The notes under the pieces are model-generated. The model worked only from the letters and a program-made list of their open reading frames with translations. It did no database searches and was not told where the DNA came from. A stretch of DNA of 64,000 nucleotides from contig CAMCWC010000015.1 of the NCBI GenBank assembly GCA_945882415.1, positions 1 to 64,000 on the forward strand, read 5' to 3'. The position numbers and the translations under genes are program-made. The stretch comes from Chthonomonas calidirosea (lineage in GTDB: Bacteria; Armatimonadota; Fimbriimonadia; Fimbriimonadales; Fimbriimonadaceae). This document shows, in pieces, positions 1 through 64,000 of this stretch. How positions within the stretch are numbered: the first letter of the stretch is position 1; the number at the start of each line of letters is the position of its first letter.

Positions 1-422
1 AGGAACGGCGTCACGATTTCAGAGACAAGTTGGCAAGTCTCGACAGAGATGATGCCTAGTTCCGACACCCTGATCAGGCTTCGCCCAGAAACGAGCAGTC
101 GGGCAGATGCAAATGGATATGCTCCGAACTCCGATACTAACTTTTCGGATACGGCACGTACTTGCTCCAGGGAAACGCCTAAAGTTGTGAACTCTCGGAC
201 GTAGAACAGCTCGATGAGCTCTCGAAAATTTAAATAGCCCGAATCGCCTCGTTGAGATTGTAAAACCGGAAGTTTTCGAACCGATTCCTTCGCGGGGTTG
301 CGATACGTGTATCCGTTAGCCCATCGCCTAATTTGCGCAGCAGGTCGGCGTAGCAGTCTTGCGGAATCCTGCACTGAATAGATTCCGACCCCGAAGTCAG
401 TACCAGACTCCATCTCAACCAT
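1..422 (-). CDS. MerR-like HTH / DUF433 antitoxin, truncated by window edge
   Basis: The frame is open from an ATG at 422 to the left edge, about 140 residues, with no stop. The N-terminus reads as a MerR-type helix-turn-helix: GIYSVQDSARLL, then IRRWANGYTYR (about residues 10-40). A DUF433-like part follows, with GYLNFRELIELFYVREF and GVSLEQVRAVSEKL. Proteins of this kind are usually antitoxins paired with a PIN-like (DUF5615) toxin whose gene follows the antitoxin; here that place lies beyond the left edge, so the toxin cannot be seen. Upstream on the minus strand a TATGAT hexamer (434-429) ends 6 nt before the ATG, so the gene probably has its own promoter and a leaderless mRNA, although it follows alkA by only 26 bp. 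A second ATG at 413 is possible. The family call is from memory of the domain pattern. Confidence 0.75.
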   Translation of the reverse strand, partial: MVEMESGTDFGVGIYSVQDSARLLRRPAAQIRRWANGYTYRNPAKESVRKLPVLQSQRGDSGYLNFRELIELFYVREFTTLGVSLEQVRAVSEKLVSEFGAYPFASARLLVSGRSLIRVSELGIISVETCQLVSEIVTPF

Positions 423-448
423 GGTCAGATCATAGCATTACGGGGCCC

Positions 449-1057
449 TTAGTCCTCCAAAATCCGCCACAAATACCAAGCCGCGACTGACCTATACGGC
501 CGAAACCGCTCGCCCTCTAAAGTCAGCGCCTTCGGCGTCAAACGCTCCTCTAACCCCATCAACTTCGTCCACCCAGCCCGAATTCCGAGGTCGTCCACCG
601 GCCAAACATCGAGGCGTCCCAGCCGGAACATCAGCAGCATCTCCACCGTCCAGCGGCCGATGCCTTTCACCGCCGTCAGCTCGGCAACAATCTCGTCTTC
701 CGACCTCGAACCAAGCTCTCCAAGAGACGGAATAGTCCCCGCCAAGGCACGAGCGGCAAGGTCTTTCAGATACCCCGCCTTCGCCCAAGAAAGTCCGACA
801 GCTCGAAGCGACTCCAGCGAAGCCTCATCAACCATCCGCACATCCACGTGCACTCCATCGCCGAACTGCGTTGCAAGGCGGCGGAAGATCGTATCCGCCG
901 CCTTCGTGCTCAATTGCTGACTGCAAATCGCCCCGGCCAGGCACGCCACCATGTTGTCGGGCGGAGCCGTGGTCACCAAAACGCACGGCCCATGCTTGTC
1001 TACAAGTGGAGCAAACCGCGGCTCCCCCGAAACAATAAACGCCTCCGCTTCGGTCAC
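449..1057 (-). CDS. alkA: DNA-3-methyladenine glycosylase (AlkA / HhH-GPD family)
   Basis: Base-excision repair glycosylase of 202 residues that removes alkylated purines. The HhH-GPD core is visible: ICSQQLSTKAADTIFRRL near the N-terminus, the hairpin VKGIGRWTVEMLL (about residues 128-142), and DVWPVDDLGIR, which supplies the catalytic Asp. There is no Lys at the position used by bifunctional lyases, which fits a monofunctional AlkA-type enzyme. It is shorter than E. coli AlkA because the N-terminal beta domain is missing, as in many bacterial homologues. The start is a GTG sharing one base with the stop of the upstream aldo/keto reductase, so the two are translationally coupled. It is the last gene of the carotenoid operon, an unusual position for a repair enzyme. 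Confidence 0.9.
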   Translation of the reverse strand: MTEAEAFIVSGEPRFAPLVDKHGPCVLVTTAPPDNMVACLAGAICSQQLSTKAADTIFRRLATQFGDGVHVDVRMVDEASLESLRAVGLSWAKAGYLKDLAARALAGTIPSLGELGSRSEDEIVAELTAVKGIGRWTVEMLLMFRLGRLDVWPVDDLGIRAGWTKLMGLEERLTPKALTLEGERFRPYRSVAAWYLWRILED

Positions 1058-2034
1058 TAAGCCAATGCTTCCCGAACGAATGCGACGTCTTCTTCGGACA
1101 AATATCGGCCCGCTCCAGCGACGTTGACTCGTACCTGATTCTCATTGCGGAATCCAGGAATCACGCAAGCGACGTGAGGGAAGGAAAGAATGTAGTTCAA
1201 GGCCAGCGAAGCCAAATCCGTTACCGAATCGCCAAACCGCGACTTCAACTTCTCCAACTTCGGCTTCAGAGCCGTAATGGCCTCCGCCGAGAACGCGGAC
1301 GAGTTCTGTCGGTGGTCTCCTGGCTCAAAGCTTGGCGGCTTAGACGGATCGAACTTGTCCAGCAATCGCCCTTGTGCCAGCGGACTAAAGGCCACAAAAG
1401 TAATGTTCTCCTTCGCCATAAGTTCGCTGACGGGAGACCCTGGATTGATGAACTGAGTATCCAAAGCATGCGCCCAGCTCTGGAACACTGCCGGTCGAAC
1501 CTTCGGCGTTACTCGCAGAAAGTCGTTCGAAGAGTAAGCCGACTGTCCCTTTACTCGGACCTTCCCTTCCTCAACCAACTTGTCCATGGTTGCCGCGGCA
1601 TCGTCCAGATACATGTCCGACTCACCGAAGCTGCCGTGGTGGAAGTAGTAGATATCGATGTACTCGCGACCAAGGTTAATCAGCGACTGCTCGCACTGAT
1701 GTCGAATGTGCGCTGGCTCATAAGCATGGGCCGCAGTCCCTGGGAAGTGGCCGATTTTCGTGGCGACAATGAAATCTTCGGATTTCAAGCCCAGCTTGAT
1801 AAACGCCCGTCGCAGCATCTGCTCGGCTTTGCCGTTGCCATAAACGTCGGCGTTATCAAAGTGATTGACGCCCGCGTCAATGCCCGCCTTAATCGCCGCG
1901 ACAATCTCGTCCTCATCAACGTTCGCCCAGCCGTTAGCGTGGCCGTTCACCCAGTTCAGTCCGCCCATCGTCCAGCAGCCCAGACTGATCTCCGAAACCA
2001 TCACACCCGACTTGCCAATTTCTCGTAAGTTCAT
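1057..2034 (-). CDS. Aldo/keto reductase
   Basis: NAD(P)H-dependent oxidoreductase with a (beta/alpha)8 barrel, 325 residues, standard length. The N-terminus MNLREIGKSGVMVSEISLGC is typical. The catalytic tetrad is recognisable: Asp in HFDNADVYG, Tyr in the same stretch, Lys in VATKIGH and His in DIYYFHHGS. The C-terminal part has ACVIPGFRNENQV, the cofactor-phosphate-binding region. Substrate is unknown. It lies 26 bp downstream of crtB and overlaps alkA by one base, so it is probably co-transcribed with the carotenoid genes. A role in end-group modification of the carotenoid is possible but is not shown by the sequence. Confidence 0.88.
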   Translation of the reverse strand: MNLREIGKSGVMVSEISLGCWTMGGLNWVNGHANGWANVDEDEIVAAIKAGIDAGVNHFDNADVYGNGKAEQMLRRAFIKLGLKSEDFIVATKIGHFPGTAAHAYEPAHIRHQCEQSLINLGREYIDIYYFHHGSFGESDMYLDDAAATMDKLVEEGKVRVKGQSAYSSNDFLRVTPKVRPAVFQSWAHALDTQFINPGSPVSELMAKENITFVAFSPLAQGRLLDKFDPSKPPSFEPGDHRQNSSAFSAEAITALKPKLEKLKSRFGDSVTDLASLALNYILSFPHVACVIPGFRNENQVRVNVAGAGRYLSEEDVAFVREALA

Positions 2035-2060
2035 GTTGCGAGTTTAGCCCCGCCGAACCA

Positions 2061-2927
2061 TCAGCGGCCGCCAGCAAGAATCAGCGCGGCCATTTTAAGC
2101 TTCTCGGCCTTGGTCGTTCGGGCCCGTCCAGAAAAAACGTCGTAGCCACGCTCCTCAATCTTCTCGAGAATCTTCGAATATAGCGCTCGAGCCAGCCGCA
2201 CTGGCAACCTCGACCTCGCCGGCAAAGCCGGAATTCCCAAATCGGCCTGCGCATAAAGTTCCCGGGTCCGATCGATCTCAAATCGCATGAGATCCACAAA
2301 CTGCGGCGTCATCTTTCCGGCAAAGATATCTGCCTCAGATACGCCAAACCGCCGCAGGTCCTCCCCGGGCATGTAAATCCGCCCCCGGCCCGCATCTTCC
2401 CCAATATCACGGAGGAAGTTCGTCATCTGCATGGCATCCCCCAGAGACTTTGCGGCTGAAATCGTAGCCTCCTGAGTCTCGGCACCCACCACGTAGCACA
2501 TCATCGCCCCCACCGCCGCCGCGCTACCCTTGGTGTAAGCAAGCAGGTCTTCAAAGGTCTCGTAGCGTGCGACCGTCAGGTCCTGTTCCATCGCATCCAG
2601 AAACTCCAGCGGCTCCTGCATCGGAATCTCGCACTCACGAACCGTATCGCAAAACGCCCGGAGCACCGGGGAATTCGGCCGGACGCCCTCGACTCCCGCC
2701 AGCAGCTCTGCCCGGTAACTCGCCAGTTGCGCACGCTGTTCGTCCAGAGAATTTGTGCCCGGGTTGTCAACCATCTCATCCGGCACGCGGACAAAGGCAT
2801 AGAGCGCGTTCACCCGGCGGCGAACCTTTGCCGGAAACCACTGAGACGCAAAATAGTAGGTCGTTCCGAAATGCGCGTGCAACTCGCGACACGCTTCGTA
2901 GTCTTCCTTCGTTGCGTACGGACCCAT
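2061..2927 (-). CDS. crtB: Phytoene/squalene synthase family (carotenoid first committed step)
   Basis: Head-to-head prenyl diphosphate condensing enzyme, 288 residues. The first Asp-rich motif is in YAFVRVPDEMVDN (about residues 43-55) and the second in MTNFLRDIGEDAGRGRIYMP (about 160-180); both bind Mg-diphosphate. Sequence alone cannot separate phytoene (C40) from dehydrosqualene (C30) synthase; the neighbouring CrtI-type desaturase and CruF-type protein favour a carotenoid product. It sits between the acyltransferase (33 bp upstream) and the aldo/keto reductase (26 bp downstream) in one minus-strand operon. The start is ATG at 2927. A perfect GGCTATAGCC palindrome lies just upstream, in the gap. 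Confidence 0.9.
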   Translation of the reverse strand: MGPYATKEDYEACRELHAHFGTTYYFASQWFPAKVRRRVNALYAFVRVPDEMVDNPGTNSLDEQRAQLASYRAELLAGVEGVRPNSPVLRAFCDTVRECEIPMQEPLEFLDAMEQDLTVARYETFEDLLAYTKGSAAAVGAMMCYVVGAETQEATISAAKSLGDAMQMTNFLRDIGEDAGRGRIYMPGEDLRRFGVSEADIFAGKMTPQFVDLMRFEIDRTRELYAQADLGIPALPARSRLPVRLARALYSKILEKIEERGYDVFSGRARTTKAEKLKMAALILAGGR

Positions 2928-2960
2928 CCGGCTATAGCCTACGCGACCGAACTCGATTTG

Positions 2961-3653
2961 TCACCGCTTCCACGGTTGAAACTTGCGAACATCGAGCCTT
3001 TCGTTCACATCTCCCGTTCCCGCGCTCAGCAATTGAAAGGCAGTCCGGTCGTGCCGAATCAGCGTGGCGGATTGATCGAGGAGCTTTGCGACCGCCAATC
3101 GGGCATCTCGCTGAATCGTGTCGGATGGCGGCATCGGTTGCCCAAATACAACAAAACATTCCGGTCGTTCATGCAGGCTCATCTCGTACCGAATCGCGAC
3201 CGGCACCACCGACTGAACCCCGCCCTTCCGGGCAACAAAGGAAAGCGCATCCCCAAAAGGCAGCAACTCCGGCGGTCGGTGCAACTCAGATTCGGCGAAA
3301 AGTAGCAAGTTCCGCTCCCCCGATTTCAATCGTCGCACCGTTTGCCGAATCGTCGCCGCTCTTCCGGCTGCGTCGTCTCGAGGAAAAGGCATTCCCCCGA
3401 CTTTGGCAAAAAGCGGGAACGAATCGAACTCCGTGATCCAATCCAAAAACGGCCACCCCAGCTTCGTGAGGGCCAAGTACATCACGTAGCCGTCGTGCCA
3501 GCCGTGGTGGTTCGGAGTGATGATGCACGGTTGGGCGACTGGCTCAGCGGGCGGAATCCAGTACACGCCGTGAAACGCTTTCCGCACGCTTCGACGAATC
3601 ATGCCATCCACCAGCCGGCCCAAAAAGCCTTCCGCCTGCGCCGGTGAACTCAT
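2961..3653 (-). CDS. PlsC-like acyltransferase in the carotenoid operon
   Basis: Acyltransferase of the lysophospholipid acyltransferase fold, 230 residues. The catalytic HX4D motif is in NHHGWHDG (about residues 49-56). A second conserved block appears as FLDWITEFDSFPLFAKVGGMPFPRDD split over residues 69-95, and the substrate-binding block as LLLFAESELHRP. It lies between crtI (24 bp) and crtB (33 bp) on the same strand. This placement suggests acylation of a carotenoid or carotenoid glycoside rather than general phospholipid synthesis; that is inference from context. No glycosyltransferase is present in the cluster. Confidence 0.82.
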   Translation of the reverse strand: MSSPAQAEGFLGRLVDGMIRRSVRKAFHGVYWIPPAEPVAQPCIITPNHHGWHDGYVMYLALTKLGWPFLDWITEFDSFPLFAKVGGMPFPRDDAAGRAATIRQTVRRLKSGERNLLLFAESELHRPPELLPFGDALSFVARKGGVQSVVPVAIRYEMSLHERPECFVVFGQPMPPSDTIQRDARLAVAKLLDQSATLIRHDRTAFQLLSAGTGDVNERLDVRKFQPWKR

Positions 3654-3677
3654 GCCTACAGTCTGACCAACCCGGAC

Positions 3678-5126
3678 TTACAAGTACCCGTCTTTCAACA
3701 ACCGATCTTCCACAAGCTCCGCCCCGATCAAAACCATCGGCAGCCCATTCCCGGGCACGGTGCTTGCGCCGACATAGTAAAGCCCCGGGTTCGCCTTGTC
3801 CTTGTTGTTCGGCCGGAAGCAAATGCTCTGGAGCAAGTCGTGGCTCAATCCGAACGCGGCCCCTTTGTCCAAGCCGAGCTTGTTCTTCCAGTCGTGCGGA
3901 GTAAAGCTCGCCATGCCGCGAATGTTCTCGCGACGGAAGCTTGTTTCCTTTTCAAGTCGCGTGAACACTTTGTCTCGAAGAATCTCGGCGTCGGCATCGG
4001 TAAATGGATGATCCAGGTTCGGACACGGGATCAGCAGATAAAGGTTCTGGTGCCCTTCTGGCGCTTTCGTCTTGTCGGTCTTGCAAGAGATCGCGGTGTA
4101 AAAAGCCGGATCGCTGGGGATCTCGTGCTTGTTAAAAATCTGGTCAAGGTTCTGGAAGAAGTCGCCACCAATTGTGATGTTGTGGTGCAGCAGCTCCGGC
4201 AACTCGCCCTCGTAGTCGCAGTAAATCGTGAGAGCCGAGCACGAGTACCGTCGCTCGACATCCTTCTTCACCGGGATCAGGCTCTTCTCCGCCGTCGGCA
4301 GATCCGCATTGCAAATGACGGCATCGGCGGTAAGGACCTCGCCAGATTCCAGTGTCACCGACTTGCCGTCCACTTTCACCACCTTCGTATTCAGCCGAAT
4401 CTCCGCGCCGCGCTCTCGCGCCAGCCGCGCCACCGTCCGCGGAATCTGCACCATCCCGCCGTCCGGATACCAAATCCCTTCGCCGTACTCCATGTACACC
4501 AGCACCGCGTAAACGTACGGCGCGTCGTAAGGGCTAAGGCCCAGGTACATGGTTTGCAGGCAAAACAGGTGATGGAGCCGCTTGTCGTCAAAAGTCCGCT
4601 CGACTTCCTTCGCCAGGTTGCTCAGCATGTTGTGCTTCAGCGCGAGTTGCAGTGCCTTTGGCGAAGCCAAATCTAGCACCGAGTCGTAGTTTCGCCGAAC
4701 AAATTTCGGGATCGAATCCTGATACAGGCCGCCGAGTCGACCGATGAACTCCGGGTACTTCGCTGCGTCCGCGTCGCCCGCAAGCTCCTGAATGTTCCGC
4801 CGCATCAGGGCCATGTTGCTCGTGCAGTTCAGGCGGTTGCCATCCGAGAAGAAAACGCGATAGTTCGGATCACACAGCGAAATCGAAAGGTGATCCGAAA
4901 ACTTTTCGCCGACGTCCCGAAAGAGCTTCTCGAACGGGTCGAGCATCATGAGCAACGTCGGACCCGCATCAAACACGCAGTCGTTGACGCGAACCTCTCG
5001 ATCTCGGCCACCCACTTGGTCGGTTTGCTCAAGCACCGTCACTCGGTGCCCCCGATGGGCCAGTCGCAGCGCGGTTGCCAATCCGCCTAATCCCGCTCCG
5101 ACAACAATGAACTCACGCTTTGGCAC
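3678..5126 (-). CDS. crtI: CrtI-type phytoene desaturase
   Basis: FAD-dependent carotenoid desaturase/isomerase, 482 residues, normal length. The N-terminal dinucleotide-binding motif is VVGAGLGGLATALRLAHRGH (residues 8-27), followed by VLEQTDQVGGR. FDAGPTLLMML is the usual CrtI substrate-side motif. The C-terminal FAD-contact region reads GLYYVGASTVPGNGLPMVLI, typical of the family. The start is GTG at 5126, 8 bp after the cruF-like gene. It introduces double bonds into phytoene (or dehydrosqualene). Together with CrtB and CruF it makes the core of a pigment pathway. Confidence 0.93.
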   Translation of the reverse strand: MPKREFIVVGAGLGGLATALRLAHRGHRVTVLEQTDQVGGRDREVRVNDCVFDAGPTLLMMLDPFEKLFRDVGEKFSDHLSISLCDPNYRVFFSDGNRLNCTSNMALMRRNIQELAGDADAAKYPEFIGRLGGLYQDSIPKFVRRNYDSVLDLASPKALQLALKHNMLSNLAKEVERTFDDKRLHHLFCLQTMYLGLSPYDAPYVYAVLVYMEYGEGIWYPDGGMVQIPRTVARLARERGAEIRLNTKVVKVDGKSVTLESGEVLTADAVICNADLPTAEKSLIPVKKDVERRYSCSALTIYCDYEGELPELLHHNITIGGDFFQNLDQIFNKHEIPSDPAFYTAISCKTDKTKAPEGHQNLYLLIPCPNLDHPFTDADAEILRDKVFTRLEKETSFRRENIRGMASFTPHDWKNKLGLDKGAAFGLSHDLLQSICFRPNNKDKANPGLYYVGASTVPGNGLPMVLIGAELVEDRLLKDGYL

Positions 5127-5134
5127 GGTTCAAT

Positions 5135-5800
5135 CTACAGCCTAAAGGCGAGGTCTAACAGCAACAGCCCGACCATCAGCCCCAAGTGCCCCACCAAAAC
5201 GACCCAGCCGCGTCGATCTGCGGGCAATCCGGCCCGCTGCAAAGCAAACGCGCCTAGCCCAGAAATCACCCACCATGCGAAGAAGTTCGCCACCGGTACG
5301 TTGCCTGGAAGCGGTCCACCGTCCGTCCATTTCCAGTACCGCAAAGTGTTGACGGCGACGGGCTCCATCACCAGGTCTATTCCTGCCGCAAGGAGTCCAG
5401 CCAAGACGGGATTGGGGATCACTCGCGTAGCGGCGGCGGTGATCATCAGCCAGGCCAGGGGTAGCAAAAGAGGAAAGAAGCCGAGCCCATTGAGCCAGAT
5501 CACCGGCAGCCATTGATCGGTGTACTCGTATCGACCAAACGGAAAGCCCGTCGCCAAGCCCAATACCTCGGTAGCTGCACCAAAAAGTCCAACGCCGATC
5601 CCGACCTTCCAAAGTCGAGCATCCACTTCCGTACCGAATGCGACGACCACTCCGATGGCGATGGTGAGGACGGAACTGACAGGCCCGATCAGCCCTGGAT
5701 CCAACTTCAGCGCTCGCGACGCCAACGTTCCGCAAAGTGAAAACACAATCAACCCAATGTAGGCGCGGACTTCCCAAGAAACCGGCGAACTTGCTTTCAC
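5135..5800 (-). CDS. cruF: CruF-type carotenoid biosynthesis membrane protein
   Basis: Membrane protein of 221 residues, about seven hydrophobic segments, matching the CruF/DUF422 family of carotenoid 1',2'-hydratases. The signature region GFPFGRYEYTDQW (about residues 84-96) and the stretch DLVMEPVAVNTLRYWKW (about 142-158), with acidic residues inside membrane segments, support this. In the family it hydrates the psi end of acyclic carotenoids such as gamma-carotene or bisanhydrobacterioruberin. It is the first gene of the operon. The start is GTG at 5800; TACCTT ends 8 nt before it on the minus strand and may be its -10. Its start region overlaps the divergent tRNA-Ser promoter. Confidence 0.83.
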   Translation of the reverse strand: MKASSPVSWEVRAYIGLIVFSLCGTLASRALKLDPGLIGPVSSVLTIAIGVVVAFGTEVDARLWKVGIGVGLFGAATEVLGLATGFPFGRYEYTDQWLPVIWLNGLGFFPLLLPLAWLMITAAATRVIPNPVLAGLLAAGIDLVMEPVAVNTLRYWKWTDGGPLPGNVPVANFFAWWVISGLGAFALQRAGLPADRRGWVVLVGHLGLMVGLLLLDLAFRL

Positions 5801-5828
5801 TGACCGGCAAGGTACCCCGTGCTATAAT
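5800..5828 (+). promoter_or_regulatory. Sigma-70-type promoter of tRNA-Ser
   Basis: CTGACC at 5800-5805 (-35), a 17-bp spacer, and a consensus TATAAT at 5823-5828 (-10). The tRNA begins 12 nt further on. The -35 touches the start codon of the divergent cruF-like gene, so both promoters share this short space. Confidence 0.75.
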
Positions 5829-5840
5829 CTGATCTCACGC

Positions 5841-5931
5841 GGAGAGATGGCTGAGTGGACGAAAGCGCCCGCCTGCTAAGTGGGTAGAGGATAATATCTT
5901 CTCTCGGGTTCGAATCCCGATCTCTCCGCCA
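5841..5931 (+). tRNA. tRNA-Ser (anticodon GCU)
   Basis: Class II tRNA with a long variable arm. The acceptor stem GGAGAGA (5841-5847) pairs with TCTCTCC (5921-5927), followed by discriminator G and an encoded CCA (5929-5931). The anticodon stem CCCGC/GTGGG encloses the loop CTGCTAA, anticodon GCT at 5875-5877. The T loop is GGTTCGAATCC. It reads AGC and AGU. Confidence 0.97.
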
Positions 5932-6050
5932 GCCTTGTTTCCGATAAAACCCGGTAATTTTTCTGCATTTTCAGGCTGAAGTCCTTTTTTCCGGTGCATA
6001 CACGGCTAAGTACCGTCAGATATTCTCAGGGGGTTCTTCTGAGAGAAGGT

Positions 6051-6530
6051 ATGCGAATTTGGAACTGGACGAGCATCTCGGTATCGCTCTTGGTTGTCCT
6101 TTTGGGCAGCTGTGCGGCCGTGCGTGCACTCAGTCCGCGAAATTCCACCTACATGGCGAAGAAAGCCGTTCCTAAGGTCAGCCAGTTTTTGGCCCAAATC
6201 CAGACCAGAAAAGATCTTCGTCAGCTGGCCGCTAAGATCAAGAACAACTATTTTCAAGGCGACCTAGTTGGCATTTGCCATACGGGGGGCAAGCCCACCG
6301 ATGCTGTCACACCGCTGGATGAGCTCACGCTTCGGAGCGTGAAATCGTTCAACAGCCCGTCCAAAGGAGCCGCGTTGGTCGCTCAGTACGTCCGCGAGTA
6401 CCGCGTCGGGAACAAGAAGTTCAAGATTTACACGGACGCAAAGCGGCAAGCCAACACCTGGCGAATCAGCAAAGTCACCATCGGTTGCACGGGCAAAGCA
6501 AACGACGGATTCCTCAGCTTCTTCCGATAA
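6051..6530 (+). CDS. Small exported protein of unknown function
   Basis: 159 residues if started at ATG 6051, which has a good Shine-Dalgarno (GAGAAGG, 6043-6049). An upstream in-frame GTG at 5994 would put 19 residues before the signal peptide and is unlikely. The N-terminus MRIWNWTSISVSLLVVLLGS is a hydrophobic export signal, followed by Cys (LGSC), a weak lipobox, so it may be a lipoprotein. The mature part is basic with two or three further cysteines and no motif I recognise. It stands alone between tRNA-Ser and the transglycosylase. Unlike many genes here it has a leader with a Shine-Dalgarno. Confidence 0.65.
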   Translation: MRIWNWTSISVSLLVVLLGSCAAVRALSPRNSTYMAKKAVPKVSQFLAQIQTRKDLRQLAAKIKNNYFQGDLVGICHTGGKPTDAVTPLDELTLRSVKSFNSPSKGAALVAQYVREYRVGNKKFKIYTDAKRQANTWRISKVTIGCTGKANDGFLSFFR

Positions 6531-6630
6531 AGCTCCGGCATGATTGAGTATTGATTTACGATTCTGCTGAACCAATCGGCCCGACTCGCCGACTATACAA
6601 AGGTAGAGTTCTGTTTACCCATTGCTAACC

Positions 6631-7626
6631 ATGCGAGCCCTTCTCCTCCTGACTGCCTTAATCACCTCCGTTGCAGCGGCTCAGCCAACTGCGGCTGAGT
6701 ACTTGGCTCAGCGCAAGCGGTACGGAATTACGGAAACCGTTGGCGTACAGGTTTTGGATAAGTTTGTTGGAGCAAAGTTCCTCGAAATCAAAGGAGCAGT
6801 CAAAGGCACCTTCTCTTCTCCCGAGCACGCAGGCGTCCTAATTGAACGGACGAAGGACGACACGATTGCCCTCGAAATCGAGACGATTCCCGAGTGGGTC
6901 TTTATGCGAGAACTGCCAGCTCGAGCGATTATCCGAGCCGAAAGGACCGAGGAGTACGGCGGGCTTAGATGCACTCTCATCGCCATCGCGCCGGCGGAAC
7001 TTGTTCCTGACCTCGTCATCAAGAAGCCAACCCCACCTGCTTCAAAGGCAAAAGCAACCGCGAAGGCACCGTCCCGATCCGGCGGTCGAAGAATTCCGAG
7101 CACCCCACTCAGCCGTTCGGCCCCGCCCCGAAGCTGGACCCTCCCACGCAGTGAGGTTCTTCCCTACTACGTGCAGTTTGTTCGGAACCAAAATCGCCGC
7201 CTGAGCGAACGAGAAGCCACTCGAATCGCCGAAAACATCATCGGCCACTGCCTAAGTCACGGCGTCGACGCGCGCCTGATCATGGCGATCGTTCTGGTTG
7301 AAAGTGGTTTCGATCCGTTCGCCGTGTCAAGCGCCGGAGCAAAAGGCCTCGGTCAGCTCATGCCCGGAACCGCATCCGACCTCGGCGTCAGCAACCGATT
7401 TAACATTGAAGAGAACGTCTACGGCATGGTCAAGCTGATGCGGAAGCACCTCGAGACCTACATCCGCCAAACGGGCGATTCTGGTCGCGGCATGCAACTC
7501 GCCCTCGCCGCCTACAATGCTGGCCCCGGCGCGGTGAAGAAGTACGGCGGAATCCCACCGTACAAACAGACCATCAACTACGTGAAGAAAATCACGTCGA
7601 TCTACGCGACCTTGACCGGCAATTAG
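6631..7626 (+). CDS. Lytic transglycosylase (SLT/LysM-less, secreted)
   Basis: Peptidoglycan-cleaving lytic transglycosylase, 331 residues from ATG 6631 (an in-frame TTG at 6622 is less likely). A signal peptide MRALLLLTALITSVAAAQP is followed by an N-terminal domain of unknown type (about 20-130), then a Pro/Ala/Ser-rich linker with basic residues (about 135-175). The C-terminal SLT domain has the catalytic Glu in VLVESGFDP, then GAKGLGQLMPGTA and LALAAYNAGPGAV. It acts in the periplasm. Its stop codon is interleaved with that of the convergent CHMI-like gene (TTAG at 7623-7626). Confidence 0.93.
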   Translation: MRALLLLTALITSVAAAQPTAAEYLAQRKRYGITETVGVQVLDKFVGAKFLEIKGAVKGTFSSPEHAGVLIERTKDDTIALEIETIPEWVFMRELPARAIIRAERTEEYGGLRCTLIAIAPAELVPDLVIKKPTPPASKAKATAKAPSRSGGRRIPSTPLSRSAPPRSWTLPRSEVLPYYVQFVRNQNRRLSEREATRIAENIIGHCLSHGVDARLIMAIVLVESGFDPFAVSSAGAKGLGQLMPGTASDLGVSNRFNIEENVYGMVKLMRKHLETYIRQTGDSGRGMQLALAAYNAGPGAVKKYGGIPPYKQTINYVKKITSIYATLTGN

Positions 7627-7973
7627 CGCCGATACGTCAGGGCGTCCATGTCCCGCACCTCAAGCGTGACCGCTACGCCGCCCTCTTGGTCCGAGAACTC
7701 AAAACACCGTTTAAGCTCGGCAAAAGCCGTGTCCGCCAGTTTGGCCCGCAGTTCCGGAGAACGGCCCGAGAGGACGCCAAGCGTGCAATGGGCAAACCCT
7801 TCCGGGTGCCCCTCGCCTACCATCCAGTTCGTACGCAGGGTGTGATAGGCCTTGATTGATGTGGTGGAGATCGACTCCACGGAGGCAAGCGCGATGATCA
7901 GGCGCTCCAAAATCTGAGGAATCTCGCCGTTCTCTTGTAGGTCCGCCGTGGTTTCAAGGTGAATATGCGGCAT
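7623..7973 (-). CDS. 5-carboxymethyl-2-hydroxymuconate isomerase-like tautomerase
   Basis: Protein of 116 residues resembling the CHMI (HpaF) branch of the tautomerase superfamily. The N-terminus MPHIHLETTADL resembles the family pattern with Pro as residue 2, the catalytic base after Met removal. The middle contains AYHTLRTNWMVGEGHPEGFAHC. In enteric bacteria the enzyme works in homoprotocatechuate degradation, but no other gene of that pathway is here, so the substrate is unknown. It is a lone minus-strand gene facing the transglycosylase and divergent from the HerA-like ATPase, whose start lies about 30 bp away. Confidence 0.8.
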   Translation of the reverse strand: MPHIHLETTADLQENGEIPQILERLIIALASVESISTTSIKAYHTLRTNWMVGEGHPEGFAHCTLGVLSGRSPELRAKLADTAFAELKRCFEFSDQEGGVAVTLEVRDMDALTYRR

Positions 7974-8006
7974 CGTAAACGCATTGTGATCGAATAACCT
8001 ATGGGC

Positions 8007-9557
8007 ATGGCAGTTGCCGAGACACTATTCATTGGGAAAGGCGATCAGGACGTGCTGCTGCGTCTGAAGTATTCGAACCGCCACGGACTGATTGCGGGCG
8101 CAACCGGAACCGGCAAAACCGTCACCCTCCAAACCCTTGCCCAAGGCTTCTCGCAAGCGGGCGTACCGGTGTTTGTCGCGGACGTGAAAGGTGACCTGAG
8201 CGGCATCGCTGTCCCGGGCGGAAACAATCCCCGCGTCGCCGAACGCCTGAAAGAATTCGGGATTGAAGAAAACTTCGTCGGCTGCCCCGCCACCTTCTGG
8301 GACGTTTTCGGCAAGCTTGGCCACCCCGTCCGCGCCACCGTCTCTGAGATGGGTCCGCTCTTGCTTAGCCGAATGCTCGACCTGAACGAAACTCAGGAAG
8401 GCGTTCTAAACATCGCGTTCAAAATCGCCGACGATCAAGGTCTGCTCCTTCTCGACCTTAAGGACCTGCGCAGCATCTTGCAGTTCGTTTTGGATAACGC
8501 CAAGGAGATCCAGGGCACCTACGGCAATGTCAGCGGAGCCAGCGTTGGCGCGATTCAACGACAACTCCTAGTGCTTGAACAGCAAGGCGGCGATGGGTTC
8601 TTCGGCGAGCCTGCGCTCGAGCTGCGCGATCTTCTCAAAGTCGATCCCGATGGTCAAGGCTACGTGAACGTGCTTGCCGCGCAGGAGCTTATGCAAAGCC
8701 CTCGGCTTTACGCGACGTTCCTTCTCTGGCTCCTCAGCGAACTGTTCGAAGAACTGCCCGAGGTGGGTGACTTGCCGCAGCCGAAGCTCGTGTTCTTCTT
8801 TGACGAAGCCCACTTGCTCTTCACCAATGCACCCGATTCGCTGGTGGAAAAGGTCGAGCAAGTCGTCCGACTCATTCGATCGAAGGGCGTCGGCGTTTAC
8901 TTCGTGACCCAAAACCCGATCGATATCCCAGACACGGTCTTAGGACAGCTCGGAAATCGGGTTCAGCACGCGCTTCGCGCGTTCACTCCTCGCGATCAGA
9001 AAGCCGTCCGCGCCGCCGCGGAGACCTTCCGCGTTAACCCGAACTTCAAAACTGATACGGCCATTTTGGAATTGGTCACCGGAGAAGCGCTCGTCAGCGT
9101 TCTCGATGAGAAAGGTGCGCCGACAGTGGTGGAGCGAACAAAGGTTGCCCCGCCGTTCTGCCGGCTCGGCCCGGTTACCGAAGAAGAACGAACGTACATC
9201 CTCAGTTCGAGCCCGGTTCGAGGAAAGTATGACGAGCCACACGACCCCGAATCCGCTTTCGAAATCCTCCAGGCAAAAACGGCCAAGGTAGCCGAAGCGG
9301 CAGAACAAGCAGAGATTGAGAAGGAGCTTCTGAAGCAGGCTAAGGAAGAAGAAAAGCTTGAGCGCCAGCGACTGAGAGATCAGATTGCAGCGCAAAAGGA
9401 AGCCGACCGGCAAGAGCGACTCGCCCGCCAGCGTGCGGCAAACGACCCGATGAACCAAATCCTCACCGGTGCGCTCAAGAGCGTGACCCGAAGCGCAAGT
9501 AGCCAGATTGGCCGACAGCTCGTACGCGGCCTGCTTGGCGGACTCTTCCGAGGCTGA
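8007..9557 (+). CDS. HerA/YjgR-type ATPase (DUF853)
   Basis: P-loop ATPase of the FtsK-HerA class with a DUF853 (YjgR) layout, about 516 residues. Walker A is GATGTGKT at about residues 31-38; Walker B is [12 protein letters not shown]. The region [20 protein letters not shown] is a sensor/arginine-finger-like block. The C-terminus is a charged coiled coil (about 415-480) and then an [12 protein letters not shown] tail ending in GLLGGLFRG. Role in the cell is not established for the family. Two starts are possible, ATG 8001 and ATG 8007. TAACCT (7995-8000) ends exactly 6 nt before 8007, which favours a leaderless message starting there. Confidence 0.92.
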
Positions 9558-9572
9558 AGAATCGAACGAAAA

Positions 9573-9604
9573 TGCGGCCAAATTCCTAAGAAAATTTGGC
9601 CGCA
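9573..9604. terminator. Perfect 12-bp inverted repeat, possible terminator
   Basis: TGCGGCCAAATT (9573-9584) pairs fully with 9593-9604 around an 8-nt loop. No U-tract follows on either strand, so it is not a classical intrinsic terminator. It sits 16 bp after the HerA-like gene and just before the promoter of the next gene. Confidence 0.45.
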
Positions 9605-9639
9605 AAGCGAGAATTGATCCGAAACTGTATTCTTAACGG

Positions 9640-10773
9640 ATGCGATTTGCGACCCGTGCTTTGAGAATTGGACAGGAACCGGACCCTAAGTACCGGGCCG
9701 TCATCCAACCGCTTTACCAATCCTCAACGTTCGCATGGGAAGACCTCGATCACATTCCGGCGATTGACTACACGCGTTGTCAAAACCCCAACCGTGAAAC
9801 GCTAGAACAAGTCATCGCATCCCTCGAAAACGGAACCCGCGCTACCGTTTACAGCAGCGGAATGTCCGCGATCGGCGCCGCCTTTAGCCTTCTCCAGAAC
9901 GGCGATCACCTCCTCATGGCGACCGAAATCTACGGTGGCACTTTCCGAATCGCCGAGAAATGGCTTCCTCGCCAGGGCGTTAGCGTCAGCAGTTTCTGTC
10001 CTCACGATCCGCTGACAATCCGAGACGTGATTCGGCCGGAATCGAAGATGCTCATTTTCGAGACGCCTGCGAATCCAAACCTCCGCGTCTGCGACGTCCG
10101 CGCCGTGGCTGCCGAGGCGAAGAAGCACGGGCTCATCGTCGTTTTCGACAACACCTTCGCTTCCCCTGCGCTCCAGAATCCGCTTGATCTCGGAGTCGAC
10201 ATCGTCATCCATTCGACCACGAAGTACATCGCCGGTCACTCGGACGTCATCGGCGGAGCCACGATTGTCAAGGACGAAGAACTTGGCGTTTGGCTGTACG
10301 AGTACGCGAAGGCCTGGGGCTGCGTCCCAAGCCCGTTTGACTGTTGGCTCAGCCTTCGCGGCGTCAAAACTCTAGGCATTCGAATGGCGCAGCATTCCAG
10401 CAACGCCCTCGCGGTTGCCGAGTTCCTGGAGAAACATCCTGGAGTCGCCAAGGTCCACTATCCAGGCCTTCCAAACCACCCAGACCACCAGGTCGCGAAG
10501 AGCCAAATGACCAGCTTCGGCGGCATGCTTGCCGTCGAATTCCACTCTGTGGAAGCGGCTCGCAAGGTAGCCGAATCAACCAAGGTCTTCATCTTGGCGG
10601 AGTCGCTGGGCGGTGTTGAAAGCCTCATTGCCTACCCGCCGCTCATGAGTCACGCAACGATGACGGAAGAGCAGCGACTCGAGCGCGGAATCCCTCCGAC
10701 GATGTTGCGACTAAGCGTCGGCATCGAAGATCCAGCTGACCTCATCGAGGACCTCGAACAGGCGCTCAGATAA
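9640..10773 (+). CDS. PLP-dependent transsulfuration enzyme (cystathionine gamma-synthase/lyase family)
   Basis: Cys/Met metabolism PLP enzyme, 377 residues, full length. The family motif YTRxxNP appears as YTRCQNPNRETLE. YSSGMSAIGAAF is the phosphate-binding region, VFDNTFASP contains the Asp that contacts the pyridine nitrogen, and the Schiff-base Lys is in HSTTKYIAGHSD. The C-terminus has SLGGVESLIAYPPLMSHA and RLSVGIEDPADLI. Synthase (MetB) and lyase (MetC/CGL) functions cannot be separated by eye. TATTCT (9628-9633) ends 6 nt before the ATG, so translation is probably leaderless. No Met or Cys pathway gene is adjacent. Confidence 0.92.
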   Translation: MRFATRALRIGQEPDPKYRAVIQPLYQSSTFAWEDLDHIPAIDYTRCQNPNRETLEQVIASLENGTRATVYSSGMSAIGAAFSLLQNGDHLLMATEIYGGTFRIAEKWLPRQGVSVSSFCPHDPLTIRDVIRPESKMLIFETPANPNLRVCDVRAVAAEAKKHGLIVVFDNTFASPALQNPLDLGVDIVIHSTTKYIAGHSDVIGGATIVKDEELGVWLYEYAKAWGCVPSPFDCWLSLRGVKTLGIRMAQHSSNALAVAEFLEKHPGVAKVHYPGLPNHPDHQVAKSQMTSFGGMLAVEFHSVEAARKVAESTKVFILAESLGGVESLIAYPPLMSHATMTEEQRLERGIPPTMLRLSVGIEDPADLIEDLEQALR

Positions 10774-10781
10774 ATCGATCA

Positions 10782-10807
10782 AAAGTTTCACCGCAGAATG
10801 AAACTTT
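10782..10807 (+). other. Hairpin downstream of transsulfuration gene
   Basis: AAAGTTTCA (10782-10790) pairs with TGAAACTTT (10799-10807), 9 bp with an 8-nt loop. It starts a few bases after the stop codon and is followed directly by a second hairpin. It lacks a U-run; it may stabilise the 3' end or act as a weak terminator. Confidence 0.5.
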
Positions 10808-10839
10808 GCCCACCTAGGACCGCTATTCTTTAGGTGGGC
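10808..10839 (+). promoter_or_regulatory. Hairpin that hides the Shine-Dalgarno of the next gene
   Basis: GCCCACCTA (10808-10816) pairs with TAGGTGGGC (10831-10839), a 9-bp perfect stem with a 14-nt loop. The right arm contains AGGTGG, the likely ribosome-binding site, and ends one base before the ATG at 10841. If the mRNA includes both arms, translation would be repressed until the stem opens. A TATTCT inside the loop could instead be a -10 that starts the mRNA after the left arm. Confidence 0.5.
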
Positions 10840-10840
10840 G

Positions 10841-11746
10841 ATGTCAATTCATTCCGACTTTCCGTGGTTGAACATCGTTCAGTACCCATTCGCCACCCGC
10901 GAATTTGATACCGGCGATGGCTGGATGAACTACGTGGACCACGGTCAAGGCCGCCCCATTGTCTTCGTCCACGGCAGCCCGACTTGGTCCTATTCGTTCC
11001 GGCACCTCATCCGCGGTCTCTGCCCTTGGTATCGCTGCATCGCGCCCGATCACCTTGGCTTTGGCCTCTCGGAAAAACGGCCCGATCTGGATTACCGCCC
11101 GGAGAAACAAGCCGATCGGTTCGAGAAGCTAATGTTGCACCTCAACCTCCGAGACATTACGTTGGTGGTACACGATCAAGGCGCTCCCATCGGGCTGAAC
11201 TTTGCTATTAACTACCCAGGACGCGTGCGAGAGCTCGTTGTCTTTAACTCCTGGCTCTGGCCCCAGCAGGACAACCGGACCGCCATGCGGTTAGCGACCC
11301 TCGTTGGGCACCCGATCAACCGGCTGTACTACCGAATGCTGAACGCAACACCCGGGTTCATCATGCCCGCGCTCTTTGCCGACCGTCACCGCATTCCAAA
11401 AACGACCCAAATGCAATACCTAGAGCCTTTCCGTGGCTTCGACGAGCGAGAAGGGCTGTACCAAATGATCCAAGCCCTGCGCAAATCGGGCACCTGGTAT
11501 CAAACCCTCTGGGATCGACGGGACGCGATTCAGCACAAGCGCACCCTCTTCATGTGGGGCCTCAAAGATCCGATGTTCACGATGGACCACCTAGCAAAGT
11601 GGGAGTCAGAGTTTAAGTACTCTGAAACCGTTCAGTTTCCGAACGTAGGAAGGTTCGTGCCTGAAGAAGCGGCGAAGACGGCCCTCAGTGAAATACGCTG
11701 GTTCCTTCTCCGCAGCCCAACTTTGTCCAAGCCAGAATTTGTATGA
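10841..11746 (+). CDS. Haloalkane dehalogenase-like alpha/beta hydrolase, key residues changed
   Basis: Alpha/beta-hydrolase of 301 residues with the overall plan of haloalkane dehalogenases. The oxyanion motif is VFVHGSPTWSY (about residues 43-53), the nucleophile Asp is in VVHDQGAPIG (about 110), and the acid Asp is in MWGLKDPMF. The halide-binding Asn of HGNP is Ser here, the Trp after the nucleophile is Gln, and the expected catalytic His in the GHF motif is Arg (NVGRFVPEEA, codon AGG at 11650-11652). It is probably not a working dehalogenase and may be a dead hydrolase or have a different function. It overlaps the next gene by 4 bp (ATGA), so the two are coupled. Confidence 0.85.
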   Translation: MSIHSDFPWLNIVQYPFATREFDTGDGWMNYVDHGQGRPIVFVHGSPTWSYSFRHLIRGLCPWYRCIAPDHLGFGLSEKRPDLDYRPEKQADRFEKLMLHLNLRDITLVVHDQGAPIGLNFAINYPGRVRELVVFNSWLWPQQDNRTAMRLATLVGHPINRLYYRMLNATPGFIMPALFADRHRIPKTTQMQYLEPFRGFDEREGLYQMIQALRKSGTWYQTLWDRRDAIQHKRTLFMWGLKDPMFTMDHLAKWESEFKYSETVQFPNVGRFVPEEAAKTALSEIRWFLLRSPTLSKPEFV

Positions 11747-12834
11747 GCGAGCTTTTCCAACCCATAACCTTTGCGTCCGGCCTGACCCTGAAAAATCGCT
11801 TAGTCGTTGCACCGATGACGACGTATTCGAGTCAACCGAACGGCGTCATTTCGCCCGATGAGTTGCCATACATTCGTCGAAGAGCTGAAGCAGGCTATGG
11901 ATCATTCATCACTTCCGCCTGCTGCGTTCACCCGTCCGGTTGGGCGTTTCAAGGCCAGTGGCAATGTTCATCGGACGAGTTTCTAGATTCTCTGGCGTCC
12001 GTTGCCGACGCGATCCATGCGGGTGGAAGCAAAGCCATTCTGCAGATTCACCACGGCGGACGCCAATGCCCGCCAGAACTCGTGAACGGCACCCCGGTTT
12101 CCGCCTCGGCGATCCCGAATGCCCGGCCAAACTCCGCTGTACCCCGAGCCCTCGAAGAAGACGAGATCCTCGAGATTATCGAGGCGTTCGCGCAGGCCAC
12201 GATCCGCGCCAAGCAGACCGGTTACGACGGCGTTCAGATCCATGGTGCAAACACCTATTTGCTCCAGCAATTTGTCAGCCCGCACAGCAACCGACGCGAG
12301 GACAGTTGGGGACAGGATTGCCTCAAGTTCCCCCTCGCCGTAACCGACGCCGTCCTGAACGCCGTCCCCGGCTACTCGGTCGGTTACCGATTCTCGCCCG
12401 AGGAGCCCGAAACGCCGGGCATCCGGATCACAGACACGATCGCCTTGGTCAATGCCCTCTGCGATAGGCCGCTCGACAACCTGGACATCTCGCTCCGCGA
12501 CTTCCGCCAGCCGAGCTTGCACGAAAGCTTTGAGGGCTCGACCCTGTCCAAAATCCTCGAAGTCATCAATGATCGCCTGCCCTTGATCGCGGTAGGTTCC
12601 GTAAAATCTCGTGAAGACGCCGAAGCCGTCCTAAGCACCGGTGCGGAGTTAGTTGCCGTCGCGCGAGTCGCGATTTCCGAGCCGGAATGGCCGCAAAAGA
12701 TCCAGAGCGGCGAGACCATTCGAACGAAAGTGGTTGCGAAAAACATGCGCGAAGTCCTCACGCTCCCGAACGGCCTCGCCACCAAGATCGAGCAGGTCCC
12801 AGGTTGGTTCGAGGTCGAAGAGTCGGAGGACTGA
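11743..12834 (+). CDS. NADH:flavin oxidoreductase (Old Yellow Enzyme family)
   Basis: FMN-dependent ene-reductase-like protein, 363 residues. The N-terminal FMN-binding strand is LKNRLVVAPMTTYSS. LQIHHGGRQ carries the active-site His region, and GYDGVQIHGANTYLLQQFVSPHSNRR is the classic OYE signature (about residues 160-186). The C-terminal phosphate-binding part is LIAVGSVKSREDAEAVL. The start overlaps the preceding hydrolase stop by 4 bp, so the two probably act together on some small molecule. A rhomboid gene follows after 24 bp but has its own -10 box. Confidence 0.92.
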   Translation: MSELFQPITFASGLTLKNRLVVAPMTTYSSQPNGVISPDELPYIRRRAEAGYGSFITSACCVHPSGWAFQGQWQCSSDEFLDSLASVADAIHAGGSKAILQIHHGGRQCPPELVNGTPVSASAIPNARPNSAVPRALEEDEILEIIEAFAQATIRAKQTGYDGVQIHGANTYLLQQFVSPHSNRREDSWGQDCLKFPLAVTDAVLNAVPGYSVGYRFSPEEPETPGIRITDTIALVNALCDRPLDNLDISLRDFRQPSLHESFEGSTLSKILEVINDRLPLIAVGSVKSREDAEAVLSTGAELVAVARVAISEPEWPQKIQSGETIRTKVVAKNMREVLTLPNGLATKIEQVPGWFEVEESED

Positions 12835-12858
12835 TTTCGGAACGGTATCCTGCCCAAT

Positions 12859-13530
12859 GTGATTCCGTTGCGCGACAAGCTTTCCAGCCGGAATATCCCG
12901 GTGATCACGCTTGTGCTCGTATCGCTGAATATCCTCATATTCTTCTGGGATCACCAATGGCGGCTTAACTCGGCCAACATCGTCTTTGCCGACCTGACGA
13001 TGCGCCCCAACCGGGTGATCGAAAGCCTCAGTGGCGCCCCGGACAAATTCGCCCTCGTTACCGTTTTCACTTCGATGTTCATGCACGGCAATGCGGTGCA
13101 CCTCCTTGGCAACCTGATATTTCTGCTCGTTTTTGGACCGGGGATTGAGGAAACGATCGGTGCTTGGCGTTTCAGCCTGTACTACTTTGGATGGGGAATC
13201 GTGGCGACCGCGGTGCAAATCTTTGTGAATCCAATTTCGAACACCCCAACGCTCGGTGCTTCAGGAGCCATCGGCGGGGTGCTAGGAACCTACTTCCTTC
13301 TGTTTCCGACTTCCGTCATCGAACTCCTCATTTTTCCGTTCGTCTTTCGACCAATCCCCGTTGTTGCTTGGAAACTTCTCGGGTTCTGGTTTCTGTTTCA
13401 AGTGTTTGTTCCGCAAGAAGGCGTTGCCAACTGGGCCCACGTCGGCGGCTTTCTTGCCGGAATGCTGACCGTGCTAGCTATGGGCGGACGCGACAAAATT
13501 ATCAAGACCCCGGATGCGATTCATGAATAA
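12859..13530 (+). CDS. Rhomboid-family intramembrane serine protease
   Basis: Six or seven membrane segments in 223 residues. The catalytic Ser is in LGASGAIGGVLG (about residue 136) and the catalytic His in NWAHVGGFLAG (about 194). The upstream HGNAVHLLGNLIFLLVFG block (about 76-93) carries the conserved His and Asn of the oxyanion region. Substrates are unknown. The start is GTG at 12859, with TATCCT ending 7 nt before it, so it may be transcribed separately and without a leader. The 3' end overlaps the DUF5693-type gene by 17 bp. Confidence 0.93.
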   Translation: MIPLRDKLSSRNIPVITLVLVSLNILIFFWDHQWRLNSANIVFADLTMRPNRVIESLSGAPDKFALVTVFTSMFMHGNAVHLLGNLIFLLVFGPGIEETIGAWRFSLYYFGWGIVATAVQIFVNPISNTPTLGASGAIGGVLGTYFLLFPTSVIELLIFPFVFRPIPVVAWKLLGFWFLFQVFVPQEGVANWAHVGGFLAGMLTVLAMGGRDKIIKTPDAIHE

Positions 13531-15394
13531 CCCTCGAACCCGCGCCGTGGTCGCCATTGTCGTCCTATTCCTCGCGACCATCTATCCACTCTGGCGGCGC
13601 CACTCTGCCGAAAGCAAAAACCTTGCCGTCTCGCTCGGAATGGAGTACGAGGCGTTAGAATCGCTCGCCGCAGGACAAAACATCCCGGCTGACGAAGCCG
13701 CAAAGAAGGTCCGGTCCGCCGGCATCGACGCCCTCGTGCTCGGTGAAGAAACGGTTTCCGACCTCATCGTTCGCGGCGATCTAAACTTGGTTACCACGTC
13801 CGTTGCCGAGCTGCCAAGCGATTCAAAGATTCGCATCACATCGCTGATCATCAACGATCCAAGCGTGCTCCCGCGAGTGATTCGGGGCCTTAACATCCGG
13901 TTTGGTCCGCTAGTCAGCAACACCCAGCCGCGCAACGGCCGGCTCAGCTTAGGACAAATCCCACCTTCCATGGTGCGAAGTACGTCCATCGGCCTTAACC
14001 CGGAGCAAGCGGCTTTCACCAAAGAGAACAATTTCCGCATCGTCGCCCGGGCTGGCAATCCAACTGCCGCCAACGCAAACACCATCACCGCGACCATCGA
14101 CTGGATGGCCGAATACGGCGTCATCGCTTTCTTGCCCCTTGGTGATCAAGTCCTTGGCCGACGAGAACTACTCAAGACGACCTCCGAAGCCCTGAAGGCG
14201 AAGAAGATCCCGTATGCCAGCGCTGAGTTCGCCAAAATCGCGGGCGACGCCAACATGCTGGAACTGAGCCCGGAGAACGTCATTCGGCTTCACACCGCTC
14301 AACTCGCCGAACTTGACAAACTCCCCGATGCGGACGTCGTGGACCGATACGTCAAAGCCGCGCGCGAGCGAAGTCATCGCATTCTTCTCCTTCGCCCTCC
14401 GACTTCGGCCGCGGCAGAACCCCTCGATCACTTCGCCAATCTGATCCAAAAAGTAGCGGAAGGCGTTCGGGAAGAAGGTCTGGTGATCTCGACACCCCAC
14501 CCATTCGTGGACCCAGAGCTTCCCGGATGGTACACAAAACTCCTCGCCGTCATCGGCGCTCTCGTCTCCACCCTGCTCATCGGGGTTCTCGTCCCCAAGC
14601 TAAACCGCATTCCGCTGATCGGCCTTGGGTTGGTCCTTGTGGCGCTCTCGATCACCAAAACCGGAGCGTCGTTGGTCACGCTGCTTGTCTCGGTCTTGTT
14701 GCCGGTGCTCGGGTTCTGGCTCTTTGCCGACCGAGAAGCAAAAGTGCCGGGCAACGACGGCTTACCGGGAATCTTGGCCCGAGTGTTCGGAACTTCGGTC
14801 ATTAGCTTGATTGGCGGTTTGTACGTCGCCGCGTCCGTGACCGGGATTCCGTACATGATCCGAGCGGATGAGTTCAGCGGCGTGAAGGTCGCCGTCTTCC
14901 TCCCGATCGTCATCGTCGGCCTTTGGTGCGTGTTCCGAAACCGCAACCCGAAGGAGATCCTTGCTGCTCCCATCACCTACGGTGCGGTCTTCCTAGGCAT
15001 CGTTTTGGCTGGCGTGCTCGGTGTGCTCCTCGCACGAACTGGCAATGATGGTCTTGGCGCGAGCGGAATCGAGATCCTCTTCCGCAACTACCTCGACCGC
15101 GTCTTGTACGTTCGACCTCGAACCAAGGAGTTTCTCATCGGACACCCGGTCGCGGTGATTGCCTTCGGATGGCTGCTCACCCGAAAGTCCGGCTTACTTC
15201 GGAACGATTTAGTGCTCGCGCTTACGATGGCCCTTGCTGCAATCGGACAGACCGGAATCGTGAATACGCTCTGCCACGGACATATTCCGATTCAACTTAG
15301 CTTAGTTCGCCTTACCCTCGGACTCGCCATCGGGAGTATGATCGGTGTTGGGGGATGGGTGGCCATTAAAAGATGGCTGCCTTCGGAGGAATAA
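13514..15394 (+). CDS. DUF5693-type membrane protein upstream of csaB
   Basis: 626 residues. One N-terminal membrane anchor (RAVVAIVVLFLATIYPLW), then a soluble domain of about 300 residues, then about eight hydrophobic segments from residue 340 on. I recognise the pattern as DUF5693, which commonly lies next to csaB. The soluble part contains a TIM-barrel-like alternation but no catalytic motif I can name. The start may be ATG 13514 or ATG 13523; both overlap the rhomboid gene. The stop at 15392-15394 lies just downstream of the csaB ribosome-binding site, so these two genes are coupled and probably share a cell-surface polysaccharide function. Confidence 0.75.
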   Translation: MRFMNNPRTRAVVAIVVLFLATIYPLWRRHSAESKNLAVSLGMEYEALESLAAGQNIPADEAAKKVRSAGIDALVLGEETVSDLIVRGDLNLVTTSVAELPSDSKIRITSLIINDPSVLPRVIRGLNIRFGPLVSNTQPRNGRLSLGQIPPSMVRSTSIGLNPEQAAFTKENNFRIVARAGNPTAANANTITATIDWMAEYGVIAFLPLGDQVLGRRELLKTTSEALKAKKIPYASAEFAKIAGDANMLELSPENVIRLHTAQLAELDKLPDADVVDRYVKAARERSHRILLLRPPTSAAAEPLDHFANLIQKVAEGVREEGLVISTPHPFVDPELPGWYTKLLAVIGALVSTLLIGVLVPKLNRIPLIGLGLVLVALSITKTGASLVTLLVSVLLPVLGFWLFADREAKVPGNDGLPGILARVFGTSVISLIGGLYVAASVTGIPYMIRADEFSGVKVAVFLPIVIVGLWCVFRNRNPKEILAAPITYGAVFLGIVLAGVLGVLLARTGNDGLGASGIEILFRNYLDRVLYVRPRTKEFLIGHPVAVIAFGWLLTRKSGLLRNDLVLALTMALAAIGQTGIVNTLCHGHIPIQLSLVRLTLGLAIGSMIGVGGWVAIKRWLPSEE

Positions 15395-15398
15395 CGCA

Positions 15399-16472
15399 TT
15401 GGCATCGCTTCTGTTGGCCGGATATATCGGCTGTGGCAACCTTGGCGACGACGCCATCATGCTCGGCTTCTCAAACGGAATCCATCGGTACGGGCACGAA
15501 TGTCAGGTATTGAGTGGCCGACCTGAGGAGACGAACCGGCTGCATGGCGTGCCCGCCGTACCGCGACGAGACTTCAAACGCATTAAGGAAGCCATCGGGG
15601 AATCCGATGCCCTGGTCTTCCCGGGCGGAAGCATCTTCCAAGACGTCACCAGCTTTCGAAGCGTTCTGTACTACTCTCGCTTAGTAAAGATGGCCAAAAA
15701 GGCCGGAAAGAAAGTCTTCATGGTCGGGCAAGGGGTTGGCCCACTCAAGACGGTCATTGGCCGGTCCTTTGCTCGTCAAGCCTTCCAATCCGCCGATCTC
15801 ATCGCGGTGCGAGACTCCGCAAGTGCGACGACCCTAAAAGAGCTGGGCGTCAAGCACTCGCCCCGCATCACGGCCGACTGCGCATTTCTTCTCTCCGCGC
15901 CCCATCGGGCTGACGACTCTTTAGGATTCCAGGTCGGCGAGATGAAGACCGTAGGCATTGCCGCACGACCGCTTGGCAAGGGCCACGATGTGGTCGGGAT
16001 CATTAGCGATTTCTGCCGTCTGCTATTCCAAAGCGGCGCGATGCCGATTCTGCTCGCGATGGACCGAAACGAAGACGTTCCGCTGATTCAGCAAATCGAA
16101 GACCGCGCGGGCGGCAAGATTCCGGATCTGCGCAAGTTGGAGAGTCCGGGCGACATCCAAAGCCGAATCGCGCGAATGGACACGATCGTGGCAGTTCGAC
16201 TCCACGCCGGCATTCTCGCCAGCACCGTCGGAGTTCCGTCCCTCATGCTCGCCTACGACCCCAAAGTGACCGCATTTGCCCGCCAGCTCGAGATCGGCCC
16301 CGCGGTTTCCATGGACAAACTCACGGGCGCAAGACTCTTTGATGCTTACACCGCCTTCCAAAAGGATCGCGACCGAAACGCGTCCATCGTGACCGCCAAA
16401 CACGAAGAACTCGCAAAAGCGGCGGCCCAAAACGTCGAATTGGTGGCCAGCGCATTCCGAGCACGCACGTAA
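15399..16472 (+). CDS. csaB: Polysaccharide pyruvyl transferase CsaB
   Basis: Transfers pyruvyl groups from PEP to a cell-wall polysaccharide, creating the ligand for SLH domains. 357 residues from TTG 15399, which has GGAGG (about 15386-15390) at ideal spacing. The longer frame beginning at 15345 would overlap the upstream gene by 50 bp and is less likely. The family pattern is visible: LLAGYIGCGNLGDDAIMLG at the N-terminus, VFPGGSIFQDVTS, KVFMVGQGVGPLK, and VAVRLHAGILASTVGVPSLM near the C-terminus. It works in the cytoplasm before polymer export. Its presence predicts SLH-domain proteins elsewhere in the genome. Confidence 0.9.
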   Translation: MASLLLAGYIGCGNLGDDAIMLGFSNGIHRYGHECQVLSGRPEETNRLHGVPAVPRRDFKRIKEAIGESDALVFPGGSIFQDVTSFRSVLYYSRLVKMAKKAGKKVFMVGQGVGPLKTVIGRSFARQAFQSADLIAVRDSASATTLKELGVKHSPRITADCAFLLSAPHRADDSLGFQVGEMKTVGIAARPLGKGHDVVGIISDFCRLLFQSGAMPILLAMDRNEDVPLIQQIEDRAGGKIPDLRKLESPGDIQSRIARMDTIVAVRLHAGILASTVGVPSLMLAYDPKVTAFARQLEIGPAVSMDKLTGARLFDAYTAFQKDRDRNASIVTAKHEELAKAAAQNVELVASAFRART

Positions 16473-16538
16473 TTCACGGACCATCTGGCATCGACGTACG
16501 TCTAACGGTTCTGAGCACTGTATGCTCATCAGCGAAAT

Positions 16539-19253
16539 TTGAACTTGCGGAAGCGTGAAGTGGGTACGGGATTGTTCTTTGCGGCGGTGAGCATCAGCTC
16601 GGCGCAGCTCGGCATTCCACAAATCCCGAAAGAGACCTGGGCAAAGATAACGGCGATTCAAAAGCCGGTCACCAGCACTGTGCCACCCCCCACCGTGGCC
16701 CCAGCAGGTCAGACCATCGGTCGTCCGGCACTCCGCACCAAAGCCCCAACGCCAAGAAGTCTTCAAGCCTTCTTTAACGAATACATCTCTAACCGAATCG
16801 ATATCTCGGGACGGCGGACTTTGGCCTACCGCGCGCACTCGGTCGAAGGGGACCGGGAGGCCTTCAACACCCTCAACTATTACGGCCAAGGCGGCGACCA
16901 ATTCTCCGATCAAGGTCAGATGAACATTTCGGGCCGAAAGGTTTTTGGCTTTGTCGACTTCAACATGCAAGTCGCGGACAACCGGCTGCAGGATCCCGAC
17001 CAGCGACGCGTCACCTTAAACTTCGACGGCCATCCGTATCGGCTCACCTACGGCGACATAAACGGCTCGCTCCTCAACACCAACCGGTTTGCCCGGTTCA
17101 ATCGCTTGCTCAACGGCGCCATGGTGGACTACAACATGGGCCGACTGCAAGCCCGTGCGGTTCGCAGCCAATCGCGTGGCGCCGCCCGAACGGTGAGCAT
17201 TCCTGGAAACAACTCCTCGGGTCCGTACTACTTGCAAAGCGGCCGAGTTCGTCCCGACACCATTGAAGTGCAGGTCAACGGAGAAACCGTCCGCCTTGGT
17301 ACCGACTACGAGCTGGACTCCGATCTTGGCGCGATCACCTTTATCAACCGAATCATTTCCCCAACCTCCGTGATCGTTGCGACCTACGAATCGGCGGCCT
17401 TCAATGAACAAACCGGCACGATCCAGGGGGCAGGGATTTCGTACAACTTTGGGAAGTTCGGCACGATTGGTGCGAGCCTCATGGAACAGGTTGGAAGCGG
17501 CGCAAGCTCCGCTAGCAGCAAAATCGAGTTGTTCCAGGGGCAAGGCGTTCCGACGGTTGGCTACGATCTCGACTACGAGCCCATACCTGGAACTGTACAG
17601 ATTCGCGTCGGCGCAATTATACAAATCCAAGGCGTCGACTTCAACTTTGATGCCACCTACCCGCGCCGTTTTTATATGACGCGGTACATCGATCCGTCCC
17701 AAACGGTGTCCGCCACCTACCGACCCAAGGTGATCCAAACGGTCACCGGTGACCGTCGCGTGACCGGCATCGATTGGCTGCTTCCGTTCGTCACGACCGA
17801 TGCCAAGTCCGGCCGAAAAACCGATCTCGGCTATTTCAAACTCAGCCAAGCCCGCGGCGATGCGGTGAGCGATGGTATCGGCGGCGTGGCACAAGGCGCA
17901 GACTGGCAGTATCGCAAAGGCCCCTTCAACTTCACTGGCGGCGTTCGCGATATCCCTGCCGAATTCGTCAGTATCGAATCTCGTGGATTTAACCGAAACG
18001 AAAAGGCCACTGAGCTCGGCTTGGAGTACAACCTCGGTCCTTGGGGCTACGGCGTCAAGACCCAAAACTCGCTGGTCATAACTCGGCAAACCGTGAACGG
18101 GACAACGGAGACTCGTCTCAACCGGTTCACCACCACGACCGGATCGGCTCGCTACCGCGAAGTAGACGGAATGCAGTGGGGACTAGAGCACTCCCGAATT
18201 CGAAATCGGCTGCAGTTCGACTCTGCCCTCGACACTACCGGCATAACGGCTTCGAAGCAGTACGGTCGTTTGACGGCGAACTTCGCGGTAGAGAACCAGT
18301 CAGCAACCGGGCCCACTACGTCGGCTACAAGCACGCCGGAAATCGTCAGCGTGGCGTTACAGTCATTCCGAACGGGTCTGCAATGGGATGCATCGAAAAA
18401 CTTCCGCGTTTCATCTCGCGCCAGTCTCTCGAAGATTGACCGCGATGGTGAAAACAGTGATGGCTCCGACGTCAGCATTGGCGCAGAGTGGCAGCCGACG
18501 GACCGGTGGAACGTCTCAACCTCCTACATCAACAGCAACTCCGGCTCAATCTCCACCCTTGGAAACCTCAACTCTGGAGCGGGAATTGGCTACGGCGGAA
18601 ATGGCTTCAGCAGCGGGGGCCTTGGCGATTCAATCAACCTTGGCAACACCACCCTTCGAAGTTTCCAGACCCAGGTTTCTCACCGGGCTTCGGACCGATT
18701 CAATCTCAGCCTGCGCGCCTACCAAACTGGCTCATTTGGCGATCTGAGTTCCAACAGCGAGACCCGAGCTTACGGCGCGGGGGTCGAATGGGATCTGGGC
18801 CGGCAAACGCTCTTCAGTTTCTCCCTGGACCAAACGGACACCTCATACGGCTCTGGATTAACGAACGCGGTCAAGGGCACTTCCTACACGGTTGGGCTCT
18901 CCGGCTCCCCTCCCGGCCGGCTGAACTTCGCCGCCATCCTTGCAGGTGCCCTGAGCAGCGGCGGGACGAACCAGTTTGGCCAAGACTCTCTGAGCTATGA
19001 ACTGAGCATGGGCTATCGGATGAACGATCGGAACCGGCTCATTTTTGCCCTCACAAATGCGCGTTCTTCTGGCTATTACGGGCAGCTTGAGCAGATCGCC
19101 ACCCTTGGCTATGAGTACCGGATCTTCCGCAACATCGGCCTTCAGGCGCTTTATCGCTTCCGCGATGTTTCGAACACGGACGCTACTTTGACCAGCGGAA
19201 ACTATCGCTCGCGTGGGCTCGATATCGAACTCACCTTTAACTTCCTGCGCTAA
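16539..19253 (+). CDS. Large outer-membrane beta-barrel-like protein
   Basis: 904 residues with a possible signal peptide MNLRKREVGTGLFFAAVSIS ending SAQ. After a Pro/Thr-rich linker (about 35-75) the rest is a series of alternating amphipathic beta strands with Gly, Asn and aromatic girdle residues, as in outer-membrane barrels. Near residues 225-300 there is a small globular insert (VRPDTIEVQVNGETVRLGTD), resembling periplasmic domains of secretion or surface-assembly barrels. The last strand ends DIELTFNFLR, so the usual terminal aromatic is two residues in. The start is TTG at 16539; a GTG at 16560 is an alternative. It follows csaB by 66 bp. No transport family is recognised. Confidence 0.65.
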   Translation: MNLRKREVGTGLFFAAVSISSAQLGIPQIPKETWAKITAIQKPVTSTVPPPTVAPAGQTIGRPALRTKAPTPRSLQAFFNEYISNRIDISGRRTLAYRAHSVEGDREAFNTLNYYGQGGDQFSDQGQMNISGRKVFGFVDFNMQVADNRLQDPDQRRVTLNFDGHPYRLTYGDINGSLLNTNRFARFNRLLNGAMVDYNMGRLQARAVRSQSRGAARTVSIPGNNSSGPYYLQSGRVRPDTIEVQVNGETVRLGTDYELDSDLGAITFINRIISPTSVIVATYESAAFNEQTGTIQGAGISYNFGKFGTIGASLMEQVGSGASSASSKIELFQGQGVPTVGYDLDYEPIPGTVQIRVGAIIQIQGVDFNFDATYPRRFYMTRYIDPSQTVSATYRPKVIQTVTGDRRVTGIDWLLPFVTTDAKSGRKTDLGYFKLSQARGDAVSDGIGGVAQGADWQYRKGPFNFTGGVRDIPAEFVSIESRGFNRNEKATELGLEYNLGPWGYGVKTQNSLVITRQTVNGTTETRLNRFTTTTGSARYREVDGMQWGLEHSRIRNRLQFDSALDTTGITASKQYGRLTANFAVENQSATGPTTSATSTPEIVSVALQSFRTGLQWDASKNFRVSSRASLSKIDRDGENSDGSDVSIGAEWQPTDRWNVSTSYINSNSGSISTLGNLNSGAGIGYGGNGFSSGGLGDSINLGNTTLRSFQTQVSHRASDRFNLSLRAYQTGSFGDLSSNSETRAYGAGVEWDLGRQTLFSFSLDQTDTSYGSGLTNAVKGTSYTVGLSGSPPGRLNFAAILAGALSSGGTNQFGQDSLSYELSMGYRMNDRNRLIFALTNARSSGYYGQLEQIATLGYEYRIFRNIGLQALYRFRDVSNTDATLTSGNYRSRGLDIELTFNFLR

Positions 19254-19301
19254 TTTGGGACGGTCCTAGAGAATCCTGCAGAAAGGTGACATAACTCAAC
19301 C

Positions 19302-20690
19302 GTGGGACTTGCCTTACTTCTCGGCGCAACGCTTGCTGCGCCAACTGGTTTCAACATTTCGGCCGCAGATAAGACGATGGAAGGGATCTTCCGCCAAAGC
19401 GGCGTCCCGAGCCTCACCTACGCGATCGTAAAGGACGGAAAGGTCGTGAAGTCAAACTCCTTCGGCCGGGCCAATATCGAGACCGAAGCCAAGGCGACCC
19501 GGAAAACGGTCTACGAAATCGGCTCGATGACCAAACAATTCACCGCCGCCGGAATTCTCCTGCTCGCAGAAGAGGGCAAGTTGACCCTCGAAGATCCGAT
19601 TTCCAAGCATCTTGATAATTTGCCGGAAGCCTGGCGCGCACTGACGATTCGGCAGTGCCTGAGTCATACCGCCGGACTGAAGGACTATCTAGCGACCTAC
19701 TCCCCGCTCAAGTCAGATCCGGTTAAGGCTTCCGATGTCTTCAAAAAGATGGGGGCGATGACCCTCGATTTCGCTCCGCAAGCATCTTGGTCGTACAGCA
19801 ACACCGGCTATCTGATCGCCACGGAGATCCTCGAAAAACTCTCCCGGCAGTCGTATTCCGAATTCATGCAGACCCGCATCTTTAAGCCCCTCGGCATGAG
19901 GAGTACAAGCGTGAGTGACCCAGACCGAGTTATTCCAAACCGGGCGAGAGGCTATAGCATCGGGCCCCGAGGTCTCCAGAATGCTCCGGTAATCAATCCG
20001 TCCCTAGCATCCGGTGCCGGAAACTTGGTGAGTACCGTCGACGATCTTGCACTTTGGGAAGCGTCGCTCCAGACCAACAAACTGCTCAAGCCTGAGTCGC
20101 TCAAGCAGTTCTTTGCGCCCGTCCGGTTAACCAACGGTAGATCGAGCGAGTACTCCATTGGTTGGTGGATCCGACAGGATAAGGATCGACCCATCATTGA
20201 GCACGGCGGAAACACGGTTGGCTTCAGTTCTGATCTCTTCCGTTTGCCAAAAGAAAACGTGAGCATGATCGTGTTGACCAACACCGGCGGCGTTTCTGGT
20301 GCGCAATGGGCACGCGCTGGCCTCGCCGCTCTTTTGCCCAGCTACGACCCGAAACTGCGATCCGAACCGGATCCAAACGAGCGAGAGACCGCGCTCATGA
20401 TGCTTACGCTTCGAAAGTGGGGCAAGGGCAAGTACGACACCTCAAACTTTACGGAAGACTTCAAGAGCAATCTGAATACGACACGCGGCCTATCGATGCG
20501 GTTCGGACTGGCTTCGATTGGCAAGGACGCTTTGTCGTGCAAGTACCTCGACGGTGAAACCGTCGACGGCTTTCGAAACAAGCGGTTCAAGTTCAAATTC
20601 CCAGGCGCGGTAGCGATCATGGAACTGACATTTGCCCCCGATGGCAAAATTGCAAACCTCGGTTCGATCTATTCCTACGCGGAAAAGTGA
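19302..20690 (+). CDS. Serine hydrolase of the class C beta-lactamase fold
   Basis: 462 residues. The S-x-x-K nucleophile motif is EIGSMTKQF (Ser75, Lys78), the Y-x-N motif is SYSNTGY (about 167-173), and the third motif is HGG in IIEHGGNTVG. The N-terminus MGLALLLGATLAAPTG is a short export signal. Such proteins include D-aminopeptidases, esterases and penicillin-binding-like enzymes; the substrate is unknown. A C-terminal extension (about 355-462) resembles the small beta domain often attached to these enzymes. The start is GTG at 19302 with AAAGGTGA 12 nt upstream. Confidence 0.88.
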   Translation: MGLALLLGATLAAPTGFNISAADKTMEGIFRQSGVPSLTYAIVKDGKVVKSNSFGRANIETEAKATRKTVYEIGSMTKQFTAAGILLLAEEGKLTLEDPISKHLDNLPEAWRALTIRQCLSHTAGLKDYLATYSPLKSDPVKASDVFKKMGAMTLDFAPQASWSYSNTGYLIATEILEKLSRQSYSEFMQTRIFKPLGMRSTSVSDPDRVIPNRARGYSIGPRGLQNAPVINPSLASGAGNLVSTVDDLALWEASLQTNKLLKPESLKQFFAPVRLTNGRSSEYSIGWWIRQDKDRPIIEHGGNTVGFSSDLFRLPKENVSMIVLTNTGGVSGAQWARAGLAALLPSYDPKLRSEPDPNERETALMMLTLRKWGKGKYDTSNFTEDFKSNLNTTRGLSMRFGLASIGKDALSCKYLDGETVDGFRNKRFKFKFPGAVAIMELTFAPDGKIANLGSIYSYAEK

Positions 20691-20734
20691 ACCTGTTCGT
20701 TCGTGAAACTTGAGGCTGAGACCCGGAAGCGAGG

Positions 20735-21976
20735 ATGTATTCGAGTACATTCCCTTCTATGCTTAGGAGAGGTTGGCTGTGTATCGTCGCGCTTGTGCTG
20801 ACGGCGCTAAGCGCGGCCCAACCCGTTTCGCCGGTCATCGCGCCGGACATAAAGATCCCACCGTCCAAAATTGACTTCCCCAACTGGCGGATGGTGGGCG
20901 AGTACGAATGGGCCACCGAGTACAACATCGGACTGCCAACTGCCGCGCCGTCGGGTGTGCGAGAAAACGACACGATTCCGGTCCGAATTTTCATTCCGGT
21001 TGAGCGCAGGGGGCCGATTCCGATTGTCGTGATCTCCCACTATTGGGGCGCGGTGGACCTCCGCGCCGAGGTTTCTCTTGCGCAGGAACTCGCAAGCCGA
21101 AACATCGCGAGCGCGGTGGTCACGCTTCCCTACCATTTGCAGCGAACGCCCGCCGGCGTCAGATCCGGAGCCTTGGCCATTCAGCCAGACCCGGTGGCCC
21201 TGCGAGCGACAACCTATCAGGCAGTTCAGGATCTTCGCCGTACGATTGACTTCCTCTCGACCCGCTCGGAGTTCGACAGCGGCAAAATTGGCATCGCTGG
21301 CACAAGTCTAGGTGCCATCGTTAGCGCCCTCACCTACGCCGTCGAGCCCCGAGTGAAGAACGTGGCCTTCATCCTTGGCGGGATAGAGCTGGCCAACATC
21401 CTGTGGTCTTCTTCCAGAGTGGTCGTGCAACGCGACGAACTCCGAGCAAAGGGATTCACCGAAGAGAAACTACAAACGGAACTGGCGAGCGTTGAACCCG
21501 CAAACTTTTTGCCGCGTGACGAACCCGGTAACTCGTTTGTTGTGGTTGGCAAGTTCGACACCGTCATCCCGAAATCCAGTTCCGATGCGCTGATCGCCAA
21601 GATGCCGGGCATTCAGATCCTTAGCATCGACACTGGCCACTACGGCGGAATCTTCGTGCAGAGGCGTCTTCTACGCGAGACCGCTGCCTTCTTCGACGCC
21701 AAATTTACTGGCCGAACCTACGCACCTCCGACCCGGATTTACGCTCCGACGATCCGTATCGGCCTAGGCGTAGATGTTCCGAGCGGGTTCGAAATTGGGG
21801 CAGGTCTCGACATCTGGGCGTTCGATAAACCCCGGCGAAATCTGGCTACCTTGTTCATCTCCCCGCGCGGACCGCGGATTTGGCTACACCGGCAAATCGG
21901 TAGCGGCTTCAGCATCGGACTAAACGCAAGCGAAAAGCGCGTCGGCATCGGTCTGTTGTGGAGCACCGTGCTCTGA
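20735..21976 (+). CDS. Exported alpha/beta hydrolase with extra C-terminal domain
   Basis: 413 residues, N-terminal signal peptide (RGWLCIVALVLTALSAAQ). The alpha/beta-hydrolase core has the nucleophile elbow GIAGTSLGAIV (Ser about residue 190), an acid Asp in VVGKFDTVIP and a His in DTGHYGG. It resembles dienelactone hydrolase or platelet-activating-factor acetylhydrolase-type esterases. From about residue 330 an unusual tail begins: repeated short beta-like stretches such as IRIGLGVDVPSGFEIGAGLD, ending in GIGLLWSTVL, which may be a small beta-sandwich or membrane-contacting strand set. The stop overlaps the ATG of the next gene by one base. Confidence 0.8.
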   Translation: MYSSTFPSMLRRGWLCIVALVLTALSAAQPVSPVIAPDIKIPPSKIDFPNWRMVGEYEWATEYNIGLPTAAPSGVRENDTIPVRIFIPVERRGPIPIVVISHYWGAVDLRAEVSLAQELASRNIASAVVTLPYHLQRTPAGVRSGALAIQPDPVALRATTYQAVQDLRRTIDFLSTRSEFDSGKIGIAGTSLGAIVSALTYAVEPRVKNVAFILGGIELANILWSSSRVVVQRDELRAKGFTEEKLQTELASVEPANFLPRDEPGNSFVVVGKFDTVIPKSSSDALIAKMPGIQILSIDTGHYGGIFVQRRLLRETAAFFDAKFTGRTYAPPTRIYAPTIRIGLGVDVPSGFEIGAGLDIWAFDKPRRNLATLFISPRGPRIWLHRQIGSGFSIGLNASEKRVGIGLLWSTVL

Positions 21977-22713
21977 TGCCCGAGCTTCCGATTGGATTCG
22001 ATAACCTGTTTGAAACCTTTCGCGCCCTTGGCAAAGCAGCAGAGGGGAACCTAACGGAAACCGATGAGTACTTGTTCTCCGAAGGGACAGTGAACCATCC
22101 GGTAGCCAACTTTGCCGTCATCAAGAATCTGAACAGCAACGACGCCGGAATGTTTGCCCGGCATGCCGCGCAACGCTCCGTGTTTCATCTTTACGCCATC
22201 CCGACCGCCCCCGTGCACGAGATGCTTCGACGCGCCGGCTTCTTACCGGCGTACCGAATGCTCCAGATGCAAGCCCCGGCGATCGGCCCCCCTGCAGATT
22301 CGGTCAGCGAACCCATTGCGGAAATTGACGTACTTGCCGCAGCAAGCCTAATGATCGAAACTTTCTTTCAACGATACGGTTTGGCCGAACAAGAAGCGAT
22401 TCGAAATGCAATCTGTAATAGTGGTATTCCCGCCGTTGGTGAAATCGCAGATGGGTTGGTCTTATCTACGGCGTTAATGCATTACCATGCCGAAACCGTG
22501 GGTGTTTACAACCTTTGCGTTTCCGCTTCCAAGCGCAACAAAGGCTTAGGACGTGACTTAGTTCGTAAAATTCGAACGGCGGCAGGTGAAAACCCCGTAA
22601 TTTTGCAGTGTGACTATAACCTTGGCCCTTGGTACCAGCAACTAGGCTTCTCAGAAATCAGTAGCCTAACGGTTTATACAATTGACCCCAAGATTCGGCC
22701 AGAGTTGCTGTAA
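21976..22713 (+). CDS. GNAT-family N-acetyltransferase
   Basis: 245 residues from ATG 21976, which shares one base with the upstream stop; the longer frame from GTG 21958 is less likely. Motif A of the GNAT fold is clear in YNLCVSASKRNKGLGRDLV, with the acetyl-CoA loop RNKGLG, followed by the motif B-like CDYNLGPWYQQLGF near the C-terminus. The N-terminal half (about 1-110) resembles a degenerate second GNAT lobe. Substrate unknown. Base composition drifts towards A/T in the second half (about 22380-22700). Confidence 0.8.
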   Translation: MPELPIGFDNLFETFRALGKAAEGNLTETDEYLFSEGTVNHPVANFAVIKNLNSNDAGMFARHAAQRSVFHLYAIPTAPVHEMLRRAGFLPAYRMLQMQAPAIGPPADSVSEPIAEIDVLAAASLMIETFFQRYGLAEQEAIRNAICNSGIPAVGEIADGLVLSTALMHYHAETVGVYNLCVSASKRNKGLGRDLVRKIRTAAGENPVILQCDYNLGPWYQQLGFSEISSLTVYTIDPKIRPELL

Positions 22714-22730
22714 TATAGGAACCAGTGCCC

Positions 22731-23600
22731 ATGGTACGCCGAGCTTTTACGCTTGTTGAGTTGCTTGTAGTTCTCGCCATCTTGCTAGTTGTCGCGGGAG
22801 TGTTGTTCCCTGTCTTCGCCGCCGCAAAAGCCCGCGCGCTTTCCACCCAGTGCGCCAGTCAGTTCAAGCAAGTCTCTCAAGCCACGCTCATTTACACCGA
22901 CGACTACGATCAGCGCTACATGCCGATCAATCACCAAGTCGGCGGCACACCAAGTTCGGAGAACGACCGAACCTGGGTACAGCTCCTCCTGCCGTATCGG
23001 CCCGGATTTGATCAGTTTTTCTGCCCGGAGAACCAAACCGGAAAATCTGCCATTTCGTCCACCTTTGATGCTGACCTGGTGGCCGGAGACACAAGCTCGC
23101 GGTACTACACGGCTTCACAGAAGGTGAACCTGGGTTACAACTTCCAGTATCTGAGCCCGGTCGTTCGTGAGCGAACCGGATGGGCCGCTCGAACCCGCAG
23201 CCAGTTTGATGTTCAGTCCAGCGCGACCACCATCCTGTTTGTCGATTCCGCCGTACAAGATGCAGAAACGGGACAAGTAACAGGCGGGAGTTGGCTGGTT
23301 GTTCCTCCGTGTCGCTACTCTGCCGACTCAATCGGCCGCGCCGTCGACACCTTTACCGGCTCGTCGGCTGGCAACACCGAGGTCTACACCCCGTCGCGAG
23401 GCTGGGAAGGTGGCTCGGAGAACGTTGAGTTTCGCTACGGTGGAGCTTGGACGTGGCATGCCGGACGTATGACCGTCGCGATGCTTGATGGCTCCGTGCG
23501 ATCCTTCAGTCCCGGCGATCTGACTCGTGGCTGCAATTTTCAGGCAAATTGGCAAGGCTTCATTCAGAATTCCGCTGTCTACAAGTGGGATTTGAACTGA
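22731..23600 (+). CDS. Type II/IV pseudopilin with H-X9-DG motif (DUF1559-like)
   Basis: 289 residues with a prepilin leader: VRRAFTLVELLVVLAILLVV, where FTLVE gives the processing site and Glu5. The C-terminal domain ends with a perfect H-X9-DG motif (HAGRMTVAMLDG), a hallmark of pseudopilin-like proteins expanded in planctomycetes and armatimonads. An N-proximal motif YTDDYDQRYMP is also typical. It is exported through the pseudopilus machinery, whose genes are not here. The start is ATG 22731 or GTG 22725; TAATAT (22711-22716) could be a -10 for either. Confidence 0.92.
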   Translation: MVRRAFTLVELLVVLAILLVVAGVLFPVFAAAKARALSTQCASQFKQVSQATLIYTDDYDQRYMPINHQVGGTPSSENDRTWVQLLLPYRPGFDQFFCPENQTGKSAISSTFDADLVAGDTSSRYYTASQKVNLGYNFQYLSPVVRERTGWAARTRSQFDVQSSATTILFVDSAVQDAETGQVTGGSWLVVPPCRYSADSIGRAVDTFTGSSAGNTEVYTPSRGWEGGSENVEFRYGGAWTWHAGRMTVAMLDGSVRSFSPGDLTRGCNFQANWQGFIQNSAVYKWDLN

Positions 23601-23640
23601 TTTCGCACCGAAAATCGAAACCTACGGCTAAAATGCTGAT

Positions 23641-26600
23641 GTGCTTCGGCTCCCTCATCGTGGATGGTGCCTCGCCTTTCTAGGCGCGTTTGGTCTCCTT
23701 GCGTCACTCGCTAGCCCAGCGCCCACCGAAGCCGAGATCCGGAATACCTATCGCGGCTTGATCGATCAGGTCAGCCCAGCCGGGATCAAGCAGACCTACC
23801 AAACCGTGAGCGGCTTTGGATCGCGTCTGACCGGATCCGAAGGCGAGCGACAAACCTTCAGTTACGCTGCCGAGCGTCTGACCGCCCTCGGGGCGACAAA
23901 AATCAACAAGCGGGAGTTCGACGTCACGATCCCCGATCCGACCGCGAAAGGGACGCTCACCGTCAACCAGAAGCCCATCACGGTCCTCCCGATGTGGCCG
24001 AACTTGGTGCGAACCTCGACCTGCGACGTTTCTGGCCCAATCCTTTTCGCGAAGTCTGGATCGCTGGAAGACTTAAACGGCAAAGACGTCAAGGGCTCGA
24101 TTGTCGTCGTGGAGTTCAACTCCGGCATTCGATGGCGAAACGCGGCGACCCTCGGTGCAAAGGCGATCATCTTCCTGCAGCCCGATGTTCCTAGCCGAAC
24201 GGAAGCAGAACAAAAATTTAGCGGCGTCCCGCTCTCGGTCCCTCGCTTCTACTTGCCCCTCAAAAATGCCGGTGAAGTTCTTCGCGCCGCTCAAAAGAAT
24301 GAGGTCGCTACCCTCAAATGCGACCAACGTTGGGTCACCGTCAAGAGTCAGGTCATAACCGCCGATTTTGCCGGAACGGATGCGAAGCGCGCAAATGAAG
24401 TCATCGCGGTCTACGCCAATGCCGATGCGATGTCGATCGTGCCCGGGGCCGCTCCCGGGGCAGAAGCCATCGGTGGAATTGCTGGAGCCTTAGAAGTTGC
24501 CCGGATCTACACCAAGACCCCACACGCACGGCCGCTCCGGGTTGTCATCAGCGGAGGCCATGCCCTCGCCCTCATCGGAGCCAGGGAATACGTTCAGCAC
24601 TACTTAGAGTCGAACGAGCAGGCACCGTTTCTTACCCTTAGCTTAGACATCAGTTCCGGCGCGCCGACCATCGGAAGCTACGCCAGGGGATGGTTCTATG
24701 AATTCCGCGATGAACTTGTCGACCAAATGCGGAGCATGTCGCGGATCTTTCGCGCCCATGCCGACCGCGTTGCCCTAGAGATGGGCGTCACACCGGCGCG
24801 ACTCGTTCTGATCGATGGCACCAATAACGGCGACAGCCGAACCTGGAAGAACAATATCAGCGGTAAGTTTGCCGTCGATGCCGAACCGATGGTCCTCGGT
24901 GGCCTCAATGCCCTCACCTTTATCACCGTGGAGGATAGTCGACCGAATGTCGACACTCCGTTCGACACGGTTTCGCAAATTGATTTTGGCAACGTGACGC
25001 GGCAGGTGCAAACGCTGGCGTGCATGTTGCACCACGTCCTTAACGACACCACCGACCAAACCGAGACCTCTGACAACAAGGTTCCACTCTCCCCGTCGCA
25101 GCCTTCGGGAATGCGGCTCATCGGCGGCTTCGGCAAACTCCACGGCCAAGTCGTCTCCTTCGATCCCACGCGAAGCTTTGTGCCCGACGAACCGGTCCCA
25201 GGCACCCTTGCGACCTATCTTGCACGGCAAACGACCCTCATGGGCGTCCGCGGCGATATGATCCAGAGCACGATTGGCAAGAAGGCGGATTACCGATTTA
25301 TCGGCATTCCGACAGTCAACTCGTACGGCCCAATCGATCCGCCGAGGAACCGAATCGCCGCTTTTCGAATCGATACCGCTACCGGACGAATCGACCATGC
25401 CGCATCGCTTGGTTTCTACGGCGACTTCCAGTTTCGGATCTTTTTCCAGCTAAAGTCACCCGATCGGCAGTCGCCTATCGTTATCTTCCCGTGCGTTGCC
25501 ATTGACGTTTTCGGGCTGACCGACCCGCAGGAACTACGAGCCCTGCGCCGCATCATGCCGACCGACGCTCGAAGCGGGTCGATGCCGCAAGACTTCGGCG
25601 TCTTCCTCCCACCGTTCGATCAGCGACTGACGGCGGAAATCGAAGACTCACAAGTGGTCTTCCTCAGTCCCGGTCAGCGCTATATCTTGTTAGGCGGTAA
25701 CGATGAGAACCGACTTATTCTTACCAACTCCAAAGTTGGCAACGAGGAAGGGCTAGGCTTCCGCGCGCCCGGCGGCAAAGACACCAGCCCGCCGACCTCG
25801 CCGGCGGACGATCAATATCTCTTCCCCAACACGGCGTTGACGACCGCGAACGACATTATCGCGATCAACCAAACCCGCCTCAACCGATTCTTCAAGTACC
25901 GAATCATCAGCCCTGGCATCCGCGACTTGCACGAAAGCGCCGTGAAAGAAGCGAAAGCGGCGGATGAATCGCTTGCCCAGAAGAACTGGGCCGAGGCGCA
26001 ACGGCACAGCCGTGCCGCCTGGGGCTTTGCCCTCCGCGCTCACCCCGTCATCATGAGCACCGCCAACGACGTCGTCAATGGCGTGGTGTTCTATCTGTTC
26101 CTGCTTATTCCGTTCAGCTACTTCGTTGAGCGGCTGATGATCGGCAACCAGCTTTTGATCAAGCAGTTGCTGGCCTCGATCGGAATCTTTGTCGGATCGT
26201 TCATCCTCCTCCGGCTCATCCACCCTGCGTTTGAGATCGTCCAGAACCCGTCGATGATCTTCGTCGCATTCGTGATGGGCGTTTTGAGCCTGATCGTCAT
26301 CTCCTTCATTCTTGGCAAGTTCGAGAACTCGATGAAGGCGATCCGTGCGACCCAGAGCGGCGTTCACGACGTGGACATCAAGCGGTCAAGCGTCGCGATG
26401 GCGGCCTTCAATCTCGGCGTCAGCAACATGCGCCGACGAAAAGCGCGAACCATCCTCACCACGCTAACGCTGGTCGTGATGACCTTCATCGTCCTAAGCT
26501 TCACCAGCATCGTTGCCGATCTATCCCTCAACGAAGCACCGAGTCCAAACAAGGCAAACTACCCGGGCCTATTGGTTCGGACACCTGGGCTTGATCCCCT

Positions 26601-28161
26601 TCAGTTGGGCACTTACCGAACGATTGCAAACGAGTTTGGTGCACGCGGAACCGTGGTTCGCCGAGCGTTCTACTACGGGGCGGACATAGGTGACACGGGC
26701 GTACTCACCCTCCAGCGCGCCGACCGAGTCGCCGAAGTGCGGGCAATGATGGGCCTTGATCCAGAAGAGGAAAAGGTTCTCCAACCACAAAAGGCCCTGC
26801 TTCCGGGCGGCCGCTGGTTCCGCCCTGGGGACCGAAATGTGGTCATCCTGCCGCAGCCTCTCGCCGAGCAACTCAAGATCGCCAACAATGAAGTCGGCCG
26901 GGCCAAGGTGAACTATGCGGGAACGCAGTACACCGTCATCGGCATCGCCGATGCGGGAATTCTCCGCAGCATCACCGACCTCGATGGGGACGGCTTCATG
27001 CCGCCCGATTTCAGCCTCTCAAAGCGGTACCAAGAGCAAACTGCCAGTAGCACTCAGGCGTTCCGAAGCTATCTTCGCCTTGATCCCGGCAGCATTTTCA
27101 TCGTCCCGACCGACACCGCGTTCTCCCAAGGTGCGGAGCTACGAACGGTTGCCGTTCAGTTCTCGGACCCAACCGCTACCCGTGCTGCCCTAGTCGATCT
27201 CATGCCGAGACTTCGATTGAACGTCTACGCGTCGGTTCCGAAAGCAGAAGGTGCCACCGAACTCGAAGTCAAGCAGTTCTCCATCTTCGCCGCCTCGAAG
27301 AGCACCGGACTCGGACTCATCATTGTTCAGCTCCTCATCGCCAGCGTATTCGTGCTCAACACCATGATCGCGAGCGTATATGAGCGGACCAAGGAAATCG
27401 GCATCTTCAGCGCCATCGGTCTTGCGCCAAACCACATCGCAATGCTCTTCTTCGCCGAATCGCTGGTGTATGGAGTACTCGGTGCAGTCATCGGCTACTA
27501 CGTCGCGCAGGGCTCGGCGAAAATTATTGTTGCTACAGGTGCGCTTCCGGGACTGACGCTGAACTTCAGCTCGACAAGTGCCGTGATGTCTGCGGTCATC
27601 GTGATGGGCGTCGTGCTCTTGAGCACCATTTTCCCGGCCAGGAAAGCCGCCCAAATCGCCGCTCCGGCGATGAACGATGAGGTGTTTAACACCGAGCCCG
27701 AAGGCGACGAGTGGCTCCTGCCGCTGCCATTCAGCATCTCGGCCGCCGAAGCCGGGCCGCTTACCGTATTCCTCACCGAATGGCTCAAGGCGTTCGAAGG
27801 CTTTACCATCGGCGACTTTGTCAGTCGAGATACCGAGTCTTGGCGGCTACCCGAAGTGGTGCCACCGGCTTACGAAGTCAGTTGCTCGATGTGGCTCGCT
27901 CCGTATGACCTTGGCATCTCTCAGAGACTCACCCTCACCCTTGCGCCAAGCAAGGTCGCGGGCGTTTACGTGCTCGATCTGAAGCTCAACCGACTGGCGG
28001 GCGACCCGGAAAACTGGCCCACCGTCAACCGACGGTTCCTGGCAAATCTGCGAAGGCAATTCCTCACGTGGAGAACGTTAGAGAAAGAACAGCGAGATCG
28101 GTACCTCTCCGAAGTAGCTGACCTTGCCGTGAAGGAAACGAAAGAACCTGCGCTGGTCTAA
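23641..28161 (+). CDS. Degenerate M28 peptidase domain fused to FtsX-type permease
   Basis: 1506 residues. Residues 1-27 are a signal peptide. About 30-240 form an M28 N-terminus with a PA-like insert (GFGSRLTGSEGERQTF; GSIVVVEFNSGI). About 240-480 match the M28 catalytic fold, but the metal and catalytic residues are changed: the His of the AHxDS region is Asn (VYANADAMS), the bridging Asp region reads GAEAIGG, and the Glu-Glu pair is replaced in ISGGHALALIGA. Three membrane segments follow (about 805-895), then an FtsX core: segment at about 935-960, a large external domain, and three segments at about 1220-1335 (SVYERTKEIGIFSAIGL is typical). The cytoplasmic C-tail is about 165 residues. 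No ABC ATPase is adjacent. TAAAAT ends 6 nt before the GTG start. It may bind peptides and transmit a mechanical signal. Confidence 0.85.
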   Translation: MLRLPHRGWCLAFLGAFGLLASLASPAPTEAEIRNTYRGLIDQVSPAGIKQTYQTVSGFGSRLTGSEGERQTFSYAAERLTALGATKINKREFDVTIPDPTAKGTLTVNQKPITVLPMWPNLVRTSTCDVSGPILFAKSGSLEDLNGKDVKGSIVVVEFNSGIRWRNAATLGAKAIIFLQPDVPSRTEAEQKFSGVPLSVPRFYLPLKNAGEVLRAAQKNEVATLKCDQRWVTVKSQVITADFAGTDAKRANEVIAVYANADAMSIVPGAAPGAEAIGGIAGALEVARIYTKTPHARPLRVVISGGHALALIGAREYVQHYLESNEQAPFLTLSLDISSGAPTIGSYARGWFYEFRDELVDQMRSMSRIFRAHADRVALEMGVTPARLVLIDGTNNGDSRTWKNNISGKFAVDAEPMVLGGLNALTFITVEDSRPNVDTPFDTVSQIDFGNVTRQVQTLACMLHHVLNDTTDQTETSDNKVPLSPSQPSGMRLIGGFGKLHGQVVSFDPTRSFVPDEPVPGTLATYLARQTTLMGVRGDMIQSTIGKKADYRFIGIPTVNSYGPIDPPRNRIAAFRIDTATGRIDHAASLGFYGDFQFRIFFQLKSPDRQSPIVIFPCVAIDVFGLTDPQELRALRRIMPTDARSGSMPQDFGVFLPPFDQRLTAEIEDSQVVFLSPGQRYILLGGNDENRLILTNSKVGNEEGLGFRAPGGKDTSPPTSPADDQYLFPNTALTTANDIIAINQTRLNRFFKYRIISPGIRDLHESAVKEAKAADESLAQKNWAEAQRHSRAAWGFALRAHPVIMSTANDVVNGVVFYLFLLIPFSYFVERLMIGNQLLIKQLLASIGIFVGSFILLRLIHPAFEIVQNPSMIFVAFVMGVLSLIVISFILGKFENSMKAIRATQSGVHDVDIKRSSVAMAAFNLGVSNMRRRKARTILTTLTLVVMTFIVLSFTSIVADLSLNEAPSPNKANYPGLLVRTPGLDPLQLGTYRTIANEFGARGTVVRRAFYYGADIGDTGVLTLQRADRVAEVRAMMGLDPEEEKVLQPQKALLPGGRWFRPGDRNVVILPQPLAEQLKIANNEVGRAKVNYAGTQYTVIGIADAGILRSITDLDGDGFMPPDFSLSKRYQEQTASSTQAFRSYLRLDPGSIFIVPTDTAFSQGAELRTVAVQFSDPTATRAALVDLMPRLRLNVYASVPKAEGATELEVKQFSIFAASKSTGLGLIIVQLLIASVFVLNTMIASVYERTKEIGIFSAIGLAPNHIAMLFFAESLVYGVLGAVIGYYVAQGSAKIIVATGALPGLTLNFSSTSAVMSAVIVMGVVLLSTIFPARKAAQIAAPAMNDEVFNTEPEGDEWLLPLPFSISAAEAGPLTVFLTEWLKAFEGFTIGDFVSRDTESWRLPEVVPPAYEVSCSMWLAPYDLGISQRLTLTLAPSKVAGVYVLDLKLNRLAGDPENWPTVNRRFLANLRRQFLTWRTLEKEQRDRYLSEVADLAVKETKEPALV

Positions 28162-28922
28162 AGCAGTTTATCGACCAGCGCGGCAACGTCGGCACTAAAA
28201 GGAACGCCGTCCAGCGCTTCGGATTCAACTCCGGTGAGGACCAAATGTACGGCACATCCGGCCCGGATGCCTGCTTCGATATCCGTATCCAGCCGGTCTC
28301 CGACCACCAAAGTCTCCGCGGCCGACACGCCTAGCTCCGAAATCGCCAGTTGGATCAAGTTTGGGTTTGGCTTACCAACCACGAACGGCTCAGTTTGACT
28401 ACAAGTCTTGATCGCGGCAACGACGCTTCCCGCTCCTGGAATGAATCCGCCGCCTTCAATCGGGAACGTCGCGTCCTCGTTAGTCGCAATGAAGAACGCG
28501 CCCGAACGAATTGCCGCCATTGCCGATTTCATCAGGTCGTACGTAAACGTTCGGCACAGGCCGACGATTACTGCCTCGGGCCGATCATCGAAGTCGACAA
28601 TCTCCGTTCCTGCCTCGGCCAAAGACTCCTTCAGGCCCGGTTCGCCAACTACTGCAATCCGCGTTAATCCCCGCTTAGCGGCCTCGCGTACCGCACCGTA
28701 AGCGGTTCCATAGACGAGGTCTGGCGTGCAGAGAAAACCCATCCGTGAGAGCTTGTCGCTAAAAAACTGGCGTGTTTGGGTGGAGTTGTTGGTGACGTAA
28801 GCAACTCGAACACCAGCGTCAACGAGTCGCTGCACAGCTGGCACAGCGCCGTCGATGACCTCGTTGCCGCGATGAAGCGTACCGTCGAGGTCAAAGAGCA
28901 CGGCTCGAAACGACATGGTCAA
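28158..28922 (-). CDS. HAD-IIA family phosphatase (NagD-like)
   Basis: 254 residues. HAD motif I is LFDLDGTLHRG, motif II AYVTNNSTQTR, and motif III/IV VVGDRLDTDIEAG, in the order of HAD-IIA sugar-phosphate or phosphoglycolate phosphatases. The cap region lies about residues 85-185. Start ATG at 28922 overlaps the polyprenyl synthase stop by 4 bp. The stop is interleaved with that of the convergent permease (CTAA, 28158-28161). Substrate unknown; co-transcription with menaquinone genes may be incidental. Confidence 0.9.
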   Translation of the reverse strand: MTMSFRAVLFDLDGTLHRGNEVIDGAVPAVQRLVDAGVRVAYVTNNSTQTRQFFSDKLSRMGFLCTPDLVYGTAYGAVREAAKRGLTRIAVVGEPGLKESLAEAGTEIVDFDDRPEAVIVGLCRTFTYDLMKSAMAAIRSGAFFIATNEDATFPIEGGGFIPGAGSVVAAIKTCSQTEPFVVGKPNPNLIQLAISELGVSAAETLVVGDRLDTDIEAGIRAGCAVHLVLTGVESEALDGVPFSADVAALVDKLL

Positions 28923-29932
28923 ACCTTCCGGAAAAGCACGTAGTCTGCGACTGCCTCAAGCACTTGTCGACTATGCGATTCTGGCAAAGTAAGCAACGCT
29001 TCCTTCGCGATTCCGACGCGTCGTCGAGCTTCGTTTTCGGCTCGCTCAAACGCGCCCCGAGTATCCATCCAGTCGGCGATCATCCGAATCTCATCGTCGC
29101 TCGCGCCGTTTCCGAAACGATGGCGGGCGATCTTCTCCTCGGCGTCCGACAAGGTTTCGCGAAGATAAATCATCGGCAGCGTCATCTGCCCCTCACGGAA
29201 ATCGGTGCCAGTTGACTTTCCGGTCTTCGCCTTATCGCCGCGATAGTCCAGCAGGTCGTCGACGATCTGGAAGGCGAGACCAACGTGCTTTCCGTAGGTG
29301 CTCAGTGCGCTCACTTCGTCCGGCGTTGCATTTGCGATCAACGCGCCGACATGGCAGCAGGCTTCAATAAATCGTCCTGTCTTAAGTTCAACGATCTCTT
29401 CGTAGGCCGCTTCCGTCAGGTCGAAGTCCCCGCGAGCTTGGAGTTCTCGCACTTCACCCTCGGCCATCGTTTCTACCGCCGTGCTGACAACTCGAATGAC
29501 GGTCAAATCAGCATCTGATGCAAGTACCGACATTGCTTTGGCGAGCAATACGTCGCCACTCAGAATGGCGGCGGTGTTTCCAAGCTCGGCCGCGGCGGTC
29601 GGCTTACCACGACGAGTCTTTGCATCATCGATCACGTCGTCGTGAATCAGGGTTGCCATGTGGATCATTTCCAGCGAGGCACCGAGCTTCACAACTCGCT
29701 CTTCTTCAAACGCGTTGCCAATTGCTTTGGCCGAAAGAGCGATAAATGCGGGGCGTAGTCGTTTTCCTCCGGCCTCCAAAGTGAGTCGGCTGACTCGCTC
29801 GACCAGATCAACCCGACTCAGAATCTGACGTCGGAGTTCTTCCTCTACTCGATTCACGTCTTCGGCGACTTCCGCCAGAAGATCCATGTCCAGGCTTCTT
29901 TGAGCTACAAATTCTTGAGCCGATGCAATCAT
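28919..29932 (-). CDS. Long-chain polyprenyl diphosphate synthase
   Basis: Trans-prenyltransferase that builds the quinone side chain, 337 residues. The first Asp-rich motif is in LIHDDVIDDAKTRRGKPT (about residues 95-112) and the second in FQIVDDLLDYRGD (about 221-233). LEAGGKRLRPAF is the usual isopentenyl-diphosphate-binding region. The residues before the first DDxxD are small/aliphatic (EMIHMATL), consistent with a long product (C30-C40). It is coupled by 4-bp overlaps to ubiE upstream and the HAD gene downstream, which supports a menaquinone role. Confidence 0.92.
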   Translation of the reverse strand: MIASAQEFVAQRSLDMDLLAEVAEDVNRVEEELRRQILSRVDLVERVSRLTLEAGGKRLRPAFIALSAKAIGNAFEEERVVKLGASLEMIHMATLIHDDVIDDAKTRRGKPTAAAELGNTAAILSGDVLLAKAMSVLASDADLTVIRVVSTAVETMAEGEVRELQARGDFDLTEAAYEEIVELKTGRFIEACCHVGALIANATPDEVSALSTYGKHVGLAFQIVDDLLDYRGDKAKTGKSTGTDFREGQMTLPMIYLRETLSDAEEKIARHRFGNGASDDEIRMIADWMDTRGAFERAENEARRRVGIAKEALLTLPESHSRQVLEAVADYVLFRKV

Positions 29933-30651
29933 TTTTTTCTACCAAAGTGGAGGCAAATGTTTCCGAACATGAGGTCTGCGAAATCAACATCGACAAATCC
30001 GGCTTTCCGCATGGAATCAGCCAGAGCATCGCGTGACCAAAATCGCTCGGTACTTTCAGGGAGGTAGGTGTATGCCGTTTGCGCCCCGAATCGGGCACCC
30101 AGCCTAGGCAGGATGTGCTTGCTGACAAACCGAGAGCCGGAACGAATTACCGGATTTCTTGGAATCGCCATATCAAGCGACACAAAGCGACCACCTGGTC
30201 GCAAAACGCGAAAAATCTCTTGGTGAGCGGCATCGATGTCCGGGACGTTTCGAATCCCCCAGCCGACTGTCACCACATCAACCGCCGCCGATTGAAGCGG
30301 CAACTGAACCGCATCGCCCTGAGCCAAATTCGGCAGGCTTTTCTTGCTTGCCTGTTCAAGCATCGGAACGCAGAAGTCCATCCCAATCACGGCGCCAGTG
30401 CTTCCAACCGCCTTGAGCAAATGAGGCATGAAATCGCCCGTTCCGGCGCAAAGATCAAGGGCAACCTCTCCAGGTTTTGGGGCGACCTTGGCCGCCGCAA
30501 TCGCTCGCCATCTCGTGTCCTGGTTCAAGGACATCATTCGATTCAGAGCGTCGTAGTTGCCAGCGATGTCGGCGAACATGGCGTTGACCGCAGATCGCTT
30601 ATCTGCTCCGGATCGGTCCCAAATCGGACTATCGGCGGTCGGTCTCCCCAT
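29929..30651 (-). CDS. ubiE: Demethylmenaquinone/ubiquinone C-methyltransferase UbiE/MenG
   Basis: SAM-dependent methyltransferase, 240 residues, final methylation in quinone synthesis. The N-terminal signature FADIAGNYDALNRMMSLNQD matches the UbiE family, motif I is ALDLCAGTGDF, and the downstream signature is GIRNVPDIDAAHQEIFRVLRPGG. The start ATG at 30651 has a TATAAA (30667-30662) about 8-10 nt upstream on the minus strand, so the mRNA may be nearly leaderless. It heads a three-gene operon. A perfect palindrome lies at 30688-30699, near the expected -35 position. Confidence 0.94.
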   Translation of the reverse strand: MGRPTADSPIWDRSGADKRSAVNAMFADIAGNYDALNRMMSLNQDTRWRAIAAAKVAPKPGEVALDLCAGTGDFMPHLLKAVGSTGAVIGMDFCVPMLEQASKKSLPNLAQGDAVQLPLQSAAVDVVTVGWGIRNVPDIDAAHQEIFRVLRPGGRFVSLDMAIPRNPVIRSGSRFVSKHILPRLGARFGAQTAYTYLPESTERFWSRDALADSMRKAGFVDVDFADLMFGNICLHFGRKK

Positions 30652-30687
30652 GTCATTTATTTATACCTCTGCTTCCGCCAAAAATGG

Positions 30688-30699
30688 CTGAAATTTCAG
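30688..30699. promoter_or_regulatory. Palindrome CTGAAATTTCAG upstream of ubiE
   Basis: Perfect 12-bp palindrome about 20 bp upstream of the presumed -10 of ubiE, in the 68-bp gap to the neighbouring gene. It could be an operator, or chance in AT-rich spacer DNA. Confidence 0.3.
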
Positions 30700-30719
30700 T
30701 AATTTGTGAAAACTCAGGA

Positions 30720-31472
30720 CTAATGTCTCAATTCGTCCAGCTCACTCTCGGCTTGTCGAACCGAATGGAGGTCTTCCAGGGCACGATCGAGCTTGGTTTG
30801 TGCACTCAAACCGTAGGCTCCAACCAATCCATCGTGCAAGGTTCGAAGCTTTTGCGTCAGTGCCTCAATTTTTGTTACGGTGCTCGCCGCGCGTGGATCA
30901 CGTTCAACCATCTTTTCGAAGTCTGCCTTCTTCATTCCTGGCATCCGAACAAACGGTTGGGCTTCAGACATGGCGTCGTGCATTCCTTCGTCCACCGCAA
31001 TGATCGAGGACTTTCGGATATCGCGCCAATGGGTTGAGCGGGCTAGGTCTTCCCATTTCTCCGAGACAAGCAGGCTTCGAATTTCCATCGCGGCTTCTGC
31101 GGTGGCGTTCAAAGCACGGCCGACTTCGGGATGGATGCGCGAAGCAAGAATTCCTTTCTTCGCGAGTTCGCGCATTTGCTCACTCAGCGCCCGCTGTCGC
31201 GCATCGTGGACGGCATTGTTCCAAGCCATCGAATCCGCGCGTTGCTGGATCCACTTTGTGAATCCCTGGAACATTCCGTGTCCTGCTCCAAAGAAAATGA
31301 ACAGGAAGATCCAACCACCCATTCGGCGAAAAATCAGAAAATACAGCGCAACGGCAAGCGCGGCAGGCAAAACAAACTGCGCGAGCGAGCTACCAAAGAA
31401 GCGCTTCCAAGAATCCTGGATGCGCACTTCGGTCAGATAGTCCTGAAGGTGCCGGACCTCAGATGGATTCAC
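30720..31472 (-). CDS. Hypothetical membrane protein with coiled-coil tail
   Basis: 250 residues, not recognised. Two adjacent hydrophobic segments lie at about residues 30-48 (SLAQFVLPAALAVALYFLIF) and 52-70 (GGWIFLFIFFGAGHGMFQGF). The rest is helical and charged, with a likely coiled coil from about 190 to the end. The start is GTG at 31472 with AAGGTG as Shine-Dalgarno. It sits 61 bp after the M42 peptidase gene on the same strand and 68 bp before ubiE, so it could belong to either transcription unit or be alone. Confidence 0.65.
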   Translation of the reverse strand: MNPSEVRHLQDYLTEVRIQDSWKRFFGSSLAQFVLPAALAVALYFLIFRRMGGWIFLFIFFGAGHGMFQGFTKWIQQRADSMAWNNAVHDARQRALSEQMRELAKKGILASRIHPEVGRALNATAEAAMEIRSLLVSEKWEDLARSTHWRDIRKSSIIAVDEGMHDAMSEAQPFVRMPGMKKADFEKMVERDPRAASTVTKIEALTQKLRTLHDGLVGAYGLSAQTKLDRALEDLHSVRQAESELDELRH

Positions 31473-31533
31473 GTCACCTTCAATTGTGTCATGCCCGATC
31501 TTTCGAAACGGGCCATTTACCGGCTCTCTCGCC

Positions 31534-32607
31534 CTACGAGGATCGTGGGGTGAAGTCCGTTTCTGGCGTGACCCGCTTACAGAAAGCGGCCATGAGTCGA
31601 GCGCAGTCCTGAACGTCGGTCACCGAAAGCAGTTCGCACGGCGTGTGCATGTATCGGAGCGGAACGCCAAGGATGCCCACGGCCATTCCGCCCTGATTGA
31701 GCTGCATCGCATTGCCGTCGGTGCCCGTTCCGCCCGCTTCCACATCCACCTGATACGGAATTCCATCTTCCGCCGCCGCGCGCTTGATCATGTCGAAAAC
31801 GATCGGATTCGCGTTGGCGCCGCGCATGACGCTCGGGCCCTTACCGATATCCAAACGACCATATCGGCTCTCGTCAACACCGGGAATGTCGTTTGCGTGA
31901 TTTACGTCAACCGCAAGCCCAACCTGTGGAGCAATCCAGTAGCTCGCCGTCTTGGCGCCTCGCAGACCGATCTCTTCTTGCACGGTTGCCACCGCGTACA
32001 CACCGACTTCAGGATGGAGAGAACCTTCCTCTTTCAGCAGCCTGAGAGCCTCCATGACGATGTAGGTGCCCATCTTGTTGTCGAAACCACGCGCCGTCGC
32101 ACGATCGCCGAGCAAGTACTGAAACTCCCACTGGTAAGTAACACAGTCGCCGAGGGAAACAACGCTCCGGGCCTCAGCGGCGCTCGTCGCCCCGATGTCA
32201 ATCCAAAGGTCATAGAGCTCCGGACGCTTCTTTCGCTCCTCTTCGGTTAAGAGGTGAATCGCCTTACGACCGATGACGCCAGCAACCTTTTCGGAGCCGT
32301 GAACCCAGACCCGTTGACCGACAATGATCGACGCATCGTGCCCGCCAATGGTCTTGAAATACAGCAAGCCGTCCTCGCTGATGAAGTGGACGATAAAGCC
32401 GATCTCGTCCATGTGCCCGGCCAGCATGATCTTGGTTTTGGCCTCCGGATGAACAATTGCGGCGACGTTTCCGTGCACGTCGGTGCGAACCTCATCGGCA
32501 AAGCCAGAGGCATAGTCTCGAACAACTTGAGCCGCACGCTCTTCAAAGCCGGACGGAGATGGCGTGTTGACAATCAGCTCAAAGAAGCTCTTAGACTCGG
32601 ACCGCAT
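31534..32607 (-). CDS. M42 family metallo-aminopeptidase
   Basis: Dinuclear-metal aminopeptidase of the glutamyl aminopeptidase/tetrahedral (TET) family, 357 residues. The metal site is visible in LAGHMDEIGFIVH (His, Asp), ARGFDNKMGTYIVMEAL (bridging Asp) and VATVQEEIGLRGAKT (Glu-Glu), with further ligands in AVDVNHANDI and the C-terminal MHTPCELLS (His). Cytoplasmic peptide degradation. It lies 30 bp after pstA, where pstB would be expected, and is probably in the same mRNA. Confidence 0.93.
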   Translation of the reverse strand: MRSESKSFFELIVNTPSPSGFEERAAQVVRDYASGFADEVRTDVHGNVAAIVHPEAKTKIMLAGHMDEIGFIVHFISEDGLLYFKTIGGHDASIIVGQRVWVHGSEKVAGVIGRKAIHLLTEEERKKRPELYDLWIDIGATSAAEARSVVSLGDCVTYQWEFQYLLGDRATARGFDNKMGTYIVMEALRLLKEEGSLHPEVGVYAVATVQEEIGLRGAKTASYWIAPQVGLAVDVNHANDIPGVDESRYGRLDIGKGPSVMRGANANPIVFDMIKRAAAEDGIPYQVDVEAGGTGTDGNAMQLNQGGMAVGILGVPLRYMHTPCELLSVTDVQDCARLMAAFCKRVTPETDFTPRSS

Positions 32608-32637
32608 AAGTCCGGATATTTGACCCTATCTTAACAA

Positions 32638-33513
32638 TTACCGGCGCGCGCGGGCGCGAAGTATGATCGCCAAAGAGTTCATAACCAGCAGAATCGCTAG
32701 CAACACCACGATGGCTCCCGCCGCCGCATCCTGAAACCCTTTCTGAGGCCGCGAAGACCAGTCAAAGATCTGGATTGGCAGAACGGTGAAACGATCGTTC
32801 ACACCCTCAGGAATAGAAGAAATGTACGTAACCGCGCCGATGGTGATGAGCGGCGCCGATTCGCCGATCGCTCGCGAGAGCGAAAGAATGATGCCGGTCA
32901 TGATTCCCGGAAGAGCCGACGGCAACACCTGATACCGAATCGTTTGCCAGCGCGTCGCGCCGAGTCCATAGCTCGCCTCTCGAATCGTCCGTGGCACTGC
33001 TTTCAGCGCCTCTTGCGAAACGATGATGACCATCGGCAAGATGAGCAAAGTCATCGTCAGCGATCCCGCGAGAATCGAGCGACCCAGTCCCGCCAAGCGG
33101 ACAAACAGCTCAAGCCCAAGCAATCCGTAAACGATCGAGGGGACACCGGCCAGGTTGGAAATGTTGATCTGGATGAAATCGGTCAGCTTGCTATCGCGAA
33201 TCTTATACTCTTCTAAGTAGACGGCGGCCGCCACGCCAATTGGAATCGCCACGACGGCGGTGATCCCCACCACCCAAAGCGATCCCAGAATGGCCGCCTT
33301 AACGCCTGCATTCTGTGGAATTCGTGAGGGGAAACTAGTCAGAAACTGGCTACTCACCCGACCAAACCCGGTAGAGAAAACCGACCAAAGCAAGGAGATC
33401 AAGATGACAACCGCCAGCAAGACAGATAGCTGACAAAGGAACTCGAACATCTTGTCCTTCACCCAGCGCCGGTTTGCCCTGGTTCGAAGGCGACGAAGCA
33501 AAAGAAAGTTCAC
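32638..33513 (-). CDS. pstA: Phosphate ABC transporter permease PstA
   Basis: Inner-membrane permease of 291 residues with about six membrane segments. The family block YLEEYKIRDSKLTDFIQINI and the EAA loop SYGLGATRWQTIRYQVLPSALPGIMTG (in two pieces, about residues 181-207) are typical of PstA. The start overlaps the pstC stop by 4 bp. It forms the channel with PstC; the ATPase partner PstB is not encoded in this window, nor is PhoU. Confidence 0.95.
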   Translation of the reverse strand: MNFLLLRRLRTRANRRWVKDKMFEFLCQLSVLLAVVILISLLWSVFSTGFGRVSSQFLTSFPSRIPQNAGVKAAILGSLWVVGITAVVAIPIGVAAAVYLEEYKIRDSKLTDFIQINISNLAGVPSIVYGLLGLELFVRLAGLGRSILAGSLTMTLLILPMVIIVSQEALKAVPRTIREASYGLGATRWQTIRYQVLPSALPGIMTGIILSLSRAIGESAPLITIGAVTYISSIPEGVNDRFTVLPIQIFDWSSRPQKGFQDAAAGAIVVLLAILLVMNSLAIILRARARR

Positions 33514-34445
33514 GCGTACACCTTTCGGTATTTACGGACGATCTTGATCGCCACGATATTGAGCCCCATGGTGATGAGGAAGAGCGTGGCTCCGACCGCA
33601 AAAATCGTCAAGAACGGAATAGAGCCGGTAGGCGTGTCGCCTTTGGAAATTTGAACGATGTACGAAGTCATCGTCTGGATGCTCTGGCGATAATCTGCCG
33701 TAACGTTCGGCGTTTGGCCCGCCGCAAGGGTAACTGCCATCGTCTCCCCAACAGCACGGCTCATTGCGAGAATCACCGCCGCCATGATGCCAGAGAGTGC
33801 GCTCGGCAACACGATCTTGCTGGTTACCTCCAGCTTCGTTGAACCAAGCCCATAGCCGCCCTCCCGAAGGCCCTTCGGAACCGCACTGATGGCATCTTCA
33901 CAAAGCGAGGACACCAGCGGCAGAATCATGATTCCGACGACGATGGAGCCGGACAAGGCATTGAACACTTCAAGCTCCTTGATGAATGTGCGCAGCCCCG
34001 GAGTCAAATACACCAGCGCGATGTAGCCATATACGACAGTGGGAATACCCGCGAGGAGCTCTAACACCGGCTTCGCGATCTTTCGGACCGTGGGATGCGC
34101 GTATTCGCTCAAGAAAATAGCGGTCAAGATTCCAATCGGAACCGCTACGACGCACGCTCCGACGGTGATTAGAGCCGTGCCACAGACCAGCGGCACGATG
34201 CCGAACTTCGGATCGTTGAAAGTCGGGCTCCATTCGGTCCCGAGAAAGAACTCGGCGGGCGTAACTTTCGACTTTGTGAAAAAGGCAATTGCCTCGGTCG
34301 AAAGAACCAGCACAATACCGAGCGTCGTCAGAATCGAAATTGCCGCACAAGCGAAGCAGAGAAATCGGATGAATTTCTCGCTTCGCAAGCGCGTCGGGAC
34401 CCCGTCAATCGGCCGACTGCTGCCCGGCTTAGATAAAATTGGCAT
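33510..34445 (-). CDS. pstC: Phosphate ABC transporter permease PstC
   Basis: 311 residues, about six membrane segments. FFLGTEWSPTFNDPKFGIVP is the characteristic PstC periplasmic stretch, and the EAA-type loop GLREGGYGLGSTKLEVTSKI precedes VLPSALSGIMA. It follows pstS after 43 bp that hold a strong hairpin and overlaps pstA by 4 bp. Confidence 0.95.
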   Translation of the reverse strand: MPILSKPGSSRPIDGVPTRLRSEKFIRFLCFACAAISILTTLGIVLVLSTEAIAFFTKSKVTPAEFFLGTEWSPTFNDPKFGIVPLVCGTALITVGACVVAVPIGILTAIFLSEYAHPTVRKIAKPVLELLAGIPTVVYGYIALVYLTPGLRTFIKELEVFNALSGSIVVGIMILPLVSSLCEDAISAVPKGLREGGYGLGSTKLEVTSKIVLPSALSGIMAAVILAMSRAVGETMAVTLAAGQTPNVTADYRQSIQTMTSYIVQISKGDTPTGSIPFLTIFAVGATLFLITMGLNIVAIKIVRKYRKVYA

Positions 34446-34452
34446 ATCCAGA

Positions 34453-34478
34453 TGTCAGCGGCCAGTTGGCCGCTGACA
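34453..34478. other. Intercistronic hairpin between pstS and pstC
   Basis: TGTCAGCGGCCA (34453-34464) and its exact complement at 34467-34478 form a 12-bp GC-rich stem with only GT between the arms. No U-run follows on the minus strand. Such hairpins after binding-protein genes usually protect the upstream mRNA or reduce read-through, giving more PstS than permease. Confidence 0.65.
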
Positions 34479-34488
34479 GATTATCTGA

Positions 34489-35553
34489 TTACTTGACCGT
34501 TTCTCGCTTCAGCAGGTCGGTAATGGTGATTCCGGTCTCTGCACCTTGGAACGAAGTGCCGACAACTTTCTTGTCAACTCGCTCCTGGGCGATCGTGTAG
34601 GCCTCATCTGGAAGCTGAACGTAGCCGGTGGTCGGAACGATTTCCTTTGCCTTTGCAAGCAGGAAGGCGACGAAGGCTTTAACCTCGGGCTTATCGTCGA
34701 GCGACTTCTTGTTGATGTACAGGAACAGCGGTCGGCTCAGCGGAGCGTACGTGCCGTCGGCGATTGTTTCTGGACTCGGTGCGATTCCACCCTTACCGGC
34801 GTCAACCTTGACGAGTTTGAGCTTGTCCTGGTTCTGTTCGTAATACGCGTATCCGAAGTAGCCGAGAGAGAACTCGTCTCCGCTGACACCCTGCACCAGC
34901 ACGTTGTCATCTTCGCTCGCCTGGTAATCGGTTCGGCTGGACTTTTCCTTTCCGACGATCGCCTTGGTGAAGTAGTCGAAGGTTCCGGAATCCGTTCCAG
35001 CGCCGTAGAGCTTGATCGGTTCGGCCGGGAAGTCGCTTCGAACGTCCTTCCAGGTTTTAACCTTGCTGTTTGGCTCCCAAATCTTCTTCAGTTCTGCAAC
35101 CGTCAACGTCTCAGCAAAGCTGTTCTTGGGGTTGACGATGACGGAAAGGCCATCAAAAGCGATCGGCAATTCAACGAACTCGATGTTGTTCTTCTTCGCC
35201 GCTTCGATTTCGGAAGCTTCAATTGGTCGCGATGCGCCAGTGATGTCCAACTCGCCCGCTGCGAACTTCTTGAATCCGCCGCCCGTACCAGAAGACGCGA
35301 CCGCAAACTTGACCGCGCTCTGATCCTTGCCGAACTCTTCGGAGAAGGCTTCCGAGATCGGGAAGACCGTGCTTGAGCCATCAATTGAGATGGATCCACT
35401 CAGCTTCTCGGCGGTTGTGGTGGTGGCATTGGTGCCGCCCTCCGTCTTTTCTGTGGAGGAAGAATCCCCGCTGTTGCATCCGGCAACAAAAATGGCCACC
35501 GTAGCTGCAACCAGGCTGGCAAAAGAGATTTTTCGGAGTCGTTGGTCAACCAT
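34489..35553 (-). CDS. pstS: Phosphate-binding lipoprotein PstS
   Basis: 354 residues with a lipoprotein signal: LVAATVAIFVAGC, acylated Cys at about residue 26, then a Ser/Thr/Gly-rich linker. Phosphate-binding signatures are present: SISIDGSSTVFPISEAFSEE, VASSGTGGGFKKF, DITGASRPIE and LYGAGTDSGTFDYF. It delivers phosphate to PstCA. First gene of the pst operon; a candidate Pho box (35580-35596) lies 26 bp upstream of its ATG. Confidence 0.96.
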   Translation of the reverse strand: MVDQRLRKISFASLVAATVAIFVAGCNSGDSSSTEKTEGGTNATTTTAEKLSGSISIDGSSTVFPISEAFSEEFGKDQSAVKFAVASSGTGGGFKKFAAGELDITGASRPIEASEIEAAKKNNIEFVELPIAFDGLSVIVNPKNSFAETLTVAELKKIWEPNSKVKTWKDVRSDFPAEPIKLYGAGTDSGTFDYFTKAIVGKEKSSRTDYQASEDDNVLVQGVSGDEFSLGYFGYAYYEQNQDKLKLVKVDAGKGGIAPSPETIADGTYAPLSRPLFLYINKKSLDDKPEVKAFVAFLLAKAKEIVPTTGYVQLPDEAYTIAQERVDKKVVGTSFQGAETGITITDLLKRETVK

Positions 35554-35579
35554 GCTCTGCGGTAGGTTACAGCCCGAGC

Positions 35580-35596
35580 GTTAACGGACTGTTAAG
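35580..35596 (-). promoter_or_regulatory. Candidate Pho box between pstS and phosphoesterase
   Basis: On the minus strand the sequence reads TTAACA, 5 bp, TTAACG: two near-identical hexamers with 11-bp periodicity, as in PhoP/PhoB operators. It lies 26 bp from the pstS ATG and about 35 bp from the divergent phosphoesterase start, so it could serve both. Confidence 0.6.
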
Positions 35597-35631
35597 AATT
35601 CTCATACCGGTAGGGCTGGTTTACTACCGGA

Positions 35632-36450
35632 GTGCGATTTCGGGATCTCATCTTTAGCCTTGGAGCGGTGGGTGCGGGAATGTTCGTTTACGGGGCGATC
35701 TGTGAACGGAAGAACCTGCAGGTCCGCCACTTTCAGCTCCCGTTACCGGGCTGGCCGAGCACTCGGGCTGGTTATCGCATTGCGCTTCTGGCCGACTTTC
35801 ATGTTCAAAATCTCGATACCGCGGAGCTTGCCTCGCAGGCGATTCACCTCGCCATTGCCGAGCAGCCGGACATGATCGTGCTGGCTGGAGATTTCGTCGA
35901 TGACTGGTTTCCAAGTCTCCCGCCGCTCCTCGGCGATGTGCTCGCGCCGCTTCACCAGATGAAGGGACGAGTGGTTGCCATTCCCGGAAACCACGATTAC
36001 TTCAGCGCCCCACCGGATGCCCTAGCAACCATTTGTGATGAACTTGGAATTCTGTTGCTACGAAATTCATGTGAAGTCTTGGACGGAATCTGCTGGGTTG
36101 GAGTCGACAGTTACCAAGCTAGAGCCTCCAAGCCGGATCAAGCTATGAAGGCCGCTCAGGCTTTGGGCCCGGATCTGCCTAAAGTTGTGCTCTGGCACGA
36201 ACCCGACGCGGTTGATTTCTTACCGACGGGTGCCAACCTGATGCTGAGCGGCCATTCTCACGGTGGGCAGTTCGTGCTGCCGGGCGGTTGGGCACCGAAG
36301 CACAGCACCATGGGCCGCAAGTATGTGCGCGGGTTCTATCCGCATGCGAAGACGCCGATCTTTGTCACCAGCGGGGTTGGCACAACCTTCCTGCCTTCCC
36401 GGTTCAATTGCCCGCCCGAGGTCGCGATCTTAACCCTAAACCCCGCTTAG
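35632..36450 (+). CDS. Membrane-anchored metallophosphoesterase (YkuE-like)
   Basis: Calcineurin-like phosphoesterase of 272 residues. The five metal-binding blocks are complete: [32 protein letters not shown] and GHSHGGQ. An N-terminal hydrophobic segment ([20 protein letters not shown]) may be a signal or anchor. The start is GTG at 35632 with TTTACT ending 6 nt before it. Divergent from pstS across a candidate Pho box, so it may belong to the phosphate-starvation response. Family members act on lipid pyrophosphates or phosphodiesters; the substrate here is unknown. Its stop is interleaved with that of the sensor kinase (TTAG). Confidence 0.9.
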
Positions 36451-38657
36451 TGCAGGTTGCGCAGGATCACTTCGCGCAGATCACGCTGCCGCATCGGCTT
36501 GGCGAGATGGTCGTCCATCCCTGCTTCAAGCGCTTGGATCTTGGCCGACTCCATCGCGTGCGCAGAAAGAGCAATGATCGCACTTCGATGGCCGGTCCCG
36601 ACTTCCATCTCGCGCAATCGGCGGGCGGTTTCAAATCCGTCCATGCCAGGCATTTGAATGTCTAGAAGCACCACGCGGAATTCGCCCGGCAAAAATTGCT
36701 CAAGTGCCGTCTCACCGCTGTCGCACACGATCACTTCGCAGCCCATTTGGACAAGAGCTTCTCGAGCGACCATTTGATTGATCGCGTTGTCTTCCACCAG
36801 CAGAATTCGTAACCCAAGTGCCGCCTTCATGCCGGCTAACTCCTCGGAACGCGATCGCACCGTGCCATCGGTTGAAGGCAGCGGCAGGTGGATTTGGAAA
36901 GTGGTTCCAACGTCGACAGCGCTGTCAAGCTCAATTTCCCCATTCATCAGATTGACAAGGCTCTTCACGATCGTTAGCCCAAGTCCAGACCCACCGAATT
37001 GCCGAGCCGTCGAGCCGTCGGCCTGGGTGAAGCTTTCAAAAATCGCTGTCTTACGGTCCGGCGCGATGCCGATCCCGGTGTCGCGGACAATAAGGGTCAC
37101 GTGCCCAGGTCGAAGGCCATCTACGAGTTTTACGTACACTCCGCCGGCTGCCGTGAATTTGATCGCATTAGCCGTGACATTGGCCACGATCTGTCGAACG
37201 CGGATTGAGTCGCCTAAATACACCCCTCGAACGCTAGGGTCAATCTCGACTTCAAGGGCAATTTGGCTCCGAGTTGCTTGGGCATGATAGATTCCGCAAG
37301 CCGAACGAACACACGCCGCTAGATCGAATGCTTCAACCGAAAGCTCCATCTTTCCGGCCTCAATCTTAGACACGTCCAGCACATCGTCCAGGATTCGTAG
37401 CAGGCCCTCGCCGCAGGACAGGATGGTATCCAAGTACCGAATCTGCAAAGCGGTCAGGTCCGTTTGCCCGAGTAGCTCGCCGGTTCCAAGCACCCCGTTC
37501 AACGGCGTTCGAATTTCATGGCTCATGTTCGCGAGGAACTCTGACTTAAGCTGCGAGGCCCGAACCGCGGTCTCGCGCGCTTGCTCGACTTCGTCTTGCT
37601 GCTGCCGACTTTGGATGCAAAGTCGAACGTAGTTCGCCGTTTCGCGCAAATAGTGCAGCTCGGCGTCGGTCGGAGTTCGCGACTCATGGAAGTAGACGGC
37701 AAACGTAGCGATGACATCGCCGGATTGCCCCAAAACCGGCATCGACCAGCAAGCACCAACGTTCAGTTGGTCCACCAGGTGCTGATACTTAGTCCAGTTC
37801 GGATCTGACCGGAGATCGGACGAAATCACCAACTCTCGGGAAACCGCCGCCGCACCACAGGATCCTGCATCTGGAGCGATGGCCATCCCGTCCACAATTT
37901 CCAGGTATTCCGGCGGCAACTTGCCTGCCGCACCGACCGACAAATGCCCATCTCGCAGCAGCATGACGGAACACATTGAGCCAGTAATCAAAAACTCGAG
38001 CAACTCGTTGATCGCTTGAAGCACTACGGGCAGGTCTGCACCTTCCGCCAGGAGCCGTAGCGCACGCGACTGTAGTTCGCTCTGGTGTTCGCGGATGCCT
38101 CTTTCAAGGAGCTCTTGCTCTAACTTTTTAGAAAGCAAACGGCTCTCAAGTTGATGCATCACCAAGCGCCCGAGCTTCTCCATCGCGGCAAGGACCTGAG
38201 GAGAGTGATAGCGAGGCCGTCGATCGATCGCGCACAACGCGCCGAGCACTTCCCCTGTTTCGGTGATCAGGGGAACACCGATGTACGATCGGAGTTCGCC
38301 GTCAATGACAAGTTGGTTGTCGGCGAATCTGCCGTCGGCTACGGCATCTGGAACCACAAAGGGCCGCTTCGTTGGGATGGTGTGTTGGCAAAACGACACG
38401 CTGCGTGAAGTGGTCGCGTTCTCCATGCCAATACGGGATTTGAAGAACTGCTTGTCCCGGTGAACCAAGCTGACCATGGCCATCGGCGAATCGCAAAGTT
38501 CGGAAACCAGTTGCACAACATCTTCAAGCTGGTCGTCCAGATCGACGGTGACGATGTCAAATGCGTCGAGAACCGCAATTCGGCGCTCTTCCTCTTCTGC
38601 CGACAAGAAAGGAAACGGAACTAACTCACTGACCAAAACAGACTCCTGGCCCGCCAC
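36447..38657 (-). CDS. Hybrid sensor histidine kinase/response regulator with two GAF domains
   Basis: 736 residues, no membrane segment, so probably cytoplasmic. Order: GAF 1 (about 30-175), coiled coil (about 175-205), GAF 2 (about 205-350), HisKA with His380 in [11 protein letters not shown], HATPase with [14 protein letters not shown] and [10 protein letters not shown], and a C-terminal receiver with phospho-acceptor Asp666 ([11 protein letters not shown]) and Lys in HLAKPM. No HPt domain is attached and no cognate regulator is adjacent. The start is GTG at 38657. The GAF ligand is unknown; GAF 1 resembles the light/redox type found in cyanobacterial-like kinases but has no clear chromophore Cys. 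Confidence 0.94.
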
Positions 38658-38760
38658 AAAAGACGGGTTACCTTTAGAGTGTATGACATTCCTAATGAAG
38701 GCGTGCTGCCATCTGTCCTCGTGCGAGACATTTGTTGCGGGTATCTTGCCGATTGGGTAC

Positions 38761-38836
38761 GCCCCTGTAGCTCAGCGGATAGAGCGGCCGCCTTCTAAGC
38801 GGTAGGTCGGAGGTTCGATTCCTCTCGGGGGCGCCA
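38761..38836 (+). tRNA. tRNA-Arg (anticodon UCU)
   Basis: Acceptor stem GCCCCTG (38761-38767) pairs with CGGGGGC (38826-38832), discriminator G, encoded CCA (38834-38836). The anticodon stem GCCGC/GCGGT holds loop CTTCTAA, anticodon TCT at 38794-38796. T loop GGTTCGATTCC. Reads AGA/AGG. It stands alone between the kinase and crcB. Confidence 0.97.
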
Positions 38837-38893
38837 TTCTCTGCGTGTTCCAAACCGTTCGCTAAGCGCCGGGCTCTGCTCCAAAAATTTATT

Positions 38894-38932
38894 ATTTACA
38901 TTTCCCGCGTAGGGAGGGCGATGTAAATTTTT
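38894..38932 (+). terminator. Possible terminator after tRNA-Arg
   Basis: ATTTACAT (38894-38901) pairs with ATGTAAAT (38921-38928), with an inner CCC/GGG, and the right arm runs into TTTTT. The stem is AT-rich and the loop long, so it is weak. It lies in a 169-bp gene-free stretch (38837-39005) that also has a CTAAAG-ACG-CTTTAG hairpin at 38957-38971. Confidence 0.35.
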
Positions 38933-39005
38933 CGGTTTGAAACGGTCGCGCCCAACCTAAAGACGCTTTAGCGGGGAAACGTCAACCTGTAAATTTGCGA
39001 TCGGT

Positions 39006-39377
39006 TTAGCTTGCTTTGCTGGCCGTAGTCATCGCAAAACCGGACCAGGCCGCTCCGAGCCCAAGGCATAGGCTGGCAACGACGTAGCCGAGTGCAGGGC
39101 CAAGTTGGCCATTGCGTGCGAGTTGGATGGTTTCGATGGAGAAGGCGGAGAAGGTCGTGAAGCCTCCGAGGAATCCCACGACCGCAACGAGCCTCCATGG
39201 ATCGCCCGGCGCGAAGAGTGCGGCAGCAACTCCGGCTAGGAGGGAACCGAGAACGTTGATCCCCAAGGTTGCCCACGGAAAGCCGTCCGCGCTCGCAAGC
39301 ATCGCGGAGATCTGAAACCGGCAAACTCCGCCGAGACCGGCGCCTAGGAAAACGCTGAGATACTCAATCAGCTTCAT
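39006..39377 (-). CDS. crcB: Fluoride channel CrcB/Fluc
   Basis: 123 residues with four membrane segments, dual-topology fluoride exporter. Family motifs: GAGLGGVCRFQIS, GINVLGSLLAG (with the channel Asn) and GFLGGFTTFSAFSIE (phenylalanine track). The start overlaps the rmuC stop by 4 bp. No fluoride riboswitch precedes it because it is the last gene of an aldolase-rmuC-crcB operon. A single copy suggests a homodimer. Confidence 0.95.
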   Translation of the reverse strand: MKLIEYLSVFLGAGLGGVCRFQISAMLASADGFPWATLGINVLGSLLAGVAAALFAPGDPWRLVAVVGFLGGFTTFSAFSIETIQLARNGQLGPALGYVVASLCLGLGAAWSGFAMTTASKAS

Positions 39378-40903
39378 GCCTCGCCTTCATCAAACGGAAG
39401 GGACAACAGCTCCGGCGATTTGAATTGCGCCACTGGAGGCTCAATCTCGAGAACCTCCTTCGGAGGCTCACCTTGTTTTGCGCCAAGGGCATCCAGCTTT
39501 CTCGCCCGGCTCAAAACGTATCTTTCAAGCGGACCGATTGAATTGTTGTAGGCAGTTACAGCAGTTCTTAAGCCCGCCCCTACCTTGGTGACGTGCTCGG
39601 CGTAGGACCGAATTCCCACGTACATCTGCTTTCCAACTTCACTGATTTCGTGAGCAGATTTGTTCAGCTTTTCTTGATCAAGCACATACGAAACCGATCG
39701 CAACAACGAGATCAAAGTCATTGGGTTCGCCATGAAGACCTTCTCTGAAACCGCGTTTTGGTAAAGCGCCGGATCGTGCTCGACCGCAGTCAGATACATC
39801 GCCTCATGCGGCAAGAACATGACCACAAAATCGGCCCCGTCGTATTGCCGCCAATACTCTTTCTGAGATAGTTGCCTTGCGTGTCCTCGAACAGACGTTA
39901 GGAAGCGGGTCATAGCAAGCGCGCGAAGTTCCTCTGTCTCCGCGTTCGTAAGCTCCTGAAACGGATCAAACGGGGTTTTGCTGTCGATAACGATTGACCG
40001 ATTGTTCGGCAAGTGCACAACGGCGTCTGCACGTAGTTTGCCGTCTTCCCGGTCGGTCGAGTCTTGCAGGGTGTAGTTCACGCCTTCTTGCAAGCCTGAG
40101 TTTGAGAGAACCGTCTTGAGCATCGTCTCGCCCCAGCTACCGCGGGTTTGCGGCTTTTTGAGCGCATTGCTCAGCGAGGTCGTGACGCCGAACAGGGATT
40201 GCAACTGCTGCGTCAACTGGCCAGTTTGGTTTGCGAGCTTCTCATCGGAGCTCTGAACTTTGGCGTCGAGCTTGGCGAGGTTCTCGGCAATCGGCTTGAC
40301 CATCTGCTCGATGGACTTCTTGCGTTCTTCGAAATCTGCGTCAGCAACAGATCGGCTTGATTTCTGGCTCCGCTCCGCCGCTTCCACCAGCTTCTTTTGT
40401 GCCTCATCGAGGGCTTCCGTGGAGAGGGTTTTGAAGGCGTCCTTGAGCTGCAACTGCGCGGTGGCCAGGAGCTCCTTTTGCTCTTCCACGTGGGATTGCA
40501 TCGCGGCAAGCTGAGCCTTGTTCGCCTCGTTCAGTTGCTCAATCTGCTTCTGCATAGATGCCCGTTCGGACTGAAGCAGCTCGGCAACTTGCTGGTCTTT
40601 TGCGTTGAGCGTCTGTTCGGTTTGCGTCCTCAGGTTGCGAAGATCGGTTTCGGCTTCGGTCTTAGCCTTATCGAGGGTCTTGAGGTTCCCTTCAAGAACT
40701 CGAAACTCTGCTTCGCGATCTGCCAGTTCTTTTTCTAACTTTGGTAGTTGCTCTAGCCTGGTTTCGCTGGTGGTGAGACGCTCTCGAATTTCCTGCAATT
40801 CGGCCTGGCTCTTCTTGGTTGCCTGCAAAGTGGCCCCCACCGCGCCGAGGACTACGCCAATAGCCAAGGCGACAATGCTGATGATAATTGAGGTGCTATC
40901 CAT
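39374..40903 (-). CDS. rmuC: DNA recombination protein RmuC
   Basis: 509 residues. An N-terminal membrane segment (IIISIVALAIGVVLGAVGAT) is followed by a long coiled coil (about 30-230) and the PD-(D/E)XK-like RmuC domain: TRGSWGETMLKTVL, DAVVHLPNNRSIVIDSKTPF (catalytic Asp and Lys) and DFVVMFLPHEAMY. Limits inversions and repeat rearrangements in E. coli. Located 18 bp after the aldolase gene and coupled to crcB. Confidence 0.95.
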   Translation of the reverse strand: MDSTSIIISIVALAIGVVLGAVGATLQATKKSQAELQEIRERLTTSETRLEQLPKLEKELADREAEFRVLEGNLKTLDKAKTEAETDLRNLRTQTEQTLNAKDQQVAELLQSERASMQKQIEQLNEANKAQLAAMQSHVEEQKELLATAQLQLKDAFKTLSTEALDEAQKKLVEAAERSQKSSRSVADADFEERKKSIEQMVKPIAENLAKLDAKVQSSDEKLANQTGQLTQQLQSLFGVTTSLSNALKKPQTRGSWGETMLKTVLSNSGLQEGVNYTLQDSTDREDGKLRADAVVHLPNNRSIVIDSKTPFDPFQELTNAETEELRALAMTRFLTSVRGHARQLSQKEYWRQYDGADFVVMFLPHEAMYLTAVEHDPALYQNAVSEKVFMANPMTLISLLRSVSYVLDQEKLNKSAHEISEVGKQMYVGIRSYAEHVTKVGAGLRTAVTAYNNSIGPLERYVLSRARKLDALGAKQGEPPKEVLEIEPPVAQFKSPELLSLPFDEGEA

Positions 40904-40921
40904 CGAAATCTGTAGACGAAA

Positions 40922-41752
40922 CTATACTAAAAGTTCGAGGGCTTCTGCTCCGGATTTGCCATCGTGCACGATCGACATCAAGGCCTGAGTCATGAGCGTT
41001 GGCGTCGGGTGCTGAATCACGTTTCGGCCGTAAACGATTCCGCTTGCACCTTGAACCATTAGAGCGGCGGTTCGATCGAGGATATCTTCGTCGGTCGCAC
41101 GGCCACCACCTCGGACCAAGACGGGGAACCCGCCAGCGATCTCCACCACCCGGTGAAACTCCGAGATTTCGGAGCATGGATCGCACTTGATAATGTCCGC
41201 CCCAAGTTCAACTGCCATGCGCACAAGCGGAAGGATCTTCTTGATCTCGCCATCCACCTGGTACCCGCCGGAAACCTCATTCGACTGCATCACCAACGGC
41301 TCAACCATTAAGGGCATTCCGAACCGATCGCATTCCGACTTCAACGCACAAACGTTTTTAACGCACTGATTCAAGAGTTCAGATTGTCCGGGCAGTGACA
41401 GGAGATTCACCACGATACAAGCCGCATCTAGCCGCAGAGCTTGCTCAACGGCGTTTTGAATCAGCTCCGAATGCAGGGTTGCCGGCAGCATTGACCCGTA
41501 CACATTTGCCGTGTCGGTACGCAAGACCAGTGCTGGCTTTCTGGGCCCCGGGATGGACTGCAGAATGCGCGCCGAACCGGGCGGAAGCTGGATTGCATCG
41601 GGCGAAGCCGCCACAACTGCGGCGATCGCCCGCGCAGGGTCTTCGATGCCACTTAAAAAAGTCGATTCATTGAAGAACCCGTGGTCGATTGCAACGTCAA
41701 AACACTTACCATCGGGTGCAAAGAGACGGTTCAAACGGTACGACAAGCTCAC
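40922..41752 (-). CDS. DhnA/LsrF-type class I aldolase
   Basis: 276-residue (beta/alpha)8 aldolase of the DeoC/LacD/DhnA superfamily. The N-terminal Asp is in DVAIDHGFF, the Schiff-base Lys in GADIIKCDPCSE, and the phosphate-binding C-terminus in LVRGGGRATDEDIL and GASGIVYGRNVIQHP. It could be a fructose-1,6-bisphosphate aldolase or act on a related phospho-sugar. The start is GTG at 41752 with TAGAAT (41764-41759) ending 6 nt before it: a clear leaderless candidate. First gene of the aldolase-rmuC-crcB unit. Confidence 0.88.
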   Translation of the reverse strand: MSLSYRLNRLFAPDGKCFDVAIDHGFFNESTFLSGIEDPARAIAAVVAASPDAIQLPPGSARILQSIPGPRKPALVLRTDTANVYGSMLPATLHSELIQNAVEQALRLDAACIVVNLLSLPGQSELLNQCVKNVCALKSECDRFGMPLMVEPLVMQSNEVSGGYQVDGEIKKILPLVRMAVELGADIIKCDPCSEISEFHRVVEIAGGFPVLVRGGGRATDEDILDRTAALMVQGASGIVYGRNVIQHPTPTLMTQALMSIVHDGKSGAEALELLV

Positions 41753-41887
41753 CGCACGATTCTATCTTCTTCTTAGAACTTCGAATTAATTGCGGTTTTT
41801 GTAGTAAAATTCAGCAAGTTTGATGTTTGTTACCGCCACCGCCCCCCGTTGGGAAACGTAATCTGCATTATTCCGTTGGAACTACAA

Positions 41888-42154
41888 ATGAAGAAGCTTT
41901 CAATGACGAAAGGTTCAATCGCTCTTCGCTGGTCGCCGCAGGCAGAATCATTCTCCGCGACTCCCGGTGAATCGATGAAATACTTGCTCCTCCTCAATGG
42001 AGTAGCCGGGCTTCATCGCGACCGCTCCGAAACCACCGCCGTTTGCATGCCCGAAGGGTGCGGACCAAAATGGCTTCTCGACTCCCTCGCTCAGTCGAAT
42101 CCGGAAGTCCTTCCGGGCGAAGACGGCCCCATTGCTTTAGTCCTTGTTCTCTAA
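41888..42154 (+). CDS. Small hypothetical protein
   Basis: 88 residues from ATG 41888 (the frame is open back to a TTG at 41849). The sequence begins MKKLSMTKGSIALRWSPQAE and ends in a hydrophobic PIALVLVL. No motif recognised and no signal peptide. Its 3' end overlaps the convergent lpxC by 18 bp. A TAAAAT (41805-41810) upstream may be its promoter. It lies in a 384-bp space between divergent aldolase and lpxC that would otherwise hold no gene, which argues mildly that it is real. Confidence 0.45.
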   Translation: MKKLSMTKGSIALRWSPQAESFSATPGESMKYLLLLNGVAGLHRDRSETTAVCMPEGCGPKWLLDSLAQSNPEVLPGEDGPIALVLVL

Positions 42155-42943
42155 GGCGCGACGTATCATCGATGCAGCACTAATATTTGTCCGGTGGCCG
42201 CTTTTTTCGGCCACCAAATTCAAAAATCGAATCGGCACCCCACTCAAGTACAAATCGCCGATGAGATCCAGCAACTTGTGCCGCGCGGGTTCATCCGGGA
42301 ATCGAGCTTCGTTCTTATAGCCGTCCGGACCAAGAATCAGAACCGAGTTTTCATCTAGCCCTAACCCTAATCCGGCAGCGATGATCTTGGGAACCTCTTC
42401 AAAGAACGCGAAGGTTCGCGCCGAGGCTAACTGCTCCCGATAACTTTCCGATGTTGCCCGAAACTCAAAGGACTGAGCATTAGGCCATCGATCGCCCGTG
42501 TTGTAGTCGTACCGCCAGTGGCCGTTGCCATCCGAGATGGCGATCTTGATCGGGTCTTCGTGAACGAATAGGCGTCGAAAGAGGGGCGGCAACTCCGCAA
42601 TCCCAAGGTCCGTGGTCCCGGCCGATTCCAGGGCGTCGAAGAACGGCAACGCGCTACCATCCATTCCCGGCACTTCAGGCGCATTGAGCTCAACCTCGGC
42701 ATCGGTGATCTCCAAACCCGCAAGGGCGCTCATCACATGCTCGATCGTGCAGACCGTTCCAAGTTTGGTCGACCGAGTGGTTTCGGTGACGTTTTCTGGT
42801 CGCGCCGCAAACCGATCGGTTCCATAGCGGAAGGCAATTCCCTCTGCGCCTGGGTGAACGGTCATCTTTACCGGAGCGGCGGAGTGCAGTCCGATACCCT
42901 CGAAAGAAACGGAGTTTGCGAGCGTCTTGCGTTGGTACGTCAT
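42137..42943 (-). CDS. lpxC: UDP-3-O-acyl-N-acetylglucosamine deacetylase LpxC
   Basis: Zinc amidase, first committed step of lipid A synthesis, 268 residues from ATG 42943, which overlaps the lpxD stop by 4 bp. The frame extends to 43153, but that extra N-terminus lies inside lpxD and has no family similarity. Motifs: FEGIGLHS, TIEHVMSALAGL (zinc His) and the HKLLDLIGDLYLSG block (zinc His and Asp); NAPEVPGMDGSA is the substrate loop. Slightly shorter than E. coli LpxC. Shows that the organism makes an LPS-type outer membrane. Confidence 0.96.
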   Translation of the reverse strand: MTYQRKTLANSVSFEGIGLHSAAPVKMTVHPGAEGIAFRYGTDRFAARPENVTETTRSTKLGTVCTIEHVMSALAGLEITDAEVELNAPEVPGMDGSALPFFDALESAGTTDLGIAELPPLFRRLFVHEDPIKIAISDGNGHWRYDYNTGDRWPNAQSFEFRATSESYREQLASARTFAFFEEVPKIIAAGLGLGLDENSVLILGPDGYKNEARFPDEPARHKLLDLIGDLYLSGVPIRFLNLVAEKSGHRTNISAASMIRRALENKD

Positions 42944-43971
42944 TTTTCTGAGTCCTGCTTCTTTTCGATTTGCCGAAGCCGTTTCCAAATTTCGGGGAGG
43001 CGGCCATAGAGGGCCATCGAGCGCTTTTCCGTATCCATCGGCCGAGTGGGATAGCCGAGGTAGTAGCCAGGCTCGGTGATATCCGAGATCACGGCAGCGC
43101 GACCGCCGAGAGTGACTCGGCTGGTGATTGAGACATGGTGCGCGACACCACACTGCCCCGCCATCACAACGCCATCGCCAATCTGAGCGCTCCCACTGAT
43201 TCCGGTTTGAGCGGCGATCAAAACATGCTTGCCGACTTGCACGTTGTGTCCAACCTGCACCAAGTTATCGAGCTTTGTCCCTGCCCCAATTCGAGTTGTT
43301 CCGGCAGTCGCCCGGTCCACGGTAGTGCATGCCCCAATCTCGGCGAGTTCTCCCACTTCGACGGCACCCACTTGCGGCACCTTTGCGTGCTTGGTACCGT
43401 CCCAGGTGTAGCCAAATCCGTCGGCTCCGAGCACGGCGTGGGGATGGACAATCGCGCCGGCCCGCAAGGTGACACTCTGCATCAGGACGGCATGGGGGTA
43501 CACAACCACACTTCGCTCTATGTGGCAATTGGGGCCGACATAGGAAAACGGATAGATCACGGCTCCTGCTTCGATGACGGTTCCTCCTTCGATCACGACA
43601 AAGGCACCAATCGCGGCTTCAGAAGACACCGTTGCCGTCGGTGAGACCTGCGCAGTTGGATGAATGCCAACCGCTACGGGGTGCGGATCGATGCAGAAGT
43701 GGAGCAGCTTGCCGAAGGCCGCACGGGGCGATTCGACTACGACCAAAGAAATCCCTTCGGCCACGACTCCGGTCGGTACCAGGGCCACGCCGATTCCATT
43801 CGCTACAACCTGCGAAAGATACTCCGCGTTCTCCGCAAAGACCACGGTATCGGGAGTGGCGTCGAATAGCGTGCCCGGCCGGCTCACCTTTCGGGTCGAG
43901 TCTCCAACAATCGAACCGCCCACAAACGCGGCAAGGTCCGCTACCGTCCAAGCTTCTGGGAATTTCGCCAT
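42940..43971 (-). CDS. lpxD: UDP-3-O-acylglucosamine N-acyltransferase LpxD
   Basis: 343 residues. N-terminal uridine-binding domain (about 1-100), then a left-handed parallel beta helix of hexapeptide repeats (about 105-290), with the catalytic His in DNLVQVGHNVQVG. The C-terminal helix KRSMALYGRLPEIWKRLRQI is typical. Adds the second hydroxyacyl chain in lipid A synthesis. The start overlaps the upstream lipoprotein gene by 31 bp. lpxA and fabZ, often adjacent, are absent here. Confidence 0.96.
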   Translation of the reverse strand: MAKFPEAWTVADLAAFVGGSIVGDSTRKVSRPGTLFDATPDTVVFAENAEYLSQVVANGIGVALVPTGVVAEGISLVVVESPRAAFGKLLHFCIDPHPVAVGIHPTAQVSPTATVSSEAAIGAFVVIEGGTVIEAGAVIYPFSYVGPNCHIERSVVVYPHAVLMQSVTLRAGAIVHPHAVLGADGFGYTWDGTKHAKVPQVGAVEVGELAEIGACTTVDRATAGTTRIGAGTKLDNLVQVGHNVQVGKHVLIAAQTGISGSAQIGDGVVMAGQCGVAHHVSITSRVTLGGRAAVISDITEPGYYLGYPTRPMDTEKRSMALYGRLPEIWKRLRQIEKKQDSEK

Positions 43972-44975
43972 GCTATAAATTCTGCCGTCTTATCTACGGC
44001 ACCTTTCTTCAATTCAAATCCATTGAGCCCGACCCAAATGCGAAGATCGCTCTCCACAAGCGATTGCGTCAGTTGGGGTTCGGAGAGCTCCGGCGATGAA
44101 GGTACCTTGGGCACCTCAGCCAGCGGTTTTCCACCCGGAATCGTCACCGACTCTGCCGCGACGGGCCTCAGTTTGATCACCTGACCTCGCGCAAGGTCAA
44201 GTTGAAAGTCTTTCGTGGCGTCCGCGACCTGCTTGTTCGCCTCGGCATTTGCCTGCGCGTCTAGCTCGTTCTTCCGCAATTCAATCGCAAGAAGAATCTG
44301 GGTCCGACGCTGGGCGAGAGCGTCTAGGCGAAGAATCGACATGTTCTCGATCCTCGCCTTGAACTCAGCATCAATGCGGGCGAGGTCCTTGCGAAGCTGC
44401 AGGGCTTCGTCTTCCCGCAGTTGAGGAACCGGTCGGAGCGGCGTAGGCGAAGGGGTGTTTTGCGGGTTCGGATCGGGCCAACCGGCAAGGAACGCTAGAC
44501 GCGATACTTTTGGAAGCCTTTCTGCCCCGACTTTCTCCAGTTCCGCCCGAATGCTCTCGCTCAATTCTGTCAGCGAAGACTCCTCAAGATCACCAAACTG
44601 CCGTTGGAGCTCGACTTCGTACCGCTTGACATCACGAGCGTATAGCTTTCGAAGTTGCTTCTCCAAACGCACGCGGATCGATTCTTGGAGCTTACGGACT
44701 GATTCACGCAGCTCCTCGGCGTTCTGTGGACGCGTCATGATCTCTCGTGCGGGCAATGCGGGCAAGACGGCAGTAATCCCGGGCAAGGGTTTTGGCGCGC
44801 GAGGCAGGGACGGTTCTTTCTGGGCAGGTGGAAGTGATTGCTGGACCACCTGGCTAACGTTCACGCTCACCGCCAGTTTCGCCACGGGCGAGCCACAGCC
44901 GGCACAAATCAGGAGCGCAAGGAACGCGCTACTTCTTGGCGTCCATTGCTTTAAGCGCGGCATCCGTGAGGTCAT
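43941..44975 (-). CDS. Putative lipoprotein, helical, in the skp-lpxD interval
   Basis: 344 residues from ATG 44975 (GGAG four bases upstream); the frame is open to 45065, inside the preceding skp. The N-terminus from TPRSSAFLALLICAGC is a lipoprotein signal. The mature part has a Pro-rich linker (about 40-75), then long charged helices with coiled-coil character, e.g. EELRESVRKLQESIRVRLEK and a second set at about 215-290. It resembles Skp/OmpH in its helical make-up but no family is recognised. It overlaps skp by 47 bp and lpxD by 31 bp, so it is firmly inside this operon and may be a periplasmic chaperone or scaffold. Confidence 0.7.
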   Translation of the reverse strand: MTSRMPRLKQWTPRSSAFLALLICAGCGSPVAKLAVSVNVSQVVQQSLPPAQKEPSLPRAPKPLPGITAVLPALPAREIMTRPQNAEELRESVRKLQESIRVRLEKQLRKLYARDVKRYEVELQRQFGDLEESSLTELSESIRAELEKVGAERLPKVSRLAFLAGWPDPNPQNTPSPTPLRPVPQLREDEALQLRKDLARIDAEFKARIENMSILRLDALAQRRTQILLAIELRKNELDAQANAEANKQVADATKDFQLDLARGQVIKLRPVAAESVTIPGGKPLAEVPKVPSSPELSEPQLTQSLVESDLRIWVGLNGFELKKGAVDKTAEFIAWRNSQKLGR

Positions 44976-45606
44976 TTGCTCCGAAAGGTGCGATCCCAAT
45001 TTCAAAAACAACGTTATAACCTTCCGCCTTTGCAACTTCCTGAACCGACGTGCGAGCGCGTTCAAGGCCCTTAACCTTTTGGTCCGAAGCCCAGCCCTGA
45101 ATCTCGTTGGTGAACTGCTTCAACAATCGATCCGCGAATTCGCTCATCGCTTGGCTTCGCCGCGCGTAGTCTTCCAGCAGCGTCCGCTCTTCGGCGGTAA
45201 GCCCCGCGGCTTTAGTGGAGAGTTCGGCCCACTTTTTGTTGGCGGTGATGACTTCCGCTTTGATCCGCTCAAGCTCCGCCTTCTCTTCATTGGTTGGGTT
45301 GGTCTTGATCGTGAGATCTCGAAGCCGCTGAGCCTGCTCGGTTGTGAGCACACGGTTGGTATCGATGAACTCGAGTAACCCTTCTCGCGATGCCTGCATC
45401 TGCCGGAACATCGTCTGGGTTTCTTTCCCGTAGCTACTGTTTTCTACGACCTTGGCAATGTCCACCACGCCGAACTTCATCGAGGGCGTTTGAAATCCGC
45501 TCGCAAAGGTGACGGCAGCGAATGCCGCCGCCACGACCCAACCCATTTGGGCAAGGGCGCCCTGCAAGGCTCGGCGGCGACGGGGGGTTCGGCGTGGATG
45601 ATCCAT
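44929..45606 (-). CDS. OmpH/Skp-like periplasmic chaperone (copy 1)
   Basis: 225 residues with an export signal (MGWVVAAAFAAVTFASGFQ, about 21-39; start ATG 45606, or ATG 45546). The mature part begins MKFGVVDIAKVVENSS, the usual Skp beta strand, followed by the long helical tentacle region (about 60-180) and a returning strand EGYNVVFEIGIAPFGANDLT. Escorts outer-membrane proteins to BamA. A paralogue lies 17 bp upstream; both end in a similar ANDLT-x-x-ALKA tail. Confidence 0.85.
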   Translation of the reverse strand: MDHPRRTPRRRRALQGALAQMGWVVAAAFAAVTFASGFQTPSMKFGVVDIAKVVENSSYGKETQTMFRQMQASREGLLEFIDTNRVLTTEQAQRLRDLTIKTNPTNEEKAELERIKAEVITANKKWAELSTKAAGLTAEERTLLEDYARRSQAMSEFADRLLKQFTNEIQGWASDQKVKGLERARTSVQEVAKAEGYNVVFEIGIAPFGANDLTDAALKAMDAKK

Positions 45607-45623
45607 TACGGTTTTTGGGTCGA

Positions 45624-46262
45624 TTACTTCTTGGCGTTGATGGCTTTGAGCGCTTCTGGCGTCAAGTCATTTGCAGCGTAAGGTGCGGTTTCGTCGGAGA
45701 AGACGATGCTGTATCCCTGCTTTTGCGAGATCTCGCTAATGGCCGCTTTGACTTTCAACAACGTATCTGCGCGCATCTTGCTCTGCCGATCCGTGATTTC
45801 GCGGCTGAACTCCTGCTGGGTTAAGCCCAAGTATCGCTCGTTTTCTTGAACGTTTCGTTGGTAAGTAGCAAGCTGCGTCTTCTCGGCGTCGGTTGCGTTT
45901 GGCTTCGTTTGAAGTTCTCGATACTTCTGATCTGCGGTGACGCCGGCTTTTCGAAGTCGCTCGAGTTCCGCCTTATCGGCATCCGTCTGCGGAAGTTTGA
46001 GGCTCAGCTCTCGGAACTTCTTCAGGTCTGCGGTTGCCAGCATCGGATAGGTCGCGAGGAAGTTGAACGTGTTCTCGCGAGCGGTACCGAATTCACGGAT
46101 TTCGACATCCAGCTTTTGCCGGATTTCGCTGTCATCAAATACTTTGGCGACGTTGACCGTACCGAGCTTCAGGGCCTTCTCTTGAAAGCCCGTGCTCACG
46201 ACGAAGATGAGAGACATTGCGAGAGCGCCCGAAACCGCCCAGCCTAAATTTTCTTTGTTCAT
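45624..46262 (-). CDS. OmpH/Skp-like periplasmic chaperone (copy 2)
   Basis: 212 residues. Signal peptide NLGWAVSGALAMSLIFVVST, then LKLGTVNVAKVFDDSE and a helical hairpin region, closing with QGYSIVFSDETAPYAANDLT. Clearly a tandem duplicate of the following gene, with low identity outside the first and last strands. Good Shine-Dalgarno (AAAGGA). Lies 23 bp after bamA. Confidence 0.87.
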   Translation of the reverse strand: MNKENLGWAVSGALAMSLIFVVSTGFQEKALKLGTVNVAKVFDDSEIRQKLDVEIREFGTARENTFNFLATYPMLATADLKKFRELSLKLPQTDADKAELERLRKAGVTADQKYRELQTKPNATDAEKTQLATYQRNVQENERYLGLTQQEFSREITDRQSKMRADTLLKVKAAISEISQKQGYSIVFSDETAPYAANDLTPEALKAINAKK

Positions 46263-46285
46263 GTTTTTCCTTTATGAAGCCTTGG

Positions 46286-48073
46286 TTAGAAGGACGTTCC
46301 GATCAAGAAGTGAGTACGGCTCTGACCATCCTCATTGAAGCCAAAGTCGATTCGAATAGGTCCAAGCGGAGTTCGGAACGCAAGGCCCAAACCGTAGCCG
46401 AGGTGCATCTTGAACTTGTTTGACTGGCTGAAGTTGTTGATGGCACCGTAGCCACCCCAAGCTCCACCGTAGTCCGCAAATCCAATGATGTTGAACGAGC
46501 GCTGAACCGGGTACCGATACTCTAGGTTCGTTACCAACTGCTGTCGGCCCCAGAATCGATCTTCATCGTAACCACGGATCGAGTTTGCGCCACCCGCAAA
46601 GTACTGCTCGAAGAACGGGACAGTTCCCGAAATCGTGCCGTAGCGAGCTCGGAAGGCCAAAACTCGTCGTGGGGCATCTGGATCGTTTCGGCCACGCGCC
46701 GGTTGGTTTGTGAAGTAGCGCCGGTATTCGATGGCCGACTTGGTAAACGAACTGTTCCCAAGCAAGCTGGTATCGGTGATCGCGCCGCCAATGCGGTCGA
46801 TTCGAGTGAGACCAGGCTCAAACTCGAGTCGAAGGAAGTCGCCCCGCGAAGGATCAACCACCAAGTCTCGCTTGTCCGAAGTCAGCGCAAACGCGATGGT
46901 GCTAACGGTGCCGTCCTGTTGGATAAAGCCCGTTCCGGTGGACGTCGAACCATTAAAGGTCTTCGTGGATTCGTAGCGGCCACTGATTCCAAAGGTGAGA
47001 TCTTCCTTGATCGGCCTGGCTAGAGCCAGGGTTCCACCAGCACGTCGCTCAAAGACCGAGTTGTCGGTAGTCGGCGTGTTGCTGTTGAAGAAGTTGTTGA
47101 ATCGGTAAATAACGCGGCTGTACACCGAAACCGAAACGGTGGTGTCTTTGTCGTCATAAAACGGATTGATGTACTCGAGTCCAACGCTGGCACCGCCGCC
47201 TTGCGTTGTCTGGAGATAATCCAAGGTGACGCCCTGGCCGGTTCCGCCGAGGTTGTTTTCAGAAAGTCGAACAACACCGGCAAGGGAGTTCTGCGGGTCG
47301 AGCTGAAGACCAACGTCAAATCGCCCCGTTCGTCCTTCCTTGACTTCGACCGTTAGGTCAACCTTACCGACCTCTCGATCTGGGTCTTCGATGCTTCGTA
47401 TCGTGCCGGGTTCAAACCAGCCCGAGCCGGCGACTCGCCGCAGATCTTTGCCCCAGCGCTCGCCATTAAATGCGTTTCCAGAGCGGGTCTTGATAAGGCG
47501 CTTAAACACCCAGTCCTTCGTTCGAACGTTTCCTTGGACCGAGATCGTGCCGACTTTGATTTCGCTGATCGCAAGGTTGATCGTGCCGGTGCTGCCTTCG
47601 AGAGGAGTGAAGTCGAGAACCTGGGCGAAATAGGATTTGTCGGCGTACAGCTTTTCAATCGCGCGGATGCTTGGCGCAAGGGCGTTGGCATTGAAAACGT
47701 CGCCTGGCTTCAAGCTGACAACCGCGAGAATCTGTTCGGTGGTGACAACCGTGTTTCCGGTGACGCGAATTTCCTTGATCTCTGGAAACTCAACGAGGTC
47801 TACCGTAACGGAGTATTGGCCGCTTTCCAGCGGGGTGGCCCGAACGCTTACCGCGGAGAAAAAGCCTAGGTCTTCTAGAGCTTTCTTATCGCGATCCAAG
47901 TTCTCTTGGATGTATGGCTGTCCTACCTTTGTCCGAATGATGCCGCTGATGGTCTCAACGGTTACGCGCTTGTTGCCGCGAATGAAAACTTCCTTGATGT
48001 TGGTCGCTTCCTGGGCAATCGCCGCGGCGGAAGTGAGAAATAACAAGGCAAATGCCGCTAGATTTTTGGTCAA
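46286..48073 (-). CDS. bamA: Outer-membrane protein assembly factor BamA (Omp85)
   Basis: 595 residues from TTG 48073, which is preceded by GGAGGAG and opens a perfect signal peptide (TKNLAAFALLFLTSAAAIAQ). The frame extends to 48160 without a ribosome site. Three POTRA-like repeats are visible, starting at NIKEVFIRGNKRVT, EIKEIRVTGNTVVT and KVGTISVQGNVRTK, compared with five in E. coli. The barrel carries the conserved FFEQYFAGGANSIRGYDEDR (about 510-530) and ends in Phe (FLIGTSF). It inserts barrel proteins into the outer membrane; skp genes follow. Confidence 0.95.
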   Translation of the reverse strand: MTKNLAAFALLFLTSAAAIAQEATNIKEVFIRGNKRVTVETISGIIRTKVGQPYIQENLDRDKKALEDLGFFSAVSVRATPLESGQYSVTVDLVEFPEIKEIRVTGNTVVTTEQILAVVSLKPGDVFNANALAPSIRAIEKLYADKSYFAQVLDFTPLEGSTGTINLAISEIKVGTISVQGNVRTKDWVFKRLIKTRSGNAFNGERWGKDLRRVAGSGWFEPGTIRSIEDPDREVGKVDLTVEVKEGRTGRFDVGLQLDPQNSLAGVVRLSENNLGGTGQGVTLDYLQTTQGGGASVGLEYINPFYDDKDTTVSVSVYSRVIYRFNNFFNSNTPTTDNSVFERRAGGTLALARPIKEDLTFGISGRYESTKTFNGSTSTGTGFIQQDGTVSTIAFALTSDKRDLVVDPSRGDFLRLEFEPGLTRIDRIGGAITDTSLLGNSSFTKSAIEYRRYFTNQPARGRNDPDAPRRVLAFRARYGTISGTVPFFEQYFAGGANSIRGYDEDRFWGRQQLVTNLEYRYPVQRSFNIIGFADYGGAWGGYGAINNFSQSNKFKMHLGYGLGLAFRTPLGPIRIDFGFNEDGQSRTHFLIGTSF

Positions 48074-48212
48074 TGCTCCTCCAACTGGTCCTTCAAACAA
48101 TGCAAAGGTGAATGCAGACTTTACCCGTGATGCTTCGGTAGACCCGACCGATTGAAGCAAACGTGCTCAGCTTCACTGCGTTACGCAAGGGCCCAGCCAC
48201 AGATTCAGTTCT

Positions 48213-51200
48213 TCAGAATCTCACCGAATAGTTCAGACCCACTTTGAAGGGCCGGATCTCATCCTGTCCGACAAAGAACGAGATTCTCGACAGCCAGCCT
48301 TTCAACTTTCGCGGTCGGTAATCCAGCCTAAATTCGTATCTGACCGGGAAGCCCGGGAGTGGTTCTCCAATTTGCCTTCGCCCCTGGAAAATGAAATCTC
48401 TCCCAAGATTCTTGGCAAAGAGGATCGTGCCTTTTTCGAAGTTGTTGTAATCGAGACTAAGGTAGTCGAGGCCGAGGCTTCGGGCGAGTGGGCTCGTGAT
48501 CTGCTCGAACACGAGCGGAACCGCGATTCCCACCAAGGCGGACCGTAGTCGCTCCTCGGCAAGGTCTCGTTCGCCAGTGTTTCCGAGGCTCTCGATGACG
48601 TCGGTACGACCAAGCAGGGCGATGATTTGGTTCTGGCTTAGGCCAGCCGGATCGGAGGAAGCCGCGAAGCTCAAGCCGCCCTCTTTCAGCAAGTCTCCCG
48701 TGACCGCGATCGTGACGTCGTACCGTTCTGGGTTCTGCGTAACGACCGCCGTGGTGACCGCAGTTCGGCCTTCGAGTTCGACCTGCATTGTCGTGACTGG
48801 GTTTCGCGCATTGCCGTCGTACTCGATCGCAACCGTTCCGCCTTGGTCTAAACGGATCTTTGCACCCGGAAGCTGGAAGGAGCCACGTTCGACGAAAATC
48901 TCGCTCGTTAAGCGTGGGGTCACTAACGATCCGTTCAGGTTTGCATCGCCGTAAAGGTACAAATCCGCCGTCGCCGCACGAAGCCGCGAGAACTCGGCAA
49001 GGGAGATGTCGATGGCAAACCTTGGATTAACCAGTGGTGGTGCCGTGGACGCCGACTGGGCCTCAATCTCCGGCACAACGATGTCTCCGTTGCGAACGGT
49101 GACGTTTCCGGCCAGCAATGGCGACGCGAGATTGCCGCTTACGTTGATCGTGCCGGTCACCGTAGCATCAACCGCGCCTCCCTTCAAAGTCTGCTTGTGC
49201 CGAACGTTGCGAGCCTCCAATTTTCCAGTCACGGAACTTTGCAAGATTCTCTCCAGGCCACCTTCCGAGAAGGCATCTGCCATCCGCTCCAAGCTTCCGA
49301 TCGGGGACATCAGTTCGAGCTTCACGTCCCCACCTTGGGCGACCATGAAGTCGGCGTTGGTAGAAATCTCGCGCCCGTCTAGTCGAACAGCAAAGTTGGC
49401 GTTCTTCAGTCCGTTATCCACGTTCCTTAGCGAAATGTTCTCGGCTTGAACGTTTACGCCCCCCGTGTATTGCAAGTCGTTTAGGGTTCCAGCCGCGCTG
49501 ATTTGCCCCGAAACGAAGCCAATTGTTTTTTCCGGATCGATCTGCGCGCTGAACTCGCTGATTTCCGAAAGTGGACGTCGGCTTAGGTTGACGGTGGCCG
49601 TGATTTGCTGATCCGTGGGAACTTGGGCCGGGAAACTAAACGGAACGTTGGCCGCAATCGAGCCTTGGAATCCTCGGTATTTGAACACTCCGGCAGCTTG
49701 AATACCTCCGGTTTTTCCGTCGCCATTCGTGACGTTCACTTGGTCGAGCGACAAGATCAAGCTGGCATCTGGCCGTTTCGGATCGGCGAGCAAGCCCTGG
49801 GTTTCTAACGACGCCTGAACGCTCGGATCCTTGACCGTGCCCGACACCGCGAACGGAATGGTAAAGCTTCCAGATCGGCCCTCTAGCGCTGGCAAGTAGG
49901 GGCTGAGCTCTTTGATCTGGATCTCGGTAAGTTCACCGTCCACTGAAATGGCGCCGTTCTCGACGACCGTTCCCTGCGCGCTCACTTGTCCCGTTGGGCC
50001 CTTTACGGTGAACGATTTCACCGTGGCGACTCGATTTTCCCAGCCGCCGGAAAGCTTGATTTCTCCGATCGCCGTCGGGCCGAGCGCGACCTGATTCGCT
50101 TCGAGCGAGTCGACGAAAATGGATGGCTTTTCGACCGTTCCGTAGCCTCTCACCGCGAAGCTCGCGGCGCCCTTGATGTCGTTTAGCTGTCGGCGCGTTT
50201 CGTATGGAACGTCCTTTAGATACCGGCCGGATGCCTGAACAAAGTCTTCTAGCAGGAAGCCGTTCACGTTTAAGTTGGCGGTGAACTGCTTACTCTCGAT
50301 GTCGTAAGCGTCGACGTTGGCTTCGATAAAGCGATCCAATTGTCCGAGCGCGAGGTCGCCCTTGACCACGCCGTCGACAATGCTTGCGTTGATATCTCCA
50401 GCGCCGATCGGTGTTCCATTGAAGACGAATTCCTGTACGGCACCTTTAAGGTTTGCCGTGGTGAGTTGCCCATCGGCGATCTTGGCGTTTGCCGTGCCCG
50501 CGAACGTTCCGCTGGCATCTAGAATGTCCACCGTTTCGGTAGAGATGTCTTTGAGCGAGATGTTCGAAGCCGAGGCGGTCGCAGAACCGAGGCGCGTGTT
50601 CAGGTCGTAGTTGCCGTCCACCTGGACTTTTCCGCCGAAGACCGTGGCATTAAGTCCGAAGAGCGAGAGCTTTGAGTTAGCGAGGGTTACGAGGCCACGA
50701 ATGTCGTTTGCGCGGACATCGGCAACGACGACGTTCTCTCCGCTGACTTCCGCCGTCATGGTCGGCTTTTGCAGCGTGCCACCAATCGTGATCATGGGTG
50801 CATCAATTCGGCCGATGGCCTCTTCGCCCAAGACATCGGCCAATTGGAGTCGCGCGATGGCACCGGAACCACTGATTCCGCCGGTACGGACGGAGTAGCG
50901 CATCATCCCGCTGACTTCGGTCGGGCCGCGAACGGCCTGCAAGTTGGTGAGGAACCAATCGTCGCGATTGCCTGAAAAGGTCGATTTGACGAGGGGCACG
51001 GTCAGGTTGGCAAATTCGGTGCCATACGCCTCGGCAATCCCCCGCACCAGCGGCTGTGTTGTGGTGCCCTTGACCGTTCCCACCGCACTTACCGTGCCTT
51101 TCACGTCGCGAGAGAACTGCCCGATATCGAAGGCAAGGGCAGAAAATTGGAGATCCAGGGGCCCGTTTGGTGCGGCTTCCCCGGTTACGGTGAGCAACGA

Positions 51201-52727
51201 TTCGCCCTGGTTGGCTAGTGCGCGCGCGATTTCGAACGATTTCCCGTCCCAGTTACCGGCCACAACGACTTGCCGGACTTTGAGCGGAAGATCCTTGTTT
51301 GCCAGGTAACTCGCGGCCCCGGTTACCCGGAGTTTGGCCGTCGGCTTTGTGAATGTTCCGCCTAGGACGGCACTGAGATCGAGGTTCGAGGATAGCCCCT
51401 TCGGGATCTCCTTCAACGCAACTTTTGAAGCGTCAACTTTTTGCGCCGAAACCCAGCCGTTCAGCAGCTGATCGGTGGGGCGAATCGTCATTGCGGCAGA
51501 CACTCGTCCCAGATTCGTTTGGGCATCGCGGGCGACAATCGACACCTGGTCTGTGTTTCCGGTTAGCGCGAGATTGATGTTGGTTCCGGAGTAGCGATCA
51601 AAGGCGGCCGATCCCGCCGTCGCGTTGGCTTGGAACTCAGCTTTGTCGTTGATTCCGGCGATCCAACCTGTTGCCCGAACGTTAGTGGCTTTGGTGCCTT
51701 TGGGCAATACGATGCCAAGCGCTTTTGGAAGTCGCGATGCATCGGCGATGTCGACTTCGATCGCGCCAGTGTAGGTGGCCGACTTGCCGAAACTGACGTT
51801 GCCAGAGAAAGTGCCGCTCGCGCTGGGGTCACTCGCAGACATGTGTCCGGCGAGGGCAGAGTCGGTGGCGGTTCCGTTAAAGTTTGCCCTAGCAATCCGA
51901 TACTTTTCCCATGTTATATCGGTGGCCTTTCCGGTTCCGATGTACCGAAACCGGGCCGCACCGGAGGTCGGGATGAATGCCAGAATTTGCCCTTCCGCTC
52001 GTCCCGATCCGATGCTGAGTTCTTTGGGGAGTTCTGGTTTCAGCGTATGATTCAATGCGGAACTAAGCGTGGCGACAAACGCTCCGGATCTCACTACCGC
52101 GCCTTTCTTGGCGATCTGCTGGGCTCTAAATTCGGTTTCTCCAACGGTCGGGACATTGAGGTGGCCGCGAGCGCGCCAGTCGTCGCCGATTCCCTCGACA
52201 ACTACTTTGCGAGTGATCGCGGAGAGATTGCTCTTTGTCCGGGCGTCGTAATAATTGAGCCGCAATCCATCAACGAAAACGGAGAACGGTAGCTTTCCGG
52301 GCTCACCCTTCTCTTTTGAAAGGTACTGCTCAAATTCAAACTTTCCGTTCGGAAGCCTCCGCAGGTTGATGCTGACGTTTCGAACTTCCGCGCGGACGAG
52401 GCTGGTCTGAAAGTTCATGATGTCGCTCGTCTTCGCCGAGGCGGCATCCATGCTGAGCAGTAGTTTCCCCTTAGAATCGGACAAGGAAACGCCCCAAAGC
52501 TGCACGGTTCTCGACTTTTCGTCCAATCGGAACCGCTGTGCGCGTAGGGTGAGTAACTGTCCCGCTGCCTTGATTGGAATCTTGACCGGTGCCTGTGGGT
52601 CAAGGACGAAGTAGACGACGCCCTGCAAGTAAAAGAAAGCCATCAAGCAGATGGCAATCGGCGGCACGAACGTGATGAGAAAGCGGAGGATGGATAGCGA
52701 GACTCGAATACCCTTCCTCCTGATCAA
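48213..52727 (-). CDS. tamB: TamB/DUF490 family translocation and assembly protein
   Basis: 1504 residues. One N-terminal membrane segment (about 12-35), a very long stretch of repeating beta strands (AsmA/TamB-type groove) and a C-terminal DUF490 domain (about 1270-1504) with IIALLGRTDVIESLGNTG and SLGLDYLSLDYNNFEKGTIL, ending in VGLNYSVRF with a terminal Phe. Spans the periplasm and moves lipids or barrel proteins towards the outer membrane. The first in-frame start is TTG 52727, directly after the lipA stop, but a strong AGGAGG (52721-52716) lies downstream of it and is ideally placed for an ATT codon at 52709, so the true start may be there. Confidence 0.93.
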   Translation of the reverse strand: MIRRKGIRVSLSILRFLITFVPPIAICLMAFFYLQGVVYFVLDPQAPVKIPIKAAGQLLTLRAQRFRLDEKSRTVQLWGVSLSDSKGKLLLSMDAASAKTSDIMNFQTSLVRAEVRNVSINLRRLPNGKFEFEQYLSKEKGEPGKLPFSVFVDGLRLNYYDARTKSNLSAITRKVVVEGIGDDWRARGHLNVPTVGETEFRAQQIAKKGAVVRSGAFVATLSSALNHTLKPELPKELSIGSGRAEGQILAFIPTSGAARFRYIGTGKATDITWEKYRIARANFNGTATDSALAGHMSASDPSASGTFSGNVSFGKSATYTGAIEVDIADASRLPKALGIVLPKGTKATNVRATGWIAGINDKAEFQANATAGSAAFDRYSGTNINLALTGNTDQVSIVARDAQTNLGRVSAAMTIRPTDQLLNGWVSAQKVDASKVALKEIPKGLSSNLDLSAVLGGTFTKPTAKLRVTGAASYLANKDLPLKVRQVVVAGNWDGKSFEIARALANQGESLLTVTGEAAPNGPLDLQFSALAFDIGQFSRDVKGTVSAVGTVKGTTTQPLVRGIAEAYGTEFANLTVPLVKSTFSGNRDDWFLTNLQAVRGPTEVSGMMRYSVRTGGISGSGAIARLQLADVLGEEAIGRIDAPMITIGGTLQKPTMTAEVSGENVVVADVRANDIRGLVTLANSKLSLFGLNATVFGGKVQVDGNYDLNTRLGSATASASNISLKDISTETVDILDASGTFAGTANAKIADGQLTTANLKGAVQEFVFNGTPIGAGDINASIVDGVVKGDLALGQLDRFIEANVDAYDIESKQFTANLNVNGFLLEDFVQASGRYLKDVPYETRRQLNDIKGAASFAVRGYGTVEKPSIFVDSLEANQVALGPTAIGEIKLSGGWENRVATVKSFTVKGPTGQVSAQGTVVENGAISVDGELTEIQIKELSPYLPALEGRSGSFTIPFAVSGTVKDPSVQASLETQGLLADPKRPDASLILSLDQVNVTNGDGKTGGIQAAGVFKYRGFQGSIAANVPFSFPAQVPTDQQITATVNLSRRPLSEISEFSAQIDPEKTIGFVSGQISAAGTLNDLQYTGGVNVQAENISLRNVDNGLKNANFAVRLDGREISTNADFMVAQGGDVKLELMSPIGSLERMADAFSEGGLERILQSSVTGKLEARNVRHKQTLKGGAVDATVTGTINVSGNLASPLLAGNVTVRNGDIVVPEIEAQSASTAPPLVNPRFAIDISLAEFSRLRAATADLYLYGDANLNGSLVTPRLTSEIFVERGSFQLPGAKIRLDQGGTVAIEYDGNARNPVTTMQVELEGRTAVTTAVVTQNPERYDVTIAVTGDLLKEGGLSFAASSDPAGLSQNQIIALLGRTDVIESLGNTGERDLAEERLRSALVGIAVPLVFEQITSPLARSLGLDYLSLDYNNFEKGTILFAKNLGRDFIFQGRRQIGEPLPGFPVRYEFRLDYRPRKLKGWLSRISFFVGQDEIRPFKVGLNYSVRF

Positions 52728-53621
52728 TTAACTTGCGACCGCTTCTGCTCGCTCCAAACGCTCGGCCATGACCTTCTTTGAGAATTCGATGGCGTTGTAC
52801 GAGCTGCGAATGAATGGTCCGGATGCGACAAACGCAAATCCGAGTTCTTCGCCAATCCCTTCGTACTCCTTAAACTCGTCTGGGTGTACGAATTCGCTTA
52901 CCGGCAGGTGTTTCATCGTTGGGCGCAGGTATTGGCCGATCGTGACGGCGTCGACGCCAATGGCGCGCAGGTCCTTTAGGGTCTGTACAACCTCATCCCG
53001 CGTTTCTCCGAGTCCGAGCATGATGCCGGACTTGGTGTAGATCTTCGGGTTGAGTTCCTTCACCGTTTGTAGGACGCGCAAGGTGCGGTCGTACTTTGCT
53101 TGCGGGCGAACGATCGTGTGCAATCGCTCGATGGTTTCGATGTTGTGGTTGTAGATCTCCGGCTCGGCGTCGGTGACGTTCTTGATACACCAGCGCTTGC
53201 CCTTGAAGTCCGGGGTGAGGACTTCAACGATCACATTCGGATTCTCGGCGTGGAGAGCGCGGATAGTTTCCGCAAACTGCATGGAGCCCTCATCGGGCAG
53301 GTCATCTCGCGCAACGGAAGTGACGACAACGTGCTTCAGTCCGAGGCTGCTGGCGACTTCCGCCACGTTAGTCGGCTCGCTCTCGTCGACGGTGGTTCCT
53401 CGTCCGACTTTGATCGCACAGAACCCGCAGGCGCGCGTGCAAGTCTCGCCGAGGATCATGAACGTCGCCGTCTTCTTCGACCAGCATTCCGGCAAGTTTG
53501 GACATCGGGCGCTTTCGCACACCGTATGCAGGTTTTTCGACCGCATCATGCCCTCGACTTCTTTGATCGTATCGGGACGAGGCAGCCGGATGGTCAACCA
53601 CTCCGGCAATCGTTGGGTCAT
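52728..53621 (-). CDS. lipA: Lipoyl synthase LipA
   Basis: Radical SAM enzyme that inserts two sulfurs into octanoyl groups, 297 residues. Auxiliary-cluster cysteines are in CESARCPNLPEC and the radical SAM cluster in CTRACGFCAIKVG. The C-terminal RSSYNA (GPFIRSSYNA) supplies the Ser ligand of the auxiliary cluster. TAGAAT (53633-53628) ends 6 nt before the ATG, so it heads the long envelope operon with a predicted leaderless mRNA. A metabolic gene leading a tamB-bamA-lpx operon is unusual. No lipB is adjacent. Confidence 0.96.
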   Translation of the reverse strand: MTQRLPEWLTIRLPRPDTIKEVEGMMRSKNLHTVCESARCPNLPECWSKKTATFMILGETCTRACGFCAIKVGRGTTVDESEPTNVAEVASSLGLKHVVVTSVARDDLPDEGSMQFAETIRALHAENPNVIVEVLTPDFKGKRWCIKNVTDAEPEIYNHNIETIERLHTIVRPQAKYDRTLRVLQTVKELNPKIYTKSGIMLGLGETRDEVVQTLKDLRAIGVDAVTIGQYLRPTMKHLPVSEFVHPDEFKEYEGIGEELGFAFVASGPFIRSSYNAIEFSKKVMAERLERAEAVAS

Positions 53622-53676
53622 ACCGTTATTCTACGCGAACCATCAAAAAGGTTCCGGAAACGTGGGATGCCGAAGC

Positions 53677-54642
53677 TCAGTCGACGGGCTTGAGGAATGC
53701 TCGTATCCCTTGCAGCAACTCAAGCACTTCCGGGAAAGACGGATAATCGCCGTGGCAGAGAATCTGGCATTGCTGTTCATAGTCTCGTCCGAGTGCAGCC
53801 GCGACCTCCGGATCTGGAAAGAGAGCGGCACTTGCTGAGAGCTCCAAGCGCTCAGGAAAAACCTGATTCGGAAAGTACTTGGTCGTGAGCGCGTGATAGT
53901 CCATCACGATTTCTGCGTACTCACTCGAACCTAGCATTGCTCTCACCTCATCTCTTGGCAAAAGCTGAGATAAATCGTAGTAGTGCCGGGCGTAACCCTC
54001 AATCGGTTTCCCTTCCTGCTGCAATCCTCGCGCCACTTTGTCATGGAGCGCAAACATTTTCTCCACAACGGTTCGGCGAAAGTGGAGGAGCTTCATCTGA
54101 AACGGCACACAGTCCTCTTGGTCAGGGGCAACTCCATTAGCAACTAAGTGCGCGGCCAGCAGCGACGTGATGGGCATTTGCTCGGTGGGGAATGTTCCGC
54201 TTTGGATGCCAAGTTCCAACAGCACGGAAGGGCTTATTCCATCAGAGCTTCGACTTGACCGGTACTTGAAGCGGACGGATCGCGCAACGCCCTTGATAAC
54301 CGGACCAGTTTCGGGGAGAGCGTCAAACGCTGGGTGGCTCGATCCCGACGCGATTACCTCTTTCAGCAAAGTGCTTCTGGCTTTCTCACCTTTGTCACCA
54401 GGCTCCACGTACAGGTCGATGTCCTCCGAAAATCGATTGATCAGGTTCCAGCCTTTCGACAAACTCGTCCCCCCTTTGAACAGCAGGATGTTTCCAAAGT
54501 CCCGTGCTAGCTGGCGAAGCAACTCGGTGACGAAGTAGTCCTTCTCGATGATCGCCGGTTTGACGTTCTGACTTTTTGCAGTCGAGTCAATCAACTGCGG
54601 GAAATCTTCGCGTTCAAAGAGCCACTTCATTTGGCTTGCCAT
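53677..54642 (-). CDS. abiEii: AbiEii-type nucleotidyltransferase toxin
   Basis: 321 residues, AbiEii/AbiGii (DUF1814) family, toxin of type IV toxin-antitoxin/abortive infection systems. The nucleotidyltransferase core is LLFKGGTSLSKGWNLINRFSE with DIDLYVE after it (GGTSL plus D-x-D). The C-terminal helical region contains KMFALHDKVARG and ARHYYDLSQLL, typical of the family. The start overlaps the antitoxin-like gene by 16 bp, so translation is coupled. The family modifies tRNA or other targets with nucleotides; AbiE-type systems block phage at a cost to the cell. Confidence 0.9.
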   Translation of the reverse strand: MASQMKWLFEREDFPQLIDSTAKSQNVKPAIIEKDYFVTELLRQLARDFGNILLFKGGTSLSKGWNLINRFSEDIDLYVEPGDKGEKARSTLLKEVIASGSSHPAFDALPETGPVIKGVARSVRFKYRSSRSSDGISPSVLLELGIQSGTFPTEQMPITSLLAAHLVANGVAPDQEDCVPFQMKLLHFRRTVVEKMFALHDKVARGLQQEGKPIEGYARHYYDLSQLLPRDEVRAMLGSSEYAEIVMDYHALTTKYFPNQVFPERLELSASAALFPDPEVAAALGRDYEQQCQILCHGDYPSFPEVLELLQGIRAFLKPVD

Positions 54643-55373
54643 CTCTTAGCAGTTTTTAGTACACGAAATGCTCCAAAGTCAAATTTTGACAAGGGATTAA
54701 GTGAGTCTCGCAATGGCTGCCAGAATCGTGGCGTTGTTCCGATCTCCTCAAGGAATGCGCCGAGCATGGCTCGGACCCTCGGCGGCTCGGACAGAGCTAC
54801 AGTGACCAATTGCCGTAACCTTCGGGGTTCAAGCTCAAGCAGCCGAGTCAGTACCGACTTCAGCGCATCCGCCGTGTCGGCATCGTCCATCTCACTAAAA
54901 CGCCCTCGGTCCCGCAACACTTCTAGTAAAGCGGCGTCTGCTTTCGCCAAGGTTTCTGTAGCTCCTGGACTACCCTTTCTCCGTTTCGGTCGAAGTACGC
55001 GGCTGTCTACTTTGGCCTGTCCATAGATCACGATCTGATCTCTCGCTGGAACTTGGGTTGAGAGCCCCAGCAAATTGGCAGCCGAGGTGCCGATTGGCCG
55101 CGATTTGCCCTTCAGGACTTTTTCAGCCACCGATGAAGCTGCCGGCTGGCTTTGACCAAGCAGCGTCGATCTTGGAACGTAGTACACCCCCTTCGACACT
55201 CTCTCAAGTTCGCCGCTTGCGCTCATTCTGGAAAGAGCTTTCATAACGGCAACCGCTTTGGTCGGGTCAAAGTCGCTGACACGAACAAACTTGCCAGCAT
55301 TTGCCTTTGCAGTTTTTTCCACCACCTTTGAAACGCTTTCCTTTCGCTTCAGGCGGACTTGGCCCTCGTTCAC
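54627..55373 (-). CDS. abiEi: AbiEi/DUF6088-type antitoxin
   Basis: 248 residues. An N-terminal winged-helix-like part (about 10-65: VSDFDPTKAVAVMKALSRMS, GELERVSKGVYYVP) is followed by IGTSAANLLGLSTQVPARDQ, matching AbiEi antitoxins that bind their own promoter and neutralise AbiEii. The start is GTG at 55373 with a complete promoter just upstream that predicts a leaderless mRNA. Base composition is lower in G/C than the neighbouring core genes (26 of 60 in 54661-54720 by my count). Confidence 0.85.
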   Translation of the reverse strand: MNEGQVRLKRKESVSKVVEKTAKANAGKFVRVSDFDPTKAVAVMKALSRMSASGELERVSKGVYYVPRSTLLGQSQPAASSVAEKVLKGKSRPIGTSAANLLGLSTQVPARDQIVIYGQAKVDSRVLRPKRRKGSPGATETLAKADAALLEVLRDRGRFSEMDDADTADALKSVLTRLLELEPRRLRQLVTVALSEPPRVRAMLGAFLEEIGTTPRFWQPLRDSLNPLSKFDFGAFRVLKTAKRWQAK

Positions 55374-55379
55374 AATTCT

Positions 55380-55407
55380 AGTATAGCTCTCAGGTTCAAT
55401 TTGTCAG
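55380..55407 (-). promoter_or_regulatory. Promoter of the abiE operon
   Basis: On the minus strand CTGACA (55407-55402), a 16-bp spacer, and TATACT (55385-55380). The GTG start of abiEi is 6 nt beyond the -10, so transcription should start at or next to the start codon. Confidence 0.7.
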
Positions 55408-55553
55408 GTTTAAATACCCAAAAAACGTGACATTTTGACTTTCAATCATGGCAAATGGAATGACTTGACCTGGGTAGCCCGATTAAAAAGCTATACAAAG
55501 AGATGCAGGCGAATAAATCGCCACCGGGATGAAGTTGACCATGCAAGGCCAAC

Positions 55554-55639
55554 TGGTGCGCGGGAAAAGACTCGAACTTTCACGCCTTGTGAGCGCTACC
55601 ACCTCAAGGTAGTGCGTCTACCAATTCCGCCACCCGCGC
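55554..55639 (-). tRNA. tRNA-Leu (anticodon GAG)
   Basis: Class II tRNA on the minus strand. Acceptor GCGCGGG (55639-55633) pairs with CCCGCGC (55564-55558), discriminator A, encoded CCA (55556-55554). The anticodon region CTACCTTGAGGTGGTAG is the same as in E. coli tRNA-Leu(GAG). T loop AGTTCGAGTCT. Its 3' end points to the AbiE pair; I found no second copy of the 3' end that would mark an integration site. Confidence 0.96.
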
Positions 55640-55690
55640 ACGAAAATGTAATGTACCCGATCTCTGCGGCGCGTATACTCGGGTTCCCCA

Positions 55691-56734
55691 ATGCAACCCA
55701 CCGGTGACCTACGTGTGACGGCTGTTCGGCCGCTTTTGCCTCCTGCGATTCTTATCGAAGAGGTCCCGCTCACCGATCAAGCTGCAAATCTCATCCACAG
55801 CGCACGACGCCAAATCGAGGCTTCGTTGCGCGGAGAAGACAAGCGGCTGGTTCTGATCATTGGCCCATGCTCGGTCCACGATCCGATCGCGGTGCTGGAT
55901 TACGCCGAAAAACTGAAGCAGCTTGCCGACCGATACGCGAACGAGTTGATCGTGGTGATGCGGTGCTACTTCGAAAAGCCGCGAACCACCGTCGGCTGGA
56001 AGGGCCTCATCAACGATCCGAACATCGATGGTTCGTTCCAGATCAACGTTGGCCTTCGCGTTGCGCGCAAGCTCCTTGCCGACGTGACCGCCATGGGACT
56101 TGCTCCGGCGACCGAATTTCTGGACACCACCATTCCGCAGCATATTGCCGACCTCATCGCCTGGGGAGCCATCGGCGCCCGAACGAGCGAGAGCCAAACT
56201 CACCGCGAACTCGCGAGCGGACTCTCCATGCCGGTCGGATTCAAGAATGCGACCGACGGAAACGTGCAGACCGCCATTGATGCGATCAAGACCGCGCGAC
56301 AACCGCACTGGTTCCCCGGTGCAACAAAGGACGGCATGAGCGCCATTATTCAAACCGCGGGCAACCCGAGCTGCCACGTCGTTCTCCGCGGCGGAAGCCG
56401 AACCGGGCCGAATTACACCTTCGAACACGTTCAGAACGCCCACCAGGTCTTAGAGCGCGAGCAACTGCCGAGCCGACTGATGGTGGACCTGAGCCACGCA
56501 AACTCCAGCAAAAACCACGCGCGCCAGATCGAGGTCGCAAAAGATGTCGCTGGCCAGCTTCGGAACGGCGACAGCTCGATCTTCGGCGTGATGATCGAGA
56601 GTTTCCTTACCGAGGGTCGACAAGACGCTGGATCGGGCACAGACCTAACCTACGGCCAGAGCATCACGGATGCCTGCCTGGGAATAGAGCAAACCGAACA
56701 GGTCCTCGAAATTCTTGCCCGGGGCTATTGCTGA
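55691..56734 (+). CDS. DAHP synthase (class I, AroF/G/H type)
   Basis: 3-deoxy-7-phosphoheptulonate synthase, first step of the shikimate pathway, 347 residues, standard length. Signatures: LVLIIGPCSVHDP (metal-binding Cys), MRCYFEKPRTTVGWKGLIND (PEP/phosphate site), GARTSESQTHRELASG, and the metal ligands in VDLSHANSSKNH and MIESFLTEGRQD. Which aromatic amino acid feeds back cannot be told by eye. TATACT (55674-55679) ends 11 nt before the ATG. It is a core gene between the tRNA and the AT-rich cassette. Confidence 0.96.
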   Translation: MQPTGDLRVTAVRPLLPPAILIEEVPLTDQAANLIHSARRQIEASLRGEDKRLVLIIGPCSVHDPIAVLDYAEKLKQLADRYANELIVVMRCYFEKPRTTVGWKGLINDPNIDGSFQINVGLRVARKLLADVTAMGLAPATEFLDTTIPQHIADLIAWGAIGARTSESQTHRELASGLSMPVGFKNATDGNVQTAIDAIKTARQPHWFPGATKDGMSAIIQTAGNPSCHVVLRGGSRTGPNYTFEHVQNAHQVLEREQLPSRLMVDLSHANSSKNHARQIEVAKDVAGQLRNGDSSIFGVMIESFLTEGRQDAGSGTDLTYGQSITDACLGIEQTEQVLEILARGYC

Positions 56735-56868
56735 GCCATCGGAACGGAAATTGACCACGAGACGTCCTACCTAGTACAACGTCCCTCACTCGCCTTGAAA
56801 TTGTGTTAGCATAGAGCAAATCAGACGTCAAGCCGATGAGAACAATGCCTTTAATATAACGTGATCAG

Positions 56869-57669
56869 ATGAGCGCAGACCAAATGTTTCCCCAAATCAA
56901 AAGAATTGCATTCGACAGAAATTTTATATCTGAAGTTTCTTTTGAATTGAGCTACGATCTCACGTTTGGATTGCAGTCTGGCCAACCACAATCTCTGAGA
57001 CAATCGGTCAGCGAGGACTTTCCAATTTACGTAGAGGGTTCAACAACGATTGATCTGCCACGATGGGGTGAGGAAGGTCACGTCTCCGCGTCCAGACCTG
57101 CGCACATATTTTTCAACGACGTAATGCAATCTGCACTTATTGTGTCAGAAGTTAAAACGCAGGTTGTTACAAACGACTACGTTGTTTACGAAAAATTTAG
57201 GGACCTTGTTTCTGTCGGATTTGAGAAGCTAGAAAATAGCCTAACATTCGGAAGATTACAGCAGTGCAAATTATCGTACACGAATAAAATTCCTGCGGTT
57301 CTAGTAGACCAAGACGATAAGACTCTTGCAAACGTGCTTAATTCCGAATTGATCGGGCTATTATCAGTGCCATCATTCGCAGAAGGACTAATGCGGAGCA
57401 AGCAGGAATTCGAAATTAGCATCTCAGAAAATATTTCCTTGGAAATATTTCTTACTCTCCCGATATCAAGTTTTAACGAGCCAAGTAGGAATGAATATGT
57501 TCTCAAATCAGTCTTCACAAGTCGCCGACCTGGATCACTCACAGGAGCAATCAACCAAATGGATGAGATGCACGGGTGGTCCAGCAGATTCTTCCACTGG
57601 GCAACAACGGACGAATTCAGATCACATCTCGGTGGTCTTATCATTCCTGAATTCACTGCAAAAGAATAA
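56869..57669 (+). CDS. TIGR04255-like protein, first gene of an AT-rich cassette
   Basis: 266 residues. The overall pattern fits the TIGR04255 family: an N-terminal strand with RIAFDRNFISEVSFELSYDL, a middle EKFRDLVSVGFEKLENSLTF followed by LSYTNKIP, and a C-terminal helix DEMHGWSSRFFHWATTDEFR. The biochemical function of this family is unknown to me. Base composition is far lower in G/C than the neighbours (22 of 60 in 57181-57240, against 42 of 60 in 56161-56220, by my count), which indicates transfer. The 3' end overlaps the next gene. A TAATAT (56850-56855) upstream may be its promoter. Confidence 0.65.
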   Translation: MSADQMFPQIKRIAFDRNFISEVSFELSYDLTFGLQSGQPQSLRQSVSEDFPIYVEGSTTIDLPRWGEEGHVSASRPAHIFFNDVMQSALIVSEVKTQVVTNDYVVYEKFRDLVSVGFEKLENSLTFGRLQQCKLSYTNKIPAVLVDQDDKTLANVLNSELIGLLSVPSFAEGLMRSKQEFEISISENISLEIFLTLPISSFNEPSRNEYVLKSVFTSRRPGSLTGAINQMDEMHGWSSRFFHWATTDEFRSHLGGLIIPEFTAKE

Positions 57670-58171
57670 CCCTAGCATTCCAAACTATGGCTATCTGAGT
57701 TATGCTCTTTTACGCTCGTTTTGCGAAGCATCAAGACTGTCAATTGGTCTTCACAGGCCGTTCGTTTTTAGGAATCCTGCTTCCACAAGCACTTTCGCGC
57801 CATCCAGCAATTTGCAAATTGCTAGGAATCAGTTATATGTTACGTGTACAAGGCTTCACGAGGAAGGTGACACTAGCATTGAAATCCCCAAACTTGAGTT
57901 GAGGCTAGCGGACACATTTCTCAAGTTGGTTTATGAAGCGGTCCCCGATCTCTCTTCACCAACAATATGGTTTAACGAAAACGATGGCATCGTCCTTGAA
58001 TGGGCCAGCAAAATCTCCGTTGCGACGATATACATACATGCGAGTGTGTTTGTTTTTGTTTCTGCGATCTCTGTTGACTCTGCCATCAGGACCGATGAGC
58101 AGGAATTCCAGAGCATTTCAGATCTTGTAGGCAGTTTTACCGACTTCCTACAAAATACAGGAGCTTGGTAG
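57632..58171 (+). CDS. Hypothetical protein, middle gene of AT-rich cassette
   Basis: 179 residues from GTG 57632; the frame is open back to ATG 57491, which would overlap the first gene by 179 bp. No family is recognised. A central part (LRSFCEASRLSIGLHRPFVF) and the C-terminal NENDGIVLEWASKISVATIY are the clearest features; the latter resembles an antiparallel sheet hairpin seen in small partner proteins. There is no membrane segment clearly long enough. Same A/T-rich composition as its neighbours. 7 bp separate it from the third gene, so the three form one operon. Confidence 0.55.
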   Translation: MVLSFLNSLQKNNPSIPNYGYLSYALLRSFCEASRLSIGLHRPFVFRNPASTSTFAPSSNLQIARNQLYVTCTRLHEEGDTSIEIPKLELRLADTFLKLVYEAVPDLSSPTIWFNENDGIVLEWASKISVATIYIHASVFVFVSAISVDSAIRTDEQEFQSISDLVGSFTDFLQNTGAW

Positions 58172-58178
58172 CTATTGG

Positions 58179-58622
58179 ATGCATCGGGACCTAGCTGAGT
58201 TATGCCAAGGACCAGAGGTGGCCGATGACGAGTACCTTTATCGTAGAGTTCCGCGGAGACGTAGCCATCTTAGGGAGACTGAAGGAGAACTACGGCCAAC
58301 AAGCGCCGCCTTTGAAGACTCAGAGCAACAAATTTCTGTTGATCTAGCCTCATTAAGAAAGGATCCTCGCGAGCTTTGCAATTACGAAGGCGACGGCGTT
58401 TTAATGCTTGAATGCGGAAAAGTTAAGAGGGACGTAAAGTGCAAAGACGGATCTGCATTTTGTGGCGTCTGGGCTGATCCGGTGGATGGGAATGAGGCAC
58501 ATGCATTGATTTGCGTCCGCCCAACCAAGGCTTCTACCGGATCGTTCAAACAAATAAAGACGGCCCTAGTACTGATTGCGAGTTGGAAAATCATTCCAGC
58601 TCCGCTAGACGACATCGTGTAA
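58179..58622 (+). CDS. Hypothetical protein, last gene of AT-rich cassette
   Basis: 147 residues. Pattern: EYLYRRVPRRRSHLRE near the N-terminus, then LRPTSAAFEDSEQQISVDLA, and NEAHALICVRPTKAS near the C-terminus. I have seen this arrangement (YRRV/RPTSAAF/SVDLA/AHAL) in short uncharacterised bacterial proteins, but I cannot name a family or function. Ends 18 bp before the convergent DUF4127 gene. Probably works with the two genes upstream. Confidence 0.6.
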   Translation: MHRDLAELCQGPEVADDEYLYRRVPRRRSHLRETEGELRPTSAAFEDSEQQISVDLASLRKDPRELCNYEGDGVLMLECGKVKRDVKCKDGSAFCGVWADPVDGNEAHALICVRPTKASTGSFKQIKTALVLIASWKIIPAPLDDIV

Positions 58623-58640
58623 CGGGAGGGCGCAGGTTCG

Positions 58641-60266
58641 CTAGTTCTTGGTCGCGCGTAGTTTGAAGTCCAGCCGTACTTCATACGCTCGGGGCCAAGG
58701 CAACCAGACCTTAACGTCCTCCAGGGTCGAGATCGTATAAGCGCCGTCGCTGGCATCGATCTTGGTGCCAAAGAACATGTCGCGGAAATATTCGCCGAGA
58801 AACCGCGCGAGGTCGCGCTGGACAAAGTTGTTGACCGCCGAGAGCGAGCTGCCCGTGGTCTCTTCTTTCGACGCACCGGGAAGCTCGGCAATCAGCTGAT
58901 AAGCCGCCGGTCGCGTGTACCGGTGATAGGCAAAGTCGTTGACCATGCGATGCAGCAGAAACTCGCACCGGGCAACCTCGTTATCCACGCTTCGGTTTCC
59001 AAGCTTGTGCGACATCGCCGCGATGTTGGCCGCGGGAATGGCCGTGCCAAGCGTGTTCCCGGCCGTGTTCCAGCCAGCGTAGCTCAGCAGCTTTTCTGCC
59101 CGGTTCCGCTCCGTGAGAACTTGGAACAGCCGCGGGTCGGCAACGCCGCTTGCGCCGAGGTTGATGTCTGCCACCGCGACCGGCTGGCCGAGATCAATCT
59201 CCTGACCTAACAGGGTCGAAAAGATCTCAAAAGACGAAGCGCGCGGGTTCGGACTGTTAATGAAGAGTGAGTAGTCATACAACCCGTCGCCGGTTGCGGG
59301 CCGGGCTCCGGCCGCGAAGATCTGATCTTCCAGCGACTTTCGGATCGGTTTCGATTCATAAAGCGCAATCTGGTTCACCGTCGATGGATCAGAAAAGACG
59401 ATTCGAACTCGTGGCGCCCAGTTGGCGGCTCTGAGCATGGCGCGAGAAATCAGGATATTGCTGTGCTGATCAATGCCTTCACAAAAGAAAACTCTGGCAT
59501 CCAAGTTATTTTGGGACACCGCCGCTCGAAGTGCGTTTGTTTCGCTCACGTGCGGCCCGTATTCTCGAGCGTCATCCTGACCGAGGATCAGATAGTCAAG
59601 ATCGCCTTTCTTCGAGAGATAGAGCAAATGCCCCTGAAGCTCGTGGTTGCGCTTGCGGGTTGCTCGATATCGTCGAACTTCCTCCGCGGGCACCATCTGC
59701 GTGGCGTTCCGAATCTTCTCGCGTAACTCTGGACTACCTGTCTGTCGGGATTGATCTTCGAGCTCGACCAATCTAGCGAGTTGCATGCGCCAGCTCGCGG
59801 CCTGGCGAGTTGCCGTTGGTGCAAGTCGCATCACCGCCGAGAAGGCATAGATCTGAAGGTTCGGTGCACGCTCCCGCAGTTTGACGAGCCGATTTAGTCG
59901 TGCCTTCGCCACGCCGAGCGGGACAGAATTTACACGGCTTTCGATCAACCCCCCGTAGGCGATCATGTCGGTCGACACGACAAGGGCGTCCAACTTTTCG
60001 ATCGGCTGTGCCTCGAGCCAATCCAAGATCGCGTCGGGCTGGCCAGGTGAGGTGAAACGGCCGAGAGTTTGGTACGGCGGCATCCGAACGTCGGCCCCAC
60101 CAATTCGACCAATCCACTGCGCGAACTGTCCCGAAGCCGGTCGGCTATCTAATGGAACCAGCAGAATCTGGTCTGCCCTCGCCATCCCGACGAGCAAAAA
60201 CCCGATCAGGATCGTGAGGAGTCGCACCCGGTTAAGGTACCCCCGGACCGAAATCGCCCTAGCCAT
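58641..60266 (-). CDS. DUF4127 family exported protein
   Basis: 541 residues from ATG 60266, which overlaps the helicase stop by 8 bp; the frame is open to 60356. A signal peptide (LLTILIGFLLVGMARA) precedes the DUF4127 start QILLVPLDSRPASGQFAQWI. Typical blocks follow: VSTDMIAYGGLIESR, YLILGQDDAREYGPHVSETN, and DINLGASGVADPRLF. The family has a Rossmann-like architecture with unknown activity; often linked to sugar or cell-surface metabolism. Probably co-transcribed with the helicase, which is not obviously related. Confidence 0.85.
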   Translation of the reverse strand: MARAISVRGYLNRVRLLTILIGFLLVGMARADQILLVPLDSRPASGQFAQWIGRIGGADVRMPPYQTLGRFTSPGQPDAILDWLEAQPIEKLDALVVSTDMIAYGGLIESRVNSVPLGVAKARLNRLVKLRERAPNLQIYAFSAVMRLAPTATRQAASWRMQLARLVELEDQSRQTGSPELREKIRNATQMVPAEEVRRYRATRKRNHELQGHLLYLSKKGDLDYLILGQDDAREYGPHVSETNALRAAVSQNNLDARVFFCEGIDQHSNILISRAMLRAANWAPRVRIVFSDPSTVNQIALYESKPIRKSLEDQIFAAGARPATGDGLYDYSLFINSPNPRASSFEIFSTLLGQEIDLGQPVAVADINLGASGVADPRLFQVLTERNRAEKLLSYAGWNTAGNTLGTAIPAANIAAMSHKLGNRSVDNEVARCEFLLHRMVNDFAYHRYTRPAAYQLIAELPGASKEETTGSSLSAVNNFVQRDLARFLGEYFRDMFFGTKIDASDGAYTISTLEDVKVWLPWPRAYEVRLDFKLRATKN

Positions 60267-62316
60267 GTGGTTCGTCCAAACCGATCCAGCCAACCGCATC
60301 CGCAATGTCATCAAAAACGCGCATGTCCGACGGCAGATTCGCGAGGATTTCCTCACCGTATCGCTTCGTTTTCAGTCGAGGATCAAGCAATGCAATGACG
60401 CCTTTGTCCGAGGAACGACGAATCAAGCGACCTGCGCCCTGCCGAACCATCATCTTCGTCTGAGCCAAGGTGTGCTCGCGGAATGGGTCGATTCCCTGCG
60501 ACACCAAGTACGCCATCCGAGCAATCTGAATCGGCTCCGTAGGGACCTCAAACGGCACTCGAACAAGAACCACGCACGAGAGCGTGTCGCCTGGCGCATC
60601 GAACCCGGTCCAGAACGAGCGTAACGCAAAGAGGCTGATCTCCGGCGATTCCTTAAAGCGATCTCCTACCGCCGCCGCACCCGTTTTGGGCTGCATCAGA
60701 ATCGGGAACTCCTCGCGGTTCATCAACTGAAACACGCCTTCCATCTCCTTTCGGCTATGGAAAAGCGCGAGCGTCCGTCCCTGGCAAGCTTCGATAATGT
60801 CCTGCAGTTCGCTCGCCAGCGCACGATAGTAGTTCGCCTCGTTGCCATCCCGACGCGCCGCGCTAGGATCCGGAATCGAGCCGACCTTTGGAATGTAAAC
60901 CGCCGCCTGCGTGGAGTGATCAAACGGCGATTCGAGGATTTCTCGAAAGTCCGGCTTCAGGCCGATGGACCGCTCAAAGAACGTGAACTCGCCATCGAGG
61001 ACGAGGGTTGCCGAGATACAAGCATGCGGCACCTTGCTCCACAGAATCTCTGTAAGTGGCGGTCCAAGGTCGACAATGTCCTGCCGAAGAATCGCATCTT
61101 GTGGGCCAAAGCCGAAGCTCGGTTGTCCCAGATAACTCACCGAAACCCCGTGCGGAGTAAAGATCGCTTCGCATCCTCGGGCAAAGTCGGAGAAATAGCT
61201 GATGTAGTTCCGGGCCGTTTCCTTGAGCCCGCGATCGGATTCATCAAGCACGCCCTCCGCCTGATCGACGATCCGCTGCGCGACGCTCGCGACCTCCATC
61301 ACCAAGGCCCGGGCCTGATCTAAATCGGCCGCCGCCCGAAACTGCTTAACCGCCGGATTGTCCTCGAGTTCGCTCGGCGCGGTCTGCAGAATTCCCGGCG
61401 TCCCCAGCCCGGCCCCCGGCTGTTCAAACTGCCGAATGTAAACGTCAAGGTCCTTTCGAATTTCCACAAGAAATCGGTCCCAGTTACCCGACACCAAAAA
61501 CGATCCCCGCTCGAGCGCGGGACGCAGCAGCCCCTCCAGCCGCCCGAGCAAGCCCAAAAGTGCCCGAATCCGGGGAGCGCTCAGCTCGAACTCAAGCCCG
61601 TTTTGCGCGGCTGAGGCAAAGTCGTGAGCCTCATCAAGCACGATGAAATCCAGCTTCCCGAGGATTCCTTCGCCTTCTCCCCCCTCCGTTCCGCTCGCCA
61701 TGAGCGCGTTTTGGATCACCACGTTGTGGTTCGTGATGATCACCTTGGCCTTCTCCGCTCGGCGACGAGCCGAATAGAAATAGCAATCGTGATAGACCGG
61801 GCACGCGCGTGCCGGACAAACGGGCGGCACCGCGATTCGGCTCCACGCTTTCGAGATTTCGGCTTTCGATATTGGCGCGGTACGCCGGAACTCCGTCTCC
61901 GTGCCTTCGGTAAGGCGAGCGCGGATGGCATCCATCTGCTGCGGCAGGTGCTGGTCCATGTCTACCAGGCACGCATAGCGCTGGCGACCTAACAGCAATG
62001 CAGTGGGAACTTCCTCATCAAACAGGGAAGCGGCAAACGGTACGTCTTTCTGCCAGTACTGGTCAGCCAGAACGTTTGTATACGTCGCGATGACCGTGCG
62101 CTTGTCGCCGGCAATGGCATGAGCAAACGCAGGAATAAGGCAGGCAAGACTCTTACCCAAGCCGGTGGGAGCTTCGAAGGCACCGGACTGTCCGCCCGCA
62201 ATAAGGTCGCTGAGCAAAGAGGAAAGCTGGATTTGACCCGCCCGTTCCATGAACCCGGGCTGTTGTCGCAACCGCTCAAATGCCAGCGCAATCAGTTCTT
62301 CCGGCGACGTCGGCAT
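60259..62316 (-). CDS. DinG-family ATP-dependent DNA helicase
   Basis: 685 residues, superfamily 2 iron-sulfur helicase (XPD/DinG type). Walker A is APTGLGKSLACLIPAF (about residues 45-60), the DEAH box is FIVLDEAHDF, and iron-sulfur cysteines are visible in RYACLVDM and CPARACPVYHDC. Motif VI is VRQGAGRLIRRSSDKGVIALLD. Resolves R-loops and replication conflicts. The start ATG is at 62316. Upstream on the same strand is a promoter-hairpin-terminator unit (62384-62480) that may control it. Confidence 0.94.
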   Translation of the reverse strand: MPTSPEELIALAFERLRQQPGFMERAGQIQLSSLLSDLIAGGQSGAFEAPTGLGKSLACLIPAFAHAIAGDKRTVIATYTNVLADQYWQKDVPFAASLFDEEVPTALLLGRQRYACLVDMDQHLPQQMDAIRARLTEGTETEFRRTAPISKAEISKAWSRIAVPPVCPARACPVYHDCYFYSARRRAEKAKVIITNHNVVIQNALMASGTEGGEGEGILGKLDFIVLDEAHDFASAAQNGLEFELSAPRIRALLGLLGRLEGLLRPALERGSFLVSGNWDRFLVEIRKDLDVYIRQFEQPGAGLGTPGILQTAPSELEDNPAVKQFRAAADLDQARALVMEVASVAQRIVDQAEGVLDESDRGLKETARNYISYFSDFARGCEAIFTPHGVSVSYLGQPSFGFGPQDAILRQDIVDLGPPLTEILWSKVPHACISATLVLDGEFTFFERSIGLKPDFREILESPFDHSTQAAVYIPKVGSIPDPSAARRDGNEANYYRALASELQDIIEACQGRTLALFHSRKEMEGVFQLMNREEFPILMQPKTGAAAVGDRFKESPEISLFALRSFWTGFDAPGDTLSCVVLVRVPFEVPTEPIQIARMAYLVSQGIDPFREHTLAQTKMMVRQGAGRLIRRSSDKGVIALLDPRLKTKRYGEEILANLPSDMRVFDDIADAVGWIGLDEPHG

Positions 62317-62383
62317 TCACCGATATTGTCACCGATTTCTATTGGAACTCGTTGAACGAAGAATCTCGTACAACGTTAAGCTT

Positions 62384-62446
62384 AAGAAAAGGCTCGGGAA
62401 AACCCGAGCCCAATAAAAGTAAGGAAGTGGCCTGACTTCTCAGGTC
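62384..62446 (-). ncRNA. Putative small RNA or attenuator leader upstream of the DinG-like gene
   Basis: Read on the minus strand: a 7-bp hairpin with GAAG loop (arms 62446-62440 and 62435-62429), an 18-nt pyrimidine-rich linker containing CTTCCTTAC (62428-62411), then a perfect 8-bp hairpin CCCGAGCC/GGCTCGGG (62410-62403, 62398-62391) with a 4-nt loop, followed by TTTTCTTAAG. That last part is a canonical intrinsic terminator. A -10/-35 pair with 17-bp spacing lies right upstream. The linker is complementary to Shine-Dalgarno sequences, as in trans-acting sRNAs. Either a free RNA of about 62 nt or a leader that can terminate before the helicase. Confidence 0.55.
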
Positions 62447-62451
62447 CTATT

Positions 62452-62480
62452 TCTATATCACAGGCCGCGCGATTAACCAA
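62452..62480 (-). promoter_or_regulatory. Promoter of the putative sRNA / helicase leader, with overlapping palindrome
   Basis: On the minus strand TTGGTT (62480-62475), a 17-bp spacer and TATAGA (62457-62452). The -35 overlaps the left arm of a CCAAG-N7-CTTGG palindrome (62477-62493) that could be a repressor operator. Confidence 0.5.
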
Positions 62481-62628
62481 GGAAATTTCTTGGCACTATC
62501 CTGTTTTGCGTCAAAACGCGCTGAAATCAAGAAAAAGTGCTAGGTGGGCCCGCCGATCTCAGCTTCGAGAACATCTTATAATTTGATTCCCCCGTTTTCC
62601 CTTCTACCGGGCTACACTAGTTCCGCGC

Positions 62629-64000
62629 ATGGCGATGAAGCAGGCGGAAGAAAAGGAGATCACGTCGTCCCCATCTATCTCCGGGTACGAGGCTGGCTTC
62701 AGCCCTTTTCGTATTCGCGCAGTCATTCTTGGATTCCTGCTGTGCATTCCCGTCACTTACGCCTGCACAAATCAGAGCGTCTCCGGCTTCTTTAGCCTCA
62801 TGACCGCGCCGATTTCGGCGCTGCTTTTTTGCCTGATCGCCAACATCGTTCTTCGGAAAGTCAGCCCGAAGCTCGCGCTTTCCCAAAGCGATCTCATCAT
62901 CATCTTTTGCATCACGGCTTGCGCCGGCGCGATCGCGGGCGAATGGACCGAGTTTGGCCACGCCGCCACCTACAACTACCCCTATAACAGTAAGTGGAGC
63001 GACGGCTACAAAAACATCCTGTCCAAAAATGTTCCTGACGCCTTAGTGATCAAAGACTTCGACGAAGTCAAAGACATTCAGGGTGGCGGGAAGGACATGG
63101 GCTACGTCTTCTCGAGGCTCGGGACTTACCTTCCGCGCTGGGCAACTTGGGGCGGACTCATATGCACCCTCTGTTTTGCCATGCTGTGCCTCAACAGCCT
63201 CATGCGGACCGCGTGGTGCGAGCGCGAGCGCCTCACCTTCCCCCTGATCCAATTGCCGATCGCAATGTGCGAGAAAGGCGGGGCAGGCGGCATGTGGAAA
63301 AGCAAGTACATGTGGATCGCGTTCGCGGTGATGTTCGGCATCGACATGCTGAACGGGCTGAACTACCTCTATCCCAGCCTGCCCGCCATCCCGGTCAAGA
63401 CGCTATTCTTCATTGACCAAACGTTCAAAGAACCGCCGCTCAGCAACATCGGAGACTTCCGAATCTCGATCTATCCGTTCATGTCGGCCATCGGCTTGTT
63501 CATCCCGAGCGACCTTCTCATCAGCATCGTCGCCTTCTTCTTGCTGAGGAAAGCAACCCACGTTGCGCTGGCCGCAAACGGCATTCCGCAAAGTACGTTT
63601 TCCGGTACCGGTCTACTTCCTGGACCACCGTACTTTGATGAGCAAACGTGGGGAGCGGTCATTGCGATGTTCCTGGGCGCGCTCTGGGTCAGCCGCGAAT
63701 ACCTTCGAGACGTCTGGTCCGACATCAAAACCGGTAGCCGTTCGGCAGACGGCGGCGTCACCCACCGATGGGCATTCATCGGCCTCATCGCCAGTTTCGT
63801 GGTGCTCGTTGGATACGGCGTATGGGGCAACCTGCCGATCCCGTACATGATCTTCTACATCGCGCTGTTCTTGGTCTTCTCGGTGGTCCTGACGAGAATT
63901 CGCGCGCAGCTCGGTCCGCCGACTCACGAGTTTGCCTTCTTCGGTTCAAACAGCATCATGCATCGGTTCATGGGCACCAAGTGGATTTCGGACGGCCAGG
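62629..64000 (+). CDS. DUF6785/DUF6784-type polytopic membrane protein, cut by window edge
   Basis: At least 457 residues; the frame runs off the right edge with no stop. N-terminal tail of about 25 residues, then membrane segments at about 31-47, 55-75, 85-103, 170-190, 222-240, 280-305, 345-360, 385-400 and 408-425. The stretch RTAWCERERLTFPLIQLPIAM, FRISIYPFMSAIGLFIPSDL and the HEFAFFGSN region resemble the DUF6785 family seen in Armatimonadota and Planctomycetes, which recalls oligopeptide-transporter-like folds. Function unknown. The start is ATG 62629 or ATG 62635. Confidence 0.75.
   Translation, partial: MAMKQAEEKEITSSPSISGYEAGFSPFRIRAVILGFLLCIPVTYACTNQSVSGFFSLMTAPISALLFCLIANIVLRKVSPKLALSQSDLIIIFCITACAGAIAGEWTEFGHAATYNYPYNSKWSDGYKNILSKNVPDALVIKDFDEVKDIQGGGKDMGYVFSRLGTYLPRWATWGGLICTLCFAMLCLNSLMRTAWCERERLTFPLIQLPIAMCEKGGAGGMWKSKYMWIAFAVMFGIDMLNGLNYLYPSLPAIPVKTLFFIDQTFKEPPLSNIGDFRISIYPFMSAIGLFIPSDLLISIVAFFLLRKATHVALAANGIPQSTFSGTGLLPGPPYFDEQTWGAVIAMFLGALWVSREYLRDVWSDIKTGSRSADGGVTHRWAFIGLIASFVVLVGYGVWGNLPIPYMIFYIALFLVFSVVLTRIRAQLGPPTHEFAFFGSNSIMHRFMGTKWISDGQ

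What the first reader, a model, noticed from the sequence alone, without database searches (positions are those of the whole stretch)
56869..58622. AT-rich three-gene cassette headed by a TIGR04255-like protein
Three short, tightly packed plus-strand genes have a base composition unlike everything around them (22 of 60 G/C in one sampled line against 42 of 60 in the adjacent DAHP synthase). None has a known activity, and the gene order (TIGR04255-like, middle protein with DGIVLEW, YRRV/RPTSAAF/AHAL protein) looks like a fixed module. It lies within 3.5 kb of an AbiE toxin-antitoxin pair and a tRNA, as in a small defence island. Function as a defence or conflict system is inference.
Basis: partly seen in the sequence, partly recalled or inferred. 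Interest (0 to 1): 0.68.

Follow-up and report, generated by a model that had tools for sequence, protein, structure and literature searches.

The report
Mobile three-gene toxin-antitoxin-like cassette
A small inserted set of three genes, found in the same order across many bacterial phyla and in some phages, most likely encodes a self-restrained toxin with the fold of NAD-using ADP-ribosylating enzymes, plus two partner proteins; it matters because the lead gene (TIGR04255) turns out to head similar cassettes that end in many different known toxins.

Summary
Genes at 56869-57669, about 57632-58171 and 58179-58622 form a low-GC cassette (45% against 56%). A congener at 82-84% nucleotide identity has the clean empty site, and none of 19 congeners carries TIGR04255. 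Gene 1 is a true TIGR04255 member. A scan that used only TIGR04255 as query found 36 loci in at least nine phyla and three viral contigs; 29 carry gene-3 homologues just downstream in the same order, with none elsewhere. Gene 2 and gene 3 families match PADLOC's phage-defence candidate PDC-M32A/B. The gene-3 model (pLDDT 88) matches ADP-ribosyltransferase-fold proteins almost exclusively (Tpt1, DUF952, HopF, RES), with conserved R22, S53, H108. In other TIGR04255 cassettes the third slot holds PIN, MazF, HEPN-like or zeta toxins. Best reading: a tripartite toxin-antitoxin-like cassette with an ART-fold effector, analogous to CmdTAC but built on TIGR04255 instead of a SecB-like chaperone. Toxicity, neutralisation and phage defence are inferred, not shown. 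The neighbouring AbiE pair is a separate insertion, and relatives seldom sit in defence islands.

The parts
56719..58634 (.). Inserted segment holding exactly the cassette; absent (7 bp instead) from congener G014
   Evidence: blastn of window against G014 region L162: matches 55533-56718 and 58635-63998 abut with a 7-bp gap
56869..57669 (+). Gene 1: TIGR04255 family protein, predicted duplicated TBP-like saddle
   Evidence: NCBIfam TIGR04255 66 bits; AlphaFold2 of family member L107 pLDDT 92.3; Foldseek to TBP, VIA to guanido kinases and TBP
57632..58171 (+). Gene 2: divergent member of the 'W[DN]G...DG.I..EW' family (PDC-M32A C-terminal domain type); possible alternative ATG start at 57563
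   Evidence: family profile scores it 19.5 bits, best of 2000 shuffles 7.0; PADLOC PDC-M32A E 0.0056; same operon position as in relatives
58179..58622 (+). Gene 3: ART-fold protein, putative NAD-using effector; conserved R22, S53, H108
   Evidence: phmmer/HMM homologues; AlphaFold2 pLDDT 88.1; fold matches; conservation
53677..55373 (-). Neighbouring AbiE toxin-antitoxin pair (AbiEii 53677-54642, AbiEi 54627-55373); separate insertion, not part of the cassette
   Evidence: Pfam/PADLOC; 53638-55532 absent from G014
55554..55639 (-). tRNA-Leu (GAG), conserved in the relative; not part of the cassette
   Evidence: ARAGORN; aligned in G014

Best explanation
It is a horizontally acquired, self-contained three-gene conflict cassette of toxin-antitoxin type. 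Gene 3 is an ADP-ribosyltransferase-fold enzyme that, when free, uses NAD+ either to modify a cell or phage molecule or simply to destroy NAD+, and so stops growth. Gene 2, translated just before it and overlapping gene 1, is the neutralising partner. Gene 1 (TIGR04255, a two-lobed TBP-like saddle) is the shared scaffold or sensor that keeps gene 2 and gene 3 together and lets go on a trigger such as phage infection. Shown here: the module, its mobility, its spread, the predicted fold and conserved residues of gene 3, and the exchange of known toxins in the third position of other TIGR04255 cassettes. Inferred: toxicity, which gene neutralises, the role of gene 1, NAD+ use, and the trigger.
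For: Fixed order in 29 of 36 independent loci found through gene 1 only. Clean empty site and absence from 19 congeners. Gene 3 model hits are nearly all ART superfamily: Tpt1/KptA Z 6.9-8.2, DUF952 6.0, AvrPphF/HopF 5.0, pierisin 4.0, RES toxin 3.0-3.1, ahead of unrelated folds; R22 54/55, S53 54/54, H108 53/54. Third slot of other TIGR04255 cassettes: PIN, MazF/PemK, zeta toxin, HEPN-like. Gene 2 + gene 3 also occur as a pair without gene 1, as in two-gene toxin-antitoxin modules. PADLOC phage-defence candidate PDC-M32A/B matches. A phage contig carries it beside tail and lysis genes (L140).
Against: No experiment. Foldseek E-values for gene 3 are not significant alone (best 0.058), and Z of about 8 is within the range seen for models without true relatives. 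The canonical glutamate of toxin ARTs is replaced by histidine, so a binding rather than catalytic role is possible. Gene 2 has no known fold and the window copy is very divergent (about 10-18% identity). Flanking genes of relatives show no strong defence enrichment. In 12 phylum members and more elsewhere the third gene is a family of unknown function, not a known toxin.
Confidence: 0.6

Rival explanations
1. The cassette is a toxin-antitoxin module whose only role is its own maintenance (addiction), with no part in phage defence.
For: Compact, mobile, sporadic (41 of 291 phylum genomes, 23 of 244 and 41 of 246 in two other phyla), present on plasmids and single insertions in ordinary surroundings.
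Against: Match to a phage-defence candidate defined by others and carriage by phages lean to inter-phage conflict, but do not exclude this.
Confidence: 0.25
2. Gene 3 is not a toxin but a non-enzymatic or regulatory ART-like or unrelated small domain; the cassette is a signalling or nucleic-acid-binding complex with the TBP-like gene 1 as DNA/RNA binder.
For: Gene 1 resembles TBP; the usual ART glutamate is absent in gene 3; fold E-values are weak.
Against: R, S and H are nearly invariant across 57 divergent sequences, which fits an active site; known toxins take the same slot in sister cassettes.
Confidence: 0.12
3. Ordinary vertically inherited genes that happen to be AT-rich.
For: None beyond intact frames.
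Against: Absent from all congeners searched, clean empty site, AT-rich codon use.
Confidence: 0.02

Closest known systems
PDC-M32 (PADLOC phage-defence candidate; reported in a Sinorhizobium prophage, PMC12429752)
   Same: Gene 2 family matches the C-terminal part of PDC-M32A and gene 3 family matches PDC-M32B
   Different: PDC-M32A has an unrelated N-terminal domain of about 250 aa (also seen next to PIN toxins) fused to the gene-2 domain; here a separate TIGR04255 gene takes that place. No activity has been published for PDC-M32 in the library searched.
CmdTAC, toxin-antitoxin-chaperone defence system (PMC11618068)
   Same: Three genes; an ADP-ribosyltransferase toxin; a third component beyond toxin and antitoxin
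   Different: CmdC is SecB-like, CmdT is a diphtheria-toxin-type ART (H-Y-[E,D,Q]); here the third component is TIGR04255 (TBP-like) and gene 3 has R-S-H and resembles Tpt1, not tested for relation to CmdT
RES-Xre toxin-antitoxin (RES = ART-fold NADase; e.g. PMC11535050)
   Same: ART-superfamily fold, small cassette; RES chains appear among the fold matches (6gw6 Z 3.1)
   Different: No RES family HMM match, partner is not Xre, three genes
Tpt1/KptA RNA 2'-phosphotransferase (PMC6333775)
   Same: Best fold match, NAD lobe only (8tg3 Z 8.2, 97 residues, rmsd 3.1)
   Different: Lacks the RNA (winged-helix) lobe; arginine replaces the histidine of the HGT-type strand (inferred); only about 10% identity

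Membership tests
TIGR04255 family (gene 1) | Score above curated cut-off of NCBIfam TIGR04255 | tested here: met
   66 bits against 30, residues 15-255 of 266
PDC-M32 (PADLOC) | PDC-M32B family protein (gene 3) | tested here: inconclusive
   Window gene 3 itself has no PADLOC match; relative L118 gene 3 matches PDC-M32B at 7e-5; window type and L118 type are homologous by hhalign, P 7e-9
PDC-M32 (PADLOC) | PDC-M32A with its N-terminal domain fused to the gene-2 domain | tested here: not met
   Gene 2 matches only profile positions 302-356 (E 0.0056); gene 1 has no PADLOC match
ADP-ribosyltransferase superfamily (gene 3) | ART fold | tested here: met
   AlphaFold2 pLDDT 88.1; nearly all matches with Z 3.0 or more are ART-fold chains; predicted structure only
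ADP-ribosyltransferase superfamily (gene 3) | Known ART active-site motif (R-S-E, H-Y-E or H-H type) in register | tested here: inconclusive
   R22, S53, H108 nearly invariant on three strands; superposition on NAD-bound structures not available; third residue is H, not E
ADP-ribosyltransferase superfamily (gene 3) | NAD+ binding or cleavage | not testable with these tools
   needs biochemistry
Tripartite toxin-antitoxin-chaperone (TAC) | SecB-like chaperone as third component | tested here: not met
   Gene 1 is TIGR04255 with a TBP-like duplicated fold; no SecB match by Pfam
Toxin-antitoxin system (general) | Toxicity of one gene neutralised by another | not testable with these tools
   inferred from slot exchange with PIN, MazF, zeta and HEPN-like genes
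Anti-phage defence system | Protection from phage | not testable with these tools
   no phage assay possible; flanks show little defence enrichment

The most novel reading that the evidence does not exclude
TIGR04255 marks an unrecognised, widespread superclass of tripartite toxin systems: one TBP-like adapter/sensor protein plus a variable middle protein and interchangeable effectors (ART-fold, PIN, HEPN, MazF, zeta and families of unknown function), of which the window cassette is the ART-fold branch with a new R-S-H active site.
Probability: 0.45. Interest if true: 0.8.

Novelty: new variant of a known kind. Interest (0 to 1): 0.62.

Why it matters
TIGR04255 is annotated in public genomes as a 'sporadically distributed' family of unknown role, and no paper in the full-text library searched mentions it. 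If its cassettes are toxin systems with a common adapter and exchangeable toxins, one experiment on the adapter would explain many unannotated loci at once, and the third-slot families of unknown function (such as the QGDI/TQSCD proteins) become toxin candidates. The finding also gives PADLOC's PDC-M32B a testable activity: an NAD+-using ART-fold effector.

Tried and rejected
Sequence searches of solved structures with gene 1 and gene 3 profiles found nothing usable; 9hnh matches gene 1 twice through a repeated unit and looks like a repeat protein, so it was discarded. tblastn of the three window proteins and of two gene-3 relatives in plasmids gave nothing; only relatives of gene 1 did. A viral scan with the gene-3 alignment found nothing; the gene-1 alignment found three viral contigs. 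A phage-record search with one gene-1 relative found none. Defence-island enrichment in relatives: not supported. tRNA as an insertion site: rejected, since the tRNA is in the relative and the insertion lies at the end of aroG. PDC-M32A N-terminal domain as a TIGR04255 homologue: not supported; it is a different domain found beside PIN genes. Gene 2 as an unrelated ORF: rejected by shuffles. Gene 1 as an enzyme because of guanido-kinase matches (Z 8.8): not claimed; TBP and AdoMetDC share the same duplicated layout and Z is in the range of common arrangements. The AbrB-like look of the N-terminal extension of gene 2 in the two-gene pairs (L039, L040) had no Pfam support and is left as an impression.

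Full report
Observation. The three ORFs are real and correctly placed. Gene 1, 56869-57669, is a member of NCBIfam TIGR04255 (66 bits, cut-off 30). Gene 3 is 58179-58622. Gene 2 ends at 58171; its frame is open from 57392, and likely starts are GTG 57632 or ATG 57563, so it overlaps the end of gene 1. None has a Pfam match. The stretch is AT-rich, with third-position GC of 0.42-0.46 against 0.68-0.73 for the housekeeping neighbours; only 2 of 623 windows of this size in the 64 kb are as low.

Origin. In congener G014, 82-84% identical in nucleotides, the DAHP synthase gene runs straight into the 3' end of the DUF4127 gene: window 56719-58634 is replaced by 7 bases. The cassette is therefore a clean insertion at the very end of the DAHP synthase gene, changing its last few codons. 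The AbiE pair (53638-55532) is absent too, replaced by about 100 bases, as an independent event; the tRNA-Leu between them is in both genomes. None of 19 congeners has TIGR04255 by profile, and by protein search only the window genome among 61 relatives has it. The phylum is Armatimonadota: the genome-collection contig behind L107, a Chthonomonadaceae MAG, has the same length (34,877) and content as G114:C158 of the same-phylum search (inference).

Module. Inside the phylum, the same order TIGR04255, middle, third gene of the window type is in G108 (L038) and G114 (L082). A scan of 84,980 species genomes and of viral contigs with a TIGR04255 alignment only gave 33 and 3 loci, from Acidobacteria, Planctomycetes, Verrucomicrobia, Proteobacteria, Desulfobacterales, Cyanobacteria, Bacteroidetes, Gemmatimonadota, Omnitrophota and Armatimonadota. 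Downstream, on the same strand and with nearly constant spacing, stand a protein with W[DN]G...P...DG.I..EW and a protein with E.LxR...AF...SV...HA.I. With leave-one-out profiles, gene 3 homologues are found downstream in 29 of 36 loci and nowhere else in them; the others are contig ends, masked or more divergent. The window-type and common-type gene 3 profiles align end to end (hhalign probability 95.8, P 7e-9); a third type also aligns (P 7e-7), while HEPN, QGDI and PIN controls do not. Window gene 2 is a divergent member of the middle family: 19.5 bits, best of 2000 shuffles 7.0, and it hits the same PADLOC profile (PDC-M32A, E 0.0056) as its relatives (down to 5e-6).

Known system. Relatives of gene 2 and gene 3 match PADLOC PDC-M32A (C-terminal part) and PDC-M32B. 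PDC-M32 is a phage-defence candidate, reported also in a Sinorhizobium prophage (PMC12429752). In PDC-M32A the middle domain is fused to another N-terminal domain; genes matching that domain alone were found here beside PIN toxin-like genes. Pairs of gene 2 and gene 3 without TIGR04255 exist (L039, L040, L041, L069, L072).

Gene 3 fold. AlphaFold2 of the window protein with 26 homologues gives pLDDT 88.1, pTM 0.83. Foldseek puts Tpt1/KptA chains first, at weak E-values (0.058 and above). Re-aligned with VIA-align 2, the top 17 entries and most of the top 22 belong to the ADP-ribosyltransferase superfamily: Tpt1 (Z up to 8.2, 97 residues, rmsd 3.1), CC0527/DUF952 (6.0), AvrPphF ORF2 (5.0), pierisin-1 (4.0), a classical ART holotoxin (3.4) and RES (3.1, 3.0). 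Any single match would be marginal; the agreement of six separate ART families is what carries weight. That DUF952 and the others share the ART fold is my own knowledge. In 57 gene 3 sequences R22 (54 of 55), S53 (54 of 54) and H108 (53 of 54) are nearly invariant, and sit on three strands of the model (19-24, 51-56, 108-114). By analogy with R-S-E ARTs, R on the first strand and S on a central strand fit; H in place of E would be unusual. This register is inferred; no superposition could be inspected.

Gene 1 fold. A family member modelled at pLDDT 92.3 shows a duplicated beta-alpha-beta-sheet-alpha layout. Foldseek gives AdoMetDC/prozyme and TBP (E 3e-4 to 1e-3); VIA gives guanido kinases (Z 8.8) and TBP (about 6.5). 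I read this as a two-lobed saddle suited to binding, with no enzymatic claim.

Third-slot exchange. Of 51 TIGR04255 hits in the phylum, the third gene is gene-3-like in 16, a 'QGDI...TQSCDL' protein in 12, HEPN-like in 7, PIN in 3, and other or cut off in 13 (types were defined from these loci). PIN is confirmed by Pfam (up to 45 bits); HEPN scores sit just under its cut-off (20.5 and 18.4 against 22). In cyanobacterial and planctomycete genomes the slot again holds QGDI proteins, gene-3-like proteins, PIN (five more) and a MazF/PemK toxin (51 bits). On a Vibrio plasmid it holds a zeta toxin (47 bits). Such exchange is what a toxin slot would show, and is the main reason to read gene 3 as an effector.

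Context. One viral contig (L140) carries the cassette beside tail terminator, spanin and endolysin genes, so phages carry it; a second (L141) has a terminase match. Among 108 proteins flanking the 36 loci only scattered defence hits appear (two type I methyltransferases; two Panacea antitoxins) among ordinary genes. The cassette therefore usually travels alone rather than in defence islands.

Mechanism and nearest analogue. The most likely scheme is that of CmdTAC, where a third protein holds antitoxin and ART toxin until a phage capsid protein displaces it (PMC11618068). Here TIGR04255 would take the place of the SecB-like chaperone. Shown: module, mobility, fold prediction, conserved residues, slot exchange. 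Inferred: toxicity, neutralisation by gene 2, the role of gene 1, NAD+ use, and phage as trigger. Confidence 0.6 for the tripartite toxin-antitoxin reading, lower (about 0.5) for phage defence as its role.

Noticed in passing
window 53638-55532: The AbiE toxin-antitoxin pair between lipoyl synthase and tRNA-Leu is a separate recent insertion, absent from congener G014 (106 bp there).
   Followed up: partly
L044, L079, L092, L171, L181 and others: A family of about 180-230 aa with 'QGDI...VVMTQSCDL' and no Pfam match is a very common third gene behind TIGR04255, especially in cyanobacteria; a candidate toxin family of unknown fold.
   Followed up: partly
L168 991-2105 (Vibrio plasmid CP063527.1): TIGR04255 followed by a hypothetical protein and a zeta toxin in one operon-like row.
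   Followed up: partly
L210 2604-2969: MazF/PemK toxin in the third position behind TIGR04255.
   Followed up: no
L067, L068, L070, L074: Genes matching the N-terminal domain of PDC-M32A (without the middle domain) stand directly upstream of PIN toxin-like genes, so that domain is shared between two kinds of toxin cassette.
   Followed up: partly
G116 (L071, L075, L076, L077, L078): One genome carries six TIGR04255 cassettes with different third genes (gene-3 types, HEPN-like, PIN, other).
   Followed up: no
L140 2856-4509: The trio lies in a phage contig close to tail terminator, spanin and endolysin genes; nearly the same cassette is in Rhodanobacter (L109).
   Followed up: partly
L073 7526-7927: A gene-2 relative stands alone, without an evident gene-3 partner.
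   Followed up: no
L207, L208: The third position behind TIGR04255 holds a DUF7689 protein (L207 137 bits).
   Followed up: no
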